Source: Dietzia sp. B32
Lineage (GTDB): Bacteria > Actinomycetota > Actinomycetes > Mycobacteriales > Mycobacteriaceae
Length of the DNA: 64,000 bases
Direction: 5' to 3'
Assembly: GCF_024732245.1 (NCBI RefSeq)
Contig: NZ_CP093845.1
Span: 2,232,001-2,296,000 of the forward strand
Below are positions 1 through 64,000 of this stretch, piece after piece (within the stretch, counting starts at the first letter, position 1; the number at the start of each line of letters is the position of its first letter). Both the position numbers and the translations under genes were made by a program. Below the pieces are notes generated by a model that was given only the letters and a program-made list of their open reading frames with translations, searched no databases and was not told where the DNA came from.

Positions 1-573
1 CTCGTCCAGGCCGACGTCGACGGCGAACACCTCTCCGCCGAGGAGTTCGGCTGGTTCGTCACCCTCCTGGCCGTGGCCGGGAACGAGACCACCCGCAACG
101 CCACCACCCACGGCATGGTCGCGATGCTCGAGCACCCCGAGCAGTGGGAGCTGTTCAAGCGTGAGCGGCCCGAGACCGCCTACGACGAGATCCTGCGGTG
201 GGCGTCGCCGATCACCCAGTTCCAGCGGACCGCCATGGAGGACACCGAGGTCGGAGGGGTGTCCATCGCCAAGGGCGACCGCGTGCTCATCTGTTACGGG
301 TCGGCGAACTTCGACGAAGAGGTCTTCGACGACCCCTTCAGCTTCAACATCCTCCGCGATCCGAACCCGCACGTGACCTTCGGCGGACAGGGCCCGCACT
401 ACTGCCTCGGCGCCAACCTCGCGAAGATGCAGCTCGAGCTGATCTTCAACGCGGTCGCCGATTACTTCCCGGATCTGACCGCGCTCGGCGACCCCACGCG
501 GCTCCGGTCGGGGTGGCTCAACGGCCTGACCGAGTGGAAGGTCGACCTGGGCAAGTGCCCGGTGGTCCACTGA
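1..573 (+). CDS. Cytochrome P450, CYP125-type steroid C26/C27 monooxygenase (3' part)
   Basis: The reading frame is open from the first base, so this is the C-terminal 190 residues of a P450 whose start lies outside the window. Visible P450 marks are the I-helix motif AGNETTRN, the ExxR motif in DEILRW, and the haem-binding loop FGGQGPHYCLG with the cysteine thiolate ligand. The wording around these motifs and the C-terminal SGWLNGLTEWKVD closely resembles mycobacterial CYP125, which oxidises the terminal carbon of the cholesterol side chain. I infer a sterol or branched-lipid role. The gene ends at TGA and converges on the azlCD pair, with a strong palindrome between them. Confidence 0.88.
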   Translation, partial: LVQADVDGEHLSAEEFGWFVTLLAVAGNETTRNATTHGMVAMLEHPEQWELFKRERPETAYDEILRWASPITQFQRTAMEDTEVGGVSIAKGDRVLICYGSANFDEEVFDDPFSFNILRDPNPHVTFGGQGPHYCLGANLAKMQLELIFNAVADYFPDLTALGDPTRLRSGWLNGLTEWKVDLGKCPVVH

Positions 574-620
574 GCGGCCGACCGCGCCGACCGAGGTAGC
601 GCCACCCTCGATCGCGCAGC

Positions 621-680
621 CGCGCGCAAGTCCTGCAGCCGCTTACGATATTTCGTGCGCGGCTGCAGGACTTGCGCGCG
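621..680. terminator. Large perfect palindrome between convergent genes, likely bidirectional terminator
   Basis: Two perfect 22-base arms (621-642 and 659-680) enclose a 16-base centre that itself contains ACGA/TCGT. It lies between the stop of the P450 gene and the stop of azlD, the usual place for a shared terminator. There is no T-run. The left end GCAGCCGCGCGC and the inner core recur in another palindrome at 55318-55385, so this may be a member of a dispersed repeat family rather than a simple terminator. The bases from about 685 to 747 carry imperfect GGGGCCACCCGGGCCGGC repeats. Confidence 0.6.
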
Positions 681-751
681 TGTGCGGGGCCACCCGGGCC
701 GGCCGGGCCGACGGGGCCACCCGGGCCGGCGGGGCCACCTGGCCGGCGGCA

Positions 752-1087
752 TCACACCAGTACGGTCTGCAGCAGCATGTAGGTCGCCGTCCCCAGCACG
801 ATGCTCACCGCGGCCCGTCGAAACGCGAGGTGCACAGCAAGAGTGAGCCCCAACGCGACGGCCGCCGGCACCCACGAGCCGAGCTCGGTGGTCGTGTCCC
901 GCAGGGTGTAGACCACCAGCACGACCATCACGCCGGCGGGCATCGTGCGGCCGAGGTAGCGGACAACGCCGGAATCGCGGAGGCGCGTCAGCGCCACGAA
1001 CGGGGCGGCCCGCAGCGCGAGCGTCACGAGGAACATCACGCCCAGCCCGGCGAACAGGTAGGCGGTCCCGGGAACGGCGGCGGTCAC
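752..1087 (-). CDS. azlD: AzlD-family branched-chain amino acid exporter subunit
   Basis: A 111-residue hydrophobic protein with about four membrane segments, typical in size and composition for AzlD, the small partner of AzlC in exporters of branched-chain amino acids and analogues. The GTG start at 1087 overlaps the azlC stop (GTGA), so the two are translationally coupled. Upstream codons in the same frame read through azlC in another frame and are not used. The family is known from export of leucine and azaleucine; the substrate here is not shown by sequence. Confidence 0.85.
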   Translation of the reverse strand: MTAAVPGTAYLFAGLGVMFLVTLALRAAPFVALTRLRDSGVVRYLGRTMPAGVMVVLVVYTLRDTTTELGSWVPAAVALGLTLAVHLAFRRAAVSIVLGTATYMLLQTVLV

Positions 1088-1788
1088 GTCGCGTCCCGCC
1101 CGGCACGCGTGTTCCAGACGTAGCGCAGCAACAACACCACGACGAACGCGCACAGGCCCACGATGAGCATCTGCCCGGGCGCCACCACCGCCGCGACCAG
1201 GCCGCAGAGCAGGCCGATCACCGGCGCCGGCAGGTCTCCCGAGGAGCGCCACGCGTCCACGGCCAACACGGCGAACAGGGCGGTCAGCGCGAACTGCAGC
1301 CCGTCCAGTCCTTCCGGCAGCGCGGATCCCACGAGCGCTCCGACGATGCCCGGCACCACCCACAGCGACTGGCAGGTGATCGCGATGGTCATCGTCCGGG
1401 CACCGGTCATCTCCACGCGCCGCTTGGTGGCGGTGATCGCGTACACCTCGTCGGTGAGGGCGTAGACGGCGTAGAGTCGGCCGAGCCGCGAGCGGATGGC
1501 CTCGATCGGGAAGCTCAGCCCGTAGAAGACGTGTCGGAAGTTCACCAGGAACGCCGCGGCGGCCAGCGAATACAGGGGAGTGACCGCGGTGAGCAGGCCG
1601 ATCGCGAGGAACTCCATGGAGCCGGCGTAGATGACGATCGAGAACACCGGCGCCCACCACCAGTCGAACCCCGCCTGCGTCATCAGCACCCCGAACGCCA
1701 GACCGAGCGGGACGAGTCCCAGGCCGACGGTCGAGCAGTCGGCAAGACCCTTGCGGATCTCTGCGCTGGTGGAGGGGGCGTGCGGCAC
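1084..1788 (-). CDS. azlC: AzlC-family branched-chain amino acid permease
   Basis: A 234-residue polytopic membrane protein. It carries the AzlC signatures: an N-terminal segment followed by IYAGSMEFLAIGLL, then VNFRHVFYGLS and ALTDEVYA. AzlC forms the main transport subunit of the AzlCD exporter. The GTG at 1788 is chosen because it gives the usual AzlC N-terminus; no clear ribosome site precedes it. Its stop overlaps the azlD start. It is divergent from the VOC gene at 1873, and the 84-base gap would hold both promoters. Confidence 0.87.
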   Translation of the reverse strand: MPHAPSTSAEIRKGLADCSTVGLGLVPLGLAFGVLMTQAGFDWWWAPVFSIVIYAGSMEFLAIGLLTAVTPLYSLAAAAFLVNFRHVFYGLSFPIEAIRSRLGRLYAVYALTDEVYAITATKRRVEMTGARTMTIAITCQSLWVVPGIVGALVGSALPEGLDGLQFALTALFAVLAVDAWRSSGDLPAPVIGLLCGLVAAVVAPGQMLIVGLCAFVVVLLLRYVWNTRAGRDAT

Positions 1789-1872
1789 GCCGGGCAGTCT
1801 AGCCAGCCACGATTTGGCATCACCCCCGTCGGAGCCCTTCCGCCCTCGCGCCCGTCGGCGCAGACTCTGAGC

Positions 1873-2304
1873 ATGAGCGCACACCAGCCCGGGACCCCGC
1901 CCGCCCCCACCGTGTGGCACTGCTTCCAGTGCTCGGACGCGCGCGCCGTCATCGACTGGTTGGTCGAGGCCCTGGGATTCGTCGAGACCGTCTCCCATGC
2001 CGAGGACGGCCGCATCGTGCACGCCGAACTGCTGTGGCCCGAGGGTGGCGGCATCATGCTCGGTGACCAACGGCCGGGGCCGGATGATCCCCATGCGATG
2101 CCGCCGGGAACCGGGTTGGCCTATGTGGTCACCGCCGACGCGGACACCGTCTACGAACGCGCGCGGGCCGCGGGCGCCGAGATCGTCATGGAGCTCCACG
2201 ACACCGACTACGGGGATCACACCTTTTCCGCCCGCGACCCCGAGGGCAACGTGTGGTCGGTGGGTCAGTACCGAGGCGAACCCCTGCCGACCGGGACGTC
2301 CTGA
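1873..2304 (+). CDS. VOC/glyoxalase-fold protein
   Basis: A 143-residue protein with the vicinal-oxygen-chelate fold pattern of paired beta-alpha-beta-beta-beta units: VWHCFQCSDARAVIDWLVEALGF in the first half and the family-typical ending FSARDPEGNVWSVGQY in the second. VOC proteins include glyoxalases, ring-cleaving dioxygenases and antibiotic-binding proteins; sequence alone does not choose between them. ATG at 1873 gives the usual family N-terminus. It converges on the MFS gene at 2349. Confidence 0.82.
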   Translation: MSAHQPGTPPAPTVWHCFQCSDARAVIDWLVEALGFVETVSHAEDGRIVHAELLWPEGGGIMLGDQRPGPDDPHAMPPGTGLAYVVTADADTVYERARAAGAEIVMELHDTDYGDHTFSARDPEGNVWSVGQYRGEPLPTGTS

Positions 2305-2348
2305 CGCAGCGGCCGTCGGGGCAGGCCCGGCCCGCGACCAGCCCCTCC

Positions 2349-3623
2349 TCAGACCCGCACGACGTCTGCGCGCGGTACCAGCGGGATCGCCACCGCGGCG
2401 ACCACCGCCGCGCCCGTGAACACCGGCCAGTAACCGACCGCCTCGATCACGGCAGCGACCAGGGGAGTGGACGCCGCGATCGCCACGAACTGCGCGGTGT
2501 TCTGCACGCCCAGCGCGCGCCCGCTCCACCGCGGGCCGGCGTATTCGGCGACGGCGGTGAACGCCAGGCCGTTGTCGGACACCGAGAGGACGGTCGCGAC
2601 CACGCCGAGCGTCACGGCGATCACCCCGGGGGCTCCCAGCGCCTCGGCCACAGCGAGGGCCGCCAGGCCGCCGGTGACCGAGACCGCCACAGCGCGAAGG
2701 GGTCTCACCCGCGATCCGACCCGATCCGACACCGCTCCGGCCACGATCCTGGCAACCGCCCCGAGCACCTGGCTCACCGTCACCACGATGCCCGCGGAGA
2801 CCGCCGACCAGCCGTGCCCCAGCACGAGCCACGCCAGCAGGAACGCCTGCAGCATGCCCTGCGGCAGGACGAGGAGCACTGACGCGCCGTGCACCCGGGC
2901 CAGGTAGCGCGAGCCGCGGTACGGCGACGCGTCCGACGGCGCGGGGGGCGGCGGCTCCGCGATCGACGATGCGCCGGTCGCCCTGGGGGCCGGGGCGACC
3001 GGCGCCGGCGGGGGAGCAGGCGGGTCGGTGACGACGACGAGGGCCGCGACCGCCGAGACCACGGCCATGGCCAGGGGTATCGCGAAGGCAGCGGCCAATC
3101 CGTACGACTGCGCGAGGAGCGGCATGGTCATGGCCGCGACCGCGGATCCGGCCGGCTGCGACATCTGCCGGACTCCCATGGCGAGCCCGCGGCGGTGGGC
3201 CGGGAACCAGCTGACGACCAGGCGCCCGCTGGCGGAGTTCCCCGAGGCGGTGAAGGCCCCGGTGACCAGCAGAAGGATCGCCAGCAGTGCGAAGGCGTCG
3301 ACGAACAGCGCGGCGGTGAGGGCGATCGCGGCGCCGATGGAACCGGAGACCAGGACCAGCTTCTCGCTCGTGCGGTCGACGAGCCAGCCCCAGGCGATCA
3401 ACGCCGTGGCCATTCCCACCAGCGGCATCGCGACCAGCACCCCGGCCCGCGAGAGCGACAGCCCCTCGGCGGTCGTGAGGTGGGGGAGCAGGAAGCCCAC
3501 GCCGACGACGAACGCCGAGCCCGACGCGGCGACGAACGTGGCGACGGCCAGCACCAGCCAGTGCCGCGCGGTCACCGCCGTTTCTGCACCCTCACCCGTC
3601 TCCACCTGCATGAGCCTAGGCAT
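2349..3623 (-). CDS. MFS transporter
   Basis: A 424-residue major facilitator with about twelve membrane segments and a Pro/Ala-rich central loop (around residues 205-240) dividing the two six-helix halves. The first loop contains WGWLVDRTSEKLVL, matching the GxxxDRxGRR-type motif A. ATG at 3623 places a short cytoplasmic tail before the first helix; a second ATG lies at 3611. The substrate cannot be read from sequence. An inverted repeat lies just upstream at 3646-3662. Confidence 0.85.
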   Translation of the reverse strand: MPRLMQVETGEGAETAVTARHWLVLAVATFVAASGSAFVVGVGFLLPHLTTAEGLSLSRAGVLVAMPLVGMATALIAWGWLVDRTSEKLVLVSGSIGAAIALTAALFVDAFALLAILLLVTGAFTASGNSASGRLVVSWFPAHRRGLAMGVRQMSQPAGSAVAAMTMPLLAQSYGLAAAFAIPLAMAVVSAVAALVVVTDPPAPPPAPVAPAPRATGASSIAEPPPPAPSDASPYRGSRYLARVHGASVLLVLPQGMLQAFLLAWLVLGHGWSAVSAGIVVTVSQVLGAVARIVAGAVSDRVGSRVRPLRAVAVSVTGGLAALAVAEALGAPGVIAVTLGVVATVLSVSDNGLAFTAVAEYAGPRWSGRALGVQNTAQFVAIAASTPLVAAVIEAVGYWPVFTGAAVVAAVAIPLVPRADVVRV

Positions 3624-3645
3624 GATCTCATTGTTTAGAAAGATG

Positions 3646-3662
3646 ATCCCAATTAGTGGGAT
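3646..3662. promoter_or_regulatory. Inverted repeat upstream of the MFS gene, candidate operator
   Basis: The sequence ATCCCA-ATTAG-TGGGAT has perfect six-base arms. It sits in a locally AT-rich stretch (3624-3675) 23 bases before the MFS start codon, where a promoter for that gene is expected. No regulator gene is adjacent, so the cognate repressor is unknown. Confidence 0.4.
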
Positions 3663-3681
3663 TACTATTGGCCGGGGCTCG

Positions 3682-4314
3682 TCAGTTGACGTCGCCGTCC
3701 TGGACGTAGGTGGCGTACAGGGGCAGCGGCATCTCCTGCCGTCGCAGCACCGCGCCCCAGACGTCGACGCGGGCGGGGGCGAGCAGGTCGCTGGGCAGGC
3801 TGGGCGCGACGTACCAGTCACCGCGGTCGAGCTCGTCCTGCAGCTGCCCGGGGGCCCAGCCGGTATAGCCCACGAACACCCGCATCCCCTCGACGTGGTC
3901 CCGCAGCAGGTCGGGGTCACTGTCCAGGTCCACCACGTGCACCCGACCCTCGATCTGTTGGAGCCCCACGAACCGATCGCCGTCGACACCCGAGCCGAGC
4001 ACCACCAACGCGATTCCGGTGTCGGGTTTGACGGGACCGCCGATGTGGAAGACGGACGGGGGAGCGCAGATCTCGGCCCAGGCGGGCAGGATCGACTCCA
4101 CCTCGGTCTCGCTCGGACGGGTGATGACCACCCCCAGGGAGCCCGAGTGGTCGTGCTCGATCATGTAGATGATCGCTCGCTGGAAGTTGGGGTCGGGCAT
4201 GTCGGGCGCCGCGATGAGCAGCGAACCGGCGACGGGGTCACGCTTGTCCATCGCGGAGTAGAGGCGGTCGCCGAACAGGCCGCCGCCACCCAGATCGTCC
4301 GGTCCCGTGTCCAT
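3682..4314 (-). CDS. YqgE/AlgH family protein (DUF179)
   Basis: A 210-residue soluble protein of the YqgE/AlgH family. Signatures are GSLLIAAPDMPDPNFQRAIIYMIEHD near the N-terminus, GSLGVVITRP, HIGGPV, and the loop VFVGYTGWAPGQLQDEL. The family fold is known but its biochemical role is not settled; AlgH was linked to alginate regulation in Pseudomonas. In mycobacteria a member (Rv0038) also lies fairly near the origin. ATG at 4314 gives the usual length. It is divergent from the MFS gene on the other strand. Confidence 0.9.
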   Translation of the reverse strand: MDTGPDDLGGGGLFGDRLYSAMDKRDPVAGSLLIAAPDMPDPNFQRAIIYMIEHDHSGSLGVVITRPSETEVESILPAWAEICAPPSVFHIGGPVKPDTGIALVVLGSGVDGDRFVGLQQIEGRVHVVDLDSDPDLLRDHVEGMRVFVGYTGWAPGQLQDELDRGDWYVAPSLPSDLLAPARVDVWGAVLRRQEMPLPLYATYVQDGDVN

Positions 4315-4447
4315 GTCCCCATGATGCCCCCGTCGTCGCCGACCCACACGCGCGTCCCCTCGATCGGGCTCCGCCGCGGTGGTCCGCGCCCGTGAGGTGA
4401 CCGCTCGTGTGGTGAGGGTTCGAGTCGTGGACGATACGGTGACTTGG

Positions 4448-5854
4448 GTGACCTCCCTGTCCGCCGACCCGGTCGGCCCCCCGCGCGGACGAATGGCCGC
4501 CGCAGTGCGCGAGTCGGACGGCCTCGGCCGGTTGTCCACGGCACGCCTGGCCGCCCTGCTCAGCGAGGGCATCCACCAGGCCGCGCTGGGCGGGATCGTG
4601 TTGTTCAGTCCGGAATCCGCGACGACGCCGGCCGCCATCGTCGGTGGGTTCGCCGTCATGCTGCTGCCGTATTCGATCGTCGGGCCCTTCGCGGCCGCCG
4701 CGCTCGACCGGTGGGACCGCCGGGTCGTCGTCGCGGTCGCGGCCCTGGTCAGGACGGTCGCCATCATCGCGACCATTGCTCTGATCGCCGCCGGGGCCGT
4801 CCACACCGGGACAGGCCTGGCGGCATTGTTCGCGCTGTCGCTCGTGGCCATCGGTCTCGGCCGCCTCATCAACACCGGCATGACCGCGGCCATGCCCAAG
4901 GTGGTGCCCGACCGGATCCTCGCCGCCACCAACTCGGTCCTGGTCACCGTGGGGTCGATCATCACGGCCATCGGCGCGGTGGCCGCCTTCGCGGTCCTGG
5001 CCGTCCTGGGCGCCGGGGACAACGCCGTGTCGTGGACCCTCGTGCCGTCCGTGATCGCCGCGCTGGTGGGGGTCTGGGCGATCCTGGCCCTGCCGCACCG
5101 GCACCTGGGCCCCGACGACGACGAGCTCGGCGCCGATCCGGGCCGGGCCGTCACTCGGGAGGCGCTCGCCCTGTTCGCCGGTGGACTGGCCGAGGGCGTC
5201 CGGGCCGCCCGTTCCACGACCCTCGTGTGGGTGTCCCTGGCCGGCGTGACGCTCGGCCGGGCGGCGTTCGGGATCACCACGATGCTGGCGATCCTGCTGC
5301 TGCGCGACGCCGAGTCCGCAGGAGCGGGCGGCCCCGTGGTCGCCGGGATGGGCGGGTTCGGACTGATGTCGGCTGCGGTGGCCGCCGGAATGGGCCTGGC
5401 GGCCGTCGTCACCCCGTGGGCGATCGCCCGTCGGCGGCGGATCGCCATCGTGGCGTCGGGGGCGGTCCTGTCGGGGGTCGCCCAGCTCGCGGTCGGGCCG
5501 ACCCTCGACCCGACCGCGCTGGTCGTGGGTGCGGTCGCGATCGGTCTGGGCGCCCAGGTGGTCAAGCTCGTCGCGGACAACGCCATGCAGACCGATGTCC
5601 CCGACGCCCGCCGCGGCGGGGTCTTCGCGCTGCAGGACGCCCTGTTCAACTCGGCGTTCGTGGTGGGGATGGTCGCCATCCTGCCCCTGGTGCCGGCGGA
5701 CGGGCGGTCGGTGCCGTTGATGCTGGTCCCGGCCGCGCTGTACGCCGCCGCCGCGGCGGTCGCCGCGGTTCCGGCCGCTCGCACGCGGTCAGGAGCCGAG
5801 CCCGAGCGAGCCCGCCGCGATCGAACCGCCACCGACCGAACCACCACCCACTGA
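4448..5854 (+). CDS. MFS transporter, DHA3-like
   Basis: A membrane protein of about 468 residues with twelve predicted helices. The segment LLPYSIVGPFAAAALDRWDRRVV is the motif-A region typical of drug:H+ antiporter-3 type MFS proteins. Several in-frame GTG codons (4379, 4427, 4439, 4448) could start it; 4448 is chosen because it leaves a short cytoplasmic tail before STARLAALLSEG, but the start is uncertain. The last 66 bases overlap the tail of the repeat-protein gene on the opposite strand. Confidence 0.78.
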   Translation: MTSLSADPVGPPRGRMAAAVRESDGLGRLSTARLAALLSEGIHQAALGGIVLFSPESATTPAAIVGGFAVMLLPYSIVGPFAAAALDRWDRRVVVAVAALVRTVAIIATIALIAAGAVHTGTGLAALFALSLVAIGLGRLINTGMTAAMPKVVPDRILAATNSVLVTVGSIITAIGAVAAFAVLAVLGAGDNAVSWTLVPSVIAALVGVWAILALPHRHLGPDDDELGADPGRAVTREALALFAGGLAEGVRAARSTTLVWVSLAGVTLGRAAFGITTMLAILLLRDAESAGAGGPVVAGMGGFGLMSAAVAAGMGLAAVVTPWAIARRRRIAIVASGAVLSGVAQLAVGPTLDPTALVVGAVAIGLGAQVVKLVADNAMQTDVPDARRGGVFALQDALFNSAFVVGMVAILPLVPADGRSVPLMLVPAALYAAAAAVAAVPAARTRSGAEPERARRDRTATDRTTTH

Positions 5855-6961
5855 CCCTCCTCCCACAGAGCCACCGCCCACAGAGCCCGCGGCGACTGAA
5901 CCGCCACCCACCGAGCCTGCACCCACCGAGCCGCCGCCGACGCTCCCTGCGCCGACCGAACCCGCCCCGACCGAACCCGCGCCCATCGACCCGGCGGCAG
6001 CGGATCCCGCCGCAGCCGAGCCCGCCGCGGCGGAACCGACAGCTCCGGCGCCACCACCAACCGAGCCACCACCGATCGCACCGGCGTCGATGACCCCCGT
6101 CCCGACCACTCCTGTGGCAGAGCCCGCGTCGAGGTGCGGGAACTCGAGACGGGGCGGCTCGAAGGGCAGGGCGGCGTCGAGCAGCCCGTCTCCGTTGACG
6201 TCGGCAACCGAGAGCCACCCGCTACCCGTGTCGACGGTGATGGAGCCGTCATCCTCGACGACAGGGGCGGCGGGCAGGGGATTCGTCCCGCCCTGGACCG
6301 GCGGCGGCACCGGATCCGGCTCGGCGACCGGCGGGGTGGTCCACCTGGCCGAGTCCGTGGCAGCGGCCGACCCGTGGTGGATCGCACCGATCGCATCGGA
6401 CAACAGCGCGCCCCAGTCCGGCAGCTCCCCGAGCGCCTCCGAGCCGGTGGCGATCGCCTCCGCGCCCGCGGCCAGCGAGCCGTCGACCAGGGCTCCCGCC
6501 CCCTCGGCACCGGCCGACATCGACCCGGCCAGCACCGATCCGGCCGCCACTGATCCCGCCCCGACCGAGCCCGCGCCAGCCGACCCCGCGCCGACCGAAC
6601 CTCCGCCCACCGAGCCACCGCCCACAGACCCGCCCCCCACCGAGCCGCCGCCCACAGACCCCGCGCCGAGGGATCCGGCGCCCGCGGATCCCGCCGCGAG
6701 CGCGCCCGCGCCTCCCGCATAGACGTTCCACAGCCCGCGATCACCGTCGTCGGCGTAGGCCACCTGGGCGGCGGTGCCGACGTCGGTCACCACGAGATCC
6801 GCGACGCCGTCGACGTCCGAATCCCAGAGGGCGTCGTCGGCGTAACCGTCACCGTCGAAGTCCAACCACAGCGCGTCTGCCGCACCGGTCCCGAGCGTGA
6901 GGTCGGGCTCGCCCTGCCACTGCGTCGGGTCCCCGACGCCGTCTCCGAAGAAGTAGTCCAT
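5789..6961 (-). CDS. Gly/Ser pentapeptide-repeat protein with Asp-rich calcium-binding-like motifs
   Basis: A 390-residue protein that I do not recognise as a named family. Residues 1-75 hold DFDGDGYADDALWDSDVDGVAD, an Asp pattern like type-3 thrombospondin, dockerin or EF-hand-like calcium loops; a second such motif, VADVNGDGLLDAAL, occurs near residue 260. Two long blocks of pentapeptides of the form GGGSV, GAGSV or AAGSV flank the middle part, which includes a proline-rich stretch. No signal peptide or membrane segment is clear. ATG at 6961 begins the conserved-looking MDYFFGDG segment; an upstream GTG/ATG is possible. Its 3' end overlaps the MFS gene by 66 bases. Confidence 0.7.
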   Translation of the reverse strand: MDYFFGDGVGDPTQWQGEPDLTLGTGAADALWLDFDGDGYADDALWDSDVDGVADLVVTDVGTAAQVAYADDGDRGLWNVYAGGAGALAAGSAGAGSLGAGSVGGGSVGGGSVGGGSVGGGSVGAGSAGAGSVGAGSVAAGSVLAGSMSAGAEGAGALVDGSLAAGAEAIATGSEALGELPDWGALLSDAIGAIHHGSAAATDSARWTTPPVAEPDPVPPPVQGGTNPLPAAPVVEDDGSITVDTGSGWLSVADVNGDGLLDAALPFEPPRLEFPHLDAGSATGVVGTGVIDAGAIGGGSVGGGAGAVGSAAAGSAAAGSAAAGSMGAGSVGAGSVGAGSVGGGSVGAGSVGGGSVAAGSVGGGSVGGGSVGGGSVGGGSIAAGSLGLGS

Positions 6962-7008
6962 GACGAGAATCGTGTCCCGGACACCCGACCCGGACCAGCC
7001 CCGATCCG

Positions 7009-7044
7009 CGATCTGTGGAGCAGCGATCCGTAATCCACAGATCG
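7009..7044. promoter_or_regulatory. Inverted repeat with 11-base arms between two minus-strand genes
   Basis: Arms CGATCTGTGGA (7009-7019) and TCCACAGATCG (7034-7044) are perfect complements around a 14-base loop. The element follows the stop of the mannosyltransferase gene at 7069 and precedes the repeat-protein gene at 6961. It could be a terminator or an operator. The right arm contains TAATCCACA, one base from a DnaA box. Confidence 0.45.
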
Positions 7045-7068
7045 CCATTCCGCCTTGACGGCGGGCGC

Positions 7069-8352
7069 TCAGCGGCTCGCGGTGGCCCTGTCGAGCAGCG
7101 CGGGTTGTTCGGGGTCGCCGCCCAGGTCGGGGCGGCCGAGGCGGGACGCCCGGAGTCCGACGACGACGAGGAAGATCGCCGCCCAGATCAGGTAGGCGTT
7201 GCCGACGAGGTGCTCAAGCGGGCCCCAGCCGAGTTCGCGGTCCTCGCTGTGCGGCACCCACCACTGCGGTGTGCCCAGGAAGACCACCACGCCGCTGCCG
7301 GCCAGGGCGAGCCAGCCGCGCTCGTCGTCGTCGCCGTCTCGCCCCGCGCGGTCGGCCCACACCAGGGTGAGCACGATCGCCGGCACCGCCCACACCCAGT
7401 GGTGCCCCCACGACACGGGCGAGCAGAACAGCGCCACGTGACCCACCGCCACCGCGGCGGCCACCTCGTGGCCGGACCGCAGCAGCCGCCACGACACCCA
7501 CGCGATCCCCAGGCCGATCGCCGCGGACACCACGAACCACGCGACCGACGCCGCGGTGTCCTCTAGCCCGAGGCGGTGCACGAACCCGTTCACCGACTGG
7601 TTGGACGTGAACGCCAGACCGCCGATCCGGGCCGGGTCACGGATGGCGAAGGTCCAGTAGCGGGCCGAGTCGTCCGGGGTGAGCAGGTGCCCGATCCCGG
7701 TGAACGCGAGGGCCGAGACGACCGCCGTGGCCAGCCCGCGCCAGTCGCGCCGCAGCACGAAGTACAGCAGGAACACCGCCGGGGTGAGCTTGATGGCCAT
7801 CGCCAACCCGGTGAGGGTGCCGCCCCACCAGCGGCCGCGGCCGCGGATCACGTCGACCAGCACCAGCGCCATGAGGAAGACGTTGACCTGCCCGAACCCG
7901 ATCGTCTCGCGCACCGGGCCGAACCACAGTGCCACCGCCACGATGGCTGCCGTGAGCCACCACAACTCCCGCTGCGGGCGTTCGCACGTGCGCGTGAGCA
8001 CCAGGTGCACGACATAGGCCAGCACCGCGATGGTCGCCAGCGTGATCAGCGCGGACGCGACCGCCAACGGCACCAGCGTGAGCAGTGAGAAGAGCTGCGC
8101 CGACAGCGGGGGATAGGTGAACGGCAGGTGGGCGCCCTGGGCGAGCTGCGGCAGCTCGCCGTAGAGGTCGCCACCGTCGCGGAACACCTGCCCGCCGACG
8201 CGGTAGACGTCGAGGTCGATGCGGTACGGCGGGGTCTGCTGCAGCCCCGGGATTCCGACGGTGTGCAGCAGCGTGCCGACGACGGCGAGGACGGCGACGA
8301 CGACCCGCGCAGCGGCCGAACCGAGGTAGCGGTCGACCGCTCCGCCAATCAT
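7069..8352 (-). CDS. GT87 polyprenyl-phosphate-mannose-dependent mannosyltransferase (DUF2029)
   Basis: A 427-residue polytopic protein of the DUF2029/GT87 family, membrane glycosyltransferases of the GT-C type that add alpha-mannose to lipomannan-type glycolipids from polyprenyl-phospho-mannose. The first outer loop carries YRIDLDVYRVGG, holding the Asp expected of GT-C catalysis, and FTYPPLSA; later segments include GFGQVNVFLMALVLVD and AIKLTPAVFLLYFV, both characteristic of the family. ATG at 8352 overlaps the pcnA stop (ATGA), so the two genes are coupled. Which mannose it adds is not clear. Confidence 0.85.
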   Translation of the reverse strand: MIGGAVDRYLGSAAARVVVAVLAVVGTLLHTVGIPGLQQTPPYRIDLDVYRVGGQVFRDGGDLYGELPQLAQGAHLPFTYPPLSAQLFSLLTLVPLAVASALITLATIAVLAYVVHLVLTRTCERPQRELWWLTAAIVAVALWFGPVRETIGFGQVNVFLMALVLVDVIRGRGRWWGGTLTGLAMAIKLTPAVFLLYFVLRRDWRGLATAVVSALAFTGIGHLLTPDDSARYWTFAIRDPARIGGLAFTSNQSVNGFVHRLGLEDTAASVAWFVVSAAIGLGIAWVSWRLLRSGHEVAAAVAVGHVALFCSPVSWGHHWVWAVPAIVLTLVWADRAGRDGDDDERGWLALAGSGVVVFLGTPQWWVPHSEDRELGWGPLEHLVGNAYLIWAAIFLVVVGLRASRLGRPDLGGDPEQPALLDRATASR

Positions 8353-9977
8353 GCCGGGTCGCCGTTCTGCTCGGCGGAGCCCCCGGACCCGCCGTTCTGC
8401 TGCGGTTCGTTCTGTCCCGCCCACCAGCTCAGGAGTGCGGCCTCGGCCTCATCCCGGTCGAGCGGGCCGCGGTCGAGGCGCAACTCCTTGAGATACGCCC
8501 ACGCGCGACCGACATCGGGCCCCGGCTTGAGGTCGAGCAGCGTCATGATCTCGTTGCCGTCGAGGTCTGGGCGGACCCGCGCGAGGTCCTCCTTCTCCTC
8601 GATCTCGGCGATCCGCCGTTCCAGCGAGTCGTAGTTGGCCTGCAGCTTGGCCGCCCGCCGCTTGTTGCGGGTCGTGCAGTCCGCCCGGACCAGCCGGTGC
8701 AGGCGCGGGAGCAGGTGTCCGGCGTCGGAGACGTAGCGGCGCACCGCGGAATCCGTCCACTGACCCTCGCCGTACCCGTGGAAGCGCAGGTGGAGAAACA
8801 CCAGGCCGGAGACGTCCTCGATCATCTGCTTGGAGTACTTGAGCGCACGCATGCGCTTGCGCACCATCTTCGCGCCGACCACCTCGTGGTGGTGGAAGGT
8901 CACGCCGCCGCCGGGCTTGGGCGCCCGTGTGGCGGGCTTGCCCACGTCGTGCAGCAACGCCGCCCAGCGGAGCACCAGGTCGGGCCCCTCGGGTTCGAGG
9001 TCGATGGCCTGCTTGAGCACCGTGAGCGAGTGCCAGTACACGTCCTTGTGCTGCATGTGCTCGTCGCGCTCGAGCTTCATGCCGGGCACCTCGGGCAACA
9101 CCCGGTCGGCCAACCCGGCCTCGCACAGCATGTTGATGCCGTCGATCGGGAAATCGCCGAGGATGGTCTTGTCGAGCTCCGTCCGCACCCGTTCGACGGT
9201 GATGCGGTCGATCTCCCCGGTCATCTCCGCCATCGCCCGGAACACCCGCGGCGCCAGGGTGAACCCCAGCTGGGAGACGAACCGGCAGGCCCGGAGCATG
9301 CGCAGCGGGTCGTCGGCGAACGACTGCTCCGGCGCCGCCGGGGTGTCCAGCACGCCGGCGAGCAGGGCGTCCATCCCGTTCAGGGGATCGACGAACTCCT
9401 GGCGCCCGTCCGGGTGCAGACGCACCGCCATGGCGTTTACCGTGAAGTCACGCCGGATGAGGTCACCCTCGAGGGTGTCGCCGAAGACGACCTCGGGGTT
9501 CCGGGTCACCCCGTCATAGGAGTCCGCGCGGAACGTGGTGATCTCGATCTGCTGCTCGATCCCGCCACCGTCCCGCTTGACGGCCGAGAGCGTGCCGAAC
9601 TCGATCCCGGTGTCCCACACCGCGTCCGCGTAGTCGCCGAGGATGGCCCGCACCGTCTCGGGTCGGGCGTCCGTGGTGAAGTCCAGGTCGGTGCCCAGTC
9701 GGCCGAGCACGGCGTCGCGGACACTGCCGCCCACCAGGTAGAGCTCGTGCCCGGCGTCGCCGAACGCCGTCGCGAGCGGGGCCAGCACGTCCGCCAGGTC
9801 GTTCATGGTGGTCTGGGCGCCCGCCAGCAGCCGGACCCGGCGTGCCTCGACCTCGGCCGGGTCGGGCCGGGCGCCCGGTCCGTCCTGCAGAGCCGAGAAC
9901 ACCGCGGCGTCGTGTCGATCGGAGGCGGCTCGATCGGCGGCGGCACTGCGGTCGGGGGTCGGTCTGCGGGCTGTCAC
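8349..9977 (-). CDS. pcnA: CCA tRNA nucleotidyltransferase
   Basis: A 542-residue class II CCA-adding enzyme that builds the 3'-CCA of tRNAs. The nucleotidyltransferase motif GGSVRDAVLGR with the following DLDFTT acids lies near residues 80-100. An RNA-binding region follows, and an HD domain with LLHDVGKP lies near residue 340. Neither tRNA gene in this window encodes CCA, so such an enzyme is needed. GTG at 9977 is taken as start; ATG at 9806 would give 485 residues, closer to the mycobacterial length, so the low-complexity N-terminus is uncertain. It is the left border of the conserved origin block. Confidence 0.92.
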   Translation of the reverse strand: MTARRPTPDRSAAADRAASDRHDAAVFSALQDGPGARPDPAEVEARRVRLLAGAQTTMNDLADVLAPLATAFGDAGHELYLVGGSVRDAVLGRLGTDLDFTTDARPETVRAILGDYADAVWDTGIEFGTLSAVKRDGGGIEQQIEITTFRADSYDGVTRNPEVVFGDTLEGDLIRRDFTVNAMAVRLHPDGRQEFVDPLNGMDALLAGVLDTPAAPEQSFADDPLRMLRACRFVSQLGFTLAPRVFRAMAEMTGEIDRITVERVRTELDKTILGDFPIDGINMLCEAGLADRVLPEVPGMKLERDEHMQHKDVYWHSLTVLKQAIDLEPEGPDLVLRWAALLHDVGKPATRAPKPGGGVTFHHHEVVGAKMVRKRMRALKYSKQMIEDVSGLVFLHLRFHGYGEGQWTDSAVRRYVSDAGHLLPRLHRLVRADCTTRNKRRAAKLQANYDSLERRIAEIEEKEDLARVRPDLDGNEIMTLLDLKPGPDVGRAWAYLKELRLDRGPLDRDEAEAALLSWWAGQNEPQQNGGSGGSAEQNGDPA

Positions 9978-10313
9978 GCGCCCGACTTTACCGAGTGGAC
10001 CCGGCAAATCCTGATCCGCGCACTCGGGGGCGGGGCCGAGTCGGGGCGGAGTCGGGGCCGAGTCGGGGCCCGGCCGGACCCGGGACGACGGCCGAGTGTG
10101 CATCCGGCCAGCACGAACGGCTCCGGATACGCTGCCTAACCGACCTACGCTGCGGAAATGCACACAGAACCCCGGGTCACGCTGCGGGATTGGACCATTC
10201 AAGGCGCGTAAGTCAACGAGGCAGCGTATCTCGCGCGAGGTGCGCTGCAAGAGTGTCAGACAGGCCCCCCGGGAGCAGCCGGGCACCCGCGCCTCCGGGC
10301 TCGGCGCGCCGCC
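9978..10313. other. Intergenic region with long-range inverted repeat
   Basis: This 336-base stretch separates pcnA from the ABM-domain gene; both are on the minus strand. It has no convincing ORF. Bases 10025-10080 are GC-rich with repeats of GAGTCGGGGC. Arms GATACGCTGCCT (10126-10137) and AGGCAGCGTATC (10219-10230) are perfect complements 81 bases apart, and the heptamer ACGCTGC occurs three times in the left half. It may encode a structured RNA or hold regulatory sites for pcnA. Confidence 0.4.
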
Positions 10314-10646
10314 TCACCCGCCCGCCGCGACGACCTTCGACCACAGCGGGTCCACGGCCTCCACCTCGGGCGGGCCGCTCAGCAGCGGGCTCGACTCCTC
10401 CAGGTATCGCAGGTAGGCGGGGTTACCGAGGAACTCCTGGGCGGCCGCGGCATCCCGGTAGTGCTGGAACACCACCATCACGTCCGGATCCACGTGGGAC
10501 GCGCACAGCACATAGGCCTCGTGCCCGTCGTTGGCCTGGACGGCCTCGGGCATGTGCCGACGCCACACCTCGATCAACTGGTCGCGACGGCCCGGCTTGG
10601 CCCGGTGTCGCAGGACCAGGGCGTGGGCGGACGGGCCAGTGCTCAT
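10314..10646 (-). CDS. ABM-domain (antibiotic biosynthesis monooxygenase-like) protein
   Basis: A 110-residue dimeric alpha/beta barrel-type protein of the ABM superfamily. Family features seen are the N-terminal strand ALVLRHRAKPGRRDQLIEVWRRHMPEA, then VMVVFQHYRDAAAAQEFLGNPAY. Members include quinone monooxygenases and haem-degrading proteins; no conserved haem ligand pattern is evident, so the function is open. ATG at 10646 is the only start giving the full first strand. Confidence 0.75.
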   Translation of the reverse strand: MSTGPSAHALVLRHRAKPGRRDQLIEVWRRHMPEAVQANDGHEAYVLCASHVDPDVMVVFQHYRDAAAAQEFLGNPAYLRYLEESSPLLSGPPEVEAVDPLWSKVVAAGG

Positions 10647-10737
10647 ACAGCGGACTCTAGCCGCGCCCGCCGCCGCGGGACCGTTCCCGGCCGCCACGGG
10701 ATCGACATCCTGTCCCGTGATACAGAAGCAATCTAGA

Positions 10738-11835
10738 GTGACGGGTGTGTCTCGTCGTCGTCGTATATGCCCACGCCCGTCACCCAGCCGTCGGCGCATC
10801 GCACCGACGGCCGTCGCGCTCACGGCCGCGGCCGCGGTGGCGCTGACCGGCGCGGTCCACCCGCTCGCAGGCGCGCAGTCCGCCGGCGGCGTCGACACCT
10901 CCACGGCCCTCGGATTCACCACCTCGCCCCGCCCCACCGCGCCGCCACCGGTCGACACCTCCCGGCCACAGATCCTGCGCGTCCAACCGGTCGAGGGCCG
11001 CAAGGTACTCGCCGACGTGTGGTCCCCGTCCATGGCCAGGGCCGTCCCCACGTTCCTCCTCCTCCCCGCGAGCCCGTCGCCGGCACCGCTGTTGCTCCTG
11101 CTCAACGGCGTGGGCGGGGGAGAAGACCACGTCGGCTGGGCCTATCACACCGACTACGAGGACTTCTTCGCCGACAAACACGTCCTGGTCGCCAGCCCGG
11201 AGGGCGGCCGGTTCAGCCTCTACACCGACTGGCAGCGCGAGGATCCCGTCCTCGGCGTCAACCGCTGGCACACCTTCCTCGACTCCGAACTACCCGCCGC
11301 GCTCACCGGCGCCCACGCCCTGAACGGCACCCGCGGCGTGATCGGCGTGTCCATGTCCGGCGGACCCGCGCTCACCCTCGCCGCGCGGAGCCGACACCAC
11401 TGGGCCGCCGCGGCGTCCCTGTCCGGGTTCCCCGAGGTCTCCACGCCGTTCGGTCGCGCCGCCATGACCGCGATGGTCGCGCGCGGCGGCGGCAACGTCC
11501 ACAACGCGTTCGGCCCTCACGACGACCCGGCCTGGCTCGTCAATGACCCGTCGCACGACGTCGAACGGCTCCGCGGCACCGCCCTGTACCTCGCGTCCGC
11601 CCCCGGCAACCCCGGCCCGCACGACTCGCCGGAGATCGGGTCGGCGACCTTCGCTATCGGCGCGCCGACGGAACTGGCCGCCGACCTGGGAACCCGCCAC
11701 ATGGCCCGCGCGCTGCGGGACGGCGGCGTGCCCTTCACCTATGACCGGTACCCGACCGGCGCCCACACCTTCGCCCTGTTCACCCGCGAACTCCGGGACT
11801 CCTGGCGGGTAGTCGGTCCGGCGCTCGGGGCCTGA
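10738..11835 (+). CDS. Secreted esterase, mycolyltransferase (antigen 85)-like
   Basis: A 365-residue exported alpha/beta hydrolase of the esterase D/antigen 85 superfamily. The arginine-rich N-terminus precedes a hydrophobic signal core ending near LAGAQS. The nucleophile motif GVSMSGG places Ser at residue 205, and a C-terminal GAHTF motif supplies His at 343. Antigen 85-type enzymes transfer mycolic acids onto trehalose and arabinogalactan outside the membrane, which fits a mycolate-containing actinobacterium. GTG at 10738 is taken; GTG at 10747 is also possible. A plain carboxylesterase role remains an alternative. Confidence 0.75.
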   Translation: MTGVSRRRRICPRPSPSRRRIAPTAVALTAAAAVALTGAVHPLAGAQSAGGVDTSTALGFTTSPRPTAPPPVDTSRPQILRVQPVEGRKVLADVWSPSMARAVPTFLLLPASPSPAPLLLLLNGVGGGEDHVGWAYHTDYEDFFADKHVLVASPEGGRFSLYTDWQREDPVLGVNRWHTFLDSELPAALTGAHALNGTRGVIGVSMSGGPALTLAARSRHHWAAAASLSGFPEVSTPFGRAAMTAMVARGGGNVHNAFGPHDDPAWLVNDPSHDVERLRGTALYLASAPGNPGPHDSPEIGSATFAIGAPTELAADLGTRHMARALRDGGVPFTYDRYPTGAHTFALFTRELRDSWRVVGPALGA

Positions 11836-11905
11836 GCCGCACGCGACCGGGCGGCGGCGCGCCGTGGATTCCGGTCCACTCACCCCCGGCCGGTAGCATC
11901 GATGG

Positions 11906-13207
11906 GTGTCCGAAGCCGATCGTCCCGCCGAGCCGCGCGCCACAGCGCCGCGGCGTCGTCGCGCACGTCGGTCCGCCGGACCCGGAACCACCGGGCGCGA
12001 ATCCACTGGTCACACGCGGGACGGCGCCGCCGCGAAACCCGCCGACGGCGCGCGCAACGCCCAGGGTGACAAGTCCAGATCAGCGGCTCAGAACACCTCC
12101 GGTGGTGCTGGCCAGAAGTCCGGCAAGGGGGGTCAGTCCGGGCCCTCCGGTTCCTCCGCCCCGACCGGCGACGGCCAATCCCGGCAGGGTCGGCGCCGCC
12201 GCCGCGGGGGACGCGGTCGCCGCGGCGGTCGGGGACAGGGCCGCGCGCCCGAGAACCAGAACCAGTCGTCCGGTACCGACGCCACCCACACGGTGAAGTC
12301 CGGCGACGGCACCGCCGGTGCCACCGCCCGCCAGACCCCCCGGCACCCGCGTCAGCCCGGCCGACCCAAGTCGGGCGGTGCCCAGGCGAGCTCGGCCAAC
12401 ACCACGCGGACGTCCGCTCCCTCGAAGGCCGGCGGCGGCTCCGGGTCCAAGGCCGGCTCCAAGTCCGGCGGCAAGGGCGGGTCGAAGGCCGCGCCCAAGA
12501 CCACCAAGCCCGGCGCCCACCAGGGCGGCAAGGCCGGCGTCAAGAACGCCCGCGGTGGTCGCGGGGGAGCGCGGCATCCCCGCGGCGGCCAGCGCCTCAA
12601 GACGGTGCTGGAGACCTCGGCCGGCGGCCTGGTGGTCCGGAATCTCGCGCACGCGGCGGACGGCCCGGACGCCGACCTGTCGCGGCTCGAGGTCGCGCTC
12701 ATCGGTCGCCTGGACCGCCGCAACCGGATGCTGTGGTCCATGCCCAAGGGACACATCGAACCGGGGGAGACCGTCGCGGAGACCGCCCGGCGCGAGGTGC
12801 TCGAGGAGACCGGGGTCGACGGCACCGTCCTCGCACCGCTGGGCACCATCGACTACTGGTTCGTCGCCGAGGGCCGACGCATCCACAAGACGGTCCACCA
12901 CCACCTCATCCGCTACGACCACGGCGAGTTGTGCGACGAGGACCCGGAGATCACCGAGGTCGCGTGGTTCGCGTTCGACGACCTGCCCAGGCGCCTGGCC
13001 TACCCGGACGAGCGTCGCCTGGTGGAGTCCGCGCGCACCCTGCTGCCCCGACTCGCTCGTGCAGAACTGGCAGGTGACAACCCGCCCCCCGCCGACGCGC
13101 AGAAGGTCGACCCCTCCCGGCGGGCGGACGGCCCCGAGCCGGTCCGCCGGACCGGGGCGCCCGGCGTGACCCCCCGCGACGACGCGCCGGAGGAGTCCGG
13201 GCCGTGA
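11906..13207 (+). CDS. NUDIX hydrolase with long basic disordered N-terminus (MutT4-like)
   Basis: A 433-residue protein whose first 230 residues are low-complexity and rich in Gly, Lys, Arg, Ser and Pro. The NUDIX fold follows, with the full NUDIX box (GHIEPGETV through REVLEETGV) at about residues 282-304. It corresponds by position to mycobacterial MutT4 (Rv3908), between pcnA and the DUF6049 gene. NUDIX enzymes cleave nucleoside diphosphates linked to other groups; the substrate here is unknown. GTG at 11906 is the start. Its stop overlaps the next start (GTGA), so it begins the operon through murJ. Confidence 0.85.
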
Positions 13208-15855
13208 TCGCGCGGCCGGTTGGGCGCGCAGTCCGGGCGGTCGTCCCGACGGCGTTGTGTGCCGCGCTGGCGGTGGGGCCGCTGTGGGGTGTCCAGCCGG
13301 CCGGCGCGATCACCCCTGAGCAGGCCGCGGCCGCCGGGTACATCCCCACTCCGGCGCCGGCGCTGGCGCGGATCACCATCGACGAGATCTCCCCGCGCGT
13401 CCTCGACGGCGCGGGCGGCGCGTCCGGGACGGGTGAGGTCGCGGTGGGGACCGAGGCCGGGGTCCCGGTCGTCACGGTGTCCGGGACGATCGCCAACGTC
13501 GGCGAGCTCCCCCTCGAGTCGGTCGACGTCCGCCTCCAGCGCGGGCCCCGTGCCGCCGACGCGGAGGCCGTCCGGGAGCCGCTGGTGTGGTCGGAACCGT
13601 CGTTCGGGGTCCGTGGCGAGTTCGTGCGGGTGGCAGAGGCCGTGCCGCCGGGGGAGTCGGTGTCGTACCGGATCTCCATGCCCGCCCGCGAGATCGTCGG
13701 AAGTACCGCACCCGACCTGCAACTCACCGAGCCTGGTGTCTACCCGCTGCTCGTCAACGTCAACGGGACCCCGGAGGGCGGTTCGCCCGCGCGGCTCGAC
13801 GACGCACGCACCCTGCTGCCCGTGCTCGAGGCACCCCGGCCGGCGGCGCTTCCGGGGGTCGACGACGAGGTGGGCGCCCCCGGGCCGGCGGACGTGCCCG
13901 GACCGGTACCGGTGCCGCTGACCATGCTGTGGCCTCTGGCCGCGGCCCCCACGCGGGTCGCGACGGTGCCCGGCGCGGAGGGCCCGGACCCGGTCGTGGC
14001 CCTGACCGACGACTCGCTCCTGCGGGAGCTGGCCGAGGACGGCCGGCTCACCGGGCTCGTCCGGGCGGCCGACGAGGCATTCGACGGCGCGGGCGGGCGG
14101 GACCTGCGACGGGCGGTGTGCCTGGCCGTGGACCCGGACCTCCTGGGAACCGTGTCCGAGGTGGCCGACGGACGGACCGTACTCATCGGCGACGGCTCCG
14201 GCAGGAGCGACGGCGGAGGCTCTTCCACCCGGACCCGGGGCGAACGGGACGACACGGAATGGTCCGGTCCCGAGGATCCCGGGGCGGTGGCCGCGGACGC
14301 CCGGCGGTGGCTCGACGAGTTGCGGGCGCTCGCCGAGGGCGGTTGCGTCGTGGGTCTGCCGGCGGCCCAGGCCGGCCTCGAGGCCGTCGGGGCGGTGGGT
14401 TCCACCGAACTCACCCGCGCCGCGCTCGACAACGCCGACGCCGTCGAGCGGATCCTCGGGGTGGCCCCCGTCCCCGACACCCTGGTCCCCGCGTCGGGGA
14501 CCCTGCTGCCCGGCACCGCCGAGGCGCTGAACGAACCCGACATCACCGCCGTCGTGGCCGCCCCGTCGACGCGGACCGACACCGGCCTGGTCCCGCCGCC
14601 CGGGCTGGTGGGGCTGGCCGGGGCCGGCCGGGCGCTGACCTACTCGGCGACCGTCGGCTCGACTCTCGCCGCGACCGGGGCAGCGCCCGAGAACCCACGG
14701 TATTCCGACCCCGACACCCGGTACTGGCTGACGGCCGACTCCGCGGCGGCCCGACTGCAGGACGCCCGCGCGGCCCTGCTCGCCCCGGTGGTGGACGCCG
14801 TCGATACGGCCGCCGCTGCCGGACCCGTCCCCATCCCTCCTCTCGACGCGATCGGCGCCGATCCCGCCGGACCGTCCACCGGTGATTCCCCCGCCGCCGG
14901 CGCCGCCACCGGACCCGCCGCCGCAACCGACCCCACTGCCGACCCCGCCGCCGATCAGGGCGTGCTGGCCGTGCCGCCGCAGGTGTGGAGCATCGACGGC
15001 GACGCCGCGGGATCGCTGCTCGAGTCCCTCGGCGCCCAGCTCGAGGCGGGCAGGATGCGCGCGCTCCCGCTCGCCGAGCGCCTGGCGGGCCCGGTCACCA
15101 TCCCGGACGGCTCGCTGGCGGACGACCCCACGGGGGCCGTCGACCCGGGTGCGATCGACCTGGCCGGGGCGGACCGGCGCGTGGCCGACGCACTGCGGGG
15201 GGTCGGCACCCTGCGCTCACTCGTTGACACCTCCGACCCCACCTCGGCGGACGCCCGGTTCCACCTCGACCCGATGGTCTCCGATGCCCTCCGGGCCCTG
15301 TCGGAGACCGGCCGGCGAGCCGGGGGGGACGGGACGTCGCCCGGGTCCGGCACCGGTGAGGTCGCCCGGGGCCGGACCGCTGCCCGACTCGAGCGGCTCG
15401 AGCGGACGGTCGCGGACTCTCTCGACCGGGTGGACCTGCTCCCGCCGGGCAGCGTGTTCACCATGGCCAGCCCCAACAGCCCTTTGCTGCTGGTGACCCG
15501 CAACGCGCTGCCGTTCCCGGTACGCGTCGGCGTCACCGTCACCGCGCCGGCCGACATCCGGGTGGACCCGGTGGGGATCATCCAGATCCCCGCCTCGGGA
15601 TCACGGACCCTGCAGGTCCCCACCCAGTCCGACGCCGAGGGCGGCGCCCGCCACACCGTCGCGTTCGTCCTCGAGGGACCCGACGGGCGCCCGCTGTCCG
15701 AGCCGGTCGAGTTGTCCGTCCAGACCGGTGGCTACCCGGTGGCGCAGGCGTTCGCGCTCGCCGCAGCGGCCCTCGCCCTCGTCCTCGGGGGTCGGCGGTA
15801 CCTGCGCTACCGTCGGGGCATCCTCGACCCCGCGGACGAAGGGCACCGACCGTGA
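13204..15855 (+). CDS. DUF6049 secreted, C-terminally anchored membrane protein (Rv3909-like)
   Basis: An 883-residue protein with a Sec signal peptide (residues 1 to about 35, ending QPAGA), a long extracellular region, and one C-terminal membrane helix ([16 protein letters not shown]) followed by a short basic tail. By position and architecture it matches Rv3909, conserved next to murJ in mycobacteria. A beta-sandwich-like region lies before the helix. No catalytic motif is visible. Overlaps on both sides (GTGA) couple it to the NUDIX and murJ genes, suggesting a role in envelope assembly. Confidence 0.85.
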
Positions 15856-17687
15856 ACGACGAGCAGGGGTCCCCCGGACCCGAACTGCGCAGACCGGACC
15901 CCGGGCTCCGGGGCCGACGCCGTGAGTCGGGCAGCAGCGTGCTGCCCGGCCCGGTGTCACCGCCACCGGTCGCCGACTCGTTCTCGCCCGACGCCGCGCC
16001 CGCGTCTCCCGGGTCGGCGGCGCCGGAACAGTCCACCCCGCCGGGCGGGGGGACCGGGACGCGGACCCGGGACTCCTCCGACGCCTCGGTGATGCGCTCG
16101 ACCGGATCGATGGCGGTGGCGAACCTCGCGAGCCGCATCACCGGGTTCGTGCGGATGATCCTCATCCTCACCGTGCTCGGCCCCGCGGTCGCGTCCGCCT
16201 TCAACACGGCCAACACACTGCCCAACATGATCACCGAGCTCGTGCTGGGCTCGGTCCTCACCGCCATGTTCATGCCACTGCTGGCCAGGGCAGCGCAGGA
16301 GGACGAGGACGGGGGAGTGTCGTTCCTCCGGCGCCTGCTCACCGTGACCTCGGTCCTCGCGCTGGGGGCGACGGTGCTCGCCGTGGCCTGCGCACCACTG
16401 CTCACCGAGCTCAACCTGGGTGACGGCGAGGTCAACACCGACCTGGCCACCGCGTTCGCGTTCCTCCTACTGCCGCAGATCTTCTTCTACGGCGTGTTCT
16501 CGGTGATGCTCGCGGTCCTCAACTACAACGGGATCTTCCGGCCCGGGGCCTGGGCGCCGGTGTGGAACAACCTGGTGGCCATCGCGACGCTCGTGCTGTT
16601 CGCGGTGGTCGGCAGCGGGATCGACCCGGCGGCCCCGGTCAACCTGCTCAGCGCCCCCATCCTGCTGCTCGGTCTGGGCACCACCCTCGGCGTGATCGTC
16701 CAGGCCGCCGTACTGGTGCCGGCCCTGCGCCGCGCCGGCGTCGACCTGCGGCCCCAGTGGGGTCTGGACCCCCGCATCAGGCAGTTCGGCGGTCACGCCC
16801 TGGCCGGCGTCACCTACGTGCTCATCTCCCAGGTGGGCCTGGTGATGACCAACCGCATCGGTTCGGCCGCCGACGAGGCCGCCATCGCGATCTACCAGAC
16901 CTACTGGCTGCTGTTGCAGGTCCCGTACGGGATCATCGGCGTCACCCTGCTCACCGCCATCAACCCGAGGCTCGCCGACAACGGGGTGGCCGGCCGCAAC
17001 GACGCGGTGGTGCGCGACATCTCGCTGGGGACGCGGCTGTCGCTGTTCGGTCTGCTCCCGATCATCGCGTTCATGACCGCGTTCGGTCCGACCATCGCGA
17101 CCGGCCTGTTCCGCTACGGCAACTTCGACGCCGAGAGCGCGCAGGTCCTCGGCCTGACCCTGGCCTTCGGTGCGTTCACCCTGGTCCCGTACGCGATCGT
17201 CCTGCTGCAGCAGCGGGTGTTCTACGCCCGCGAGGACTACTGGACGCCCACGGTCATGATCCTCGCGATCACCGTCGTCCGCGTGATCCTGTCCCTCATC
17301 GTCCCCGCGGTCGCCGAACAGCGCTCCCACGTGGTGATCGGACTGGCCCTGGCCAACGGCATCGGCTGGGTCATCGGCGCCGTCGCCGGGTTCATCCTGC
17401 TGCGGTCGAAGCTGGGTTCCCTGCGCGGCCGGGAGACTCTCCGGTCGGCGTCGTGGACCCTCGGCGCGTCGATCGTCGGTGCCCTGATCGCGCTCGTCGT
17501 GGACACGATCCTGCCGATGGACACCCTCACCGACGCGGTCGGCAGCATCGGCTTCGTCCTGCGGGCCGGTGTCGCCGCCGTCATCACGCTCGTGGTCACC
17601 GGTCTGATCCTGTCGCGCTCCCGCCTGCCCGAACTCGACTCCATCACCCCCGTTCTCCGCGGGCTGGTGGGACGTCTGAGGCGATAG
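15852..17687 (+). CDS. murJ: Lipid II flippase MurJ
   Basis: A 611-residue protein. About 80 disordered residues precede a polytopic core of roughly 14 helices of the MviN/MurJ family, which flips the peptidoglycan precursor lipid II across the membrane. Typical segments are SMAVANLASRITGFVRMILI, FNTANTLPNMITELVLGS and LLPQIFFYGVFSVMLAVLNY. In Mycobacterium tuberculosis the equivalent protein (Rv3910) continues into a pseudokinase; here it stops at 17687 and the pseudokinase is a separate downstream gene. GTG at 15852 overlaps the DUF6049 stop. Confidence 0.93.
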   Translation: MNDEQGSPGPELRRPDPGLRGRRRESGSSVLPGPVSPPPVADSFSPDAAPASPGSAAPEQSTPPGGGTGTRTRDSSDASVMRSTGSMAVANLASRITGFVRMILILTVLGPAVASAFNTANTLPNMITELVLGSVLTAMFMPLLARAAQEDEDGGVSFLRRLLTVTSVLALGATVLAVACAPLLTELNLGDGEVNTDLATAFAFLLLPQIFFYGVFSVMLAVLNYNGIFRPGAWAPVWNNLVAIATLVLFAVVGSGIDPAAPVNLLSAPILLLGLGTTLGVIVQAAVLVPALRRAGVDLRPQWGLDPRIRQFGGHALAGVTYVLISQVGLVMTNRIGSAADEAAIAIYQTYWLLLQVPYGIIGVTLLTAINPRLADNGVAGRNDAVVRDISLGTRLSLFGLLPIIAFMTAFGPTIATGLFRYGNFDAESAQVLGLTLAFGAFTLVPYAIVLLQQRVFYAREDYWTPTVMILAITVVRVILSLIVPAVAEQRSHVVIGLALANGIGWVIGAVAGFILLRSKLGSLRGRETLRSASWTLGASIVGALIALVVDTILPMDTLTDAVGSIGFVLRAGVAAVITLVVTGLILSRSRLPELDSITPVLRGLVGRLRR

Positions 17688-17738
17688 TCGAACCCCCGGG
17701 GGGCCGGTACGTACACTCGGGGATCACGAGCGGTGCCT

Positions 17739-17760
17739 CCTGGTGGGCTGCCGCACCAGG
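17739..17760 (+). promoter_or_regulatory. Hairpin directly upstream of the pseudokinase ribosome site
   Basis: CCTGGTG and CACCAGG form a seven-base stem with an eight-base loop. It ends one base before the ribosome-binding sequence CGAGGAGGGT that precedes the GTG at 17777. It lies in the 89-base gap after murJ and may modulate expression of the downstream gene relative to murJ. Confidence 0.35.
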
Positions 17761-17776
17761 CGAGGAGGGTCATCGG

Positions 17777-19417
17777 GTGGGTGAGCAGACTGGAGCCCCG
17801 GCATCGGACTCCTCCCCGCCGCCACCTCGTCTCACCGTCGGCGGTCTGGTCTCCGGAGGGAGATACGAACTCCTCGAGCCCTGCGGCGGTGTCGCCGGAC
17901 AGAGCTTCTGGAGGGCCCGCGACCGACGCCTGGGCCGGTTCGTCGCCCTGACCTTCGTCGACCCCCTCCCCGGCGAGCAGCCACCGGGTTCGGCGACCGG
18001 CGTGCTCGACCGGACCGTCGCCCTGACCGCGGTCTACGCCGACGGATTGGCGCGCGTGCTCGACGTCATCCGCGGCCGGGCGGGCGGCATCGTGGTCTCG
18101 GAGTGGATACCCGGACGCAGCCTCGCGGCGGCGGTGACCGAGCCGGATCCCGACTCCGCCGTGGGCGCGGTGTGGGACCTCGCCGACGCCGCGACCCGTG
18201 CCGAGCAGGCGGGACTGGCCCTGGGCCTGGACTCGCCCGACCGGATCCGTCTCACCGAGGACGGGCGCGCCGTCCTGGCCTTCCCCGGGGTCCGCGCCGG
18301 GGCCGACGCCCGAGCCGACGTGCAGGGCCTGGGCGCCACCCTCTACGCGCTCCTCGCCGGGTCGTGGCCGCTCCCGCTGCCCGAGGGCTCCGATCGGCAC
18401 GAACCCACGGACGGTCGGCCCGGGGCCGCCCCCAGGGACGACGACGACGAGGTCCTCGACCCCACGGTCGCCGGTTCCGGGGTCGCGCCGGAGTCCGCGG
18501 TGCTGGCCATGCGGTCCCTCGACGGGTCATCGGTCAGCTCGGCGGCCACCGTCAGGGCCATGGTGACCGACCGCGTCGGCGGGCCGGAACGGGCCGCCTC
18601 CCGACCCACGTACCCGGTGGGCCCACCCACGACACGCTGGGCGGCGGAGGTGGATCCCACACCGGAAGCTGGGTCGTACCCGCAGCCGTATGCGGAGCCG
18701 GATCCGGAGGTCCAGAAGCGCCGGTGGCAGATCATGGCCGGGACCGGTGCTGCCGCGGTCGTGGTGATCGCGTTGCTGTTCGCGTGGATGCTCGGCGCGT
18801 TCGGCAGCGCCGGCAACGACACCCCGCTCGCGCAGCAACTCGACGCCATCGAGCGGGCCGCCCAGGCCAGCCGCGCCTCGCAGGCCGCCGAGCCCGCCGA
18901 CGACGGATCGGCCGCGGACGAGGGCGAGGAGAAGACGACACCGGAGGACGCCCCGTCCACCCCGGTCACCGTCTCGACCGTCACCACCTGGCAACCCCCG
19001 TCCTCGAACGGCACCGCCGAGAACGCGGGGAGCGCTCCCGACGTGGTCGACGGCGACCCGTCCACCTCGTGGTCCAGCGACACCTACCGCTCACAGATCG
19101 GGGACGGACCGTCCGCCTACAAGCCGGGTATCGGCCTGATGCTCACCCTCGACGGCGAGCAGGAGGTACGCCGGGTCGTCCTCCGATCCCGGGACGACGA
19201 CGTGCGCTTCGAGGTGCGGTCCTCGCCCACCGCCTCACCGACGTCCCTCGACGAGACCACGCGTCTCGGGACAGGCACCGTCCGTGACGGCACGGCGACC
19301 GTCACGATCGACGAGCCGGAGAAGGCCGAGCACCTCCTGGTGTGGATCACCCGTCTCGGGACGTCCGGGACAGATGCCTACGAGGCCACGATCACCGAGG
19401 TCGAACTGACCCGCTGA
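17777..19417 (+). CDS. Pseudokinase with membrane helix and extracellular domain (C-terminal half of MviN/Rv3910 as a separate protein)
   Basis: A 546-residue protein. Residues 25-210 resemble a Ser/Thr kinase N-lobe and C-lobe but lack catalytic parts: VALTFV replaces VAxK and no HRD or DFG motif is seen. A single helix (about 315-337, AAAVVVIALLFAWML) leads to an extracellular beta-rich domain resembling F5/8-type carbohydrate-binding modules (residues 390-546). In mycobacteria these parts are fused to MurJ, where PknB phosphorylates the pseudokinase and FhaA then binds. GTG at 17777 is preceded by a strong AGGAGGGT site at good spacing, so it is translated independently. Confidence 0.85.
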   Translation: MGEQTGAPASDSSPPPPRLTVGGLVSGGRYELLEPCGGVAGQSFWRARDRRLGRFVALTFVDPLPGEQPPGSATGVLDRTVALTAVYADGLARVLDVIRGRAGGIVVSEWIPGRSLAAAVTEPDPDSAVGAVWDLADAATRAEQAGLALGLDSPDRIRLTEDGRAVLAFPGVRAGADARADVQGLGATLYALLAGSWPLPLPEGSDRHEPTDGRPGAAPRDDDDEVLDPTVAGSGVAPESAVLAMRSLDGSSVSSAATVRAMVTDRVGGPERAASRPTYPVGPPTTRWAAEVDPTPEAGSYPQPYAEPDPEVQKRRWQIMAGTGAAAVVVIALLFAWMLGAFGSAGNDTPLAQQLDAIERAAQASRASQAAEPADDGSAADEGEEKTTPEDAPSTPVTVSTVTTWQPPSSNGTAENAGSAPDVVDGDPSTSWSSDTYRSQIGDGPSAYKPGIGLMLTLDGEQEVRRVVLRSRDDDVRFEVRSSPTASPTSLDETTRLGTGTVRDGTATVTIDEPEKAEHLLVWITRLGTSGTDAYEATITEVELTR

Positions 19418-19460
19418 CGGTCCGGGGAGAGACCCCCACGCCGGGCCCGGCCGGGTTACG

Positions 19461-20129
19461 GTGACGGCCGTGAACACCGGTACCGCCGCCCCGACCGCGG
19501 CGAGTCCCCGCGCACTCCACGGTGCGGATTCGCCCATGCGTGCGGAGTCGCCTGTGCGGGCAGCGTCGCCTATCCGTGCAGAGTCCCCGTTGACCGACGT
19601 GGAACTGCTGGACGCGCACGTCGCCGGAGACCCCGACGCCTTCTCCGCCCTGGTCCGGCGGCACTACGACTACCTGTGGCGACTGGCCATCCGTACGTCG
19701 TTCAACCGCGATGACGCCGCCGAGGCCCTGCAGGAGGCCCTCGTGTCGGCCTACCGGAAGGCTGACACGTTCCGCCACGCCTGCCCCGTACAGGGATGGC
19801 TCTACCGGATCGTCGTCAACGCCTGCCTGGACAAGATGCGGTCGCAGCGTCTGCGGACACACACCCAGCTCACGCCGGCCCTGCACGAGCAGGTCACGCT
19901 ACGCGACCACTTCTACCAGGACCCGGCGTACGCGATCATCGTCGCCGAGGCGTTGGCGGAGCTTCCCGGGGATCAGCGGGACGCCGTCGTTGTCGTCGAC
20001 ATGCTGCGGTGCACCGTCGCCGAGGCGAGCCACCTGCTCAACATCCCCCCGGGCACCGTGAAGAGCCGGTGCTCGCGCGGCCGCGCGAAACTCAGCGTCC
20101 TGCTCGAGGGAGTCACCCTCACGAACTGA
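19461..20129 (+). CDS. sigM: ECF RNA polymerase sigma factor SigM
   Basis: A 222-residue ECF sigma factor. Region 2 (residues about 60-125) includes FSALVRRHYDYLWRLAIR and the DAAEALQEALVSAYRKADTFR helix; region 4 (about 155-215) includes ELPGDQRDAVVVVDMLRCTVAEASHLLNIPPGTVKSR. The N-terminal extension carries three hexapeptide repeats (MRAESP, VRAASP, IRAESP). Position between murJ/pseudokinase and trxB matches mycobacterial SigM. No anti-sigma gene follows, although M. tuberculosis has one (Rv3912) here. GTG at 19461 or 19470 may start it. Confidence 0.9.
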   Translation: MTAVNTGTAAPTAASPRALHGADSPMRAESPVRAASPIRAESPLTDVELLDAHVAGDPDAFSALVRRHYDYLWRLAIRTSFNRDDAAEALQEALVSAYRKADTFRHACPVQGWLYRIVVNACLDKMRSQRLRTHTQLTPALHEQVTLRDHFYQDPAYAIIVAEALAELPGDQRDAVVVVDMLRCTVAEASHLLNIPPGTVKSRCSRGRAKLSVLLEGVTLTN

Positions 20130-20268
20130 GCCGGTGGTCACTTCCGCCTGTGGGACCTCCCGACAGTGGGCACCCGCCGTCAGTGGGACCTCCCGTCAAC
20201 GGCCCCGTCCTGTGGGCCACCACCGCCGCCCCGGGGGTGTTCGTCCCGTCACCCGGCGCACGGGGGCG

Positions 20269-20294
20269 GGAACAAGCCGGGGCCCCGGGGTGTT
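20269..20294 (+). promoter_or_regulatory. SigH/SigR-type promoter for trxB-trxA
   Basis: GGAAC (20269-20273) is followed after exactly 18 bases by GTT (20292-20294). This matches the GGAAY-N18/19-GTT consensus of the SigR/SigH thiol-stress sigma factors, which are known to drive trxBA in Streptomyces and mycobacteria. It lies 80 bases before the trxB start. The same 244-base gap also carries a duplicated GTGGGACCTCCCG (20150-20162 and 20183-20195). Confidence 0.62.
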
Positions 20295-20373
20295 GTGGCC
20301 TTGAGAAGGCCTGGCACCGTGATACAGGTCCTGACGATCAACCGCCGACCCGCGCGAGGAGCCCAGAGAACTC

Positions 20374-21306
20374 ATGAGCGACACCGTCCACGACGTCATC
20401 ATCGTCGGATCCGGCCCGGCCGGCTACACCGCCGCCATCTACTCCGCACGGGCCGAGCTGAAGCCGGTGGTGTTCGAGGGCTCCCAGTTCGGCGGCGCGC
20501 TCATGACCACGACCGACGTCGAGAACTTCCCCGGTTTCGCCGAGGGCATGATGGGCCCCGACCTCATGATGCAGATGCGTGAGCAGGCCGAGCGGTTCGG
20601 CGCCGACCTCCGCATGGAGGACGTGACGTCCATGGACCTCGCCGGGGACATCAAGACGGTCCGGGTGGGCGAGGAGGAGCACCGCGCCCGCGCCGTGATC
20701 CTCGCCATGGGAGCCGCAGCACGCTATCTCGGCGTCCCGGGGGAGCAGGAGTTCCTCGGCCGCGGTGTGAGCTCGTGCGCCACCTGCGACGGGTTCTTCT
20801 TCCGTGACAAGCCGATCGTCGTGGTCGGCGGCGGGGACTCGGCGATGGAGGAGGCCACATTCCTCACCAAGTTCGGTTCCTCGGTGACGATCGTGCACCG
20901 CCGCGAGGAGTTCCGCGCCTCCAAGATCATGCTGGAGCGGGCTCGCGAGAACGAGAAGATATCGTTCGTCCTCAACACGGCCGTCGACGAGGTCCTGTCC
21001 GGAGCGACCGGTTCGGTCGAGAAGCTCCGTCTGCGCAACACCGTCACCGGTGAGACGAGCGAGCTCGAGACCGCCGCGATGTTCGTGGCGATCGGCCACG
21101 ACCCGCGCTCCGAGCTGGTGCGCGACCAGGTCGAGGTGGACGAGGACGGGTACGTCCTCACCGGTCAGACCACCGCCACCTCCCTCCCCGGCGTGTTCGC
21201 CTGCGGCGACCTCGTGGACCACCGTTACCGCCAGGCGATCACCGCCGCCGGTTCCGGCTGTGCCGCGTCGATCGACGCCGAGCGCTGGCTCGCCGAACAG
21301 GCGTGA
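20374..21306 (+). CDS. trxB: Thioredoxin reductase
   Basis: A 310-residue low-molecular-weight thioredoxin reductase that transfers electrons from NADPH through FAD and a redox disulfide to thioredoxin. The N-terminal FAD site is [13 protein letters not shown], the redox motif CATC is at residues 135-138, and the NADPH-binding [10 protein letters not shown] follows. The C-terminal [13 protein letters not shown] and [10 protein letters not shown] segments are family-typical. A SigR-like promoter precedes it, and the thioredoxin gene follows after 58 bases. Confidence 0.96.
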
Positions 21307-21364
21307 TCCGCGAATCGTCCTGAACCCCCAGGACCCCATCACCCACCCCGAAAGGACCGCCATC

Positions 21365-21709
21365 ATGGCCGACACCCCGAACATCATCGACGTCACCGAG
21401 GCCGACTTCGCCGACTCCGTCCTCGCCGCCAGCGGCTCCAAGCCGGTACTCGTCGACTTCTGGGCCACGTGGTGCCGCCCGTGCACCATGATGGCGCCGG
21501 TCCTCGACGAACTCGCCGGCGCTGAAGCGGACAAGCTCACCGTCGCCAAGGTCGATGTCGAGGCCAACCAGGAGCTCGCCGCCGAATACCAGATCACGGC
21601 GATCCCGGCGATGCTGCTGTTCCAGGAGGGCCAGCCGGTCAAGCGCATCACCGGCGCCAAGTCCAAGTCCGCGCTGCGCTCCGAGCTGGGCGACGTTCTC
21701 GGGGCCTGA
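21365..21709 (+). CDS. trxA: Thioredoxin with atypical CRPC active site
   Basis: A 114-residue thioredoxin, the disulfide reductase partner of TrxB. The fold is typical: VLVDFWATWC at the active site, AKVDVEANQELAAEYQITAIPAMLLF with the cis-proline, and the C-terminal helix. The active-site motif is WCRPC (Cys37, Cys40) instead of the standard WCGPC; the Arg in the dipeptide should shift redox potential. AAAGGA precedes the ATG. It corresponds to TrxC of M. tuberculosis by position. Confidence 0.94.
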   Translation: MADTPNIIDVTEADFADSVLAASGSKPVLVDFWATWCRPCTMMAPVLDELAGAEADKLTVAKVDVEANQELAAEYQITAIPAMLLFQEGQPVKRITGAKSKSALRSELGDVLGA

Positions 21710-21826
21710 GCACCCCGGCGCCGCCCCCTCCCACGGGCCCCTGTGCCCGGCACGGATCGGGCGTGTCCGAGGGCGAGACGGTAAGTTCATCCGGGTACCC
21801 ATCACGAGGAGAGCGGGAGGAGACCC

Positions 21827-23017
21827 ATGGCGTGGAGGCGTGGTGACCGTGGGCCAGAGGTGGCCGCGATCAGGGCCACCCTCGCGGGCATGGGTCTGTT
21901 GCACAATATCGAGTCGGTCGGGGTCACCGAGCCCGAGACCGGGTCGGTCCTGGCGCGCACCGACGCCGTCTTCGACGCCGACCTGGAGACGGCCGTTCTG
22001 GCCTTCCAGCAGGCCCGTGGGCTGATCTCCGACGGAATCGTTGGTTCGGCCACGCAGGCGGCTCTCGACGACGCCAGCCATGTCCTGGGCACCCGGGATC
22101 TGAGTTACATCGTCTCCAAGCCGATGGCCGGGGACGATATCGCCCAGCTGCAGCGTCGGCTGGGCGAACTCGGGTTCTACGCCGGCCTCGTGGACGGGAC
22201 CTTCGGGCCCCTGACCCACGCCGCGGTCACCGACTTCCAACGCGACTGCGCCCTGCCGGCGGACGGCGTGGTGGGCGCGGACACCCTCGACACCCTCAGC
22301 CGCTTCTCCACCCTGTTCAAGGGCGGCGATGTCGCCTCACTCGTCGAGAAGGAGCGCGCCCGCACCTCCGGGCCGATGCTCGCCGGCAAGCGGATCGTCC
22401 TCGATCCCGGCCCCAGCGGCTCGGAGAATCCCATCCGGATCGACACCCCGTACGGGACGATCACCGACGCCGAGCTCCTCTGGGACATCACGCGGCGGCT
22501 CTCCGAGCGGATGAACCAGGCCGGCGTCGAGGTCTTCCTCTCCAGGCCCGAGGCGATGATCCCGACCGATCCCGAGCGCGCGGAGATCGCCAACGCCTTC
22601 AACGCCGACCTCATCCTCTCGCTCCGCCTGGACCGTCACCCCAACCCGGTGGGCAACGGGGTCGCCACGTTCTACTTCGGCAACTCACTCGGTGCCGAGT
22701 CCATGCTCGGTGAGGCCCTGTCCGGCTTCATCCAGCGAGAGATCGTCAGCCGCACCACTCTGCGTGATTGCCGGACCCATGGCCGCAGCTGGCCGCTCCT
22801 GCGGATGACCCGCATGCCCTCGGTGCAGATCTTCCTGGGTTACGCCTACAACCCAGAGGACCTCGCGATCCTCGGGGATCGCGATGCCCAGGACACCATC
22901 ATCGATTCGATCCTGGTGGGTGTGAAGCGGCTCTATCTTCTCGACGAGGACGATCACCCCACCGGGTCGATGTCCGTCGACGACCTCATCGACTACGAGC
23001 AGCGTCAGCGCGACTGA
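21827..23017 (+). CDS. cwlM: CwlM-like pseudo-amidase, regulator of peptidoglycan synthesis
   Basis: A 396-residue protein with two N-terminal peptidoglycan-binding domains (about residues 5-75 and 95-150) and an Amidase_3 domain (about 186-365). The zinc ligands of active amidases are missing: the usual DPGHGG is DPGPSG, and the SxH motif is SLRLD. No signal peptide is seen. Mycobacterial CwlM is likewise cytoplasmic; when phosphorylated by PknB it activates MurA. Position after trxA matches Rv3915. GGGAGGAG precedes the ATG. The gene overlaps the GNAT gene tail-to-tail by 13 bases. Confidence 0.9.
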   Translation: MAWRRGDRGPEVAAIRATLAGMGLLHNIESVGVTEPETGSVLARTDAVFDADLETAVLAFQQARGLISDGIVGSATQAALDDASHVLGTRDLSYIVSKPMAGDDIAQLQRRLGELGFYAGLVDGTFGPLTHAAVTDFQRDCALPADGVVGADTLDTLSRFSTLFKGGDVASLVEKERARTSGPMLAGKRIVLDPGPSGSENPIRIDTPYGTITDAELLWDITRRLSERMNQAGVEVFLSRPEAMIPTDPERAEIANAFNADLILSLRLDRHPNPVGNGVATFYFGNSLGAESMLGEALSGFIQREIVSRTTLRDCRTHGRSWPLLRMTRMPSVQIFLGYAYNPEDLAILGDRDAQDTIIDSILVGVKRLYLLDEDDHPTGSMSVDDLIDYEQRQRD

Positions 23018-23706
23018 CCCCGGTGGCGCGCCGCCACACGGTGTCCCTGAACACCTGCCCGTGCCGACGCTCCCGACAGCACACCCAGCCGCCGCGTAGC
23101 GAATCCGTGTTCCGCGAAGAGCTGATCGAGAGCGCGCTCCACGTCCGCCTTCCACAGGTGCTCGCTCTCGATATCCAGACGGAGGCGAGGGTGTGTCTCG
23201 TGGGGAGCGACCACTGTGAACCCGTGCTCCACCAGAAAGCTCATGGGCGCCACGCAGGAGTCGGCGCCGCACCCGTCACGTGACGTAACCGGCCCGGGGT
23301 CCTCGGACGTGATCCCAAACGCCTCGATCGCCTTGATTCCGCGGCTCCGCACGTTGACGACGACGGCATCGAGCAACGAGGTCAGGATCCCGGCGGGTGC
23401 TCCGTGTTCCACGCTCATCCCCGCCAGCAACACTGCATCCGCTCCGACGGGTGAGGTCGGGAAACACATCGCCCTCGGCACCATGCCCGGGGGAGCATAG
23501 AACGCGGCCGCGGTCGACCTGTCACCGTAGGTGGCGAGCTGGCCGCAGACACCCCACTCCAAGGACACGTGCGAAATCCACGCCTCCTTCTCGAACTCGG
23601 GATCACCGGGGGAGTGGTCACCGTCGGTCTGCCAGTACACACAACGACGGGCCTGTGGACCCAGATCATCCACCGCCGTCAGGTCCAACGATCGAATGGA
23701 GATCAT
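23005..23706 (-). CDS. GNAT-like acetyltransferase (Rv3916c-like)
   Basis: A 233-residue protein that corresponds to Rv3916c, the conserved GNAT-fold gene after parB in mycobacteria. The GNAT pattern is weak, but [21 protein letters not shown] fits the region after the acetyl-CoA loop, and [23 protein letters not shown] fits the late strand with a typical Gly-Phe turn. ATG at 23706 overlaps the parB stop (ATGA), making it the last gene of the rpmH-to-parB operon. The substrate is unknown. Confidence 0.8.
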
Positions 23707-24821
23707 CGCGGAGATCCGGTCGACCCGCCCTCGAGTAGCGCGAGCACCCGTGCCAGATCGTCCGCGTCCCCCACATCGATCGTGATGCGACCCTTGCGTC
23801 GGCCCATGGTCACCGACACCGATGTCTCGAAGCGGTCGGATAGTCGACCCGCCACCGCCTCCAGCTCAGGGTTACGCTGGCGTCCCCGCGGTGTAGGCGC
23901 GGGCTTCCCCGTGTCATCCCCGGGTTCCCGGTTCGCCAGAGTGACGAGTTCCTCGGTTGCTCGTACCGAGAGCCCCTCCGCGACGATCCGTGCCGCCAAC
24001 TCGTCCTGCGCGGACGCACCGGCCTCCAGCCCCAGGAGAGCCCGGGCGTGCCCTGCGGACAACACACCTGCGGCGACCCGGCGCTGGACCGCCGTCGGGA
24101 GCTGGAGCAGGCGGATGCTGTTGGTGATGGCGGGCCGGGACCGCCCGATGCGCGTCGCCAGCTCCGACTGGGTCACGTCGAACTCCTCGAGCAACTGCTG
24201 GTACGCAGCGGCTTCTTCCAGTGGGTTGAGCTGAACTCGATGGATGTTCTCGAGTAGCGCGTCTCGCAGCAGATCCTCGTCGTCGGTCTGCCGAACGATC
24301 GCCGGGATCGTCTCGAGCTCGGCCCGCTGACTCGCCCGCCAGCGGCGCTCACCCATGATGAGCTGATACCGGCCGCCCGGCACTTCACGGACGACGATCG
24401 GCTGGAGCAAACCGAACTCTTTGACGGAGTGCGCGAGTTCCGCCAACGCCTCTTCGTCGAAGTAGGTTCGCGGCTGCTTTGGATTGGGCTCGATCTCGCC
24501 GGGGGAGATCTCCCGGTAGACAGCCCCCGGGTCGACGAGCTCGGCGGTTTCACGTGAAACATCGGAGTCATGAACGCCCGCGGACGCCGTGGTCCCGGCG
24601 TCGGAGACTACGTGGTCGGCCCCGCGTACGCCCGACGCGGCCGGACGACCACCACTCGCCGCACCGGCGCGAGGTCGTGGAGGGGTCGTACGGGGGCCAC
24701 CATCACGCGGTCCGAGGATGACGTCCGCTGCGTCGCTCCCGAGACGCGGACCCTCATCGGGACCGGTGGGGATGAGAGCTGCGAGCCCTCGGCCGAGTCC
24801 ACCCTTGCGCTGCTGACTCAT
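23703..24821 (-). CDS. parB: Chromosome-partitioning protein ParB
   Basis: A 372-residue CTPase clamp that loads at parS and organises the origin region. It starts with the usual [11 protein letters not shown]. The N-terminal CTP-binding part contains [21 protein letters not shown] and the GERRWRAS motif, and the central helix-turn-helix region contains [27 protein letters not shown] dimerisation domain ends it. ATG at 24821 overlaps the parA stop (ATGA) and is preceded by GGAGAA. One parS site lies inside the gene. Confidence 0.96.
24547..24560. promoter_or_regulatory. parS site 1 (inside parB)
   Basis: The perfect palindrome GTTTCACGTGAAAC is the conserved bacterial parS centromere site bound by ParB. 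It lies within the parB coding sequence. Confidence 0.93.
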
Positions 24822-25762
24822 CGGTTCTCCTCCGGGCGCTCGACGCCCTCAGCTTCTCGCGAAACGGTCGACGAGACCAGGCGATCCGGTCCGACGGGTC
24901 CACCACGGGCATTGATCTCACGGGCGGCGTCGAGGTACGCCAGAGCACCTCGTGAGCCGGCGTCGTACTGCAGGATCGTCATTCCGAAGCCGGGGGCCTC
25001 TGACACCTTCACGCTGCGCGGGATGACCGTCCGCAACACGGTCTCACCGAAGTGCGTGCGGACCTCACCGGCCACCTGCTCGGCGAGCTTGGTCCGACCG
25101 TCGTACATGGTGAGCATGATGGTCGAGATCTCCAGCTCCGTGTTCAGGTGCTGCTGGATCAGCTCCACATTGCGGAGGAGCTGGCCCACGCCCTCGAGAG
25201 CGTAGTACTCGCATTGGATGGGAATGAGCACTTCCCGGGCCGCGACCATTGCGTTGACGGTGAGAAGTCCGAGCGAGGGCGGGCAGTCGAGAAAAACGTA
25301 GTCGATGCCGAGTGACTGCAGGTCCTCCGGAAGAAGGACCTCCGCCAGGCGCCGCTCCCGCTGCGGCAGACCAACCAGTTCGATCTCCGAACCGGCCAGA
25401 TCGATGGTCGCAGGAACGCAGAAGAGACGTTCGGCGTGCGGACTCTTCTGCATCAACTCGTCCACGGACGCCTCCCACATCAGGAGGTCGTAGCTCGAGG
25501 GTGTTCCCTCCCTGTGGTCCACACCCAACGCAGTGCTCGCGTTGCCCTGGGGGTCCATGTCGATCACGAGAACGCCCAGCCCGCCGAGCGCGAGTGCTGC
25601 CGCGAGATTGACGGTGGACGTCGTCTTCCCCACGCCACCCTTCTGGTTGGCGATGGTGATGATCCGAGGCGAGGCGGGGCGGGGGAGAGCCGGGGCTGAC
25701 CCATGGAGCACCTCGTTCGCCTGCCGTGCGGCTGCGAAAATCGGGGTCTCGTCTTCGGACAT
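24818..25762 (-). CDS. parA: Chromosome-partitioning ATPase ParA
   Basis: A 314-residue Walker-type ATPase that segregates ParB-parS complexes. The deviant Walker A motif KGGVGKTT is at residues 41-48, followed by the typical [17 protein letters not shown] and the Walker B region [23 protein letters not shown] at 25762 gives a 32-residue N-terminal tail, common in actinobacterial ParA. It lies between rsmG and parB; the 101-base gap before it holds a parS site. Confidence 0.96.
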
Positions 25763-25819
25763 CCGTCACCTTTCGGGTTCCATCGAAGCGCGGCGCGCTA
25801 CCGCCGATCCGATATCATT

Positions 25820-25833
25820 GTTTCACGTGAAAC
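25820..25833. promoter_or_regulatory. parS site 2 (rsmG-parA gap)
   Basis: A perfect GTTTCACGTGAAAC lies in the gap between rsmG and parA, 58 bases upstream of the parA start, where ParB binding could also affect parAB expression. Confidence 0.93.
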
Positions 25834-25863
25834 CGACATCGAGCGCCGGCCCGTCGGGCCTGA

Positions 25864-26646
25864 TCAACTCCGGCGACCGCGTCCTCGCGATCGGGAGCCA
25901 CGGCCACCCATCCTAGTCGCCAGGGTGCCGATAACCAGCCTCGTAGGTTCCGCATCGGGGGCGGCGACCGTCTCCACGCGGACATCCTCGAAACCCAGCT
26001 TGCGTAGAGCGGCCCGGTCCCGGTCCACCTCCTCGAGCGCCGATTCACCCTTGAGGGCGACCATGCGTCCGCCCACCCGCAACAGCGGAGCAGACCAGCC
26101 TGCGAGTTTCGCCAAGGGCGCCACTGCGCGCGAGGTCACGACATCCGCCTCACCGGCCTCGGCGATCACCGACTTCTCCTCTGCACGCCCACGGATGACG
26201 CGGACATCGATCCCGAGGTGATTGATGATCTCCTCAAGGAAGGTCACCCGTCGGAGCAGCGGCTCGACAAGAGTGATCGACAGATCCGGGCGGGCGAGGG
26301 CGAGCGGGATTCCGGGTAGCCCCGCCCCGCTTCCGATATCCACCACCGACTCCGAGCGTTCCAACTGGGATGCGGCGGCTGCACTGTTGAGGACGTGACG
26401 ATCCCACAGACGCGGGCGTTCGCGGGGGCCCATCAGCCCGCGCTCGAGACCTGCGGACCCGAGAAAATCGACATAGCGAATTGCCAGCGCGAGACGGTCT
26501 CCGAAGACATCGGCAGCAGCCACGGGAGTGGGCGGCATCACGGTCGGGTCGACATCGCCATCAGCGCGGTTGCCGTCCTCGCCGAGCGCACCCGCTGAGC
26601 CGTCGCTGTCACGTGACGCTTCGTGGTCCGTGTGTCCGTTCATCAT
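25864..26646 (-). CDS. rsmG: 16S rRNA (guanine527-N7)-methyltransferase RsmG
   Basis: A 260-residue SAM-dependent methyltransferase that modifies G527 of 16S rRNA. The SAM site [17 protein letters not shown] is at residues 101-117, preceded by [16 protein letters not shown], a family signature; [14 protein letters not shown] follows. The first 40 residues are an acidic low-complexity extension. Loss of this gene gives low-level streptomycin resistance in other bacteria. It sits between jag and parA as in mycobacteria (gid). Confidence 0.95.
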
Positions 26647-26679
26647 GTCGCTGCCTCCTCGCGGCCCATTGTCGCCGCG

Positions 26680-26693
26680 GTTTCACGTGAAAC
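26680..26693. promoter_or_regulatory. parS site 3 (upstream of rsmG)
   Basis: A perfect GTTTCACGTGAAAC lies 33 bases upstream of the rsmG start and abuts the hairpin at 26692-26716. The three parS sites fall within 2.2 kb, on one side of oriC. Confidence 0.93.
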
Positions 26694-26716
26694 ACGGGCG
26701 TGAATCACACCCGTGT
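26692..26716. other. Hairpin next to parS 3
   Basis: Arms ACACGGGCGTG and CACACCCGTGT pair over 11 positions with one G-U-type mismatch around a three-base loop. It is the second of two hairpins between jag and rsmG. It may terminate or attenuate read-through from jag. Confidence 0.4.
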
Positions 26717-26738
26717 CATTACTCCTGCGGAAACGGAT

Positions 26739-26770
26739 CAGGGGTGCGAACCGTCCGGTTCACACCCCTG
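26739..26770 (-). terminator. Terminator-like hairpin after jag
   Basis: Two 14-base arms with one mismatch and a four-base loop begin 16 bases beyond the jag stop codon. The stem starts CAGGGGTG and ends CACCCCTG-like. No T-run follows, as is common in actinobacteria. Confidence 0.55.
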
Positions 26771-26785
26771 TCTCGTGCCCGGCCC

Positions 26786-27274
26786 TCACTCCGGCAGCAC
26801 GACCACCCGCCGGTTCGGCTCGACCCCGGTCGAGTCCGAGGTCACGCCCGCGATCTCGGCGATCGCGTCGTGAATGATCTTCCGCTCGAACGGCGTCATG
26901 GGCTCGAGTTCCTCCGGCTCCCCGGACCCGAGGACGCGCTGCGCGGCCACGCGCCCCGAGTCCGTCAACGCCTCGCGTTTGGCTTCCCGCCACCCAGCGA
27001 TGTCGAGCATCAGCCGACTCCGGTCACCCAGCTCTTGCTGCACAGCCAGGCGAGTCAGTTCCTGGATCGCGTCGAGGACGGCCCCGTCCGACCCGACCAG
27101 TGTGTCCAGATCATCGCCGCCCACGATGCTCACCACCGCCCGATCGCCCTCCACGTCCAGGTCGATGTCCCCGTCGAAGTCGAGGATGTCGAGAAGCTGC
27201 TCCAGATAGTCACCTGCAACCTCGCCCTCCTCGACCAATCGTTCCTCGGACACCTCGATGTTCCTCTTGGACAT
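26786..27274 (-). CDS. jag: Jag/KhpB RNA-binding protein
   Basis: A 162-residue protein with a KH domain (residues about 35-95, GSDGAVLDAIQELTRLAV carrying the GxxG-type loop) and an R3H domain (about 100-162, RKIIHDAIAEIAGVTSDSTG with the R-x3-H pattern). Jag/KhpB binds RNA and affects cell division and envelope growth in Gram-positive bacteria. It lacks the long N-terminal Jag domain, as in mycobacteria. The ATG at 27274 is preceded by GGAGGCGGG. It follows yidC. Confidence 0.93.
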   Translation of the reverse strand: MSKRNIEVSEERLVEEGEVAGDYLEQLLDILDFDGDIDLDVEGDRAVVSIVGGDDLDTLVGSDGAVLDAIQELTRLAVQQELGDRSRLMLDIAGWREAKREALTDSGRVAAQRVLGSGEPEELEPMTPFERKIIHDAIAEIAGVTSDSTGVEPNRRVVVLPE

Positions 27275-27344
27275 GGACCCGCCTCCGTCGTGACCGCCGA
27301 TCGCCGCCCCCCGGAGAGGGCGGCGAATAACTACCCCAAGTATG

Positions 27345-27384
27345 GGACAAGGTCCCCGACACCGGAGCATCGGGGACCTTGTCC
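27345..27384 (-). terminator. Perfect 15-base-pair hairpin between yidC and jag
   Basis: Arms GGACAAGGTCCCCGA (27345-27359) and its exact complement (27370-27384) enclose a ten-base loop. It begins 20 bases after the yidC stop and ends 70 bases before jag. Because yidC and jag are usually co-transcribed, it may act as an attenuator or RNA-processing stem as well as a terminator. Confidence 0.6.
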
Positions 27385-27403
27385 ATCGCGTTTCCCAATC
27401 GGG

Positions 27404-28594
27404 TCAGCGCTTCTTTTTCTTCTTCTTGTTCTGGGGACGCGAACCCGACCCCTTCTGGGCCGGCCTGGTCCGCTGACCACCGGGGGCCTGAGGTCGCTGA
27501 CCCGGACGCGGGGCGGAACCCGGGGCGTCCGCCGGACCGGACCCGCGGCCGTGAACCTCGCCGTCGTCGACCGTCGCGGTACCGACCTCCGCCGTCGGAC
27601 CCGACACTCCGGCAGTACCCGATGCAGACGGCCGGCTCTTCTTCGAGTTGCTGGGCTTCACGCCCACCCGGGGAGCCAGCGCCTTCTGCTCTTCACGACG
27701 CTGCAGGGCGGCGGCATCGTCCTCCTTGGCCATCTTCTCGTACAGGAAGTACTGCTGCCCGAGGGTCCAGAGGTTGTTGGTGACCATGTACACCAGGATC
27801 GCCATGGGCCAGAACGCACCGGTGACCAGGATGCCGATGGGGAAGGCCCACAGCATCAGCTGGTTCATGATCTTGGCCTGGGGGTTGGCCGCGGCCTCCG
27901 GCGACTGCCGCGAGAGCGAGATGCGAGCGTTGAAATGCGTGGTGACCGCCGAGACGATCATCAACGGGATGGCGACGAGGATGATGTTCCACCGCGCGAA
28001 GTCCAGCATGGCGCCGGGCTCGACGAATGCCTGGAACTGCTCGACCGGCTGCGAGATGAAGGACGACAGCGGTGCTCCGAACAGACGGGCATCGAGGAAA
28101 CTCTGAACCTCGTCCGCGCTGAACACGTAGTTGCCCGTGTTGCGGGTCTCTTCCGCCGTCATCCCCAGTGCACCGAACTGCGAACCCATCCGGTTGAACG
28201 ACCGGAGCACGTGGAACAGACCGAGGAACACCGGGATCTGGATCAGCATCGGCAGACAGCCCAGCAGGGGATTGAACCCCTCCTGCTTCTGGAGCTTCCG
28301 GGTCTCCACGGCGAGCTTCTCGCGGTCGTTCTTGTACCGCTTCTGCAGCTCCTTCATCTTGGGCTGCATCTCCTGCATCTTGCGGGAGAAACGGATCTGT
28401 TTGGCGGCCGGCCAGAACAGCAGCGCTCGCAGGGTGAAGACGAGGAAGATGACCGACAGTGCCCAGATGACACCGTTGGAGTCGGGTGCCTCGACCCAGG
28501 GGAGCAGTCCGCCGACGAAGGCGAAGATCTTGTGCCAGAACCAGAGAATCCCCGAGATCGGGTAATAGACCAGAGGGTTGGTGATGAACGACAT
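27404..28594 (-). CDS. yidC: Membrane protein insertase YidC
   Basis: A 396-residue YidC/Oxa1 insertase that helps proteins enter the membrane with or without SecYEG. The core contains FWPAAKQIRFSRKMQEMQPKMKELQKRYKNDREKL, the cytoplasmic coiled region, and NPLLGCLPMLIQIPVFLGLFHVLR. Five helices are expected in this Gram-positive form. The C-terminal 85 residues are disordered and end in a lysine-rich tail that can bind ribosomes. It is followed by jag and preceded by yidD. Confidence 0.95.
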   Translation of the reverse strand: MSFITNPLVYYPISGILWFWHKIFAFVGGLLPWVEAPDSNGVIWALSVIFLVFTLRALLFWPAAKQIRFSRKMQEMQPKMKELQKRYKNDREKLAVETRKLQKQEGFNPLLGCLPMLIQIPVFLGLFHVLRSFNRMGSQFGALGMTAEETRNTGNYVFSADEVQSFLDARLFGAPLSSFISQPVEQFQAFVEPGAMLDFARWNIILVAIPLMIVSAVTTHFNARISLSRQSPEAAANPQAKIMNQLMLWAFPIGILVTGAFWPMAILVYMVTNNLWTLGQQYFLYEKMAKEDDAAALQRREEQKALAPRVGVKPSNSKKSRPSASGTAGVSGPTAEVGTATVDDGEVHGRGSGPADAPGSAPRPGQRPQAPGGQRTRPAQKGSGSRPQNKKKKKKR

Positions 28595-28610
28595 GGGTGT
28601 GGAGTCCTAG

Positions 28611-28916
28611 CTACGTTCGAGAATTGTCGGAGTGCTCGTCATGCTCGTCATGCTCGTCACAAGGCGGATCAGGCGCCCGGGGCCGGGGTACCGGATCCCA
28701 GCCACCCGGGGTCCACGGACCGCAGCGCAGCACGCGCCACACCGACAGCCAGGTGCCGTACCAGGCACCGTGGACGCGGACCGCCTCGACGGCGTAACTA
28801 CTGCACGTGGGTTCGAACCGGCAGCTCGGCGGGGTCCACGGGGAGATCCCCTTCTGGTAGAAGTCGAGCATCCACAACAGGACCCGCGCGAGGGGGCCCG
28901 GCCGCCCGGAGCTCAC
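28611..28916 (-). CDS. yidD: Membrane protein insertion efficiency factor YidD
   Basis: A 101-residue YidD protein with the family core YQKGISPWTPPSCRFEPTCSSYAVEAV, including the conserved cysteines, and WRVLRCGPWTPGGWDPVP. It assists membrane insertion together with YidC. Its C-terminus ends in an Asp-Glu-His repeat encoded by a tandem nine-base repeat. The ATG at 28916 overlaps the rnpA stop. Confidence 0.92.
   Translation of the reverse strand: MSSGRPGPLARVLLWMLDFYQKGISPWTPPSCRFEPTCSSYAVEAVRVHGAWYGTWLSVWRVLRCGPWTPGGWDPVPRPRAPDPPCDEHDEHDEHSDNSRT
28633..28659. repeat. Tandem nine-base repeat in yidD
   Basis: Three perfect copies of TGCTCGTCA encode the repeated Asp-Glu-His triplets near the YidD C-terminus. 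Copy number could vary by slippage without shifting the frame. Confidence 0.85.
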
Positions 28917-29275
28917 GACGAGCCCCTGGCGCGGGCGGCCGCGGCGGCCAGCCCGGCGCGCATATCCCGCACGAGGTCGTCGTGCGTGGCACCGGCCGAC
29001 GCGGGGTTGGCGCGGATGACGACCATGAGGTCGTCCCCGGCCTCCTCCACGAGGTCGGCCGCGATATGACGAAGCCGCCGGCTGACGCGGTGACGAGTCA
29101 CCGAGTCCCCGACGGCTTTGCTCACGACCAGCCCGAAACGCGGACCGCCCACGCGGACATCCGAGGAGTCCACGTGGGCGTGTACGACCATGGTGCGGCG
29201 GCCCTTCCTGGCACCCTTGCGCACCACCGTCGCGAAGTCAGCGGAACGGTGGAGCCGGTGCGTCCTGGGGAGCAC
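28913..29275 (-). CDS. rnpA: Ribonuclease P protein component
   Basis: A 120-residue basic protein subunit of RNase P, which with the rnpB RNA matures tRNA 5' ends. It starts MLPRTHRLHRSADFATVVRKG, and the conserved RNR-type motif appears as RHRVSRRLRHI. It lies 18 bases after rpmH and overlaps yidD by ATGA. Confidence 0.94.
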   Translation of the reverse strand: MLPRTHRLHRSADFATVVRKGARKGRRTMVVHAHVDSSDVRVGGPRFGLVVSKAVGDSVTRHRVSRRLRHIAADLVEEAGDDLMVVIRANPASAGATHDDLVRDMRAGLAAAAARARGSS

Positions 29276-29293
29276 CCGCCACCCCGGCCGGAA

Positions 29294-29437
29294 TCAGGCC
29301 GTCAGCGACGCGCGGCCCTTACGCCGGCGAGCGCCGACGATGCCGCGACCGGCGCGGGTGCGCATGCGCAGACGGAAGCCGTGCACCTTGGCACGACGAC
29401 GGTTGTTCGGCTGGAAGGTCCGCTTGCCCTTGGCCAT
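29294..29437 (-). CDS. rpmH: 50S ribosomal protein L34
   Basis: A 47-residue, highly basic protein. It begins [20 protein letters not shown] and contains the L34 signature [12 protein letters not shown]. The ATG at 29437 is preceded by GTGAGGAGCC. It is the first gene of the minus-strand operon running through rnpA, yidD, yidC, jag, rsmG and parAB. Confidence 0.97.
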
Positions 29438-29967
29438 GGTTGGCTCCTCACGTGAAGTCGGCGCCGTGACCGGCGCCCGATCGAGTTCGAGACGTCGTCG
29501 AATCACCGGAGACGGCGGCACCACGACGCGCCGAGCGCCCACGGGCGCACGACAGACTTTTCAAGATTACGCGCCCGGAGCGTCACCCACCAAACCGTGT
29601 AATCCCACTCGTCTCACTGATACCAGTTTGCTGGCCAGAACGACACGCCTACGGCCGCGATGCTTGACATCCGGCCTCCAGTCACTCTTGAGGGTTGCCC
29701 CGTTGATCGTCGTGTTGTTACCGTCGTTCCTCAAGCGAGCCCCACGAGGGCTGGAATAACCTAGATTCTTCACAAAACTCCCGGCCCTCCCACTGAAGCC
29801 CTCCCCGTGTACAGACGGGAGGGGTCTGTCTTCCCACAGCTGTGGACAACCATGTGGATACCTCAGTGGACCTGGGTCGGAGCCTGTGGATAGAGTGTGG
29901 CTCCGGCACCGCCGGCCACCCGGACCACCGGCGACGCCCGACACACGACGAGAGGAGACCGCCCACC
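29438..29967. promoter_or_regulatory. rpmH-dnaA divergent promoter region with DnaA boxes
   Basis: This 530-base gap holds the divergent promoters of rpmH and dnaA. Three DnaA-box-like 9-mers lie near dnaA: TGTGGACAA (29841-29849), TGTGGATAC (29853-29861) and TGTGGATAG (29885-29893), suggesting DnaA autoregulation. The 17-mer CACAGCTGTGGACAACC (29835-29851) is repeated exactly in oriC. A TTGACA at 29663-29668 is a possible -35 element, but no clear partner is seen. GAGGAG before the GTG at 29968 marks the dnaA start. Confidence 0.7.
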
Positions 29968-31476
29968 GTGTCTCCAGAACTCGAACACGTGTGGAGTGCC
30001 GTCCTCGACAGACTGACCGATCCGGAACTGGCCAGTGACGACAACCCGGCCCTGTCCCGCCAACAGCAGGCGTGGCTCCGGCTCGTCCAACCGATCGCCG
30101 TGGTCAACGGGTTCGCGATGCTCGCCGCTCCGTCGGCGTTCGCCCGCGACAACATCGAGTCCGTCCTACGCGGACCCATCACCCGTGCCCTGAGTTCCCA
30201 GCTCGGCGAGCCCATCGACCTGGCCGTCAAGGTCGACACGTCACTCGCCGGGGGACAACCTCCGACGGACGACGACTCCGGCCAACCCGAGATCACCGCG
30301 GACGACATCCACGGACCGGGCGACGAGGACGAACATCCGCCGGCGACCACCCGCCCACGGCGGATGACCGAGGAGCAGATCGCCGCCGAGCGTCTCCTGC
30401 ACGGCAGCGACCGCGACGAGGCGTTGTCGGCCGCGACCGCGCCCGGTCTCAACGAGCGCTACACGTTCAGCGCCTTCGTGCAGGGAAACTCCAACCGGTT
30501 CGCCCGGGCCGCGGCGCTCGCGGTCGCCGAGGCCCCGGCCCGTGCGTACAACCCGCTGTTCATCTGGGGCGAGTCGGGACTGGGCAAAACCCACCTGCTC
30601 CACGCGATCGGGCACTACTCCCTGCGGATGTACTCCGAACAGAAGGTCAAGTACGTCTCGACCGAGGAGTTCACCAACGACTTCATCAACTCCGTCCGTG
30701 ACGGCCGCCAGAACATGTTCAAGAAGCGGTACCGCGAGGCGGACATCCTCCTGGTGGACGACATCCAGTTCCTCATCGGCAAGGAACAGGTGCAGGAGGA
30801 GTTCTTCCACACCTTCAACACGATCCACAACGCGCAGAAGCAGATCGTGATCTCGTCCGACCGGCCGCCCAAACAGCTCCAACCGCTCGAGGATCGCCTG
30901 CGCACCCGCTTCGAATGGGGTCTGATCACCGACATCCAGCCCCCCGAGCTGGAGACCCGGATCGCCATCATCGACAAGAAGGCGAAGTCCGAGAACTACG
31001 TGGTGCCGAGGGACGTCCTCGAACTCATCGCCACCCGCGTGCAGCGCAACATCCGGGAGCTCGAGGGTGCACTCATCCGGGTCGTGGCGTTCGCCTCCCT
31101 CAACGGCCACGAGATCGACGTGCCTCTCGCCGAGGTCGTCCTCCGTGACGTGGTGTCCGACGACGACTCCCTGCAGATCTCGGCGGCGACCATCATGGCG
31201 GTGACCGCGGAGTTCTTCTCCACGAGCATCGACGAACTGTGTGGCACCTCCAAGACCCGGTCACTGTCGCGCGCCCGGCAGATCGCCATGTACCTGTGCC
31301 GCGAGCTCACCGACCTGTCGCTTCCCAAGATCGGCGTCACCTTCGGCGGCAAGGATCACACGACGGTCATGTACGCCCAGCGCAAGATCCTCAAGGAGAT
31401 CAAGGACGACCGGCGCACGTACGACCAGATCCAGGAGCTCACTGCCCGGATCAAGGAGCGTTCGCGGTCCCTCTGA
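29968..31476 (+). CDS. dnaA: Chromosomal replication initiator DnaA
   Basis: A 502-residue initiator that binds DnaA boxes and opens oriC. Domain I (residues 1-85) starts [16 protein letters not shown]; an acidic linker forms domain II. The AAA+ domain III has Walker [10 protein letters not shown] (about residue 203) and Walker [11 protein letters not shown]. Domain IV ends with the helix-turn-helix signature [18 protein letters not shown] at 29968 is chosen over the upstream open frame because it has a ribosome site and gives the usual N-terminus. Confidence 0.97.
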
Positions 31477-32233
31477 GCTGCGCAGCAAGCCTCAGCGTGG
31501 CCGCACGACCTGCGCCGCATCCCCTTCGCGTGCCGTCTCGGACGAGCACGACCCATCACCCGACGGCGTCCTCACCCCGGGGTGCGATGAACCCGGGCCG
31601 CCGCAGATGCCCGTAGAGGCCCCTGGGCGTCCGCCTACCGTCTCCGGCGTCGCGACCCGACCGGATACACGCCCCGATTCGACCGGAAGTTCTCGCGCGG
31701 CAGGGGAAAATGTGTCCACGCCGGGCCCTCCGGGCTCGATTCGACAGCCGCTGCCGGGTCGTTGCTCGCGCCCCGGTGCGCGGTGTCCCACCATTCCGCG
31801 ACCCCGCGCACACCCTTTGTCACACCCTTCACAGCTGTGGACAACCCTGTGGAGTCTTGTGGACCAACGGTGGACAAGGGGTGGACCAAGACTTGTGATT
31901 CCACCGGGACCCGCAACCAAATCACAAGATCGCACTCATCCGTGCACATGGCGAAATCGGCTCAGACCTGTGATTACAAGCCTCGGCTCACAATTTCACA
32001 GGACCTACTACTACTTCTTATCTCTCTAGAGAGTTCTTGTTAGAAGTAGGGATGTGGAGCGGCGAGCCTCCTTGACCGGGTTACAGGAGTCCGTGTGTCC
32101 GCTGTCGGTCCGAGCGGTTACTCTCATGGAGATGCTTCGCCCCGGTGGCAGGAAGCACGCGGCACAGCCCTGAACCGACCAATCGTCCAGATACCGACAG
32201 CCGGTATCCGCCCCCGCCTGAAAGAGGTCATCG
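31477..32233. other. oriC: Replication origin oriC (dnaA-dnaN intergenic region)
   Basis: This 757-base gene-free gap between dnaA and dnaN is the standard actinobacterial origin site. A cluster of DnaA-box-like 9-mers lies at 31836-31888: TGTGGACAA, TGTGGAGTC, TGTGGACCA, GGTGGACAA and GGTGGACCA. Inverted CTTGTGATT/AATCACAAG (31892-31900 and 31920-31928) follows. The AT-rich stretch 31990-32050 is the likely unwinding element; it contains the palindrome CTCTCTAGAGAG (32022-32033) nested within CTACTTCT/AGAAGTAG (32011-32018 and 32042-32049). Strand bias of surrounding genes also turns here. Confidence 0.88.
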
Positions 32234-33409
32234 ATGGAGATCACGGATCCGACGTTCCGCGTCACCCGCGAGGACTTCGCGGATTCCGTGGCCTGGGTGG
32301 CACGCACGCTGCCGTCACGTCCGTCGGTGCCGATCCTCGGCGGGGTGTTGCTCGAGGCCGATTCGGGTCTGACGATCTCGGGTTTCGACTACGAGACGTC
32401 GGCGCAGGTGTCGGTGCCGGCCGAGGTGTCCGAGCCCGGGAGCACTCTGGTCTCCGGTCGGCTCCTGGCGGACATCGCCCGTGCGCTGCCGGATCGTCCG
32501 GTCGAGGTGGTCGTCACCGCCCAGAAGATGTACATCTCCTGCGGTTCCGCGAAGTTCACGCTCCCGACCATGCCGGTCGAGGACTATCCCCAGCTGCCCG
32601 CGATGCCCGAGGTCACCGGCTCCGCCGAGGTGGACGCGTTCTCCGAGGCCGTGTCCCAGGTAGTCGTGGCCGCCGGCAAGGACGACACGCTGCCGATGTT
32701 GACCGGCATCCGGATGGAGATCGAGGGAACCCGGGTCACGCTCATCGCCACCGACCGGTTCCGTCTGGCCATCCGCGAATTCGACTGGGAGCCGGCCCGT
32801 GACGATGTCGCGGTCGAGGTGCTCATTCCGGCCAAGGCACTGTCCGAGGTCACCCGGTCGGCCGGCCATGGTGGACGCGTGGATCTGAGCCTGGGGGCCG
32901 GATCCGATGTGGGCGCCGAGGGCATCCTGGGCGTGCTGGTGTCCGGTCAGCGCACCACCACCCGTCTCCTCGACGCGGAGTTCCCCAAGGTCCGTCAGCT
33001 GTTGCCGCCGCAGCACACCTCGCTCGCGATCGTCGAGGTGGACTCGCTCGTCCAGGCGATCAAGCGAGTGGCGTTGGTCGCGGACCGTGGCGTGCAGGTC
33101 CGGATGGCGTTCTCGGACGGTGAGCTCGCACTGTCGGCTGGCGGTGACGACGCCGCCCAGGCCAACGAGACCCTCCCGGTGGACTTCGTCGGCGAGCCGC
33201 TGACCATCGCGTTCAACCCCGGTTACCTGCTGGACGGTCTCGGCAGCGTCCACGCTGCGCGCGTCGCCTTAGGGTTCACCCAGCCCAGCCGCCCGGCCGT
33301 GCTCCGACCCGCACCCGAGAGCCTGCCCGAGCCCGGCGCGGACGGCACGATCGCTCCGGTGGACTCCGACCACACCTACCTGCTCATGCCCGTGCGCCTG
33401 CCGGGCTGA
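32234..33409 (+). CDS. dnaN: DNA polymerase III sliding clamp, beta subunit
   Basis: A 391-residue beta clamp, a ring-forming dimer that tethers the replicative polymerase. It shows the three-domain clamp pattern: an N-terminal [30 protein letters not shown], a middle [13 protein letters not shown] typical of the second domain, and the C-terminal LMPVRLPG that ends nearly all clamps. ATG at 32234 follows a GAAAGAGG site. recF follows after 25 bases. Confidence 0.97.
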
Positions 33410-33434
33410 GACCGCGCCCCGGGACCGATCCGGT

Positions 33435-34732
33435 ATGCACCTGCGCCACCTCCGGCTTCTGGATTTCCGCTCCTGGCCCCTTCTCGAGCTGGAACTCGAC
33501 CCCGGGGTCACGACCCTCGTCGGGCGCAACGGGCACGGGAAGACCAACGTGCTCGAGGCGATCGGGGTACTTGCCAGTCTCAGGTCCCACCGGGTCGCGT
33601 CCGACGCGCCGATGATCAGGACCGGCGCCACGACCGCGCTGGTCGGTGCACTCGCGCACAACGCGGGGCGTGAGCTGACCGTCGAACTCGCCCTCAACTC
33701 CGGCAAGGCCAACCGGGCGCGGCTCAACACCTCGCCCACGCGGCGACTGTCCGACATTCTCGGAGTGGTCCAGTCCGTCCTGTTCGCCCCCGAGGACCTG
33801 GCCCTGGTCCGTGGCGAGCCGGCCGAACGTCGCCGGCTCCTCGACGAGCTCATGATCCAGCGTCGCCCCGCCCTCGGCGGAGACCTCTCCGAGTACTCCT
33901 CGGTGCTGCGTCAACGGACCGCACTGCTTAGGTCGGCATCCGGCGCGCTGCGGCGTGGACGGGTCGAGGACTCCGCCGCGGTCCTGGACACCCTCGACGT
34001 GTGGGACGGACGGTTGGCCGAACTCGGGGCACGACTGGTCTCCGGGCGGATCGATCTCCTCCATCGGTTGCGGCCCCTCGTCGTCGACGCCTATCGGGGC
34101 CTCGCCCCCGAGTCCCGCCCGGCCGATCTCACCTACCGGTTCCGCGTCGCCGACGCGCCCGACGAGTCGGAGCTGAGCGATCCCGAGCTCGTCGAGGCGG
34201 TGTTGCTCGCGGAACTCGGCCGCCGCCGACGCGACGAGATCGACCGCGGGATGTCGCTCGTCGGACCTCACCGCGACGACCTCGTCCTGAGCCTCGGCGA
34301 CGAGCCCGCGAAGGGGTTCGCCAGTCACGGTGAGACGTGGTCGTTCGCCCTCGCGCTGCGTCTCGGGTCGCTCGAACTCTTCCGTTCCGACGGGGTCGAA
34401 CCGGTGCTACTGCTGGACGACGTGTTCGCCGAACTCGACCGGCACCGCCGCGCGGCACTGGCGGGTGTCGCGGCCGGGGTCGAGCAGGTCCTCATCACCG
34501 CCGCGGTGGGCGAGGACGTCCCGGATTCGTTGCGCGGCGTCCGTCATGACGTCGTGATGACGGGCGACGGGAGCGATCGTCACTCGGCGATGACGGTGTC
34601 ACGACGCCGGGACGACGGCGTGGAGGGTGCCCGGCACGCCGGGGGGGACGACGCCGCGGGCGTCGGCGGGGATGATGGCGGGAGTGATGGCGACGACGAC
34701 GAGAACACCATTACCGGAAGCAGGGCAACACC

Positions 34733-34736
<4 letters not shown>
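33435..34736 (+). CDS. recF: DNA recombination/repair protein RecF
   Basis: A 433-residue SMC-like ATPase that helps load RecA at gaps and stalled forks. It begins MHLRHLRLLDFRSW with Walker A GRNGHGKT at about residues 33-40; the signature region and Walker B (PVLLLDDVFAELDRHRR) occur late in the protein. About 45 C-terminal residues rich in Asp and Gly extend beyond the usual RecF end. Its stop overlaps the DUF721 start (GTGA). Confidence 0.95.
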
Positions 34737-37502
<2,766 letters not shown>

Positions 37503-37528
37503 GGCCGGTGTCGAACACTCACGCGAGA

Positions 37529-37566
37529 AAGGGGGGCGTCCGCCGTGGTCGGCGGACGCCCCCCTT
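37529..37566. terminator. Bidirectional terminator after gyrB
   Basis: A perfect 16-base-pair stem (AAGGGGGGCGTCCGCC and its complement) with a six-base loop is followed by CTTCTG. It lies between the convergent stops of gyrB (37502) and the lipase gene (37597) and can serve both. Confidence 0.88.
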
Positions 37567-37596
37567 CTTCTGTGCCCGGTTCGTGCGGCGAGGGTT

Positions 37597-38928
37597 CTAG
37601 AGTGCCCCGCAGTCGTTCGGGGCCGGCAACCCGGCGAGTCGGTCGCGCAGGTACTGCACGGCGGGGGCGAAGTTGGTCACCGCCGCCGCGGCGTGGGTGA
37701 TGCCCGGGACCAGTGGCGTGGTCTCGTAGCGGAAATGCACGTCGACGCCCTGAGCGCACCAGTCGCGCCCCAGCTGCTGGACCTGACCGAGCGGGATGAT
37801 GTCGTCGTTGATCCCGCCGGCGATCATCACGGGCACGGTGGGGGTCCGGTTGCCGATCCGCTGGTGATCGAGCACGCGCAGCGCACCGGGCTCGTCGCGG
37901 ATCAGTTCACCGAGGTTCCGCCCGGAGTTGGTCCACTCGGAGGTGGCGCGCCCGCCGTAGGCGGCCCGGGTGTCGGCGAGACAGAGCCCGGACAGATCGT
38001 CGAGAGCGCGTCGACCCGCGGGACTGACGTGCTCCTCGACCACCTCGCGGACCGCCGGGTACCGCTCGGCCATCCCGTTGATGGCGAAGCCGATCGCTCC
38101 GGTGAGACTCGACCCGTCGATGTGATCGAGCACCGCCAGCAGATCCGCCGGGGGAGCGGAGGCGTACGCCGCGCGGAGGTCGAGTTCGGGGGCGTACTCC
38201 GGGGCGAGCTCGGCTGCCGCGGCCGAGGCTCCGCCGCCCTGGGAGTGACCCCAGAGGACCAGCGGGGAGTCGTGTCCGATGAGGTTCTGCGCGGCCCGGG
38301 CACCGTCGAGCATCGCGTGGGCCTGCTCGACCCGGTCGGCGTAGGTGTGGATTCCCGGTGTGCCAAGGCCGATGTAGTCGATGACCATGACGCGGAATCC
38401 CTGGGCTGCCAGCGCGATCGCGAAGCCCTCCTCGTACGAGACGATCGGCGCGCCGGACCGGGGGTTGGCGCCCACCCCGGATTCCACGGTGCGCGACGGC
38501 GCGCAGGGGTCGCCCTGACCCTGGGTGCCCGGACCGAGGATCATTGTCGGGCGCGGACCGGGTCCGGACCACGGGGCGGTCGAGTCGTAGAACGCACCGG
38601 AGGTCGCGACGGGCTGTTGATCGACGTCGACGGTCCGGTAGATCACACGCCGGGCGACGGCCGGCAACGGAGACGGTAGGGCCGGGAGGCCCGGAACCGA
38701 GATCGCCAGCGGTAGGCCCGCCGGCTCGGTGCGGAGGAGGTCCCCGGCAGCGCCCTGTGTCGGAAGGGCGCGTGTGTCGTGGAAACCGCCGGGCAGGTCG
38801 AAGGTGTCCGTCGGGTTCTCCGTGGCCGCGGCCGTGGTGGCCGTCGACGACATCCCGACGGTCAGTGTCACGGCGGCGGCGAGAGAGGCGAGGACCCGGC
38901 GACGGATCGTGGTCGTGGGGTGGCTCAT
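37597..38928 (-). CDS. Secreted lipase (LIP family)
   Basis: A 443-residue exported alpha/beta hydrolase of the secretory lipase family (as in Candida lipases and actinobacterial inh-type lipases). The signal peptide (RRRVLASLAAAVTLTVG, ending near TTAAA) is followed by GAFYDSTAPW and the nucleophile elbow LWGHSQGGG (near residue 225). Acid and His candidates are in GGINDDIIPL and GITHAAA. ATG at 38928 is chosen; ATG at 38937 adds three residues. It is divergent from the GH114 lipoprotein gene. It likely hydrolyses esters or triacylglycerols outside the cell. Confidence 0.85.
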   Translation of the reverse strand: MSHPTTTIRRRVLASLAAAVTLTVGMSSTATTAAATENPTDTFDLPGGFHDTRALPTQGAAGDLLRTEPAGLPLAISVPGLPALPSPLPAVARRVIYRTVDVDQQPVATSGAFYDSTAPWSGPGPRPTMILGPGTQGQGDPCAPSRTVESGVGANPRSGAPIVSYEEGFAIALAAQGFRVMVIDYIGLGTPGIHTYADRVEQAHAMLDGARAAQNLIGHDSPLVLWGHSQGGGASAAAAELAPEYAPELDLRAAYASAPPADLLAVLDHIDGSSLTGAIGFAINGMAERYPAVREVVEEHVSPAGRRALDDLSGLCLADTRAAYGGRATSEWTNSGRNLGELIRDEPGALRVLDHQRIGNRTPTVPVMIAGGINDDIIPLGQVQQLGRDWCAQGVDVHFRYETTPLVPGITHAAAAVTNFAPAVQYLRDRLAGLPAPNDCGAL

Positions 38929-39068
38929 GCCCCGCATACTAGAACGTGTTCTCCGCGACCGGGGTCGGCTCGGTCCGGGTCGGTTCGGTCGGCCGTGGCC
39001 TGGGCTCATCGGCGATTGGTAGTCGATTCACAGGTGCTGGACGGTCGGGGTGGTGACATGATCGGTAG

Positions 39069-39995
39069 GTGCCCCTCACCCTCACCGTCCTCGGTCGCGC
39101 GGCCGTCGTCCTCTCGTGCTCTGCGGCGATCGTGCTGACCGGGTGTGGAACCGAGGTGCTGGGTCAGGGATCGCTCGGTGACGGGGGGGATCGGGGGGTC
39201 GGCCTGCCCGCCGCCGGGACGGAGCCCTCGGCCCTACCTTCGGTTGACGGGATCGAGCCGCCTCCGGCGCGCGCGGTGGTCGACTACCAGATCGGGGGCA
39301 CCTACCCTCCGGCCTCCGATGTCGGGGTGGTGACCCGCGACCGTTCGGAGCAACCGCCCGACGGTGTCTACGCGATCTGCTATCTCAACGCCTTCCAGGC
39401 ACAGTCCCACGAGAGGCCCGTCTGGGTCGAGCGACACCCGGACCTGCTCCTGGGATCGCCTGTCGGAGGCGTGGTCGAGGACGAGGACTGGGGCGAACCC
39501 CTCCTGGACATCTCGACCGGGGACAAGAGGTCCCGGTTGGTGGAGATCGTCGACGAGTGGATGGCGGACTGCGCGGAGCGTGGATACCGGGCGATCGAGC
39601 CCGACAACCTCGACTCGTGGACACGGTCTTCGGGCCTGCTGACCAGGGGCGACGCGGTGGAGTACGCCCGCCTGCTCGTCGAGCGTGCACATGCCCGCGG
39701 TCTCGCAATCGGACAGAAGAACGCCGCCGAACTGACTGACGCGGAGCTCCGCACCATCGGATTCGACTTCGCGGTCGCCGAGGAGTGCCAGCGCTACTCC
39801 TGGGGGCGCCTGACGGAGTGTGACCGCTACCTCGCGGCCTACGGAGACCGGGTGATCGAGATCGAGTACACCGACGCCGGCTCCGGGCCGTTCGATTCCG
39901 CCTGCCGCGCTCGTGGGAGTCGCATCTCGATCCTCCTCCGGGATCGGGACGTCGTCCCGAGGGGCGAGCCCGGCTATGTCAGCCGGAGTTGCTGA
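39069..39995 (+). CDS. GH114-family lipoprotein, endo-alpha-1,4-galactosaminidase-like
   Basis: A 308-residue lipoprotein: a short hydrophobic signal ends in the lipobox LTGC (lipidated Cys26). The catalytic domain carries GH114 marks: DGVYAICYLNAF, RGYRAIEPDNLDSW (acidic residues at 177-182) and FDFAVAEECQRYSW (Glu at 238-239). GH114 enzymes such as fungal Ega3 cut alpha-1,4-linked galactosamine polymers. It converges on and overlaps by 17 bases the spherulin-4 gene, and so flanks the proposed exopolysaccharide operon. GTG at 39069 is the start. Confidence 0.86.
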   Translation: MPLTLTVLGRAAVVLSCSAAIVLTGCGTEVLGQGSLGDGGDRGVGLPAAGTEPSALPSVDGIEPPPARAVVDYQIGGTYPPASDVGVVTRDRSEQPPDGVYAICYLNAFQAQSHERPVWVERHPDLLLGSPVGGVVEDEDWGEPLLDISTGDKRSRLVEIVDEWMADCAERGYRAIEPDNLDSWTRSSGLLTRGDAVEYARLLVERAHARGLAIGQKNAAELTDAELRTIGFDFAVAEECQRYSWGRLTECDRYLAAYGDRVIEIEYTDAGSGPFDSACRARGSRISILLRDRDVVPRGEPGYVSRSC

Positions 39996-40701
39996 TCGTC
40001 GGGTGGTCGGCGTTGAGGAATTCGACGGATCCCCACGGATGCGGCAGGCCGTCCGCGGCGAGCCCGACGTATCCCGCTCCGAGTTCGACCGACCTCGCGA
40101 CGGCGTCACCCCTGCGCTCGGAAGGGCACTCGTAGATGAGGTGCCAGATCTTCGCGGGGTCGATGTCCGGCAACGGTGTCGCGGGTGAGGTCAGGTGGGT
40201 CTCGAGGTCGGTCTCCCGCACGCAGATGACGTCGAGCACTCGGAGGACCCGCGGGTGTGGGATCGTGCCCGGGTTGCCGGCGAGTGTGACCACACCGTCG
40301 CCGCGAAGTGTGGTCACCAGGCCGGTGAACTCGATGAGGGCGTCGACGTCCGCCCGGCCGTCCGGTCCGACGCCCGAGACGACCTGGTCGAGGAACACCG
40401 ATGTGATGCCGTATCGATCACGCCATTTCCGCGCCTCCGCGCGGACCTCGTGCGGGGTCCGCCGTCCGTAGTCGGTGTCGACGTATCCGAGGATGGTCGC
40501 GTGTCCCCCGGTCCCGCGGGTCCCGCCGGGGCCGTAGGCGCGGAGGGCCTCGGCGAAGACCGGATCGAGTACCCGGCCCGGGCCGGAGTCGACATTGACG
40601 ACGACGAGGTCCGCAGCCCCCGGACGGAGGACCTGTTCCCAGAGTTCGGAGTCGACCACGGGATGGATGTAGAGGGGGACCGCGGCTCGTGGGGTGTTCA
40701 C
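39979..40701 (-). CDS. Spherulation-specific family 4 (Sph3/GH135-like) protein
   Basis: A 240-residue TIM-barrel protein of the spherulin-4 family. Signatures are VPLYIHP (residues 8-14), VNVDSGPG, LGYVDTDYG (71-79), SVFLDQV (101-107) and LAGNPGT. The fungal member Sph3 (GH135) hydrolyses galactosaminogalactan and is needed to make it. The motif usually read FDE is LDQ here, which may alter catalysis. There is no signal peptide, so it may act in the cytoplasm or be a domain partner of the membrane protein. GTG at 40701 overlaps the upstream gene's stop (GTGA). Confidence 0.82.
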   Translation of the reverse strand: MNTPRAAVPLYIHPVVDSELWEQVLRPGAADLVVVNVDSGPGRVLDPVFAEALRAYGPGGTRGTGGHATILGYVDTDYGRRTPHEVRAEARKWRDRYGITSVFLDQVVSGVGPDGRADVDALIEFTGLVTTLRGDGVVTLAGNPGTIPHPRVLRVLDVICVRETDLETHLTSPATPLPDIDPAKIWHLIYECPSERRGDAVARSVELGAGYVGLAADGLPHPWGSVEFLNADHPTISNSG

Positions 40702-42086
40702 CAGCTGTGGGGGTGGAGCGCGGCCGTGACGGCGTGGTACACCGCGAGTAGGCAGGCTCCGCACAGCATGGCGACGCCGACCGGGACCGGGAGGCCGAAC
40801 CTGAGGGTGGCGAAGCCTATGCAGGCCAACGCGGAGATCCACACCGCCTCCGCGACGCGTCCGGCTCTGAGCACGATCGCCGAGCCGAACGCGAACACGG
40901 CGAACACCGGCGCGACCACCACCAACACGACGACGTCCGGAACGAGTCCCGATGCCGGATCCTCCGCGATCCCGAGGATCCGGTCCACAATCCAGGTCGC
41001 CGACACCGCCGCTATCGCGATCGCCGCCAGGTAGATCAGTGTTCTCACGAGAACCCCGTTGAGGACGGAGCGCCAGCGGCCGGAGCGGTAGGACAGAGAT
41101 TTCAGTCTGATCCCCAGGTCCTCGATCGCCGGATCGCACAGTGCGGCGGCGAGGATGACGGCGATGGACAGGGGGATGCGGTCGTCGGAATCCGCGAGGT
41201 TGAGCGCCATCAGTAGCGCGCTCGACATGAGAATCGCCTGACTGGCGCCATCGAACGCGGCTCGCGCATCGTCTCGCGACGGCAGGGCCGGTGGGTCGAT
41301 CGTCGTGGCTCGATAGGTGCGGGCGGCGAGGAGGGCACCACCGACGGAGAGGACGCCGAGGGCGATGACCGGCACCAGGGTGGCGCCGGTGACCGAGGCC
41401 GTCACCGCAACGACCGCGCACCCGCCGGCGAGGGCGGTGAGCAACCGCAGACCGCCGAGCACGGACACGATCGTCAGCGATGCGGCGTAGAGGGTCCACG
41501 CCGAGCACAGAGCCGCCGTGGGGAGCACCGGAGCATTGCCGACGACGGCTGTCCCCGCGGTGACGGCGCCGACGAGAGGGACCGCCACGAGGAGGGCGAT
41601 GCCGACCGAGATCCGCGCAGCCCCCGGAAGGTCGCCCAGGCCCGCCCTTCGCCACGTGACGAATCCGAGGAGCTGTCCGAGGATCCACCCGGCGAGACCA
41701 GTGGCGACGATCGCGAGCGACAGATCCGGCCCCGTTCCCACCGCCGCGGGAGCACAGAGCGCCATGACGACGGCGCCTGCCAGGAGTAGAACTGCTCTGA
41801 TCCAGCCCTTTCGATGGGCCCGCGGGCGCATGCTCACGGCCCCGGATGATCCGGGGGCGAGGGTCGGGAGTGTGCGGGCGTACTCGTAGACGTCCCGGGC
41901 CCCGTGACGTCGCGCCAGCGCGTCCCCGAAACCGGAGGCCTCGAGGTGCGCGGCGACGTCGAACCGGTCGACCGCGCGACCGACCAGGTCGTGGTGGGCG
42001 TCGAGCGGGACGGCGGCGACCACCAGCGGCCTCGACGGCAACGGTGACCGCGCGGCGACGCCGAGAGTCGCGAACGATTCGCTCAT
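40698..42086 (-). CDS. Polytopic membrane protein of the exopolysaccharide locus
   Basis: A 462-residue protein that I cannot assign to a named family. The first 90 residues are soluble and include DVAAHLEASGFGDALARRHGARDVYEYAR. About ten to twelve helices follow, beginning GWIRAVLLLAGAVVMALCAP and ending AMLCGACLLAVYHAVTAAL. Overlaps on both sides (ATGA with the glycosyltransferase, GTGA with the spherulin gene) show a tight operon. Size and context resemble PelG, the membrane partner of PelF, so export or polymerisation of the glycan is a reasonable inference. Confidence 0.72.
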   Translation of the reverse strand: MSESFATLGVAARSPLPSRPLVVAAVPLDAHHDLVGRAVDRFDVAAHLEASGFGDALARRHGARDVYEYARTLPTLAPGSSGAVSMRPRAHRKGWIRAVLLLAGAVVMALCAPAAVGTGPDLSLAIVATGLAGWILGQLLGFVTWRRAGLGDLPGAARISVGIALLVAVPLVGAVTAGTAVVGNAPVLPTAALCSAWTLYAASLTIVSVLGGLRLLTALAGGCAVVAVTASVTGATLVPVIALGVLSVGGALLAARTYRATTIDPPALPSRDDARAAFDGASQAILMSSALLMALNLADSDDRIPLSIAVILAAALCDPAIEDLGIRLKSLSYRSGRWRSVLNGVLVRTLIYLAAIAIAAVSATWIVDRILGIAEDPASGLVPDVVVLVVVAPVFAVFAFGSAIVLRAGRVAEAVWISALACIGFATLRFGLPVPVGVAMLCGACLLAVYHAVTAALHPHSW

Positions 42087-43600
42087 GACGCCACACCCGC
42101 CACGTAGTCGAGCGTGTCACCGGTGTACCGGGCTCCGTGGAGATCGATGGCGATCTCGTACCACCCACGGAAGGCGTCGATGCAGTGGTCTAGTGCGAAC
42201 GACTGCAGGGAGTGCTCGCGCGCTCGTCGGCCGGTCTCTTCTCGAAGCCGGTCGTCGCGCAGGAAGCGCAGGCATTCCCGTGCGAAGGCGTCCGGGTCAC
42301 GGGGCGGGACGAGGCCGCCGAGTCGTCCGTCGGTACCGACGGCCTCGGACACCCCGCCGACGTCGGTGTTCACGGTGACCCGGCCGCACATCATGGCCTC
42401 GATCGTCGTGAAGGGCAGGCCCTCGGACACCGAGGACAGTGCGACGATGTTTCCCGCTTCGACCGCGGGCCGTGGGCCAGCGGTGGGCCCTTCCCAGGTG
42501 ACCCCGTCTGCGATTCCCAGGTCCTCGACGGTCGCCTCGATCTCCTGCTTGTACCGGGCGTTGCCGGCGGGGCAGGGTCCGAAGATCCGGAGGCGCGTCT
42601 CCGGCATGTCCTTCCTGACGACGGCGTAGGCGCGCACGAGGGTGTCCAGGTCCTTGAGGGGGTCGATGCGTCCCACGAAACTGATCGTCGGGACCGTCGG
42701 CTCGGGGCCGACGGGCGTCATGGCCGCGGTGTCCACCCCGTTCCGGACGGTGTGGATCCGATCCGGATCCGCACCGAGCCGAACCGCCCATCGCGCGTTG
42801 AAGTCGCTGACCGGCAGGAGCAGATCCGCCTCGCTGTAGGCGAGCACGCAGATGGCGCGAAGTGCGGTGCACACGGCGTAGCGCGCGGACCACCCCAACG
42901 GGGTCCCCGCCAGGGCGAGATAGCGTTCCCGCAGGTAGACACCGTGCTCGGTGAGGATCAGCGGCACCCCGTCCCGCCACTTGCGTGCGAGTCCGACCAG
43001 GGCCGCACTGCCGTTGGAGGACGCGTGGACGACGTCCACCTCGCCGAACCTGACGTCGGTGGCGCTCAGCGCGCGGTCGACGAGGGTGGCGGCCTCGACC
43101 GCATCACCCACGCTCAGTCGGGCCGACCGGTCCAGCGCGGGGGAGTGGGCCCACCACGCGTCGAGCAGGGCCTCGGCCGAGCTCTCCGTACCCAGGAGCC
43201 GGAAGAGATCGCCCCGTCCGGCGTCGACGAGCTCACGCAGAGCCGCCGACAGCCGGGCGGGATCGTGGCGGACGGTTCCATCGGCGACGGAGATCGTTCC
43301 CGCGGGGGGAAGGATCGCCGCCCACATCTCCCGGAGGGCGGACCTGACGCGGGCCCGCCGGCGCCGGCTCAGGAGCTGACCCTCCGGGAGTCCGGCCCGG
43401 ACCGGGGCCCACAACGGGTGCAGGGTCGTCGACCGGACCTGGGTCGGGAGGTCCCAGGTGATCGGGGTGCGAATCCCCCCGGTGAGGGTGACGACATCCC
43501 ACGTGTGGTCCGGCATCCCCCTCACCAGCTGGTCACACCAGGTGCTCACGCCCCCGGTGTTGACCGGGTAGGTGCCTTCGTTGATCAGTGCGATTCGCAT
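42083..43600 (-). CDS. PelF-like GT4 glycosyltransferase
   Basis: A 505-residue glycosyltransferase with the PelF layout: an N-terminal DUF3492-type part opening ALINEGTYPVNTGGVSTWCDQL, then LILTEHGVYLRER, and a C-terminal GT4 domain with ISFVGRIDPLKDLDTLVRA, ARYKQEIEATVEDLGI and SSVSEGLPFTTIEAMMCGR (nucleotide-sugar site). PelF is a cytosolic UDP-sugar polymerase of the Pel polysaccharide, an N-acetylgalactosamine-rich glycan. ATG at 43600 starts four bases after the deacetylase stop, and the 3' end overlaps the membrane-protein gene. Confidence 0.88.
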   Translation of the reverse strand: MRIALINEGTYPVNTGGVSTWCDQLVRGMPDHTWDVVTLTGGIRTPITWDLPTQVRSTTLHPLWAPVRAGLPEGQLLSRRRRARVRSALREMWAAILPPAGTISVADGTVRHDPARLSAALRELVDAGRGDLFRLLGTESSAEALLDAWWAHSPALDRSARLSVGDAVEAATLVDRALSATDVRFGEVDVVHASSNGSAALVGLARKWRDGVPLILTEHGVYLRERYLALAGTPLGWSARYAVCTALRAICVLAYSEADLLLPVSDFNARWAVRLGADPDRIHTVRNGVDTAAMTPVGPEPTVPTISFVGRIDPLKDLDTLVRAYAVVRKDMPETRLRIFGPCPAGNARYKQEIEATVEDLGIADGVTWEGPTAGPRPAVEAGNIVALSSVSEGLPFTTIEAMMCGRVTVNTDVGGVSEAVGTDGRLGGLVPPRDPDAFARECLRFLRDDRLREETGRRAREHSLQSFALDHCIDAFRGWYEIAIDLHGARYTGDTLDYVAGVAS

Positions 43601-43604
43601 GTCG

Positions 43605-45848
43605 TCAACCGATCGCGGACGGGCCCTCGCCCATGGCGCCGACCCGGGTGGCCTCGTTGATCGGCGGGATCACGACGGACCCCTGGCCGGTGGCCGGGGC
43701 AGCACCGGCCCTTGCCGCCTGCGGGAGCGCCCTCGCGGCCACGGCCGGCTCGTCCGCGTCCCCGGAGGGAGTGCGGAACCCGGGCTCCGACCCGAGCTCG
43801 ACGGTCACCGAGGCGCCGGGTGCGATGGTGAGCCAGCCGGACTCCGCGCCGGCGTACCCGGTTCCGGTGAGATCCGAGCCCTCCGGGGTCGTGACCGGGA
43901 CATCGACGCCGGCGGCACCGCGGTTGGTGATCACGAGGGTGTCGCCGGTGACGGTCGCGGTGACGTCCTCGGCCGCCGCCGCCCACGCCGCTCGCCGCTG
44001 CATCTCGCGTCCGAGCTCCGCGTGCGTCGGGTTGAGCAGCGGCGCGGACGGGGAGAACACACTGCGGTAATTCGCGAGGAACGCGTTCAACACCGGGTAG
44101 AGGATCCCGTCCCCGGTGATGTTGGACTGGTGCACGTAGTGCGGGCGCGGGTCCATCCCGATGGCGTGGTTCAGTGCGTGCCGGGCTTCCTGCGGGACGA
44201 TGTATCCATCGAAACCGTCCGGGCCCAGCGGACTGATGCAGGTGGAGGCCGGGTTGCTCTCGCAGACGCCGGAGCCCCCGTCTGCCCTCGAGGTGTAGAT
44301 CCAGTTGTACTCGTCGACCGCGTTGGCCTCGGTCGAGGTGTTGTAGAAGATGTTCATCGGATGGCGGGGGACGGTCAGTGCGTCCCCGACCCGGCGCTGG
44401 ACGGCCTCGACCGAGGCATCCGCGGCGACCCAGGTCACCCCCGTGGCGGTGAGCGCCGGCGCGAGTGCGGGATTGTCCTCCCTGGACGGCCCGGAGACGA
44501 GCCCGGAATGCTGGCCCGTGACCAGCTCGGCCGGGTTCAGAGTGACCTGGTTGGCCTCGGCCCAGTCGAGGTTCCGCTGGATCTGGTCGGTGATCCGGGC
44601 CTGGTCCAGGTTGTCGAGGTTGCTGTGGTCCCAGGTGTGGTTGATCCACCTGAGGTCGGCCCGGGACTCGAGCAGCGCCCGGGTGAGTGGGTCGTCCTCC
44701 TTCGCCCCGAAGGCGTTGAAGGTCATGTCGAGCTTGACGCCGTTGGCGTCCTGCCAGGTCGTCGCCGTGGCCACGTCGTCAGCGCCCATGCGCGACTCCG
44801 CGAGATCACCCTCATCGGGGGCGCAGCCGGCGTCGGCTAGGAACGTACAGTTGCCCTCGGGGTTCCACTCGTCATCCGTGAGGAAGACGTCATCGACCTG
44901 GACGTTGAAGGTGTTGCGGTACATCGAGGTCGAGACCCCTCGGGTCAGCCACGAGATCATTCCGTGGGAGAGCACCGTGAACTGCTGCTGGTACTGGTTC
45001 ATGTCCACGGTGAGGACCAGTTGTTCGCGGTCGCCGCTCGTGTAGACGCCCATGAGGGTGCCCCCGCCGTGGTCCGGCGTGGTGAGCAGGGGTCGGAACG
45101 ACGTCGATCCGGTGTCCGCCAGAGGGCTCGACACGTATCCGTAGGACTCGGGGCCGGGCGCGATATCGTCGAAGGTCAGCGCCCCGTCGAGGTAGGACCA
45201 GGGCCCGGCGGTCGCCTCCGTCGTCAGGTTCACACCCAGTCCGTCCAACTCACCGGAGAAAGAGGGGCCACCCATTCCGATGGCCGCGCTGGGCCAGTTG
45301 TAGGCCGCGATCTCGCGGATCCCGTAGTCGGCGGCGAAGTCATCCAGGATCTGGTGTTCCTCCGGCGTGATCCCCCCGCGCGCCGCGGACGGCGAGACGA
45401 TACCCATGTACCGGGCACTCGTCGACGCGTCGTCGGCGAGCATCTCCCGGGTGATGGAACCGGTCCGTCCGGGACCCACGTCCACACGGTCGACCTCGAC
45501 CCCCTCCGCGGCGAGCCGCTCGGCGAGCGCACCCACGAAGGGGGTGCCGTTATCGAGGACCAGGACCCGCAACTCGACCGTCGCCTCGCGGGCGGGCGGA
45601 GGCGTCGTGGTGGTCGTGGGAGTGGTGCTGGACGTCGGCGTGGTGGACGTCGAGGTCGAACTCGACGTCGGCGGGGTGGATCCGCCCGATCCGGATGAAC
45701 CGAGTGAGCCCGTCTGGGCGGTGGCGATACCGACCAGCGGTGCGGTGATCACTCCGGTGAACGCGATCGCGGCGACTGTGCGGAAGCTCGTGCGCTGCAG
45801 GGGCGAGAGCCCCCGGTCCGAGCTGCCGCCATGGGTGGTGATGGACAT
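43605..45848 (-). CDS. Secreted polysaccharide deacetylase, Agd3-like (CE18-type)
   Basis: A 747-residue exported protein. A signal peptide (residues 1 to about 44, ending GIATA) is followed by a Ser/Thr/Pro linker (48-88). A Rossmann-like part starts VELRVLVLDN; the deacetylase domain has the metal motif candidates QVDDVF (Asp319/320) and NHTWDH (His404, His408), with later His in TGQHSG, PRHPMN and YVHQSN. This order resembles Agd3, the Aspergillus galactosaminogalactan deacetylase. A beta-sandwich-like C-terminal part follows. ATG at 45848 has AGGGAA upstream. It is the first gene of the operon, with a strong hairpin in the leader. Confidence 0.83.
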   Translation of the reverse strand: MSITTHGGSSDRGLSPLQRTSFRTVAAIAFTGVITAPLVGIATAQTGSLGSSGSGGSTPPTSSSTSTSTTPTSSTTPTTTTTPPPAREATVELRVLVLDNGTPFVGALAERLAAEGVEVDRVDVGPGRTGSITREMLADDASTSARYMGIVSPSAARGGITPEEHQILDDFAADYGIREIAAYNWPSAAIGMGGPSFSGELDGLGVNLTTEATAGPWSYLDGALTFDDIAPGPESYGYVSSPLADTGSTSFRPLLTTPDHGGGTLMGVYTSGDREQLVLTVDMNQYQQQFTVLSHGMISWLTRGVSTSMYRNTFNVQVDDVFLTDDEWNPEGNCTFLADAGCAPDEGDLAESRMGADDVATATTWQDANGVKLDMTFNAFGAKEDDPLTRALLESRADLRWINHTWDHSNLDNLDQARITDQIQRNLDWAEANQVTLNPAELVTGQHSGLVSGPSREDNPALAPALTATGVTWVAADASVEAVQRRVGDALTVPRHPMNIFYNTSTEANAVDEYNWIYTSRADGGSGVCESNPASTCISPLGPDGFDGYIVPQEARHALNHAIGMDPRPHYVHQSNITGDGILYPVLNAFLANYRSVFSPSAPLLNPTHAELGREMQRRAAWAAAAEDVTATVTGDTLVITNRGAAGVDVPVTTPEGSDLTGTGYAGAESGWLTIAPGASVTVELGSEPGFRTPSGDADEPAVAARALPQAARAGAAPATGQGSVVIPPINEATRVGAMGEGPSAIG

Positions 45849-45867
45849 ATATTTCCCTGTTGTAAGT

Positions 45868-45901
45868 GCCGCCACTCCCGATCCCCCTCGGGAGTGGCGG
45901 C
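45868..45901 (-). promoter_or_regulatory. Perfect hairpin in the leader of the deacetylase operon
   Basis: Arms GCCGCCACTCCCGA and its exact complement (14 base pairs) with a six-base loop lie 20 bases upstream of the start codon at 45848, just before the AGGGAA ribosome site. It could stabilise the transcript, bind a regulator or control translation. It has no T-run, so simple termination is less likely. Confidence 0.6.
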
Positions 45902-46510
45902 GTCCCCCGGAGACCGGGCAGATCGCCCGACCTCCTCGCACGGTCACCCGTGCGATAAGTGGAAGTGTGCGCTCGGCAGAGGGGTGTTCACAACGGCTGA
46001 GAAGAAAAAGTTTTCCTAGAAAATCCGTTTACTATAAGACAATGTTTATGTCGTCACGCCAGCTGACCGGGTGCCGCGGAGTCGACCAATTGTAGACGTG
46101 TCATTACCCTATTTCCCGTGTGTAGCGCTGTGAGCACGGTGTTCACACTGTTCATCGCGCCCCCTCCCGTCGTCCGTTCGTAGACGGCAACATAAGGGTT
46201 TCGTCACCGGAATCTATGATGGACAGCCGACCACTTGGAGGCCCGGAGACGGGCGGCCGGAGGTCGTCTCGGACGGTGTTTCCGTGACGGTGCCGCGAAC
46301 TGGACGCTGGTGTTGTCCCGCTGCCCCGCCTCTGCCCCGCTTCTGCGGCGCCCCGCGACCCGCCGGACGCCATCCGGGGCGGGGCTGCGCCCGGGTCTTC
46401 GAATCACCGACGCCCCGCGCGCCCGTGCGGGTGTTTCCGCAGGACCTATAGACTGGGACGGTCGAAGCGTGCCCTGCGTGTCGCTTCGAGCGCGAGACGA
46501 AGAGGAGCCC
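45902..46510. promoter_or_regulatory. Divergent control region between the polysaccharide operon and gyrA
   Basis: This region holds no credible gene. Bases 46000-46055 are unusually AT-rich for this genome (AAAAAGTTTTCC, GTTTACTATAAGACAATG) and on the minus strand include TATAGT, a possible -10 element for the deacetylase operon. The 10-mer GGTGTTCACA occurs at 45983-45992 and 46138-46147 and may be an operator. On the plus strand, CCTATAGACT near 46445 is a possible -10 element for gyrA; GAGGAG precedes the gyrA start. Confidence 0.55.
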
Positions 46511-49039
46511 ATGACGGACACGACGTTGCCGCCCGAAGCCGGGGGTCACGACCGGATCGAGCCGGTCGATATCCAGGCCGAGATGCAGAGAAGCTACATC
46601 GACTACTCGATGAGCGTCATCGTCGGGCGGGCGCTGCCGGACGTGCGGGACGGTCTCAAGCCGGTCCACCGCCGGATTCTCTACGCCATGTGGGACAACG
46701 GCTACCGGCCGGACCGCAGTTACGTGAAGTCGGCCAAGCCGGTCGCCGACACGATGGGCAACTACCACCCCCATGGTGACTCGGCGATCTACGACACCCT
46801 GGTGCGGCTCGCGCAGCCGTGGGCGATGCGCTATCCGATGGTCGACGGTCAGGGCAACTTCGGCTCGCGCGGTAACGACGGTGCGGCCGCGATGCGCTAC
46901 ACCGAGTGCAAGATGACCCCGCTGGCCATGGAGATGGTCCGGGACATCGAGAAGAACACGGTCGACTTCCAGCCGAACTACGACGGTAAGACCTCCGAGC
47001 CGGTCGTCCTCCCGTCCCGTATCCCGAACCTGCTGGTCAACGGCTCCAGCGGCATCGCGGTCGGTATGGCCACCAAGATGCCGCCGCACAACCTGCGCGA
47101 GGTCGCCGAGGCGATCTACTGGTGCCTCGACAACCCGGACGCCGACGAGGAGGAGACCCTCGCGGCGTGCATGGAGCGGATCAAGGGTCCCGACTTCCCC
47201 ACCCACGGGTTCATCGTGGGCGACCAGGGGATCAAGGACGCCTACACGACCGGCCGCGGTTCGATCCGCATGCGGGGCAAGACCTCCATCGAGGAGGAGG
47301 GCAACCGGACGGTCATCGTCATCACGGAGCTGCCCTACGAGGTCAACCCGGACAACATGATCCTGTCCATCGCGGAGCAGCTGCGCGACGGAAAGATCGC
47401 CGGCATCTCCAAGATCGACGACGAGTCGTCGGATCGGGTGGGCCTGCGCATCGTCATCACGCTCAAGCGTGACGCGGTGGCCAAGGTGGTCCTCAACAAT
47501 CTCTACAAGCACTCCCAGTTGCAGACGTCGTTCGGCGCGAACATGCTGTCGATCGTGGACGGTGTGCCCCGGACACTGGCCATCAACCATCTCGTGCGGC
47601 TGTACGTCACGCACCAGATCGAGGTCATCGTCCGGCGCACGCAGTACCTGCTGGACGAGGCCGAGAGGCGCGCCCACATCCTGCGCGGCCTGGTCAAGGC
47701 GCTCGACGCCCTGGACGAGGTCATCGCGCTCATCCGCCGGTCCGAGACCGTCGACATCGCGCGCGAGGGCCTCAAGGAGCTCCTCGACATCGATGACGAC
47801 CAGGCGCAGGCCATCCTGGACATGCAGCTCCGTCGCCTCGCGGCCCTGGAGCGGCAGAAGATCATCGACCAGCTCGCGGCGATCGAGCTCGAGATCGCCG
47901 ACTACAAGGACATCCTCGCCAAGCCCGAGCGGCAGCGCGCGATCGTCGCCGACGAGCTCCGCGAGATCGTCGAGAAGTACGGCGACGACCGTCGCACCCG
48001 GATCATCCCGGCGGACGGGGACGTCACGGACGAGGACCTCATCGCACGCGAGGACGTCGTCGTCACCATCACGGAGACCGGGTACGCCAAGCGGACCCGC
48101 ACCGACCTCTACCGCGCCCAGAAGCGCGGCGGCAAGGGTGTGCGCGGCGCGGAGCTGAAGCAGGACGACATCGTCCGACACTTCTTCGTGTCCTCGACGC
48201 ACGACTGGCTGCTGTTCTTCACCACCAAGGGTCGGGTGTACCGCATCAAGGCGTACGAGCTGCCCGAGGCGAACCGCACGGCACGCGGTCAGCACGTGGC
48301 CAACCTCCTGGCCTTCCAGCCGGAGGAGCGCATCGCCGGCGTCATCCGGATCAAGGGTTACCAGGACGCGCCGTACCTGGTCCTGGCCACCCGTAACGGC
48401 CTGGTCAAGAAGTCGCGTCTCGAGGACTACGACTCGCCGCGCTCCGGCGGCCTCATCGCCGTCAACCTGCGTGACGGCGACGAACTGGTGGGTGCGGCGC
48501 TGGCCGGCCCGGACGACGATCTGCTCCTGGTCTCGGAGAAGGGCCAGTCGATCCGGTTCCACGCCAACGACGACACGCTCCGCCCGATGGGCCGCGCGAC
48601 CTCCGGCGTGATGGGCATGCGGTTCAACGACGGCGATGCTCTGCTGAGCATGTCCGTCGTGCGGGCCGACACGTCCGATCAGGAGAAGTACTTCCTCCTC
48701 GTGGCCACCGAGCGCGGGTATTCCAAGCGCACGGCGCTGAGTGAGTACACGGCCCAGGGCCGGGGCGGCAAGGGCGTGCTCACGCTCATGTTCGATCCCA
48801 AGCGCGGCAAGCTCGTCGGTGCGACGATCGTGGAGCTGCAGGACGAGCTGTACGCGATCACCTCCGGTGGAGGAGTCATCCGCACGTTCGCCAAGCAGGT
48901 CCGCAAGGCGGGCCGGCAGACCAAGGGCGTGCGACTGATGAACCTCGCCGAGGGTGACTCGCTGTTGGCGATCGCCCGCAACGCCGACGAGCCCGACGAC
49001 GAGGACCGGTCCGAGGCCGAGTCCGTCGAGGAGGTGTAG
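46511..49039 (+). CDS. gyrA: DNA gyrase subunit A
   Basis: An 842-residue cleavage-religation subunit. The N-terminus has [24 protein letters not shown], the quinolone-determining segment [19 protein letters not shown] with Ser91 and Asp95 (susceptible-type residues), and the catalytic Tyr130 in AAMRYTE. The C-terminal DNA-wrapping propeller contains the GyrA-box-like [12 protein letters not shown] at 46511 is preceded by AGAGGAGCCC. DUF3566 follows by three bases. Confidence 0.97.
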
Positions 49040-49042
49040 GTC

Positions 49043-49636
49043 GTGACCGACCCGATAGATCCGGCCACCGAGGGCCCCTCGCACAAGGGGTCCGCCCCGG
49101 CGCCCGGCTACGGCGGGTCGGGGTCCGGCACCGGCGAGTCGAGCACGTCGGCCACCACGGCGTTCCCCGCCGCGGCCCAACATCGCGCCGAGGGGGCGAG
49201 CGGGGGCGTCTCCAAGGCGCACTCGGGGGGCGCGGCCGGGCGTGCCGCGCCGATCGTCCCGCCGACCGAGCGTCGCGGACCGATGGAGTCGGTGCTGGTC
49301 CTGCGTCGCATCGACCCGTGGTCCGCGTTCACCACCGTGCTGGGCCTCATGTTCGCCCTCTTCCTCGTGTGGATGGTGGCCATCGGGGTCACGTACCTGC
49401 TCCTGTCCGGCATGGGCGTGTGGGACCGTCTCGGCGGTCTGCTGTCCGGGGTGGCGGGCGACGAGTCCGCGGCCGTGATCGGGCCGTCGACGATCTTCCT
49501 CTACAGCGGGGGAGTGGGACTGCTCAACGTGCTCCTGCTGTCGATCCTGGCCACGCTCGCGGTGTTCATCTACAACCTCGCGGCGGGTCTGACCGGCGGC
49601 GGCGTGCAGGTGACACTCGGCGATCCCCGGTACTGA
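49043..49636 (+). CDS. DUF3566 membrane protein (Rv0007-like)
   Basis: A 197-residue protein. About 90 disordered residues rich in Ser, Gly and Ala precede a DUF3566 domain with two helices: SAFTTVLGLMFALFLVWMVAIGVTYLLL and a second near GLLNVLLLSILATLAVFIYNL. It is conserved immediately after gyrA in mycobacteria (Rv0007) and is thought to act in cell envelope or division. GTG at 49043 lies three bases after the gyrA stop, indicating co-transcription. Confidence 0.9.
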   Translation: MTDPIDPATEGPSHKGSAPAPGYGGSGSGTGESSTSATTAFPAAAQHRAEGASGGVSKAHSGGAAGRAAPIVPPTERRGPMESVLVLRRIDPWSAFTTVLGLMFALFLVWMVAIGVTYLLLSGMGVWDRLGGLLSGVAGDESAAVIGPSTIFLYSGGVGLLNVLLLSILATLAVFIYNLAAGLTGGGVQVTLGDPRY

Positions 49637-49714
49637 GTGGGCCCGCGACACCCGGCGGAGGACGCCGATTTGGGCGGCGGCGATGACGTCGGGTAGATTG
49701 ACCTCTCGGTACGA

Positions 49715-49788
49715 GGGCCTATAGCTCAGGTGGTTAGAGCGCCAAACTGATAATTTGGAGGTCGGAGGTTCAAGTCCTCCTAGGCCCA
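49715..49788 (+). tRNA. tRNA-Ile (GAT)
   Basis: A full cloverleaf: acceptor GGGCCTA pairs with TAGGCCC, D-arm GCTCAGGTGGTTAGAGC, anticodon loop CTGATAA with GAT at 49749-49751, and T-arm GGAGGTTCAAGTCCTCC. The discriminator is A; CCA is not encoded. Confidence 0.96.
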
Positions 49789-49846
49789 CTCCGCCAGGCA
49801 GACGCCGGATTCGCTGACGCGGTCCGGCGTTTATGCTTGGAGGTAC

Positions 49847-49919
49847 GGGGCCTTAGCTCAGTTGGTAGAGCGCTGCCTTTGCAAGGCAGATGTCAGGGGT
49901 TCGAATCCCCTAGGCTCCA
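49847..49919 (+). tRNA. tRNA-Ala (TGC)
   Basis: A full cloverleaf with acceptor GGGGCCT and AGGCTCC, including the G3-U70 pair that marks alanine tRNAs. The anticodon loop TTTGCAA places TGC at 49880-49882. The T-arm is AGGGGTTCGAATCCCCT. CCA is not encoded. The tRNA-Ile/tRNA-Ala pair after gyrA is conserved in mycobacteria. Confidence 0.96.
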
Positions 49920-49978
49920 CTCACCCGCCGGCCGGCGCGTCAGCACGGCAGGCGCCCTCCCAGTGGACACCGGAGACC

Positions 49979-51211
49979 GTGCACCCCACCCCTCGCGCGT
50001 CGTGGCCCCCGTTCGTGCTGATGGCCCTCGTGGTGACCGTGGCCCTCGCCTCGAGCGCCACGCCCTCACCCCTCTACGTCGACTACCAGCAGGTCTGGGG
50101 AGTCGGCGGCACCACCATCACGGTCGTCTACGCCGTGTACGCCCTCGCAGTCCTGGTTCCCCTGTTGTTCCTCGGGAGGGTCTCCGACGCGGTCGGACGT
50201 CGCCCGGTCATCCTGGCCGGCCTCGTCCTGCTCGCGGCGAGCATGGGCATGCTGGCGGCCGCCGGATCGGTGGCCTGGCTGATCGCGGCCCGCGTCATCC
50301 AGGGTCTGGCGGTGGGTCTCGTCACGGGGTCGGCCACGGCGGCGCTGATCGAACTCCATCCGACGAGGGATTCCCGGGTCGGTGCGCTGACCAGCAGCTC
50401 CACGAGCAACTTCGGCATCGCGGGTGGTGTGCTCCTCGCCGGGGTGGTGGCCGCCTCGTCGTCGTCGCCCCTCGTCCACCCCTACCTCGTGATCGGCGCC
50501 GTCACGGTCGCTCTCCTGGCCGGTGTGGCGACCCTCGTCCCCGAGACGGCGGGCGGGTCGGGAACCCTGCGGTCGGCCCTCCGGGTGCGTCCCCCGACGG
50601 TGCCCCCGCAGGTGCGGTCCACGTTCGCCCTCGCGGCGGTGTGCGTCATCGTGTCGTGGTCCGTGGGCGGTGTGTTCCTCGGCCTCGGTGGGGCGATCGC
50701 GCGTGACCTCACCGGTCGCTCCGACTATCTGGTCACGGGCCTGGTGGTGGCCGCCCTACAGGGAGCGGCGGGGGCCGCGCAGCTGCTGTGGAACCTGCGT
50801 GCCGGCCCGTCCCTGTGGCGGCGCGGGGTGGTCCTGGGTGTGCTGACGCTGGTCGGCGGGCTCGTGGCCGCCTCGATGTCCCTGGAGGCACGCTCGGTGG
50901 CCGGTTTCATCACCGCCGCGGGGTGTGCCGGCCTCGGGATGGGCCTGTTGTTCCTCATGGGCAACACCCTGGTCGCGCAGAGTGCACCGCAGGCGGTGCG
51001 GGGACAGGTGTTCTCGGCCCTGTTCGTGGTGGCGTACATCTCGCTCGGTGTACCGGCGGTCATCGCGGCGGTGATCGCCGAGGGTATCGGCCTGATCCCC
51101 GCGTACCACGTGCTGGCGCTCGCGGTCGGGGTGATCGCGGTGGCAGCCCTGGTGGCGGTGGCGCGGCCGCGCGCGGGAGGGTCCGACCGCCGGACGGAAC
51201 CCCGGACCTAG
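49979..51211 (+). CDS. MFS transporter
   Basis: A 410-residue major facilitator with twelve predicted helices. PLLFLGRVSDAVGRRPVILAGLVLLAASMGM holds motif A and the following helix; QGLAVGLVTGSATAALIEL fits helix 4-5. The frame is open back into tRNA-Ala, so GTG at 49979 is chosen as the first start clear of the tRNA, with CGGAG just upstream. The substrate is unknown; drug or metabolite export is the usual role of such proteins. It overlaps the next gene tail-to-tail by four bases. Confidence 0.84.
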   Translation: MHPTPRASWPPFVLMALVVTVALASSATPSPLYVDYQQVWGVGGTTITVVYAVYALAVLVPLLFLGRVSDAVGRRPVILAGLVLLAASMGMLAAAGSVAWLIAARVIQGLAVGLVTGSATAALIELHPTRDSRVGALTSSSTSNFGIAGGVLLAGVVAASSSSPLVHPYLVIGAVTVALLAGVATLVPETAGGSGTLRSALRVRPPTVPPQVRSTFALAAVCVIVSWSVGGVFLGLGGAIARDLTGRSDYLVTGLVVAALQGAAGAAQLLWNLRAGPSLWRRGVVLGVLTLVGGLVAASMSLEARSVAGFITAAGCAGLGMGLLFLMGNTLVAQSAPQAVRGQVFSALFVVAYISLGVPAVIAAVIAEGIGLIPAYHVLALAVGVIAVAALVAVARPRAGGSDRRTEPRT

Positions 51212-51696
51212 TCGCGGCTGCTCAGGGCCTGCGCGGCGGCCGCCAGTCCCAGCGCGGCCAGCCCGGTGCGGAGCCGGTCCGTGGCGACGAGCGCCTTGAT
51301 GCGGGGCCCGGTGACCTTCTCCTGGGCGATGCCCTTGTGCAGCGGGAGCACCCCGGCGGTGATGGCCGGAACCGCGACACCCGTGGCGCACGCGAGGAGA
51401 GTGGCCCCGAGGCCGCTGCGTTCGCGAGAGCGTACAGAGCCGTAGGTCGCCCACGCCGCCGCCCCCAGTCCCGTCGCGTACAGGGTGAGGGCGACGGGGG
51501 CGATCCGGCGGGCGTGATCGGCCTGGCGCTCGGCGATCCCGTGGGTGGGGCCGTCGAACAGCTGGGGGTAGACCACCGAGGTCACCATCGACTGGAAGCC
51601 CAGGTGGACCGCGGACGTGGTCAGTAGTGCGAGTCGACCCGCGCGCAGAGTCGGGTCCGGAGCGGGGCCCGGGGCCGCGGGGCGTCGGCGGTTCAT
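51208..51696 (-). CDS. Small membrane protein, DUF1772-like
   Basis: A 162-residue protein with about four helices, beginning after a Pro/Ala-rich tail with RAGRLALLTTSAVHLGFQSMVTSVVYPQLF and ending with LGLAAAAQALSSRD. The layout and HLGFQ...VYP wording resemble DUF1772-type proteins, whose function is not established; the match is tentative. ATG at 51696 is taken, with GTG at 51705 possible. Confidence 0.6.
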   Translation of the reverse strand: MNRRRPAAPGPAPDPTLRAGRLALLTTSAVHLGFQSMVTSVVYPQLFDGPTHGIAERQADHARRIAPVALTLYATGLGAAAWATYGSVRSRERSGLGATLLACATGVAVPAITAGVLPLHKGIAQEKVTGPRIKALVATDRLRTGLAALGLAAAAQALSSRD

Positions 51697-51706
51697 ACCG
51701 GCCACG

Positions 51707-52261
51707 CTACCTCTCGCGGGACCGTCCCAGCAGGGCCCGACCCTCGCCGTCGTCGGTCACGGCGCGAGCGGTACGCAGCACGACCCGCCAGCCGCGGTCC
51801 GGCGCGTCCACCCGGCCGCGCCGCTCCAGTTCCCACCGGCTCGCCGTCACGCGCAGCACCGTGTACCGACCCGGGCGGGACGAGCGCACGACGAGCTGGG
51901 TGTATCCGGTGGCCACGGCGTGGTCGCCGTCGAGCAGGACCACGGGCAGGCTCGGCACATGCCCGCATCCGTGGGCGATGAGCCCCTGGTGCGCGTCCCC
52001 GTGGACCATCTCCACCAGGCCGGCGTGCCCCTCGAGCACCCCGGTGTCCACGTCGTAGACGCCGTCTTCAGTCCACAACTCGGCCACGCCCTCGGCGTCG
52101 CCGGAGTCGACGCGGGGGGAGTAGGCGGCGAGGAGGCGCAGGATCGCGAGCTCGTCCTCGGCGGTGGCGAGGCGGGCGTGGGTGTCGTTCAGGCGGGTCT
52201 CGAGGGAGGTGAGCCGGGTCTCGAGGGAGTCGAGGCGGGAGGCCTCGGAGGAGGAAGTCAT
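51707..52261 (-). CDS. SnoaL/NTF2-like protein with N-terminal coiled coil
   Basis: A 184-residue protein. Residues 8-40 form a heptad coiled coil (LDSLETRLTSLETRLNDTHAR); the rest is an NTF2-like alpha+beta barrel with AEDELAILRLLAAYSPRVDSGDAEGVAELWTEDGVYD, the standard SnoaL opening, and GCGHVPSLPVVLLDGDHAVATGY. Members include isomerases and hydratases acting on steroids and polyketides. It is divergent from the KstD-like flavoprotein with only 54 bases between them, suggesting joint regulation. Here the barrel is likely an enzyme or ligand-binding subunit of unknown substrate. Confidence 0.82.
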   Translation of the reverse strand: MTSSSEASRLDSLETRLTSLETRLNDTHARLATAEDELAILRLLAAYSPRVDSGDAEGVAELWTEDGVYDVDTGVLEGHAGLVEMVHGDAHQGLIAHGCGHVPSLPVVLLDGDHAVATGYTQLVVRSSRPGRYTVLRVTASRWELERRGRVDAPDRGWRVVLRTARAVTDDGEGRALLGRSRER

Positions 52262-52315
52262 GGCTCCCACTTTAATGCGCCTTCTCAGGGGGAGGAACAC
52301 GTTATAGTTCCGACT

Positions 52316-53806
52316 ATGGCGGACACTACATCGGACACGAGTCCCTCGGTCGTCACGGCGGACGTCGTGGTCGTGGGCATGGGCATCGCGGGCGCGTGCG
52401 CGGCGATCGAGGCGGCCGAGGCCGGATCGTCGGTCGTCGCGCTCGAGGGCGCGTCCGGGCCGGGCGGCTCGTCGGCCCAGTCGGGAGGCGAGGTCTACCT
52501 GGGCGGCGGCACCGCCACGCAGGAGGCCCTGGGCGTCCGTGACACCGTCGAGGACATGCGCGCGTTCCTCACCGCGGCGCTCGGCCCCAATGCGGACGAG
52601 GCCAAGATCGCCGCCTACTGCGCCGGGGCCGTCGAGCACCACGACTGGTTGGTGGCCCACGGCGCGGTGTTCAACCACAAGCTGTGGGACACGCCCACCT
52701 GGATGCCGGGCGACGACTCGGGCCTGATGTGGATGGGGGAGCGGGCCGAGCCCTACGCGTCCCTCGCCACCCCGGCCGCGCGCGGTCACCGGCCGCCCGC
52801 GCCGAACTTCGCCGGCAACGTCCTCATGGACTCCCTCGTGACCACCGCGCAGCGGGCCGGCGTGGACCTGCAGTGCGACGTCAAGGCGCGCTCGCTGATC
52901 GTGGAGGACGGACGCGTGGTGGGCGTGCGGGCCACCCTGTTCGGCGAGGAGCGTGAGTACCGCGCCACCGGCGGGGTGGTGCTGGCCACCGGCGGATTCG
53001 TGGACAACGACCGCATGCTCGAGCAGTGGGCCCCGCAGCAGCTGGGCAAGGACAAGGTCTCCGACGGGCGCGACGACGGCTCCGGGATCGAGATGGGGAT
53101 GGAGATCGGGGCCGCGGTACGCCGCATGCACCAGACCGAGACCGCGATGCTCGTCATCCCGCGCCTGGTCGTGGGCGCGATGCTCGTCGACGGCGACGGC
53201 CAACGCTTCATCAACGAGGAGGTCTACCCGGGCCTGTACTGCCACGCGGCCGTGTACCACCGCCGGCCGCCGGTGTGGGTGATCATCGACGAGAAGGGCA
53301 TCGAGGACGTCCCGGAGTCCGAGCTGTGGGGCATGCAGCCCATGCACGCCGCCGAGACCATCGAGGAGCTCGCCGCCGACTGTGGGCTGCCCGCCGACGC
53401 GCTGGCCGACCAGCTGCGCCGCTACAACGCCGGCGCCGAGCGGGGCGAGGACCCACAGTTCGGCAAGAACGCCCGGTGGGTCCGGCCACTCGAGCCGCCG
53501 TTCGGCGCCTACCCGACGGGTGCCGGGGGGCCGGACAACTTCAACGGCCTGCCCCTCAAGGCGCAGGGCTTCACCCTCGGCGGGCTGCACACGGATCTGG
53601 ACTCGCGGGTGCTCGACCGGACGGGCGAGGCGATCCCAGGCCTGTTCGCCGCCGGACGGTGTACGCACGGTCTGCACGGCGACGGGTACATCTCCGGGAC
53701 GTCCCTGGGCGACGGGTCGTTCTTCGGGCGGCGTGCGGGCCGCGGTGCGGCCGGCGTCGCCGACGCGGTGGCGGCCGGCGACATGACGGAGTCGGCGCCG
53801 GTATGA
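52316..53806 (+). CDS. FAD-dependent oxidoreductase, 3-ketosteroid dehydrogenase/fumarate reductase-like
   Basis: A 496-residue flavoprotein. The FAD-binding VVVGMGIAGACAAIEAAEAG opens it, and GPGGSSAQSGGEVYLGGGTATQ and the C-terminal GLFAAGRCTHGLHGDGYISGTSLGDGSFFGRRAG are typical of the FAD-binding_2 family that includes 3-ketosteroid delta-1 and delta-4 dehydrogenases. The substrate is probably a steroid or related lipid, given the neighbours, but this is inference. ATG at 52316 follows a TTATAGTT -10-like element. Its stop overlaps the thioesterase start (ATGA). Confidence 0.85.
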   Translation: MADTTSDTSPSVVTADVVVVGMGIAGACAAIEAAEAGSSVVALEGASGPGGSSAQSGGEVYLGGGTATQEALGVRDTVEDMRAFLTAALGPNADEAKIAAYCAGAVEHHDWLVAHGAVFNHKLWDTPTWMPGDDSGLMWMGERAEPYASLATPAARGHRPPAPNFAGNVLMDSLVTTAQRAGVDLQCDVKARSLIVEDGRVVGVRATLFGEEREYRATGGVVLATGGFVDNDRMLEQWAPQQLGKDKVSDGRDDGSGIEMGMEIGAAVRRMHQTETAMLVIPRLVVGAMLVDGDGQRFINEEVYPGLYCHAAVYHRRPPVWVIIDEKGIEDVPESELWGMQPMHAAETIEELAADCGLPADALADQLRRYNAGAERGEDPQFGKNARWVRPLEPPFGAYPTGAGGPDNFNGLPLKAQGFTLGGLHTDLDSRVLDRTGEAIPGLFAAGRCTHGLHGDGYISGTSLGDGSFFGRRAGRGAAGVADAVAAGDMTESAPV

Positions 53807-54534
53807 CTGAGCCGGTGACCATCGTGCGGCGTGACCGGCCGACGGTGGACCTGGGTCCGTTGGACCCGGCGCGCGGTGGTGGCCGGCCCGTCGACAGGGA
53901 CGACGACGACGAGGCGGGGCTGTACTCCCTGGTCGAGCAGGTGCGCCGCATCCGCGCGCTGACCACGGGCGGCGAGTTCGACACGGACCTGGGCCCGCTG
54001 ACCGATCGGCTCCGCAGCGTGGCCGACGAGCTCGAGGCCGCGTCAGCGACACCGGAGCAGCGGCAGGAGGTCAACTGGCGGGAGCGCCGGTACGTGCCCA
54101 ACTGTCCCGTCATCGGCCGGTCCAACGTCCTGGCCCCACCGGCGGAGTTCGAGCTGCTGGACGACGGCACCCTCCGGGCCGAGGTGACCCTCGGACTCGA
54201 GTACCAGGGCCCTCCGGGATGTGTGCACGGCGGCATCGTCGCGCTGCTGTTCGACGCGGCGCTGGGGCGGGTCAACCACCATGCGGGGACCACCGGGATG
54301 ACGATGTACCTGGATCTGGACTACCGCAGTCCCACGCCGATCCTCGAGCCGATCGTGGTGACCGCCCGTCAGGTGCGGGTGGACGGCCGGAAGGTGTGGT
54401 CACAGGGCGCGGTCCACGCGGGCGACCGGTTATGCGCCACCGCCGAGGGGCTGTTCGTCATGCCCGAGGAGTGGGTGGCGGCGTACCGGCAGCACCGCGA
54501 TGAGAGCGCAGGCGAGGGCGCAGGCGAGGGCTGA
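53803..54534 (+). CDS. PaaI-type hotdog thioesterase, paralogue 1
   Basis: A 243-residue hotdog-fold protein. About 110 N-terminal residues form an extension with a predicted helix (ADELEAASATPEQRQEVN), unlike the 130-150-residue standard PaaI size. The hotdog core has LGLEYQGPPGCVHGGIVALLFDAALG, the acyl-CoA thioesterase signature, then LDYRSPTPILEPIVVTARQVRVDGRKVW. It likely hydrolyses an acyl-CoA. ATG at 53803 overlaps the flavoprotein stop, so the two are coupled. The C-terminus ends in short Gly-Glu repeats. Confidence 0.85.
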   Translation: MTEPVTIVRRDRPTVDLGPLDPARGGGRPVDRDDDDEAGLYSLVEQVRRIRALTTGGEFDTDLGPLTDRLRSVADELEAASATPEQRQEVNWRERRYVPNCPVIGRSNVLAPPAEFELLDDGTLRAEVTLGLEYQGPPGCVHGGIVALLFDAALGRVNHHAGTTGMTMYLDLDYRSPTPILEPIVVTARQVRVDGRKVWSQGAVHAGDRLCATAEGLFVMPEEWVAAYRQHRDESAGEGAGEG

Positions 54535-54562
54535 CCCCGGGGGCGGAGTAGATTCTGGTGCC

Positions 54563-55276
54563 GTGACCACCGACTCCCGCCCTTCCGACCCCGCCGCCCC
54601 GGACGATCGGCCCCTCGGCACCGCGGACCCCGCGCGAGCGAGCGACGAGGGAACCCCGTTCCTGCGCCAGGACGCCGATACCTCCGGCGCCACGGAGCTG
54701 GCCCGCGAACTGCGCCGACTACGCGGCCTGGTGGCCGGGTCCGTCTACGAGGACGTGCACGATGCCGTGGCCACCGTGCGCGGGCTGGTCGAGCACCTCG
54801 AGACCGTGGGCACCAGGGTGCGACCGTCGGAGTACGCCACCTGGGGTGTACCGGAGCACCTGGCGGCCAACCCGGCGATCGGCAGCCGGAACCCGGTGTC
54901 CCCGCCGCTGGAACCGGTGGTGTTCCCCGATGCGACCGTCCGCGCCGACCTGACCCTGGGCATCGAGTACCAGGGCCCTCCCGGCTGCGTGCACGGCGGG
55001 ATCGTCGCGTTGATCTTCGACGAGATGCTGGGGTTGGCCAACGCCGCGTCCCTGAGTGTCGGCATGACCGCGGACCTGCGCATCTCGTACAAGTCGCCGA
55101 CGCCCCTGTTCGCCCCGCTGCGGTTCGAGGCGCGGCAGGAGCGGGTGGAGGGCCGCAAGATCTGGGCGTCCGCGACCCTCCACGCCAGCGAGACCCTCTG
55201 CGCGACGGCGGAAGCGCTGTTCATCGAGCCGAGGGGCATCCGCGACGCCGACCGCGGCCGGCCCATCGAGGGCTGA
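54563..55276 (+). CDS. PaaI-type hotdog thioesterase, paralogue 2
   Basis: A 237-residue paralogue of the preceding gene, with a similar N-terminal extension and the core LGIEYQGPPGCVHGGIVALIFDEMLGLAN, then ISYKSPTPLFAPLRFEARQERVEGRKIW. Substrate specificity may differ, since the residues after the HGG loop vary. GTG at 54563 is 29 bases after paralogue 1, so the pair probably shares a transcript with the flavoprotein. A large palindrome follows the gene. Confidence 0.85.
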   Translation: MTTDSRPSDPAAPDDRPLGTADPARASDEGTPFLRQDADTSGATELARELRRLRGLVAGSVYEDVHDAVATVRGLVEHLETVGTRVRPSEYATWGVPEHLAANPAIGSRNPVSPPLEPVVFPDATVRADLTLGIEYQGPPGCVHGGIVALIFDEMLGLANAASLSVGMTADLRISYKSPTPLFAPLRFEARQERVEGRKIWASATLHASETLCATAEALFIEPRGIRDADRGRPIEG

Positions 55277-55317
55277 GCGCCCCCTCCCGCAGCCGCGCCG
55301 CCCCGCCCGCCCTCCCG

Positions 55318-55385
55318 CAGCCGCGCGCTCCAGAGTCATCCGGACGGTATATATCCGTTGCGGATGACTCTGGAGCGCGCGGCTG
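55318..55385. terminator. Large perfect palindrome between convergent genes
   Basis: Perfect 25-base arms (55318-55342 and 55361-55385) surround a centre containing ACGG-TATATAT-CCGT. It lies between the stops of thioesterase 2 and the SDR gene. Its outer part GCAGCCGCGCGC and its inner core resemble the palindrome at 621-680, while the stem between them differs. The 16-mer CCCTCCCGCAGCCGCG occurs at 55282-55297 and again at 55310-55325, a partial duplication of its left flank. Confidence 0.65.
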
Positions 55386-55398
55386 TCGGCGTAGGCGT

Positions 55399-56217
55399 CT
55401 AGTTCCCGCGTAGTGCCTTCATCCGCTTGTGCGCCCCGGCCACGATCCGGCCGCGGTTCACACCGGACGAGAACTCGACGCCCTGGCGGTTGCCCTCCCC
55501 GCCACAGACGTGGACGGGCCCGTCGCCGATCGACGCCAGGACCTCCTCGGCCACCTCGGCGGGTTCGCTGACGGTCATGCCGGGCAGGTCCATGTCCAGG
55601 CCGGCGCGGACCATGGCGGGCGTGCGGGTGACGCCGAGGATCACTTCGACGACGTCCACCCCGTGCTCGCGCATCTCGAGCCACAACCCCTCCACGAAGA
55701 CCCGGCTGAACGCCTTGGCCGCGGAGTACACGCTCATGTCGGCGTGTCCGAGATACCCGGCCATCGAGCCCATCACCACGATGCCGCCGCGGCCCCGGGC
55801 CTTGAGGGCGGGTCCGAAGTGTCGGATGATCTGCATCGGCGAGGTGACGTTGAGGTCGATGATCTTCTGGACCTGTGTCATGTCGGATTCGACAAACTCG
55901 GAGCCGTACGTGTTGGCCCCGGCGTTGAGCACGAGCAGCCCCAGGTCGAGACCCTCACAGGCCGCGGCGATGCCTTCGGTGGCGCCGCGCTCGGTGAGGT
56001 CGACGGACACGACCCGGCACTCGACGCCCCTGGCGCGCACGGCCTCGGCGGTCTCCTCGAGGGGCCCGGCCTTGCGGGCGACGAGCACGGAGGACACGCC
56101 CTGATCGGCGAGGCGGAACGCGATCTCGGCGCCCACGCCCTCACTTCCGCCCACGACGAGGGCCCACGGGCCATAGGTAACGGGATCGAACGGCTTCGGA
56201 TTGACAGGTGTCGACAT
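55399..56217 (-). CDS. Short-chain dehydrogenase/reductase
   Basis: A 272-residue classical SDR. The cofactor site appears as VVGGSEGVGAEIA (in place of TGxxxGxG), followed by LNAGAN and the catalytic YSAAK after the Ser in VVMGSMAG. It oxidises or reduces a hydroxyl/keto group with NAD(P); the substrate is not shown, but lipid-handling neighbours suggest an acyl or steroid compound. ATG at 56217 lies 11 bases from the divergent thioesterase start, inside a palindrome. Confidence 0.88.
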   Translation of the reverse strand: MSTPVNPKPFDPVTYGPWALVVGGSEGVGAEIAFRLADQGVSSVLVARKAGPLEETAEAVRARGVECRVVSVDLTERGATEGIAAACEGLDLGLLVLNAGANTYGSEFVESDMTQVQKIIDLNVTSPMQIIRHFGPALKARGRGGIVVMGSMAGYLGHADMSVYSAAKAFSRVFVEGLWLEMREHGVDVVEVILGVTRTPAMVRAGLDMDLPGMTVSEPAEVAEEVLASIGDGPVHVCGGEGNRQGVEFSSGVNRGRIVAGAHKRMKALRGN

Positions 56218-56231
56218 ACTCTAAGAGTATG
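56215..56231. promoter_or_regulatory. Palindrome spanning two divergent start codons
   Basis: CATACTCT-A-AGAGTATG is a perfect inverted repeat with eight-base arms whose ends are the two divergent start codons of the SDR and thioesterase 3. The gap is only 11 bases, so promoters must lie inside the genes or the transcripts must be leaderless. Confidence 0.55.
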
Positions 56232-56984
56232 ACCAAACAGAGCGATCGTCCCGGATTCGGTGGAGTACCCCTCCCGGGGTTGGATCCGGACCAGTTCTCC
56301 CTCGACGCCGCGCGGAGCCGTTTCGGGGACTCCTTCGACCCGATCCCCGTCCCGGAGCTTCCGCCGGCGGATCCCGAGCTCGATCGTGCAGTGGCTGAAC
56401 TGCGCAGATTGCGGGAGGCCACGGCGGCGTTGGCGCACTCGGAGGTCGAACTGGGGGACATCGCCGACCGCCTCGCCGAGGTCGCGGATCTGCTTGAACC
56501 CCGCGTGCCGACCCCCGCCCGTCGACTGGAGGTCATGTGGACCGGGGCGGGGACTCGTCGCTCGAACCCGGTCGGCGGGCAGGAGAACCCGATCGCCCCG
56601 CCGGTGCAGTTCCACGGTTGCGACGACGGCTCGGTGATGGCGGAGGTCACCCTCGGTCCCGTCTATCAGGGCCCGCCCGGGTGCGTCCACGGCGGGATCA
56701 GCGCCCTCATCATCGACCACATGATGGGCTTCGCCAATCACTGGGGCGGCCGCTTCGGGATGACGGCGCACTACGAGATCGACTATCGATCGCCCACCCC
56801 GCTGCTCCAGCCGCTCACCTTCCGGGCCTGGGTGCAGGAGGTCGACGGCCGTAAGACGTGGACGCACGCCACCATCCACGCCGGTGACCGGCTGTGTGTG
56901 GAGGCGCGGGGGCTGTTCCTCGAGGCGAGCGTCCCGGTGCCGGGACAGCCGGGTGCGCGATCGACGATCGCCGACGGCGCGTAG
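56229..56984 (+). CDS. PaaI-type hotdog thioesterase, paralogue 3
   Basis: A 251-residue third paralogue with the same plan: a roughly 125-residue N-terminal extension (RAVAELRRLREATAALAHSEVEL, helical) and a hotdog core with LGPVYQGPPGCVHGGISALIIDHMMG and IDYRSPTPLLQPLTFRAWVQEVDGRKTW. The Asp after the HGG loop and the family spacing are kept. It is divergent from the SDR and converges on the TetR gene. ATG at 56229 is chosen over an upstream ATG at 56208, which would overlap the SDR start. Confidence 0.85.
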   Translation: MTKQSDRPGFGGVPLPGLDPDQFSLDAARSRFGDSFDPIPVPELPPADPELDRAVAELRRLREATAALAHSEVELGDIADRLAEVADLLEPRVPTPARRLEVMWTGAGTRRSNPVGGQENPIAPPVQFHGCDDGSVMAEVTLGPVYQGPPGCVHGGISALIIDHMMGFANHWGGRFGMTAHYEIDYRSPTPLLQPLTFRAWVQEVDGRKTWTHATIHAGDRLCVEARGLFLEASVPVPGQPGARSTIADGA

Positions 56985-56991
56985 GGCGCAC

Positions 56992-57013
56992 CCCCGGCCC
57001 CGCCGGGCCGGGG
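56992..57013. terminator. Short GC hairpin between convergent genes
   Basis: CCCCGGCCC and GGGCCGGGG form a nine-base-pair stem with a four-base loop, filling the 30-base gap between the stops of thioesterase 3 and the TetR regulator. Confidence 0.6.
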
Positions 57014-57014
57014 T

Positions 57015-57659
57015 TCAGCCCTGCACGTCGACCTGGACGACCTTCTGAAGATAGGGGGCGATGACCTCGGTGAGGCCGGATGCCAGTTGGTCGGGGTCGT
57101 TCGGGGGGAGGGAGATGAAGCTGATGCCGATCCTGGCGATGATCGACGCCGCGAGCCGCGCCTGGGCTTCCTCGATGCGCATCCAGCTGTCGGACAGGGC
57201 GGGGGTGAGCACCTCGGTGGCCCGCTCGATGAGCGGCCCGGCCTCGGTCGTGATGAGGCGCAGGAGGTCCGGCTTGATGTCGCCGGTGAGCAGGGCGCGG
57301 ACCAGTGGGTCACGCCGACTGGACAGGAGGAATCCGTTGATCCCCTCGTTCAACGCGACCTCGATCTGCCCCGGGTGGCGGATGATCGAGTCGCGGATCT
57401 CCCCGGCGAACGTCTCCGACAGCTGGAGGGCGTAGGCCTGCGCCAGGCCCTGCCGGTTGCCGAAGGTGCTGTACAGGGTCTGTCGGCTGAGTCCGGCGGC
57501 CTTGGCCACGTCGGACATGGTCACGGACGACCAGTCGTGTGAGACCAGCAGTTCGTGCATGGCCTCGAACACGGTGGAGCGCAGTGACCGACGCTCCCCG
57601 CGGGGGTCGCCGGGGGAGCGTCGGTCACTGGTGGGGCGGTGACGGGGCATGGTGTCCAT
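57015..57659 (-). CDS. alkX: TetR-family regulator, AlkX-like
   Basis: A 214-residue TetR repressor. The helix-turn-helix is SSVTMSDVAKAAGLSRQTLYSTFGNRQGLAQAYALQL; the C-terminal ligand domain follows. It lies immediately downstream of the AlkB-rubredoxin gene, as alkX does in Dietzia, where it represses the alkane hydroxylase and is released by fatty acids. Its likely target is the palindromic promoter at 59306-59338. ATG at 57659 is taken; ATG at 57650 is an alternative. Confidence 0.85.
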   Translation of the reverse strand: MDTMPRHRPTSDRRSPGDPRGERRSLRSTVFEAMHELLVSHDWSSVTMSDVAKAAGLSRQTLYSTFGNRQGLAQAYALQLSETFAGEIRDSIIRHPGQIEVALNEGINGFLLSSRRDPLVRALLTGDIKPDLLRLITTEAGPLIERATEVLTPALSDSWMRIEEAQARLAASIIARIGISFISLPPNDPDQLASGLTEVIAPYLQKVVQVDVQG

Positions 57660-57718
57660 TGTTCCTGATCCCACGTGCCGGGCGGCGGGGGACCGATCGG
57701 TGTCCCCGTGCACGGGGG

Positions 57719-59251
57719 TCACTTCACCGGTAGGAAGTCCACCTTGTCCCGCACACCGCAGTCCGAGCACCGCCACGTGTCGGGGATCGCCGACCACGGG
57801 GTCCCGGCCGGGAAGCCCTCGCGCGGCAGCCCCGCCGCCTCCGAGTAGTGGTTCCCGCAGTTGGGGCACACGTACTCGCCCGTGGGGGACGTCTGGTCGG
57901 TCGCGATGTCGGTGTCGGCGACGACCTGCTCGACGACCGCCGTCGACCCGGCGCCGTACCGGGCGAGGATCTTCTCCCGCTTGGACGGCTGGATGTTGGC
58001 GCGGGTGATGTCGCCGTCGTAGTGGGCCAGGACGCGCTTGTCCATGACCTTGCGCCACAGTGGCGGCACGTAGGCGAGGACCATCATCGTGGCGTAGCCC
58101 GACGGCAGCTGCGGGGCCTGCTCGAAGCTGCGCAGTACCTGGTAGCGACGCATCGGGTTGGCGTGGTGGTCGGAGTGACGCTGCAGGTGGTAGAGGAAGA
58201 TGTTGGTCACCAGGTGGTCGGAGTTCCACGAGTGCTCCGGGCGGCAACGCTGGTAGCGGCCGGCGGAGGTCTTCTGGCGGAGCAGTCCGTAGTGCTCGAG
58301 GTAGTTGACGACCTCCAGCAGCGAGAAACCGAAGACGGCCTGGATGATGAGCCAGGGCGCGATCTCCCAGCCGAAGACCGCGATGAGCCCGCCGAACAGC
58401 ACGACCGTCATGAGCCACGCGTTGAGGTTGTCGTTGCGGATGCTCCACGGGCTCTTGCCCAGCCGTCCCAGCCGCTCGGACTCCAGATGCCAGGCCGACT
58501 TCAGTGACCCGAACACGCTGCGCGGCAGGAAGGCCCAGAACGGCTCGCCGAAGCGCGAGCTGGCCGGGTCCTCCGGCGTGGCGACCCGGGCGTGGTGGCC
58601 GCGGTTGTGCTCGATGAAGAAGTGTCCGTAACCGGTGGTGGCGAGAGCGACCTTGGACAGCCACTTCTCGCTGCCGGCGATCTTGTGCCCGAGCTCGTGG
58701 GCGGTGTTGATCCCGATCCCGCCGGTGATCGCGACGGTCCAGGCGACGCCGATCGAGGCGGCGATGCCCAGCCCCCCGTCGTAACCCAGCCACGACAGGT
58801 CATCGGCCGACCACAGGTAGGCGGCCGTGATGAGGGACGCGTACTGGAAGGGGATGTACAGGTAGGTGCACCACCGGTAGAACGGGTCGGCCTCGAGCCT
58901 GTCCATCACCTCGTCGGGCGGGTTCTCGCCGTCGGCCCCGATCGCCAGGTCCCCGAGGGGGATCGCGACGTAGACGAGGAAGGGCAGGAGGAACCAGGCG
59001 ACGGTGGCCGCCACGCCCCAGCCGAGGGCGTTGAAGCCGGCGACGATCGGCATCGAGAGGAACAGACCCATCGCGGGGATGAGTCCGAGCAGCCACAGGT
59101 ACCGCTTGGCGTCGGTCCACGCGAACGGCTCGACGTTCTCGTGGTCATGGCCGTGATGCGCGTGGCCGTGGTGCGTGTGGTCCCGGTGTGCGTGATCGTC
59201 GTGTGCGTGCGGTGCCCCCTCGGCGGGGCGGATGTACTCGGTGCTGGACAT
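57719..59251 (-). CDS. alkB: Alkane 1-monooxygenase fused to rubredoxin (AlkW1-like)
   Basis: A 510-residue membrane di-iron hydroxylase with a C-terminal rubredoxin. Histidine boxes are HELGHK, EHNRGHH, LQRHSDHHA and the NYLEHYG motif; six helices surround them. The rubredoxin uses Cys462, Cys465, Cys495 and Cys498 (CPNC and CSDC). It oxidises n-alkanes to 1-alkanols, with electrons passed through its own rubredoxin. The N-terminus is unusual: 12 histidines fall within residues 15-37. ATG at 59251 is chosen as it follows a promoter and gives the family start. The TetR gene follows. Confidence 0.95.
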   Translation of the reverse strand: MSSTEYIRPAEGAPHAHDDHAHRDHTHHGHAHHGHDHENVEPFAWTDAKRYLWLLGLIPAMGLFLSMPIVAGFNALGWGVAATVAWFLLPFLVYVAIPLGDLAIGADGENPPDEVMDRLEADPFYRWCTYLYIPFQYASLITAAYLWSADDLSWLGYDGGLGIAASIGVAWTVAITGGIGINTAHELGHKIAGSEKWLSKVALATTGYGHFFIEHNRGHHARVATPEDPASSRFGEPFWAFLPRSVFGSLKSAWHLESERLGRLGKSPWSIRNDNLNAWLMTVVLFGGLIAVFGWEIAPWLIIQAVFGFSLLEVVNYLEHYGLLRQKTSAGRYQRCRPEHSWNSDHLVTNIFLYHLQRHSDHHANPMRRYQVLRSFEQAPQLPSGYATMMVLAYVPPLWRKVMDKRVLAHYDGDITRANIQPSKREKILARYGAGSTAVVEQVVADTDIATDQTSPTGEYVCPNCGNHYSEAAGLPREGFPAGTPWSAIPDTWRCSDCGVRDKVDFLPVK

Positions 59252-59305
59252 CGAAGTCGACCTCCGGATCAACAAGATGTGGCGAATGCCACTGTGTTGC
59301 ACCTG

Positions 59306-59338
59306 ACATTAGACAAATTACCCCGCTGTGTCTAGACA
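59306..59338 (-). promoter_or_regulatory. Promoter and operator of the alkane hydroxylase gene
   Basis: On the minus strand, TAGACA (59334-59329) and TAATGT (59311-59306) are separated by 17 bases, a good -35/-10 pair, about 55 bases before the start codon. The -35 lies in the perfect palindrome TGTCTAGACA (59329-59338), and a further half-site TTAGACA is at 59309-59315 by the -10. This is a fitting site for a TetR repressor such as the adjacent AlkX. Confidence 0.6.
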
Positions 59339-59485
59339 TAGCGCCAGTCTTTGTCCAGAGGCCAGAGGGGGACGACGACAACGAGGCGCGCCGTCGCAGA
59401 GCCGGGCCGGAATACACGGGGCCCCGCCCGGGTTGTACCGAACGGTCGTCGGGGCCCCTCTCCGGCGCGGGAGGAGTACCGCTAC

Positions 59486-61357
59486 GTGACGATGCAGCAG
59501 GCCGCCATGCGCACGCTCATGCGGGCCGAGAACAACAACATCGCGCTGGACCGCAGTGTCTTCACCCGCGAGAACTTCCACCGGATCGGGCGGTTCGCCC
59601 GCCCGCACACCCGCCGGATCGTCTTCTTCCTGGTGCTCTCCGTCTTCGGTGCCACCCTCGCCGTGGCGACGCCGCTGCTCGCAGGCCGTGTGGTCACCGC
59701 GATCGTCGAGGCTTCGCCCGTCAGGATCGTGATCGGCCTCGCGCTCGCCATCGCCGCGATCGGGATCATCGAGGCGCTCGTCGCGATCGTCACCCGGCTG
59801 TGGTCCGCGCGGATCGGTGAGGGGCTCATCCTCGATCTGCGTCGCGCGGTGTTCGACCACGTGCAGACGATGCCGGTGGCATTCTTCATGCGCACCCGCA
59901 CCGGGGCACTGGTCAGTCGTCTCAACAATGATGTGATGGGTGCCCAGCGGGCGTTCTCGGACACGCTGTCCGGGGTCGTGTCGAACCTCGTGCAACTCGT
60001 GCTCACGTTGGCCGTGATGGCCGGTATCAACTGGCAGCTCACCGTCCTGTCGGTCCTGCTGTTGCCGATCTTCCTGTTCCCGGCCCGGTACGTGGGCAAG
60101 CGGCTCGCGCGGCTCCGCCGTGAGGCCTCGGACCTCAACGCGTCGATGAACGACCAGATGACCGAGCGGTTCAACGCCGGTGGCGCGACGCTGGTCAAGC
60201 TCTTCGGGCGGCCCGAGACGGAGTCGGCGGAGTTCGCCGCCCGCGCGGGTCGGGTCCGGGGTATCGGCGTGCGCACCGCGCTGCTGATGAGCGTCTTCAT
60301 GAACTCGCTGACGCTGGTCTCCACGCTGGCGCTGGCGCTGGTCTACGGCCTCGGCGGCTGGTTCGCACTGGGCGGGGCACTGGACGCGGGGTCGGTCGTG
60401 GCCCTCGCCCTGCTCCTCACCCGCCTGTACGGTCCGCTGACCTCCTTGGCCAACGCGCCGATGGACATCGTCACGGCCATCGTCAGCTTCGAGCGGGTCT
60501 TCGAGGTCCTCGACCTGGAACCGCTCATCTCCGACGCGCCCGACGCCGTCGACATCCCCGAGGGTCCGGCGACCATCGAGTTCGACGACGTCCGGTTCTC
60601 CTACCCCTCGGCGGACAAGGTCTCCCTCGCCTCACTCGAGGAGGTCGCCGTTCTCGACACCCGCGGCGGACAGGAGGTCCTGCACGGGGTCTCCTTCTGC
60701 GCCGAACCGGGGCAGATGATCGCTCTCGTGGGATCGTCGGGCGCAGGAAAGTCGACCATCGCCTCCCTGCTCCCGCGCCTGTACGACGTCGACTCGGGTG
60801 CGGTACGGGTCTCGGGACTCGACGTGCGGGAGGTCACCTCGTCGTCGTTGCGTCGCACGGTGGGAATGGTCACCCAGGACGGCCACCTCTTCCACGACAC
60901 GATCCGCTCCAATCTCAGCTTCGCTCGGCCGGAGGTCTCGGATGATCTCGTCTGGGACGCGCTGCGCCGGGCCCGGCTCGAGGAGCTGGTGCGGTCGCTG
61001 CCTGACGGGTTGGACACCGTCATCGGCGATCGCGGGTACCGGCTCTCGGGCGGGGAGCGTCAGCGACTGACCATCGCGCGGCTGCTCATCGCCGCGCCGT
61101 CGGTGGTGGTGCTCGACGAGGCCACCAGTGCTCTGGATTCCACCAACGAGTCCGCGGTCCAGGAGGCGCTGACCGAGGCGATGGCGGACCGCACGTCGCT
61201 GGTGATCGCCCACCGGTTGTCGACGGTCCGGGCCGCCGACACGATCCTCGTGCTCGAGGCCGGACGGGTGGTCGAGTCGGGGACGCACGCCGAACTCCTC
61301 GCCGCCGGCGGTCGCTACGCGGAGCTCTACGAGACCCAGTTCGCCGACCAGGAGTGA
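59486..61357 (+). CDS. ABC transporter, fused permease-ATPase (multidrug/lipid exporter type)
   Basis: A 623-residue half-transporter that would work as a dimer. Six N-terminal helices start RRIVFFLVLSVFGATLAVATPLLAG; the ATPase has Walker A GSSGAGKS, the signature LSGGERQR, Walker B VVVLDEATSALD and the switch His in IAHRLST. It is the exporter type that moves lipids or drugs; the alkane-hydroxylase neighbour is suggestive but the substrate is not evident. GTG at 59486, preceded by GGGAGGAG, is taken as start; ATG at 59492 is also possible. Confidence 0.9.
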   Translation: MTMQQAAMRTLMRAENNNIALDRSVFTRENFHRIGRFARPHTRRIVFFLVLSVFGATLAVATPLLAGRVVTAIVEASPVRIVIGLALAIAAIGIIEALVAIVTRLWSARIGEGLILDLRRAVFDHVQTMPVAFFMRTRTGALVSRLNNDVMGAQRAFSDTLSGVVSNLVQLVLTLAVMAGINWQLTVLSVLLLPIFLFPARYVGKRLARLRREASDLNASMNDQMTERFNAGGATLVKLFGRPETESAEFAARAGRVRGIGVRTALLMSVFMNSLTLVSTLALALVYGLGGWFALGGALDAGSVVALALLLTRLYGPLTSLANAPMDIVTAIVSFERVFEVLDLEPLISDAPDAVDIPEGPATIEFDDVRFSYPSADKVSLASLEEVAVLDTRGGQEVLHGVSFCAEPGQMIALVGSSGAGKSTIASLLPRLYDVDSGAVRVSGLDVREVTSSSLRRTVGMVTQDGHLFHDTIRSNLSFARPEVSDDLVWDALRRARLEELVRSLPDGLDTVIGDRGYRLSGGERQRLTIARLLIAAPSVVVLDEATSALDSTNESAVQEALTEAMADRTSLVIAHRLSTVRAADTILVLEAGRVVESGTHAELLAAGGRYAELYETQFADQE

Positions 61358-61402
61358 CCCCGCCCGGGGAGAGGACACCCGCGCCACCGTGGGTGCGCCC
61401 GG

Positions 61403-62821
61403 TCAGACCTTTCCCGCGGCGATCGCGGCGTGGACGCGGGCGGTGTCCTGGTCGGTCCAGTCGTCCGGGTTCAGGACGGCGGCCCACATCTGGGCTGCGT
61501 CCGGGCCGAAGGTGTGCCCGTGACCGGCCGGGACGTCCGCGGAGAACACCATGTCCAGGGTCACCTGCCAGAACGTCACGAAGGGCATCCACCGCACGCC
61601 CGGATCGAGGTCCGGGCCGAGGGGTTCACGCAGCCAGTCCGGCCGCGCCACCATGTCCCTCATCCCGCCGAACCCGCTCTGGCCACCGTAGGAGCCGAGG
61701 CTCTCGCCGAAGGCGACCAGGGCCGGACGTTCGTCGGGGGGCAGGTCCGCCACCGCGCGTTCGACGGCCTCGAACAGGGCCCGGCCCGCGATCGCAGGCG
61801 AGTCGCGGTCGGCGAGGAAGGACAGGGGGCTGGGCAGGAACGAATACTGCATGGCCGCGATCGCCGAGTCGCCGCCGGCGGTGTACTCGAGGCCCGCCGC
61901 GACGCGGGCATTGACCCATCCCCTCCCGGTGGTGGTCGCGACGGCCACCACCGAACGGTCGAAGGCCCCGGTGCGGCGGAGTTCGTCGACGACCAGTTCG
62001 GCGTCCTCCTCGATGGTCCCGCCCACGTCATGCCCTGCGTAGACACGGATCGGGGTGGCGGCGGGCCGCCCGGTCACCTCGGCGATCTGCTCGGGGGTGG
62101 GACCGCCCGCGACGAACGTCCGCCCTTCCCTGCCGAGGCTCTCCCAGGTTCTCGTGGACGCGGGGGAGCCGGAGCGCGCCGGGGAGCCGGGTCGTACGAC
62201 GCCCTCGGCCGTGCCGTGGTCGGCGGCGGAGGCCATCCTGTCGGCCATCCGGAGCAGGCCACGGTAAGCCACCCCGTTCAGCGACAACACGACGATCAGG
62301 ACCACCAGCACCAGTGCGGCCAGCCGGGCGGCCGGGGCGGGGAGATACCGTGCGGCCGCGCGGGTCAGTGCGGCGGTTCCCCGCCGGATCCCACGGGCTA
62401 CCGCCAGGAGCAGTCCCGCGATCACCAGCGCCGCTACGAGGATGAGCAGGTAGTTGGCGCGGTCGATGCGTTCGATACCCGCCAGGTCGCGGGTGATCTG
62501 CTGCCACCACGACCCCAGCACGAGGAACGTCGGCACCACGATCGCGGCCGTCCCGGCGAGTGTCGCCCATCCGACCCGCCTCACTCGCGCGGAGTGATCC
62601 GGCGAGAACCCGCAGGTGCGGACGACCCAGGCTGTCACACACCCGAGCCCGTACCCGGTCGCGAGGCTGATCCCAGTGGCCGCGGCCTGTAGGTACCAGA
62701 CCCGTGGCAGGAGCGACGGCGTCATGGACCAGACGAAGAACAGCAGGGCCACCGCCAGGCCGACGGGGTGGAGTGAGCGTGCTGGACCCCGGATCCGGTC
62801 GGACGACGACGAAGCGACCAC
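61403..62821 (-). CDS. DUF2319 membrane-anchored alpha/beta hydrolase
   Basis: A 472-residue protein with four to five N-terminal helices (HPVGLAVALLFFVWSMTPSLLPR opens the family) and a C-terminal hydrolase domain. The nucleophile motif is FGESLGSYGGQ and the family stretch RMPFV-like appears as RWMPFVTFWQVTLDM; GHGHTFG supplies a His. Members are conserved in mycolic-acid bacteria and are of unknown function, perhaps acting on envelope lipids. GTG at 62821 is chosen because it precedes the first helix; the start is uncertain. Confidence 0.8.
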   Translation of the reverse strand: MVASSSSDRIRGPARSLHPVGLAVALLFFVWSMTPSLLPRVWYLQAAATGISLATGYGLGCVTAWVVRTCGFSPDHSARVRRVGWATLAGTAAIVVPTFLVLGSWWQQITRDLAGIERIDRANYLLILVAALVIAGLLLAVARGIRRGTAALTRAAARYLPAPAARLAALVLVVLIVVLSLNGVAYRGLLRMADRMASAADHGTAEGVVRPGSPARSGSPASTRTWESLGREGRTFVAGGPTPEQIAEVTGRPAATPIRVYAGHDVGGTIEEDAELVVDELRRTGAFDRSVVAVATTTGRGWVNARVAAGLEYTAGGDSAIAAMQYSFLPSPLSFLADRDSPAIAGRALFEAVERAVADLPPDERPALVAFGESLGSYGGQSGFGGMRDMVARPDWLREPLGPDLDPGVRWMPFVTFWQVTLDMVFSADVPAGHGHTFGPDAAQMWAAVLNPDDWTDQDTARVHAAIAAGKV

Positions 62822-62900
62822 GGTGAGTCCCGGTGAGAGGGGCCGTGGCGACGTGCACGGCGCGTGCGCGAAGCACAGCCTCCGCGCACGCGCCTGAAGG

Positions 62901-63830
62901 TCAGCTCTCCAGGTGCAGGCCCAGCTCGCGGGCGGCGAGCGCGGCGTACTTGGAGGTCTGCTCGAAGGCGCCCTCCAGGGTCTGGGCGTCGGTGAGGTCG
63001 GCGATCTCGTTCCAGCGCTCGGCGACGACCTCCGGGGTGCGGGCCTCGTCGGGCAGGTACACGCCGCGCGACTCGACCATCTGGGACACCGCGAACACAC
63101 CGGCCCCGGCGCCGAGGATGGTCTTGGTGGGGGCCTCGTCGCTGACCATAAACAGGACGCCCGGGGCGATGGTCTCCGGGCCCATGATGTCGAGCACCCG
63201 CTGCGGGAGCAGGTCCTCGGTCATGCGGGTGGCGGCGGTGGGTGCGATCGCGTTGACCTTGATGTTCTTCTTGGCGCCCTCGATCGCCAGAACGTTCATC
63301 AGGCCCACCAGGCCGGACTTGGCGGCACCGTAGTTGGCCTGGCCGAAGTTGCCGTAGATGCCGGAGGTGGAGGCGGTCATGAGGATGCGCCCGTAGCCCG
63401 CCTCGGCCATGTGCGGCCAGACGGCCTTGGTGCAGTTGACCGATCCCATGAGGTGAACCTCGAGGACCTTGCGGAAATCGTCCGTCTCCATCTTCGCGAA
63501 CGACTTGTCCCGCAGGATGCCGGCGTTGTTGATGAGGATGTCGATGCGGCCCCACTTCTCGATCACCGTCGACACGAGGGACGCGACGGCGGACTCGTCG
63601 GTGATGTCGTTGCCGTCGACGATGGCCTCCCCGCCGGCGGCGGTGATCTCGTCGACGACCTGCTGGGCCAGGGAGGGGGTGCCACCGTCACCGTGGACGT
63701 CGCCCCCGAGGTCGTTGACGACCACCTTGGCGCCGCGCTCTGCCAACGCGAGGGCGTAGGCGCGGCCGAGGCCGCCTCCGGCGCCGGTGATGATCGCGAC
63801 GCGGTCGGTGAAGTCGATGGTCTTGGTCAT
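62901..63830 (-). CDS. Short-chain dehydrogenase of the Hsd4A/MFE-2 type
   Basis: A 309-residue SDR. TGAGGGLGRAYALALAERGAKVVVNDLGG is the cofactor site and the hallmark opening of the peroxisomal multifunctional enzyme-2 (17-beta-HSD4) family; NNAG near residue 101 and YGAAK near 166 complete the active site. Mycobacterial Hsd4A acts on steroid and steroid-side-chain hydroxyacyl-CoA intermediates. ATG at 63830 lies about 54 bases from the next gene, which is on the same strand. Confidence 0.88.
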   Translation of the reverse strand: MTKTIDFTDRVAIITGAGGGLGRAYALALAERGAKVVVNDLGGDVHGDGGTPSLAQQVVDEITAAGGEAIVDGNDITDESAVASLVSTVIEKWGRIDILINNAGILRDKSFAKMETDDFRKVLEVHLMGSVNCTKAVWPHMAEAGYGRILMTASTSGIYGNFGQANYGAAKSGLVGLMNVLAIEGAKKNIKVNAIAPTAATRMTEDLLPQRVLDIMGPETIAPGVLFMVSDEAPTKTILGAGAGVFAVSQMVESRGVYLPDEARTPEVVAERWNEIADLTDAQTLEGAFEQTSKYAALAARELGLHLES

Positions 63831-63883
63831 AAGGGGACTCCTGTGTTCGAGGGTGTGGAACGGTCGGGGGGTCTTCGGAGGCG

Positions 63884-64000
63884 TCAGCCCAGTTCGCCGC
63901 GGACGAAGGACTCGTACGCCGGCAGGTCGAGGAAGCCGTGGCCGGAGAGGCCGATCACGATCGACGGGCCGGTGCCGGCCTCGCCGGTGTGCTCGCGGGC
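63884..64000 (-). CDS. TrpB-like PLP-dependent enzyme (C-terminal fragment)
   Basis: Only the last 38 codons are inside the window; the gene continues beyond base 64000. The sequence SIVIGLSGHGFLDLPAYESF matches the C-terminal glycine-rich cap (SGHGxxDLxAY) of the TrpB-like, TrpB2-related PLP enzymes. These differ from true tryptophan synthase beta subunits and often lie away from the trp operon. The assignment rests on this short motif. The 53-base gap to the SDR gene suggests a shared transcript. Confidence 0.7.
   Translation of the reverse strand, partial: AREHTGEAGTGPSIVIGLSGHGFLDLPAYESFVRGELG

Follow-up and report, generated by a model that had tools for sequence, protein, structure and literature searches.

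A candidate galactosamine-polymer operon between gyrB and gyrA in Dietzia and its relatives in Actinobacteria

Described galactosamine-polymer systems

The closest described systems are the galactosaminogalactan cluster of Aspergillus and Neurospora (uge3, gtb3, agd3, sph3, ega3), the Gram-positive Pel operon (pelDEADAFG; PMC7112168) and the agd3 operons that Bamford et al. 2020 (PMC7229062) described in bacteria. In the fungal system GH135 is described as specific for the acetylated polymer and GH114 for the deacetylated one, and Sph3, the fungal GH135, as membrane-bound and acting outside, where the chain exits the synthase (PMC11356417, PMC12054363). According to PMC7229062, the bacterial operons share an Agd3 homologue, a cytoplasmic glycosyltransferase, a multispanning membrane protein and a GH114 enzyme, and in some Actinobacteria also a spherulin-4 protein. 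The description of these operons there, supplements aside, does not state hydrolase topology, membrane-protein fold, a leader, the gyrB-gyrA site or the distribution within the genus; members from Dietzia or Streptomyces may be listed in the supplements. Beyond this paper, none of those listed in searches of the open literature (subscription journals and supplements aside) deals with the operon in Actinobacteria; pel operons of actinobacteria are mentioned in PMC7112168 and PMC7112194.

The window analysed here is a stretch of 64,000 nucleotides from Dietzia sp. B32, whose genome is a one-contig assembly of 3,725,606 bases. An earlier note on this DNA had proposed all five genes as a complete bacterial machine for a partly deacetylated galactosamine polymer. 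The five-gene set is confirmed, and the families are supported by sequence and predicted folds. The idea itself is not new, since such operons had been reported in PMC7229062, and the note had overlooked that GH135 carries no export signal. To the known kind we add a defined gene order, an exporter fold, a likely split of the hydrolases between compartments and a conserved leader. At a probability of roughly 0.75, we read the locus as one that would make a partly deacetylated, GalNAc-based cationic cell-surface polymer by the steps proposed below.

The Dietzia locus shares deacetylase, GH135, GH114 and glycosyltransferase with the fungal cluster, whereas it has no epimerase, its GH135 has no membrane anchor, and two genes encode its glycosyltransferase and its membrane protein, where the fungal Gtb3 is described as a glycosyltransferase with transmembrane character. 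With the Gram-positive Pel operon it has a PelF-family glycosyltransferase and a deacetylase in common; it differs in the lack of a PelG match and of a GGDEF match in the genome, and in combining an Agd3-type deacetylase with GH135 and GH114. Streptomyces and other actinobacteria could serve as tractable bacterial models for a polymer mainly studied in Aspergillus and Pseudomonas, a probable exporter can be named, and the question why these systems keep two hydrolases with opposite substrate preference becomes testable.

The locus and its enzymes

The operon lies at 2.27 Mb of the contig, and start codons were picked by rule. Its first gene (43605-45848, minus strand) encodes an Agd3-like polysaccharide N-deacetylase (CE18 with a CBM87-like domain) of 747 residues with a signal-like N-terminus, a Ser/Thr/Pro linker and the three domains of Agd3: CBM87, CE and a C-terminal beta domain. 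The Agd3_CE Pfam score of 25.4 bits falls below the gathering cut-off of 27.6, a curated threshold and not a biological feature. D319, D320, H404, H408, R495 and H573, which correspond to the catalytic base, the metal triad, the CM3 Arg and the CM4 His, are present in 26/26 rows; in a wider alignment R495 is kept in eight of nine rows and the other five in all nine. These motifs (D-D, H-x3-H, CM3 Arg, CM4 His) are used as defined in PMC7229062. The putative substrate of this CE18-like enzyme is alpha-1,4-GalNAc.

The second gene (42083-43600, minus strand; 505 residues) encodes a PelF-like GT4 glycosyltransferase (DUF3492) that scores 144.5 bits against the NCBIfam PelF equivalog NF038011 (cut-off 100) and 141 bits against PF11997. 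It is followed by a membrane protein of an unclassified family (40698-42086, minus strand), our proposed exporter, for which a moderately confident model (pLDDT 72.5) predicts a twelve-helix MATE/MurJ-like fold of the MOP superfamily. The predicted twelve-helix fold is common to this protein and to the MOP exporters MATE, WzxE and MurJ; in contrast to these it has a small added N-terminal helical domain and matches no Pfam family. An identity as PelG was rejected for want of sequence support: PF16933 is absent from the protein and matches nowhere in the genome (control: matches in 1 of 14 genomes), a direct sequence comparison had only two close sequences of PelG to draw on, and the matches listed in the structure comparisons include no structure of PelG.

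The fourth gene (39979-40701, minus strand; 240 residues) encodes a GH135 or spherulin-4 glycosidase, which matches PF12138 with 77.3 bits (cut-off 30.2) and the Sph3 structure 5c5g with an E-value of 6.5e-5. Converging on the operon from the other strand is the gene for a GH114 endo-galactosaminidase lipoprotein of 308 residues (39069-39995, plus strand; PF03537, 168.5 bits against a cut-off of 27), whose match to the Ega3 structure 6oj1 has an E-value of 4.3e-13 and retains the PDN and E-x-C stretches in the alignment. An LTGC lipobox is present in its translation, and in 51/55 GH114 proteins a lipobox comes after a hydrophobic stretch; two of the remaining four are near-consensus by eye.

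The enzyme assignments of the earlier note are supported, and so is the analogy with galactosaminogalactan. The signal-like N-terminus fits the exported deacetylase that had been suggested, and the lipobox, with its recurrence among relatives, a GH114 bound to the surface. The description as Pel-like has to be narrowed: it rests on the PelF-family glycosyltransferase, as there is neither a PelG match in the membrane protein nor a GGDEF match in the genome. The absence of a local epimerase was seen correctly. No UDP-Glc/GlcNAc 4-epimerase is clustered at the locus, and the GalE above the cut-off (366 bits) lies far off, at 0.13 Mb of the same contig.

Gene order beyond Dietzia

Scanning genome contigs with a deacetylase alignment yielded 356 relatives, and the best 80 were kept. 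These are mostly from Streptomyces, with others from Dermacoccus, Kocuria, Dactylosporangium, Actinomadura, Propioniciclava, Longimycelium and Dietzia; such closest-match sampling overstates conservation for distant relatives. Gene order was counted in the 67 of these loci with at least 5.5 kb downstream. The order deacetylase, glycosyltransferase, membrane protein, GH135, GH114 in one direction is found in 50 of the 67. Taken singly, the glycosyltransferase and the membrane protein are each present in 65, GH135 in 64 and a same-strand GH114 in 51; among the 16 loci where the latter is missing, three are from Dietzia, their GH114 being inverted like that of the window.

Across the class, the deacetylase occurs in at least 26/394 genomes and at least 7/138 genera (alignment A4), lower bounds because three candidates were scored per genome. 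A survey with PF25115 (5/396 genomes of the phylum) missed the window's own protein and was discarded as a measure of prevalence. As to spread by plasmids, relatives of the deacetylase were found in 13 of 72,556 plasmid records, at 43% identity at best, none of them listed as Dietzia.

Five loci found earlier have other gene arrangements, and in two of them (L023 and L024) PelG replaces the membrane protein of the window type; it was identified by Pfam in L023, and its counterpart in L024 is 87% identical. Both come from genomes of another class and combine PelG with a PelF-like glycosyltransferase, an Agd3-like deacetylase and a GH135 on the opposite strand. They may connect the Pel systems with those of the Agd3 type.

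Upstream of one locus (L058), genes resembling those for leucyl aminopeptidase, dihydrolipoamide dehydrogenase and sucB were named by eye. They have homologues at 65-66 of the 80 loci, which suggests a stable core position for the Streptomyces loci.

Location of the two hydrolases

In the window the GTG start of GH135 overlaps the stop of the membrane protein by 4 nt, and no N-terminal hydrophobic segment was found in the protein. Such a segment is likewise absent from GH135 in 66/67 loci, the exception (L055) being barely above the threshold. A start with the same 4-nt overlap is possible in 39 of 67 loci, and in 55 of 66 no more than 60 nt lie between the membrane-protein stop and the GH135 domain, which leaves little room for a signal. 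This coupling is not universal: in L055, L060, L080 and L121 GH135 lies about 2.7-2.9 kb past that stop. Nor is the missing export signal specific to the operon, since in a survey of 30 GH135 loci of Actinomycetes most have no signal-like N-terminus, whether linked to a deacetylase or not. The hydrophobicity check can detect such signals, because L228 and probably L205 show them; the read-through upstream frames of two further loci, L211 and L212, gave 1.58 and 1.95. Beside the GH135 gene of L228 are a gene for a deacetylase and another GH135.

Together with the fungal preference for fully acetylated polymer, the lack of an export signal and the start overlapping the exporter's stop make it most likely that GH135 works on the cytosolic side, on a chain that has kept its acetyl groups. 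This fit of each hydrolase's location with the acetylation state of its substrate is our main new inference. The split between inside and outside might be unreal, with GH135 exported without a signal peptide or degenerate; this is unlikely, yet the most probable of the alternatives. Signal-bearing GH135s do exist in the class, as just noted, and fungal Sph3 works outside at the synthase exit (PMC11356417, PMC12054363); the membrane-anchored extracellular domain typical of it, which is not family-defining, is missing here. Degeneracy might be read from the position beside the Sph3 Asp, where a Glu is replaced by Gln in 65/70 GH135 rows and activity could be altered. Against this, D105 and E163, which align with the Sph3 catalytic acids (the Asp/Glu pair named in PMC12054363), are invariant in 70/70 rows, and the tight spacing in 55 of 66 loci argues against export.

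A proposed route and its alternatives

In the biosynthetic reading, UDP-GalNAc would be supplied by the GalE encoded outside the locus, a putative source for which use of UDP-GlcNAc is assumed. GalNAc would be polymerised by the cytosolic PelF-like GT4 enzyme and the chain carried out by the adjacent MOP-fold protein, while GH135 might clear stalled chains or set chain length on the cytosolic side. Outside, the secreted Agd3-like enzyme would remove acetyl groups, and at the surface the lipid-anchored GH114 would cut the chain where it is deacetylated. Expression is probably controlled by the structured leader, which would replace the c-di-GMP switch of Pel systems. Substrate, chain direction and the role of every step are what we infer from the proteins described above.

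At somewhat less than even odds, Actinobacteria may possess a poly-galactosamine machine of a separate class, its trimming split between compartments, with a cytosolic, acetyl-specific GH135 that acts on the nascent chain and is coupled to a new MOP-type exporter, an outer GH114 lipoprotein dependent on deacetylation and, in Dietzia, control by a structured leader RNA instead of c-di-GMP.

The product could also be a different polymer, such as another hexosamine homopolymer or a wall-linked galactosamine glycan, the likeness to galactosaminogalactan and Pel then reflecting family membership only. We consider this improbable: the closest characterised relatives of deacetylase, glycosyltransferase, GH135 and GH114 all come from systems for GalNAc or GalN polymers, and the four are kept together across loci. 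That the locus is an island for degrading the polymers of other microbes is highly improbable, for although it has two hydrolases and a deacetylase, and a secreted galactosaminidase has been reported from Streptomyces griseus (PMC7229062), the glycosyltransferase and the MOP-fold protein each occur in 65 of 67 loci, and within Dietzia these two show the highest conservation among the five proteins (85-88% and 82-91% identity).

Leader and control

Pel-type control by c-di-GMP appears unavailable, as no GGDEF match was found in the genome (control: matches in 8 of 14 genomes); some streptococcal PelD proteins are described without GGDEF (PMC12345266). Upstream of the deacetylase lies a leader (45854-45955, minus strand), recognised by its fold and its conservation across five genomes, with hairpins at 45936-45955, 45909-45935 and 45868-45901 and a Shine-Dalgarno-like stretch at 45854-45858. 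All three hairpins are present in the five Dietzia genomes that carry the operon, with RNA fold z-scores of -5.9 to -8.1. With 43 nt, the leader core (45866-45908) exceeds every other invariant run in the alignment of the operon across five genomes (the next has 28 nt), although the deacetylase downstream is only 65-69% identical among carriers. The core contains a perfect hairpin of 14 bp, whose end lies 9 nt ahead of the Shine-Dalgarno-like stretch. With up to three mismatches allowed, each carrier has a single copy of the third hairpin, and none of the 18 other genomes of the genus has one.

Over 37400-46400 Rfam gave no match at gathering scores, and scans for promoters and terminators found 0 and 1, matching shuffle expectation. 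Perfect hairpins with a stem of at least 9 bp were found in five of the 80 loci, three of them from Dietzia. In a covariance-model search of 81 sources, full-length matches below an E-value of 1e-30 came only from the window and from three Dietzia loci; all four had been among the five sequences used to build the model. Covariation is weak (-0.68) on a MAFFT alignment in which hairpin 2 is misaligned; when paired by hand, 53/55 cells are standard and both sides have changed at two positions. This is slight support, because the five carriers represent about three lineages. While a role in control is probable, a DNA operator and an RNA switch are equally possible.

Genomic site and distribution in Dietzia

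Deacetylase, membrane protein and GH114 co-occur in the same five of 23 genomes of the genus, and in all five the operon lies between gyrB and gyrA. Elsewhere in the genus this interval is filled by a lipase alone in nine genomes (and in one more at a contig edge), by other genes in two, is tight in two and unresolved in four. A gyrA plus gyrB tree, which covers 21 of the 23 genomes, groups the carriers within a single seven-genome clade (support 98); a tree of gyrB only is poorly resolved around the long-branched G012. The two clade members without the operon have a tight interval (G013) and a lipase (G007, a draft 82% complete). One gain within this clade followed by loss is the simplest account. 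Of the gain by insertion into a normally tight interval proposed in the earlier note, the gain can be retained as the simplest reading; the interval is tight in two of 23 genomes.

In the window, a LIP-family lipase at 37597-39009 also lies inside the interval, and a relative of it is the gene found there alone in the nine other Dietzia genomes. In one carrier (G015; L044, G015:C1:13800-21000) an extra gene group stands between the operon and gyrA, with genes named by eye as a GntR-like regulator, a transporter, LamB/YcsF-like and related genes.
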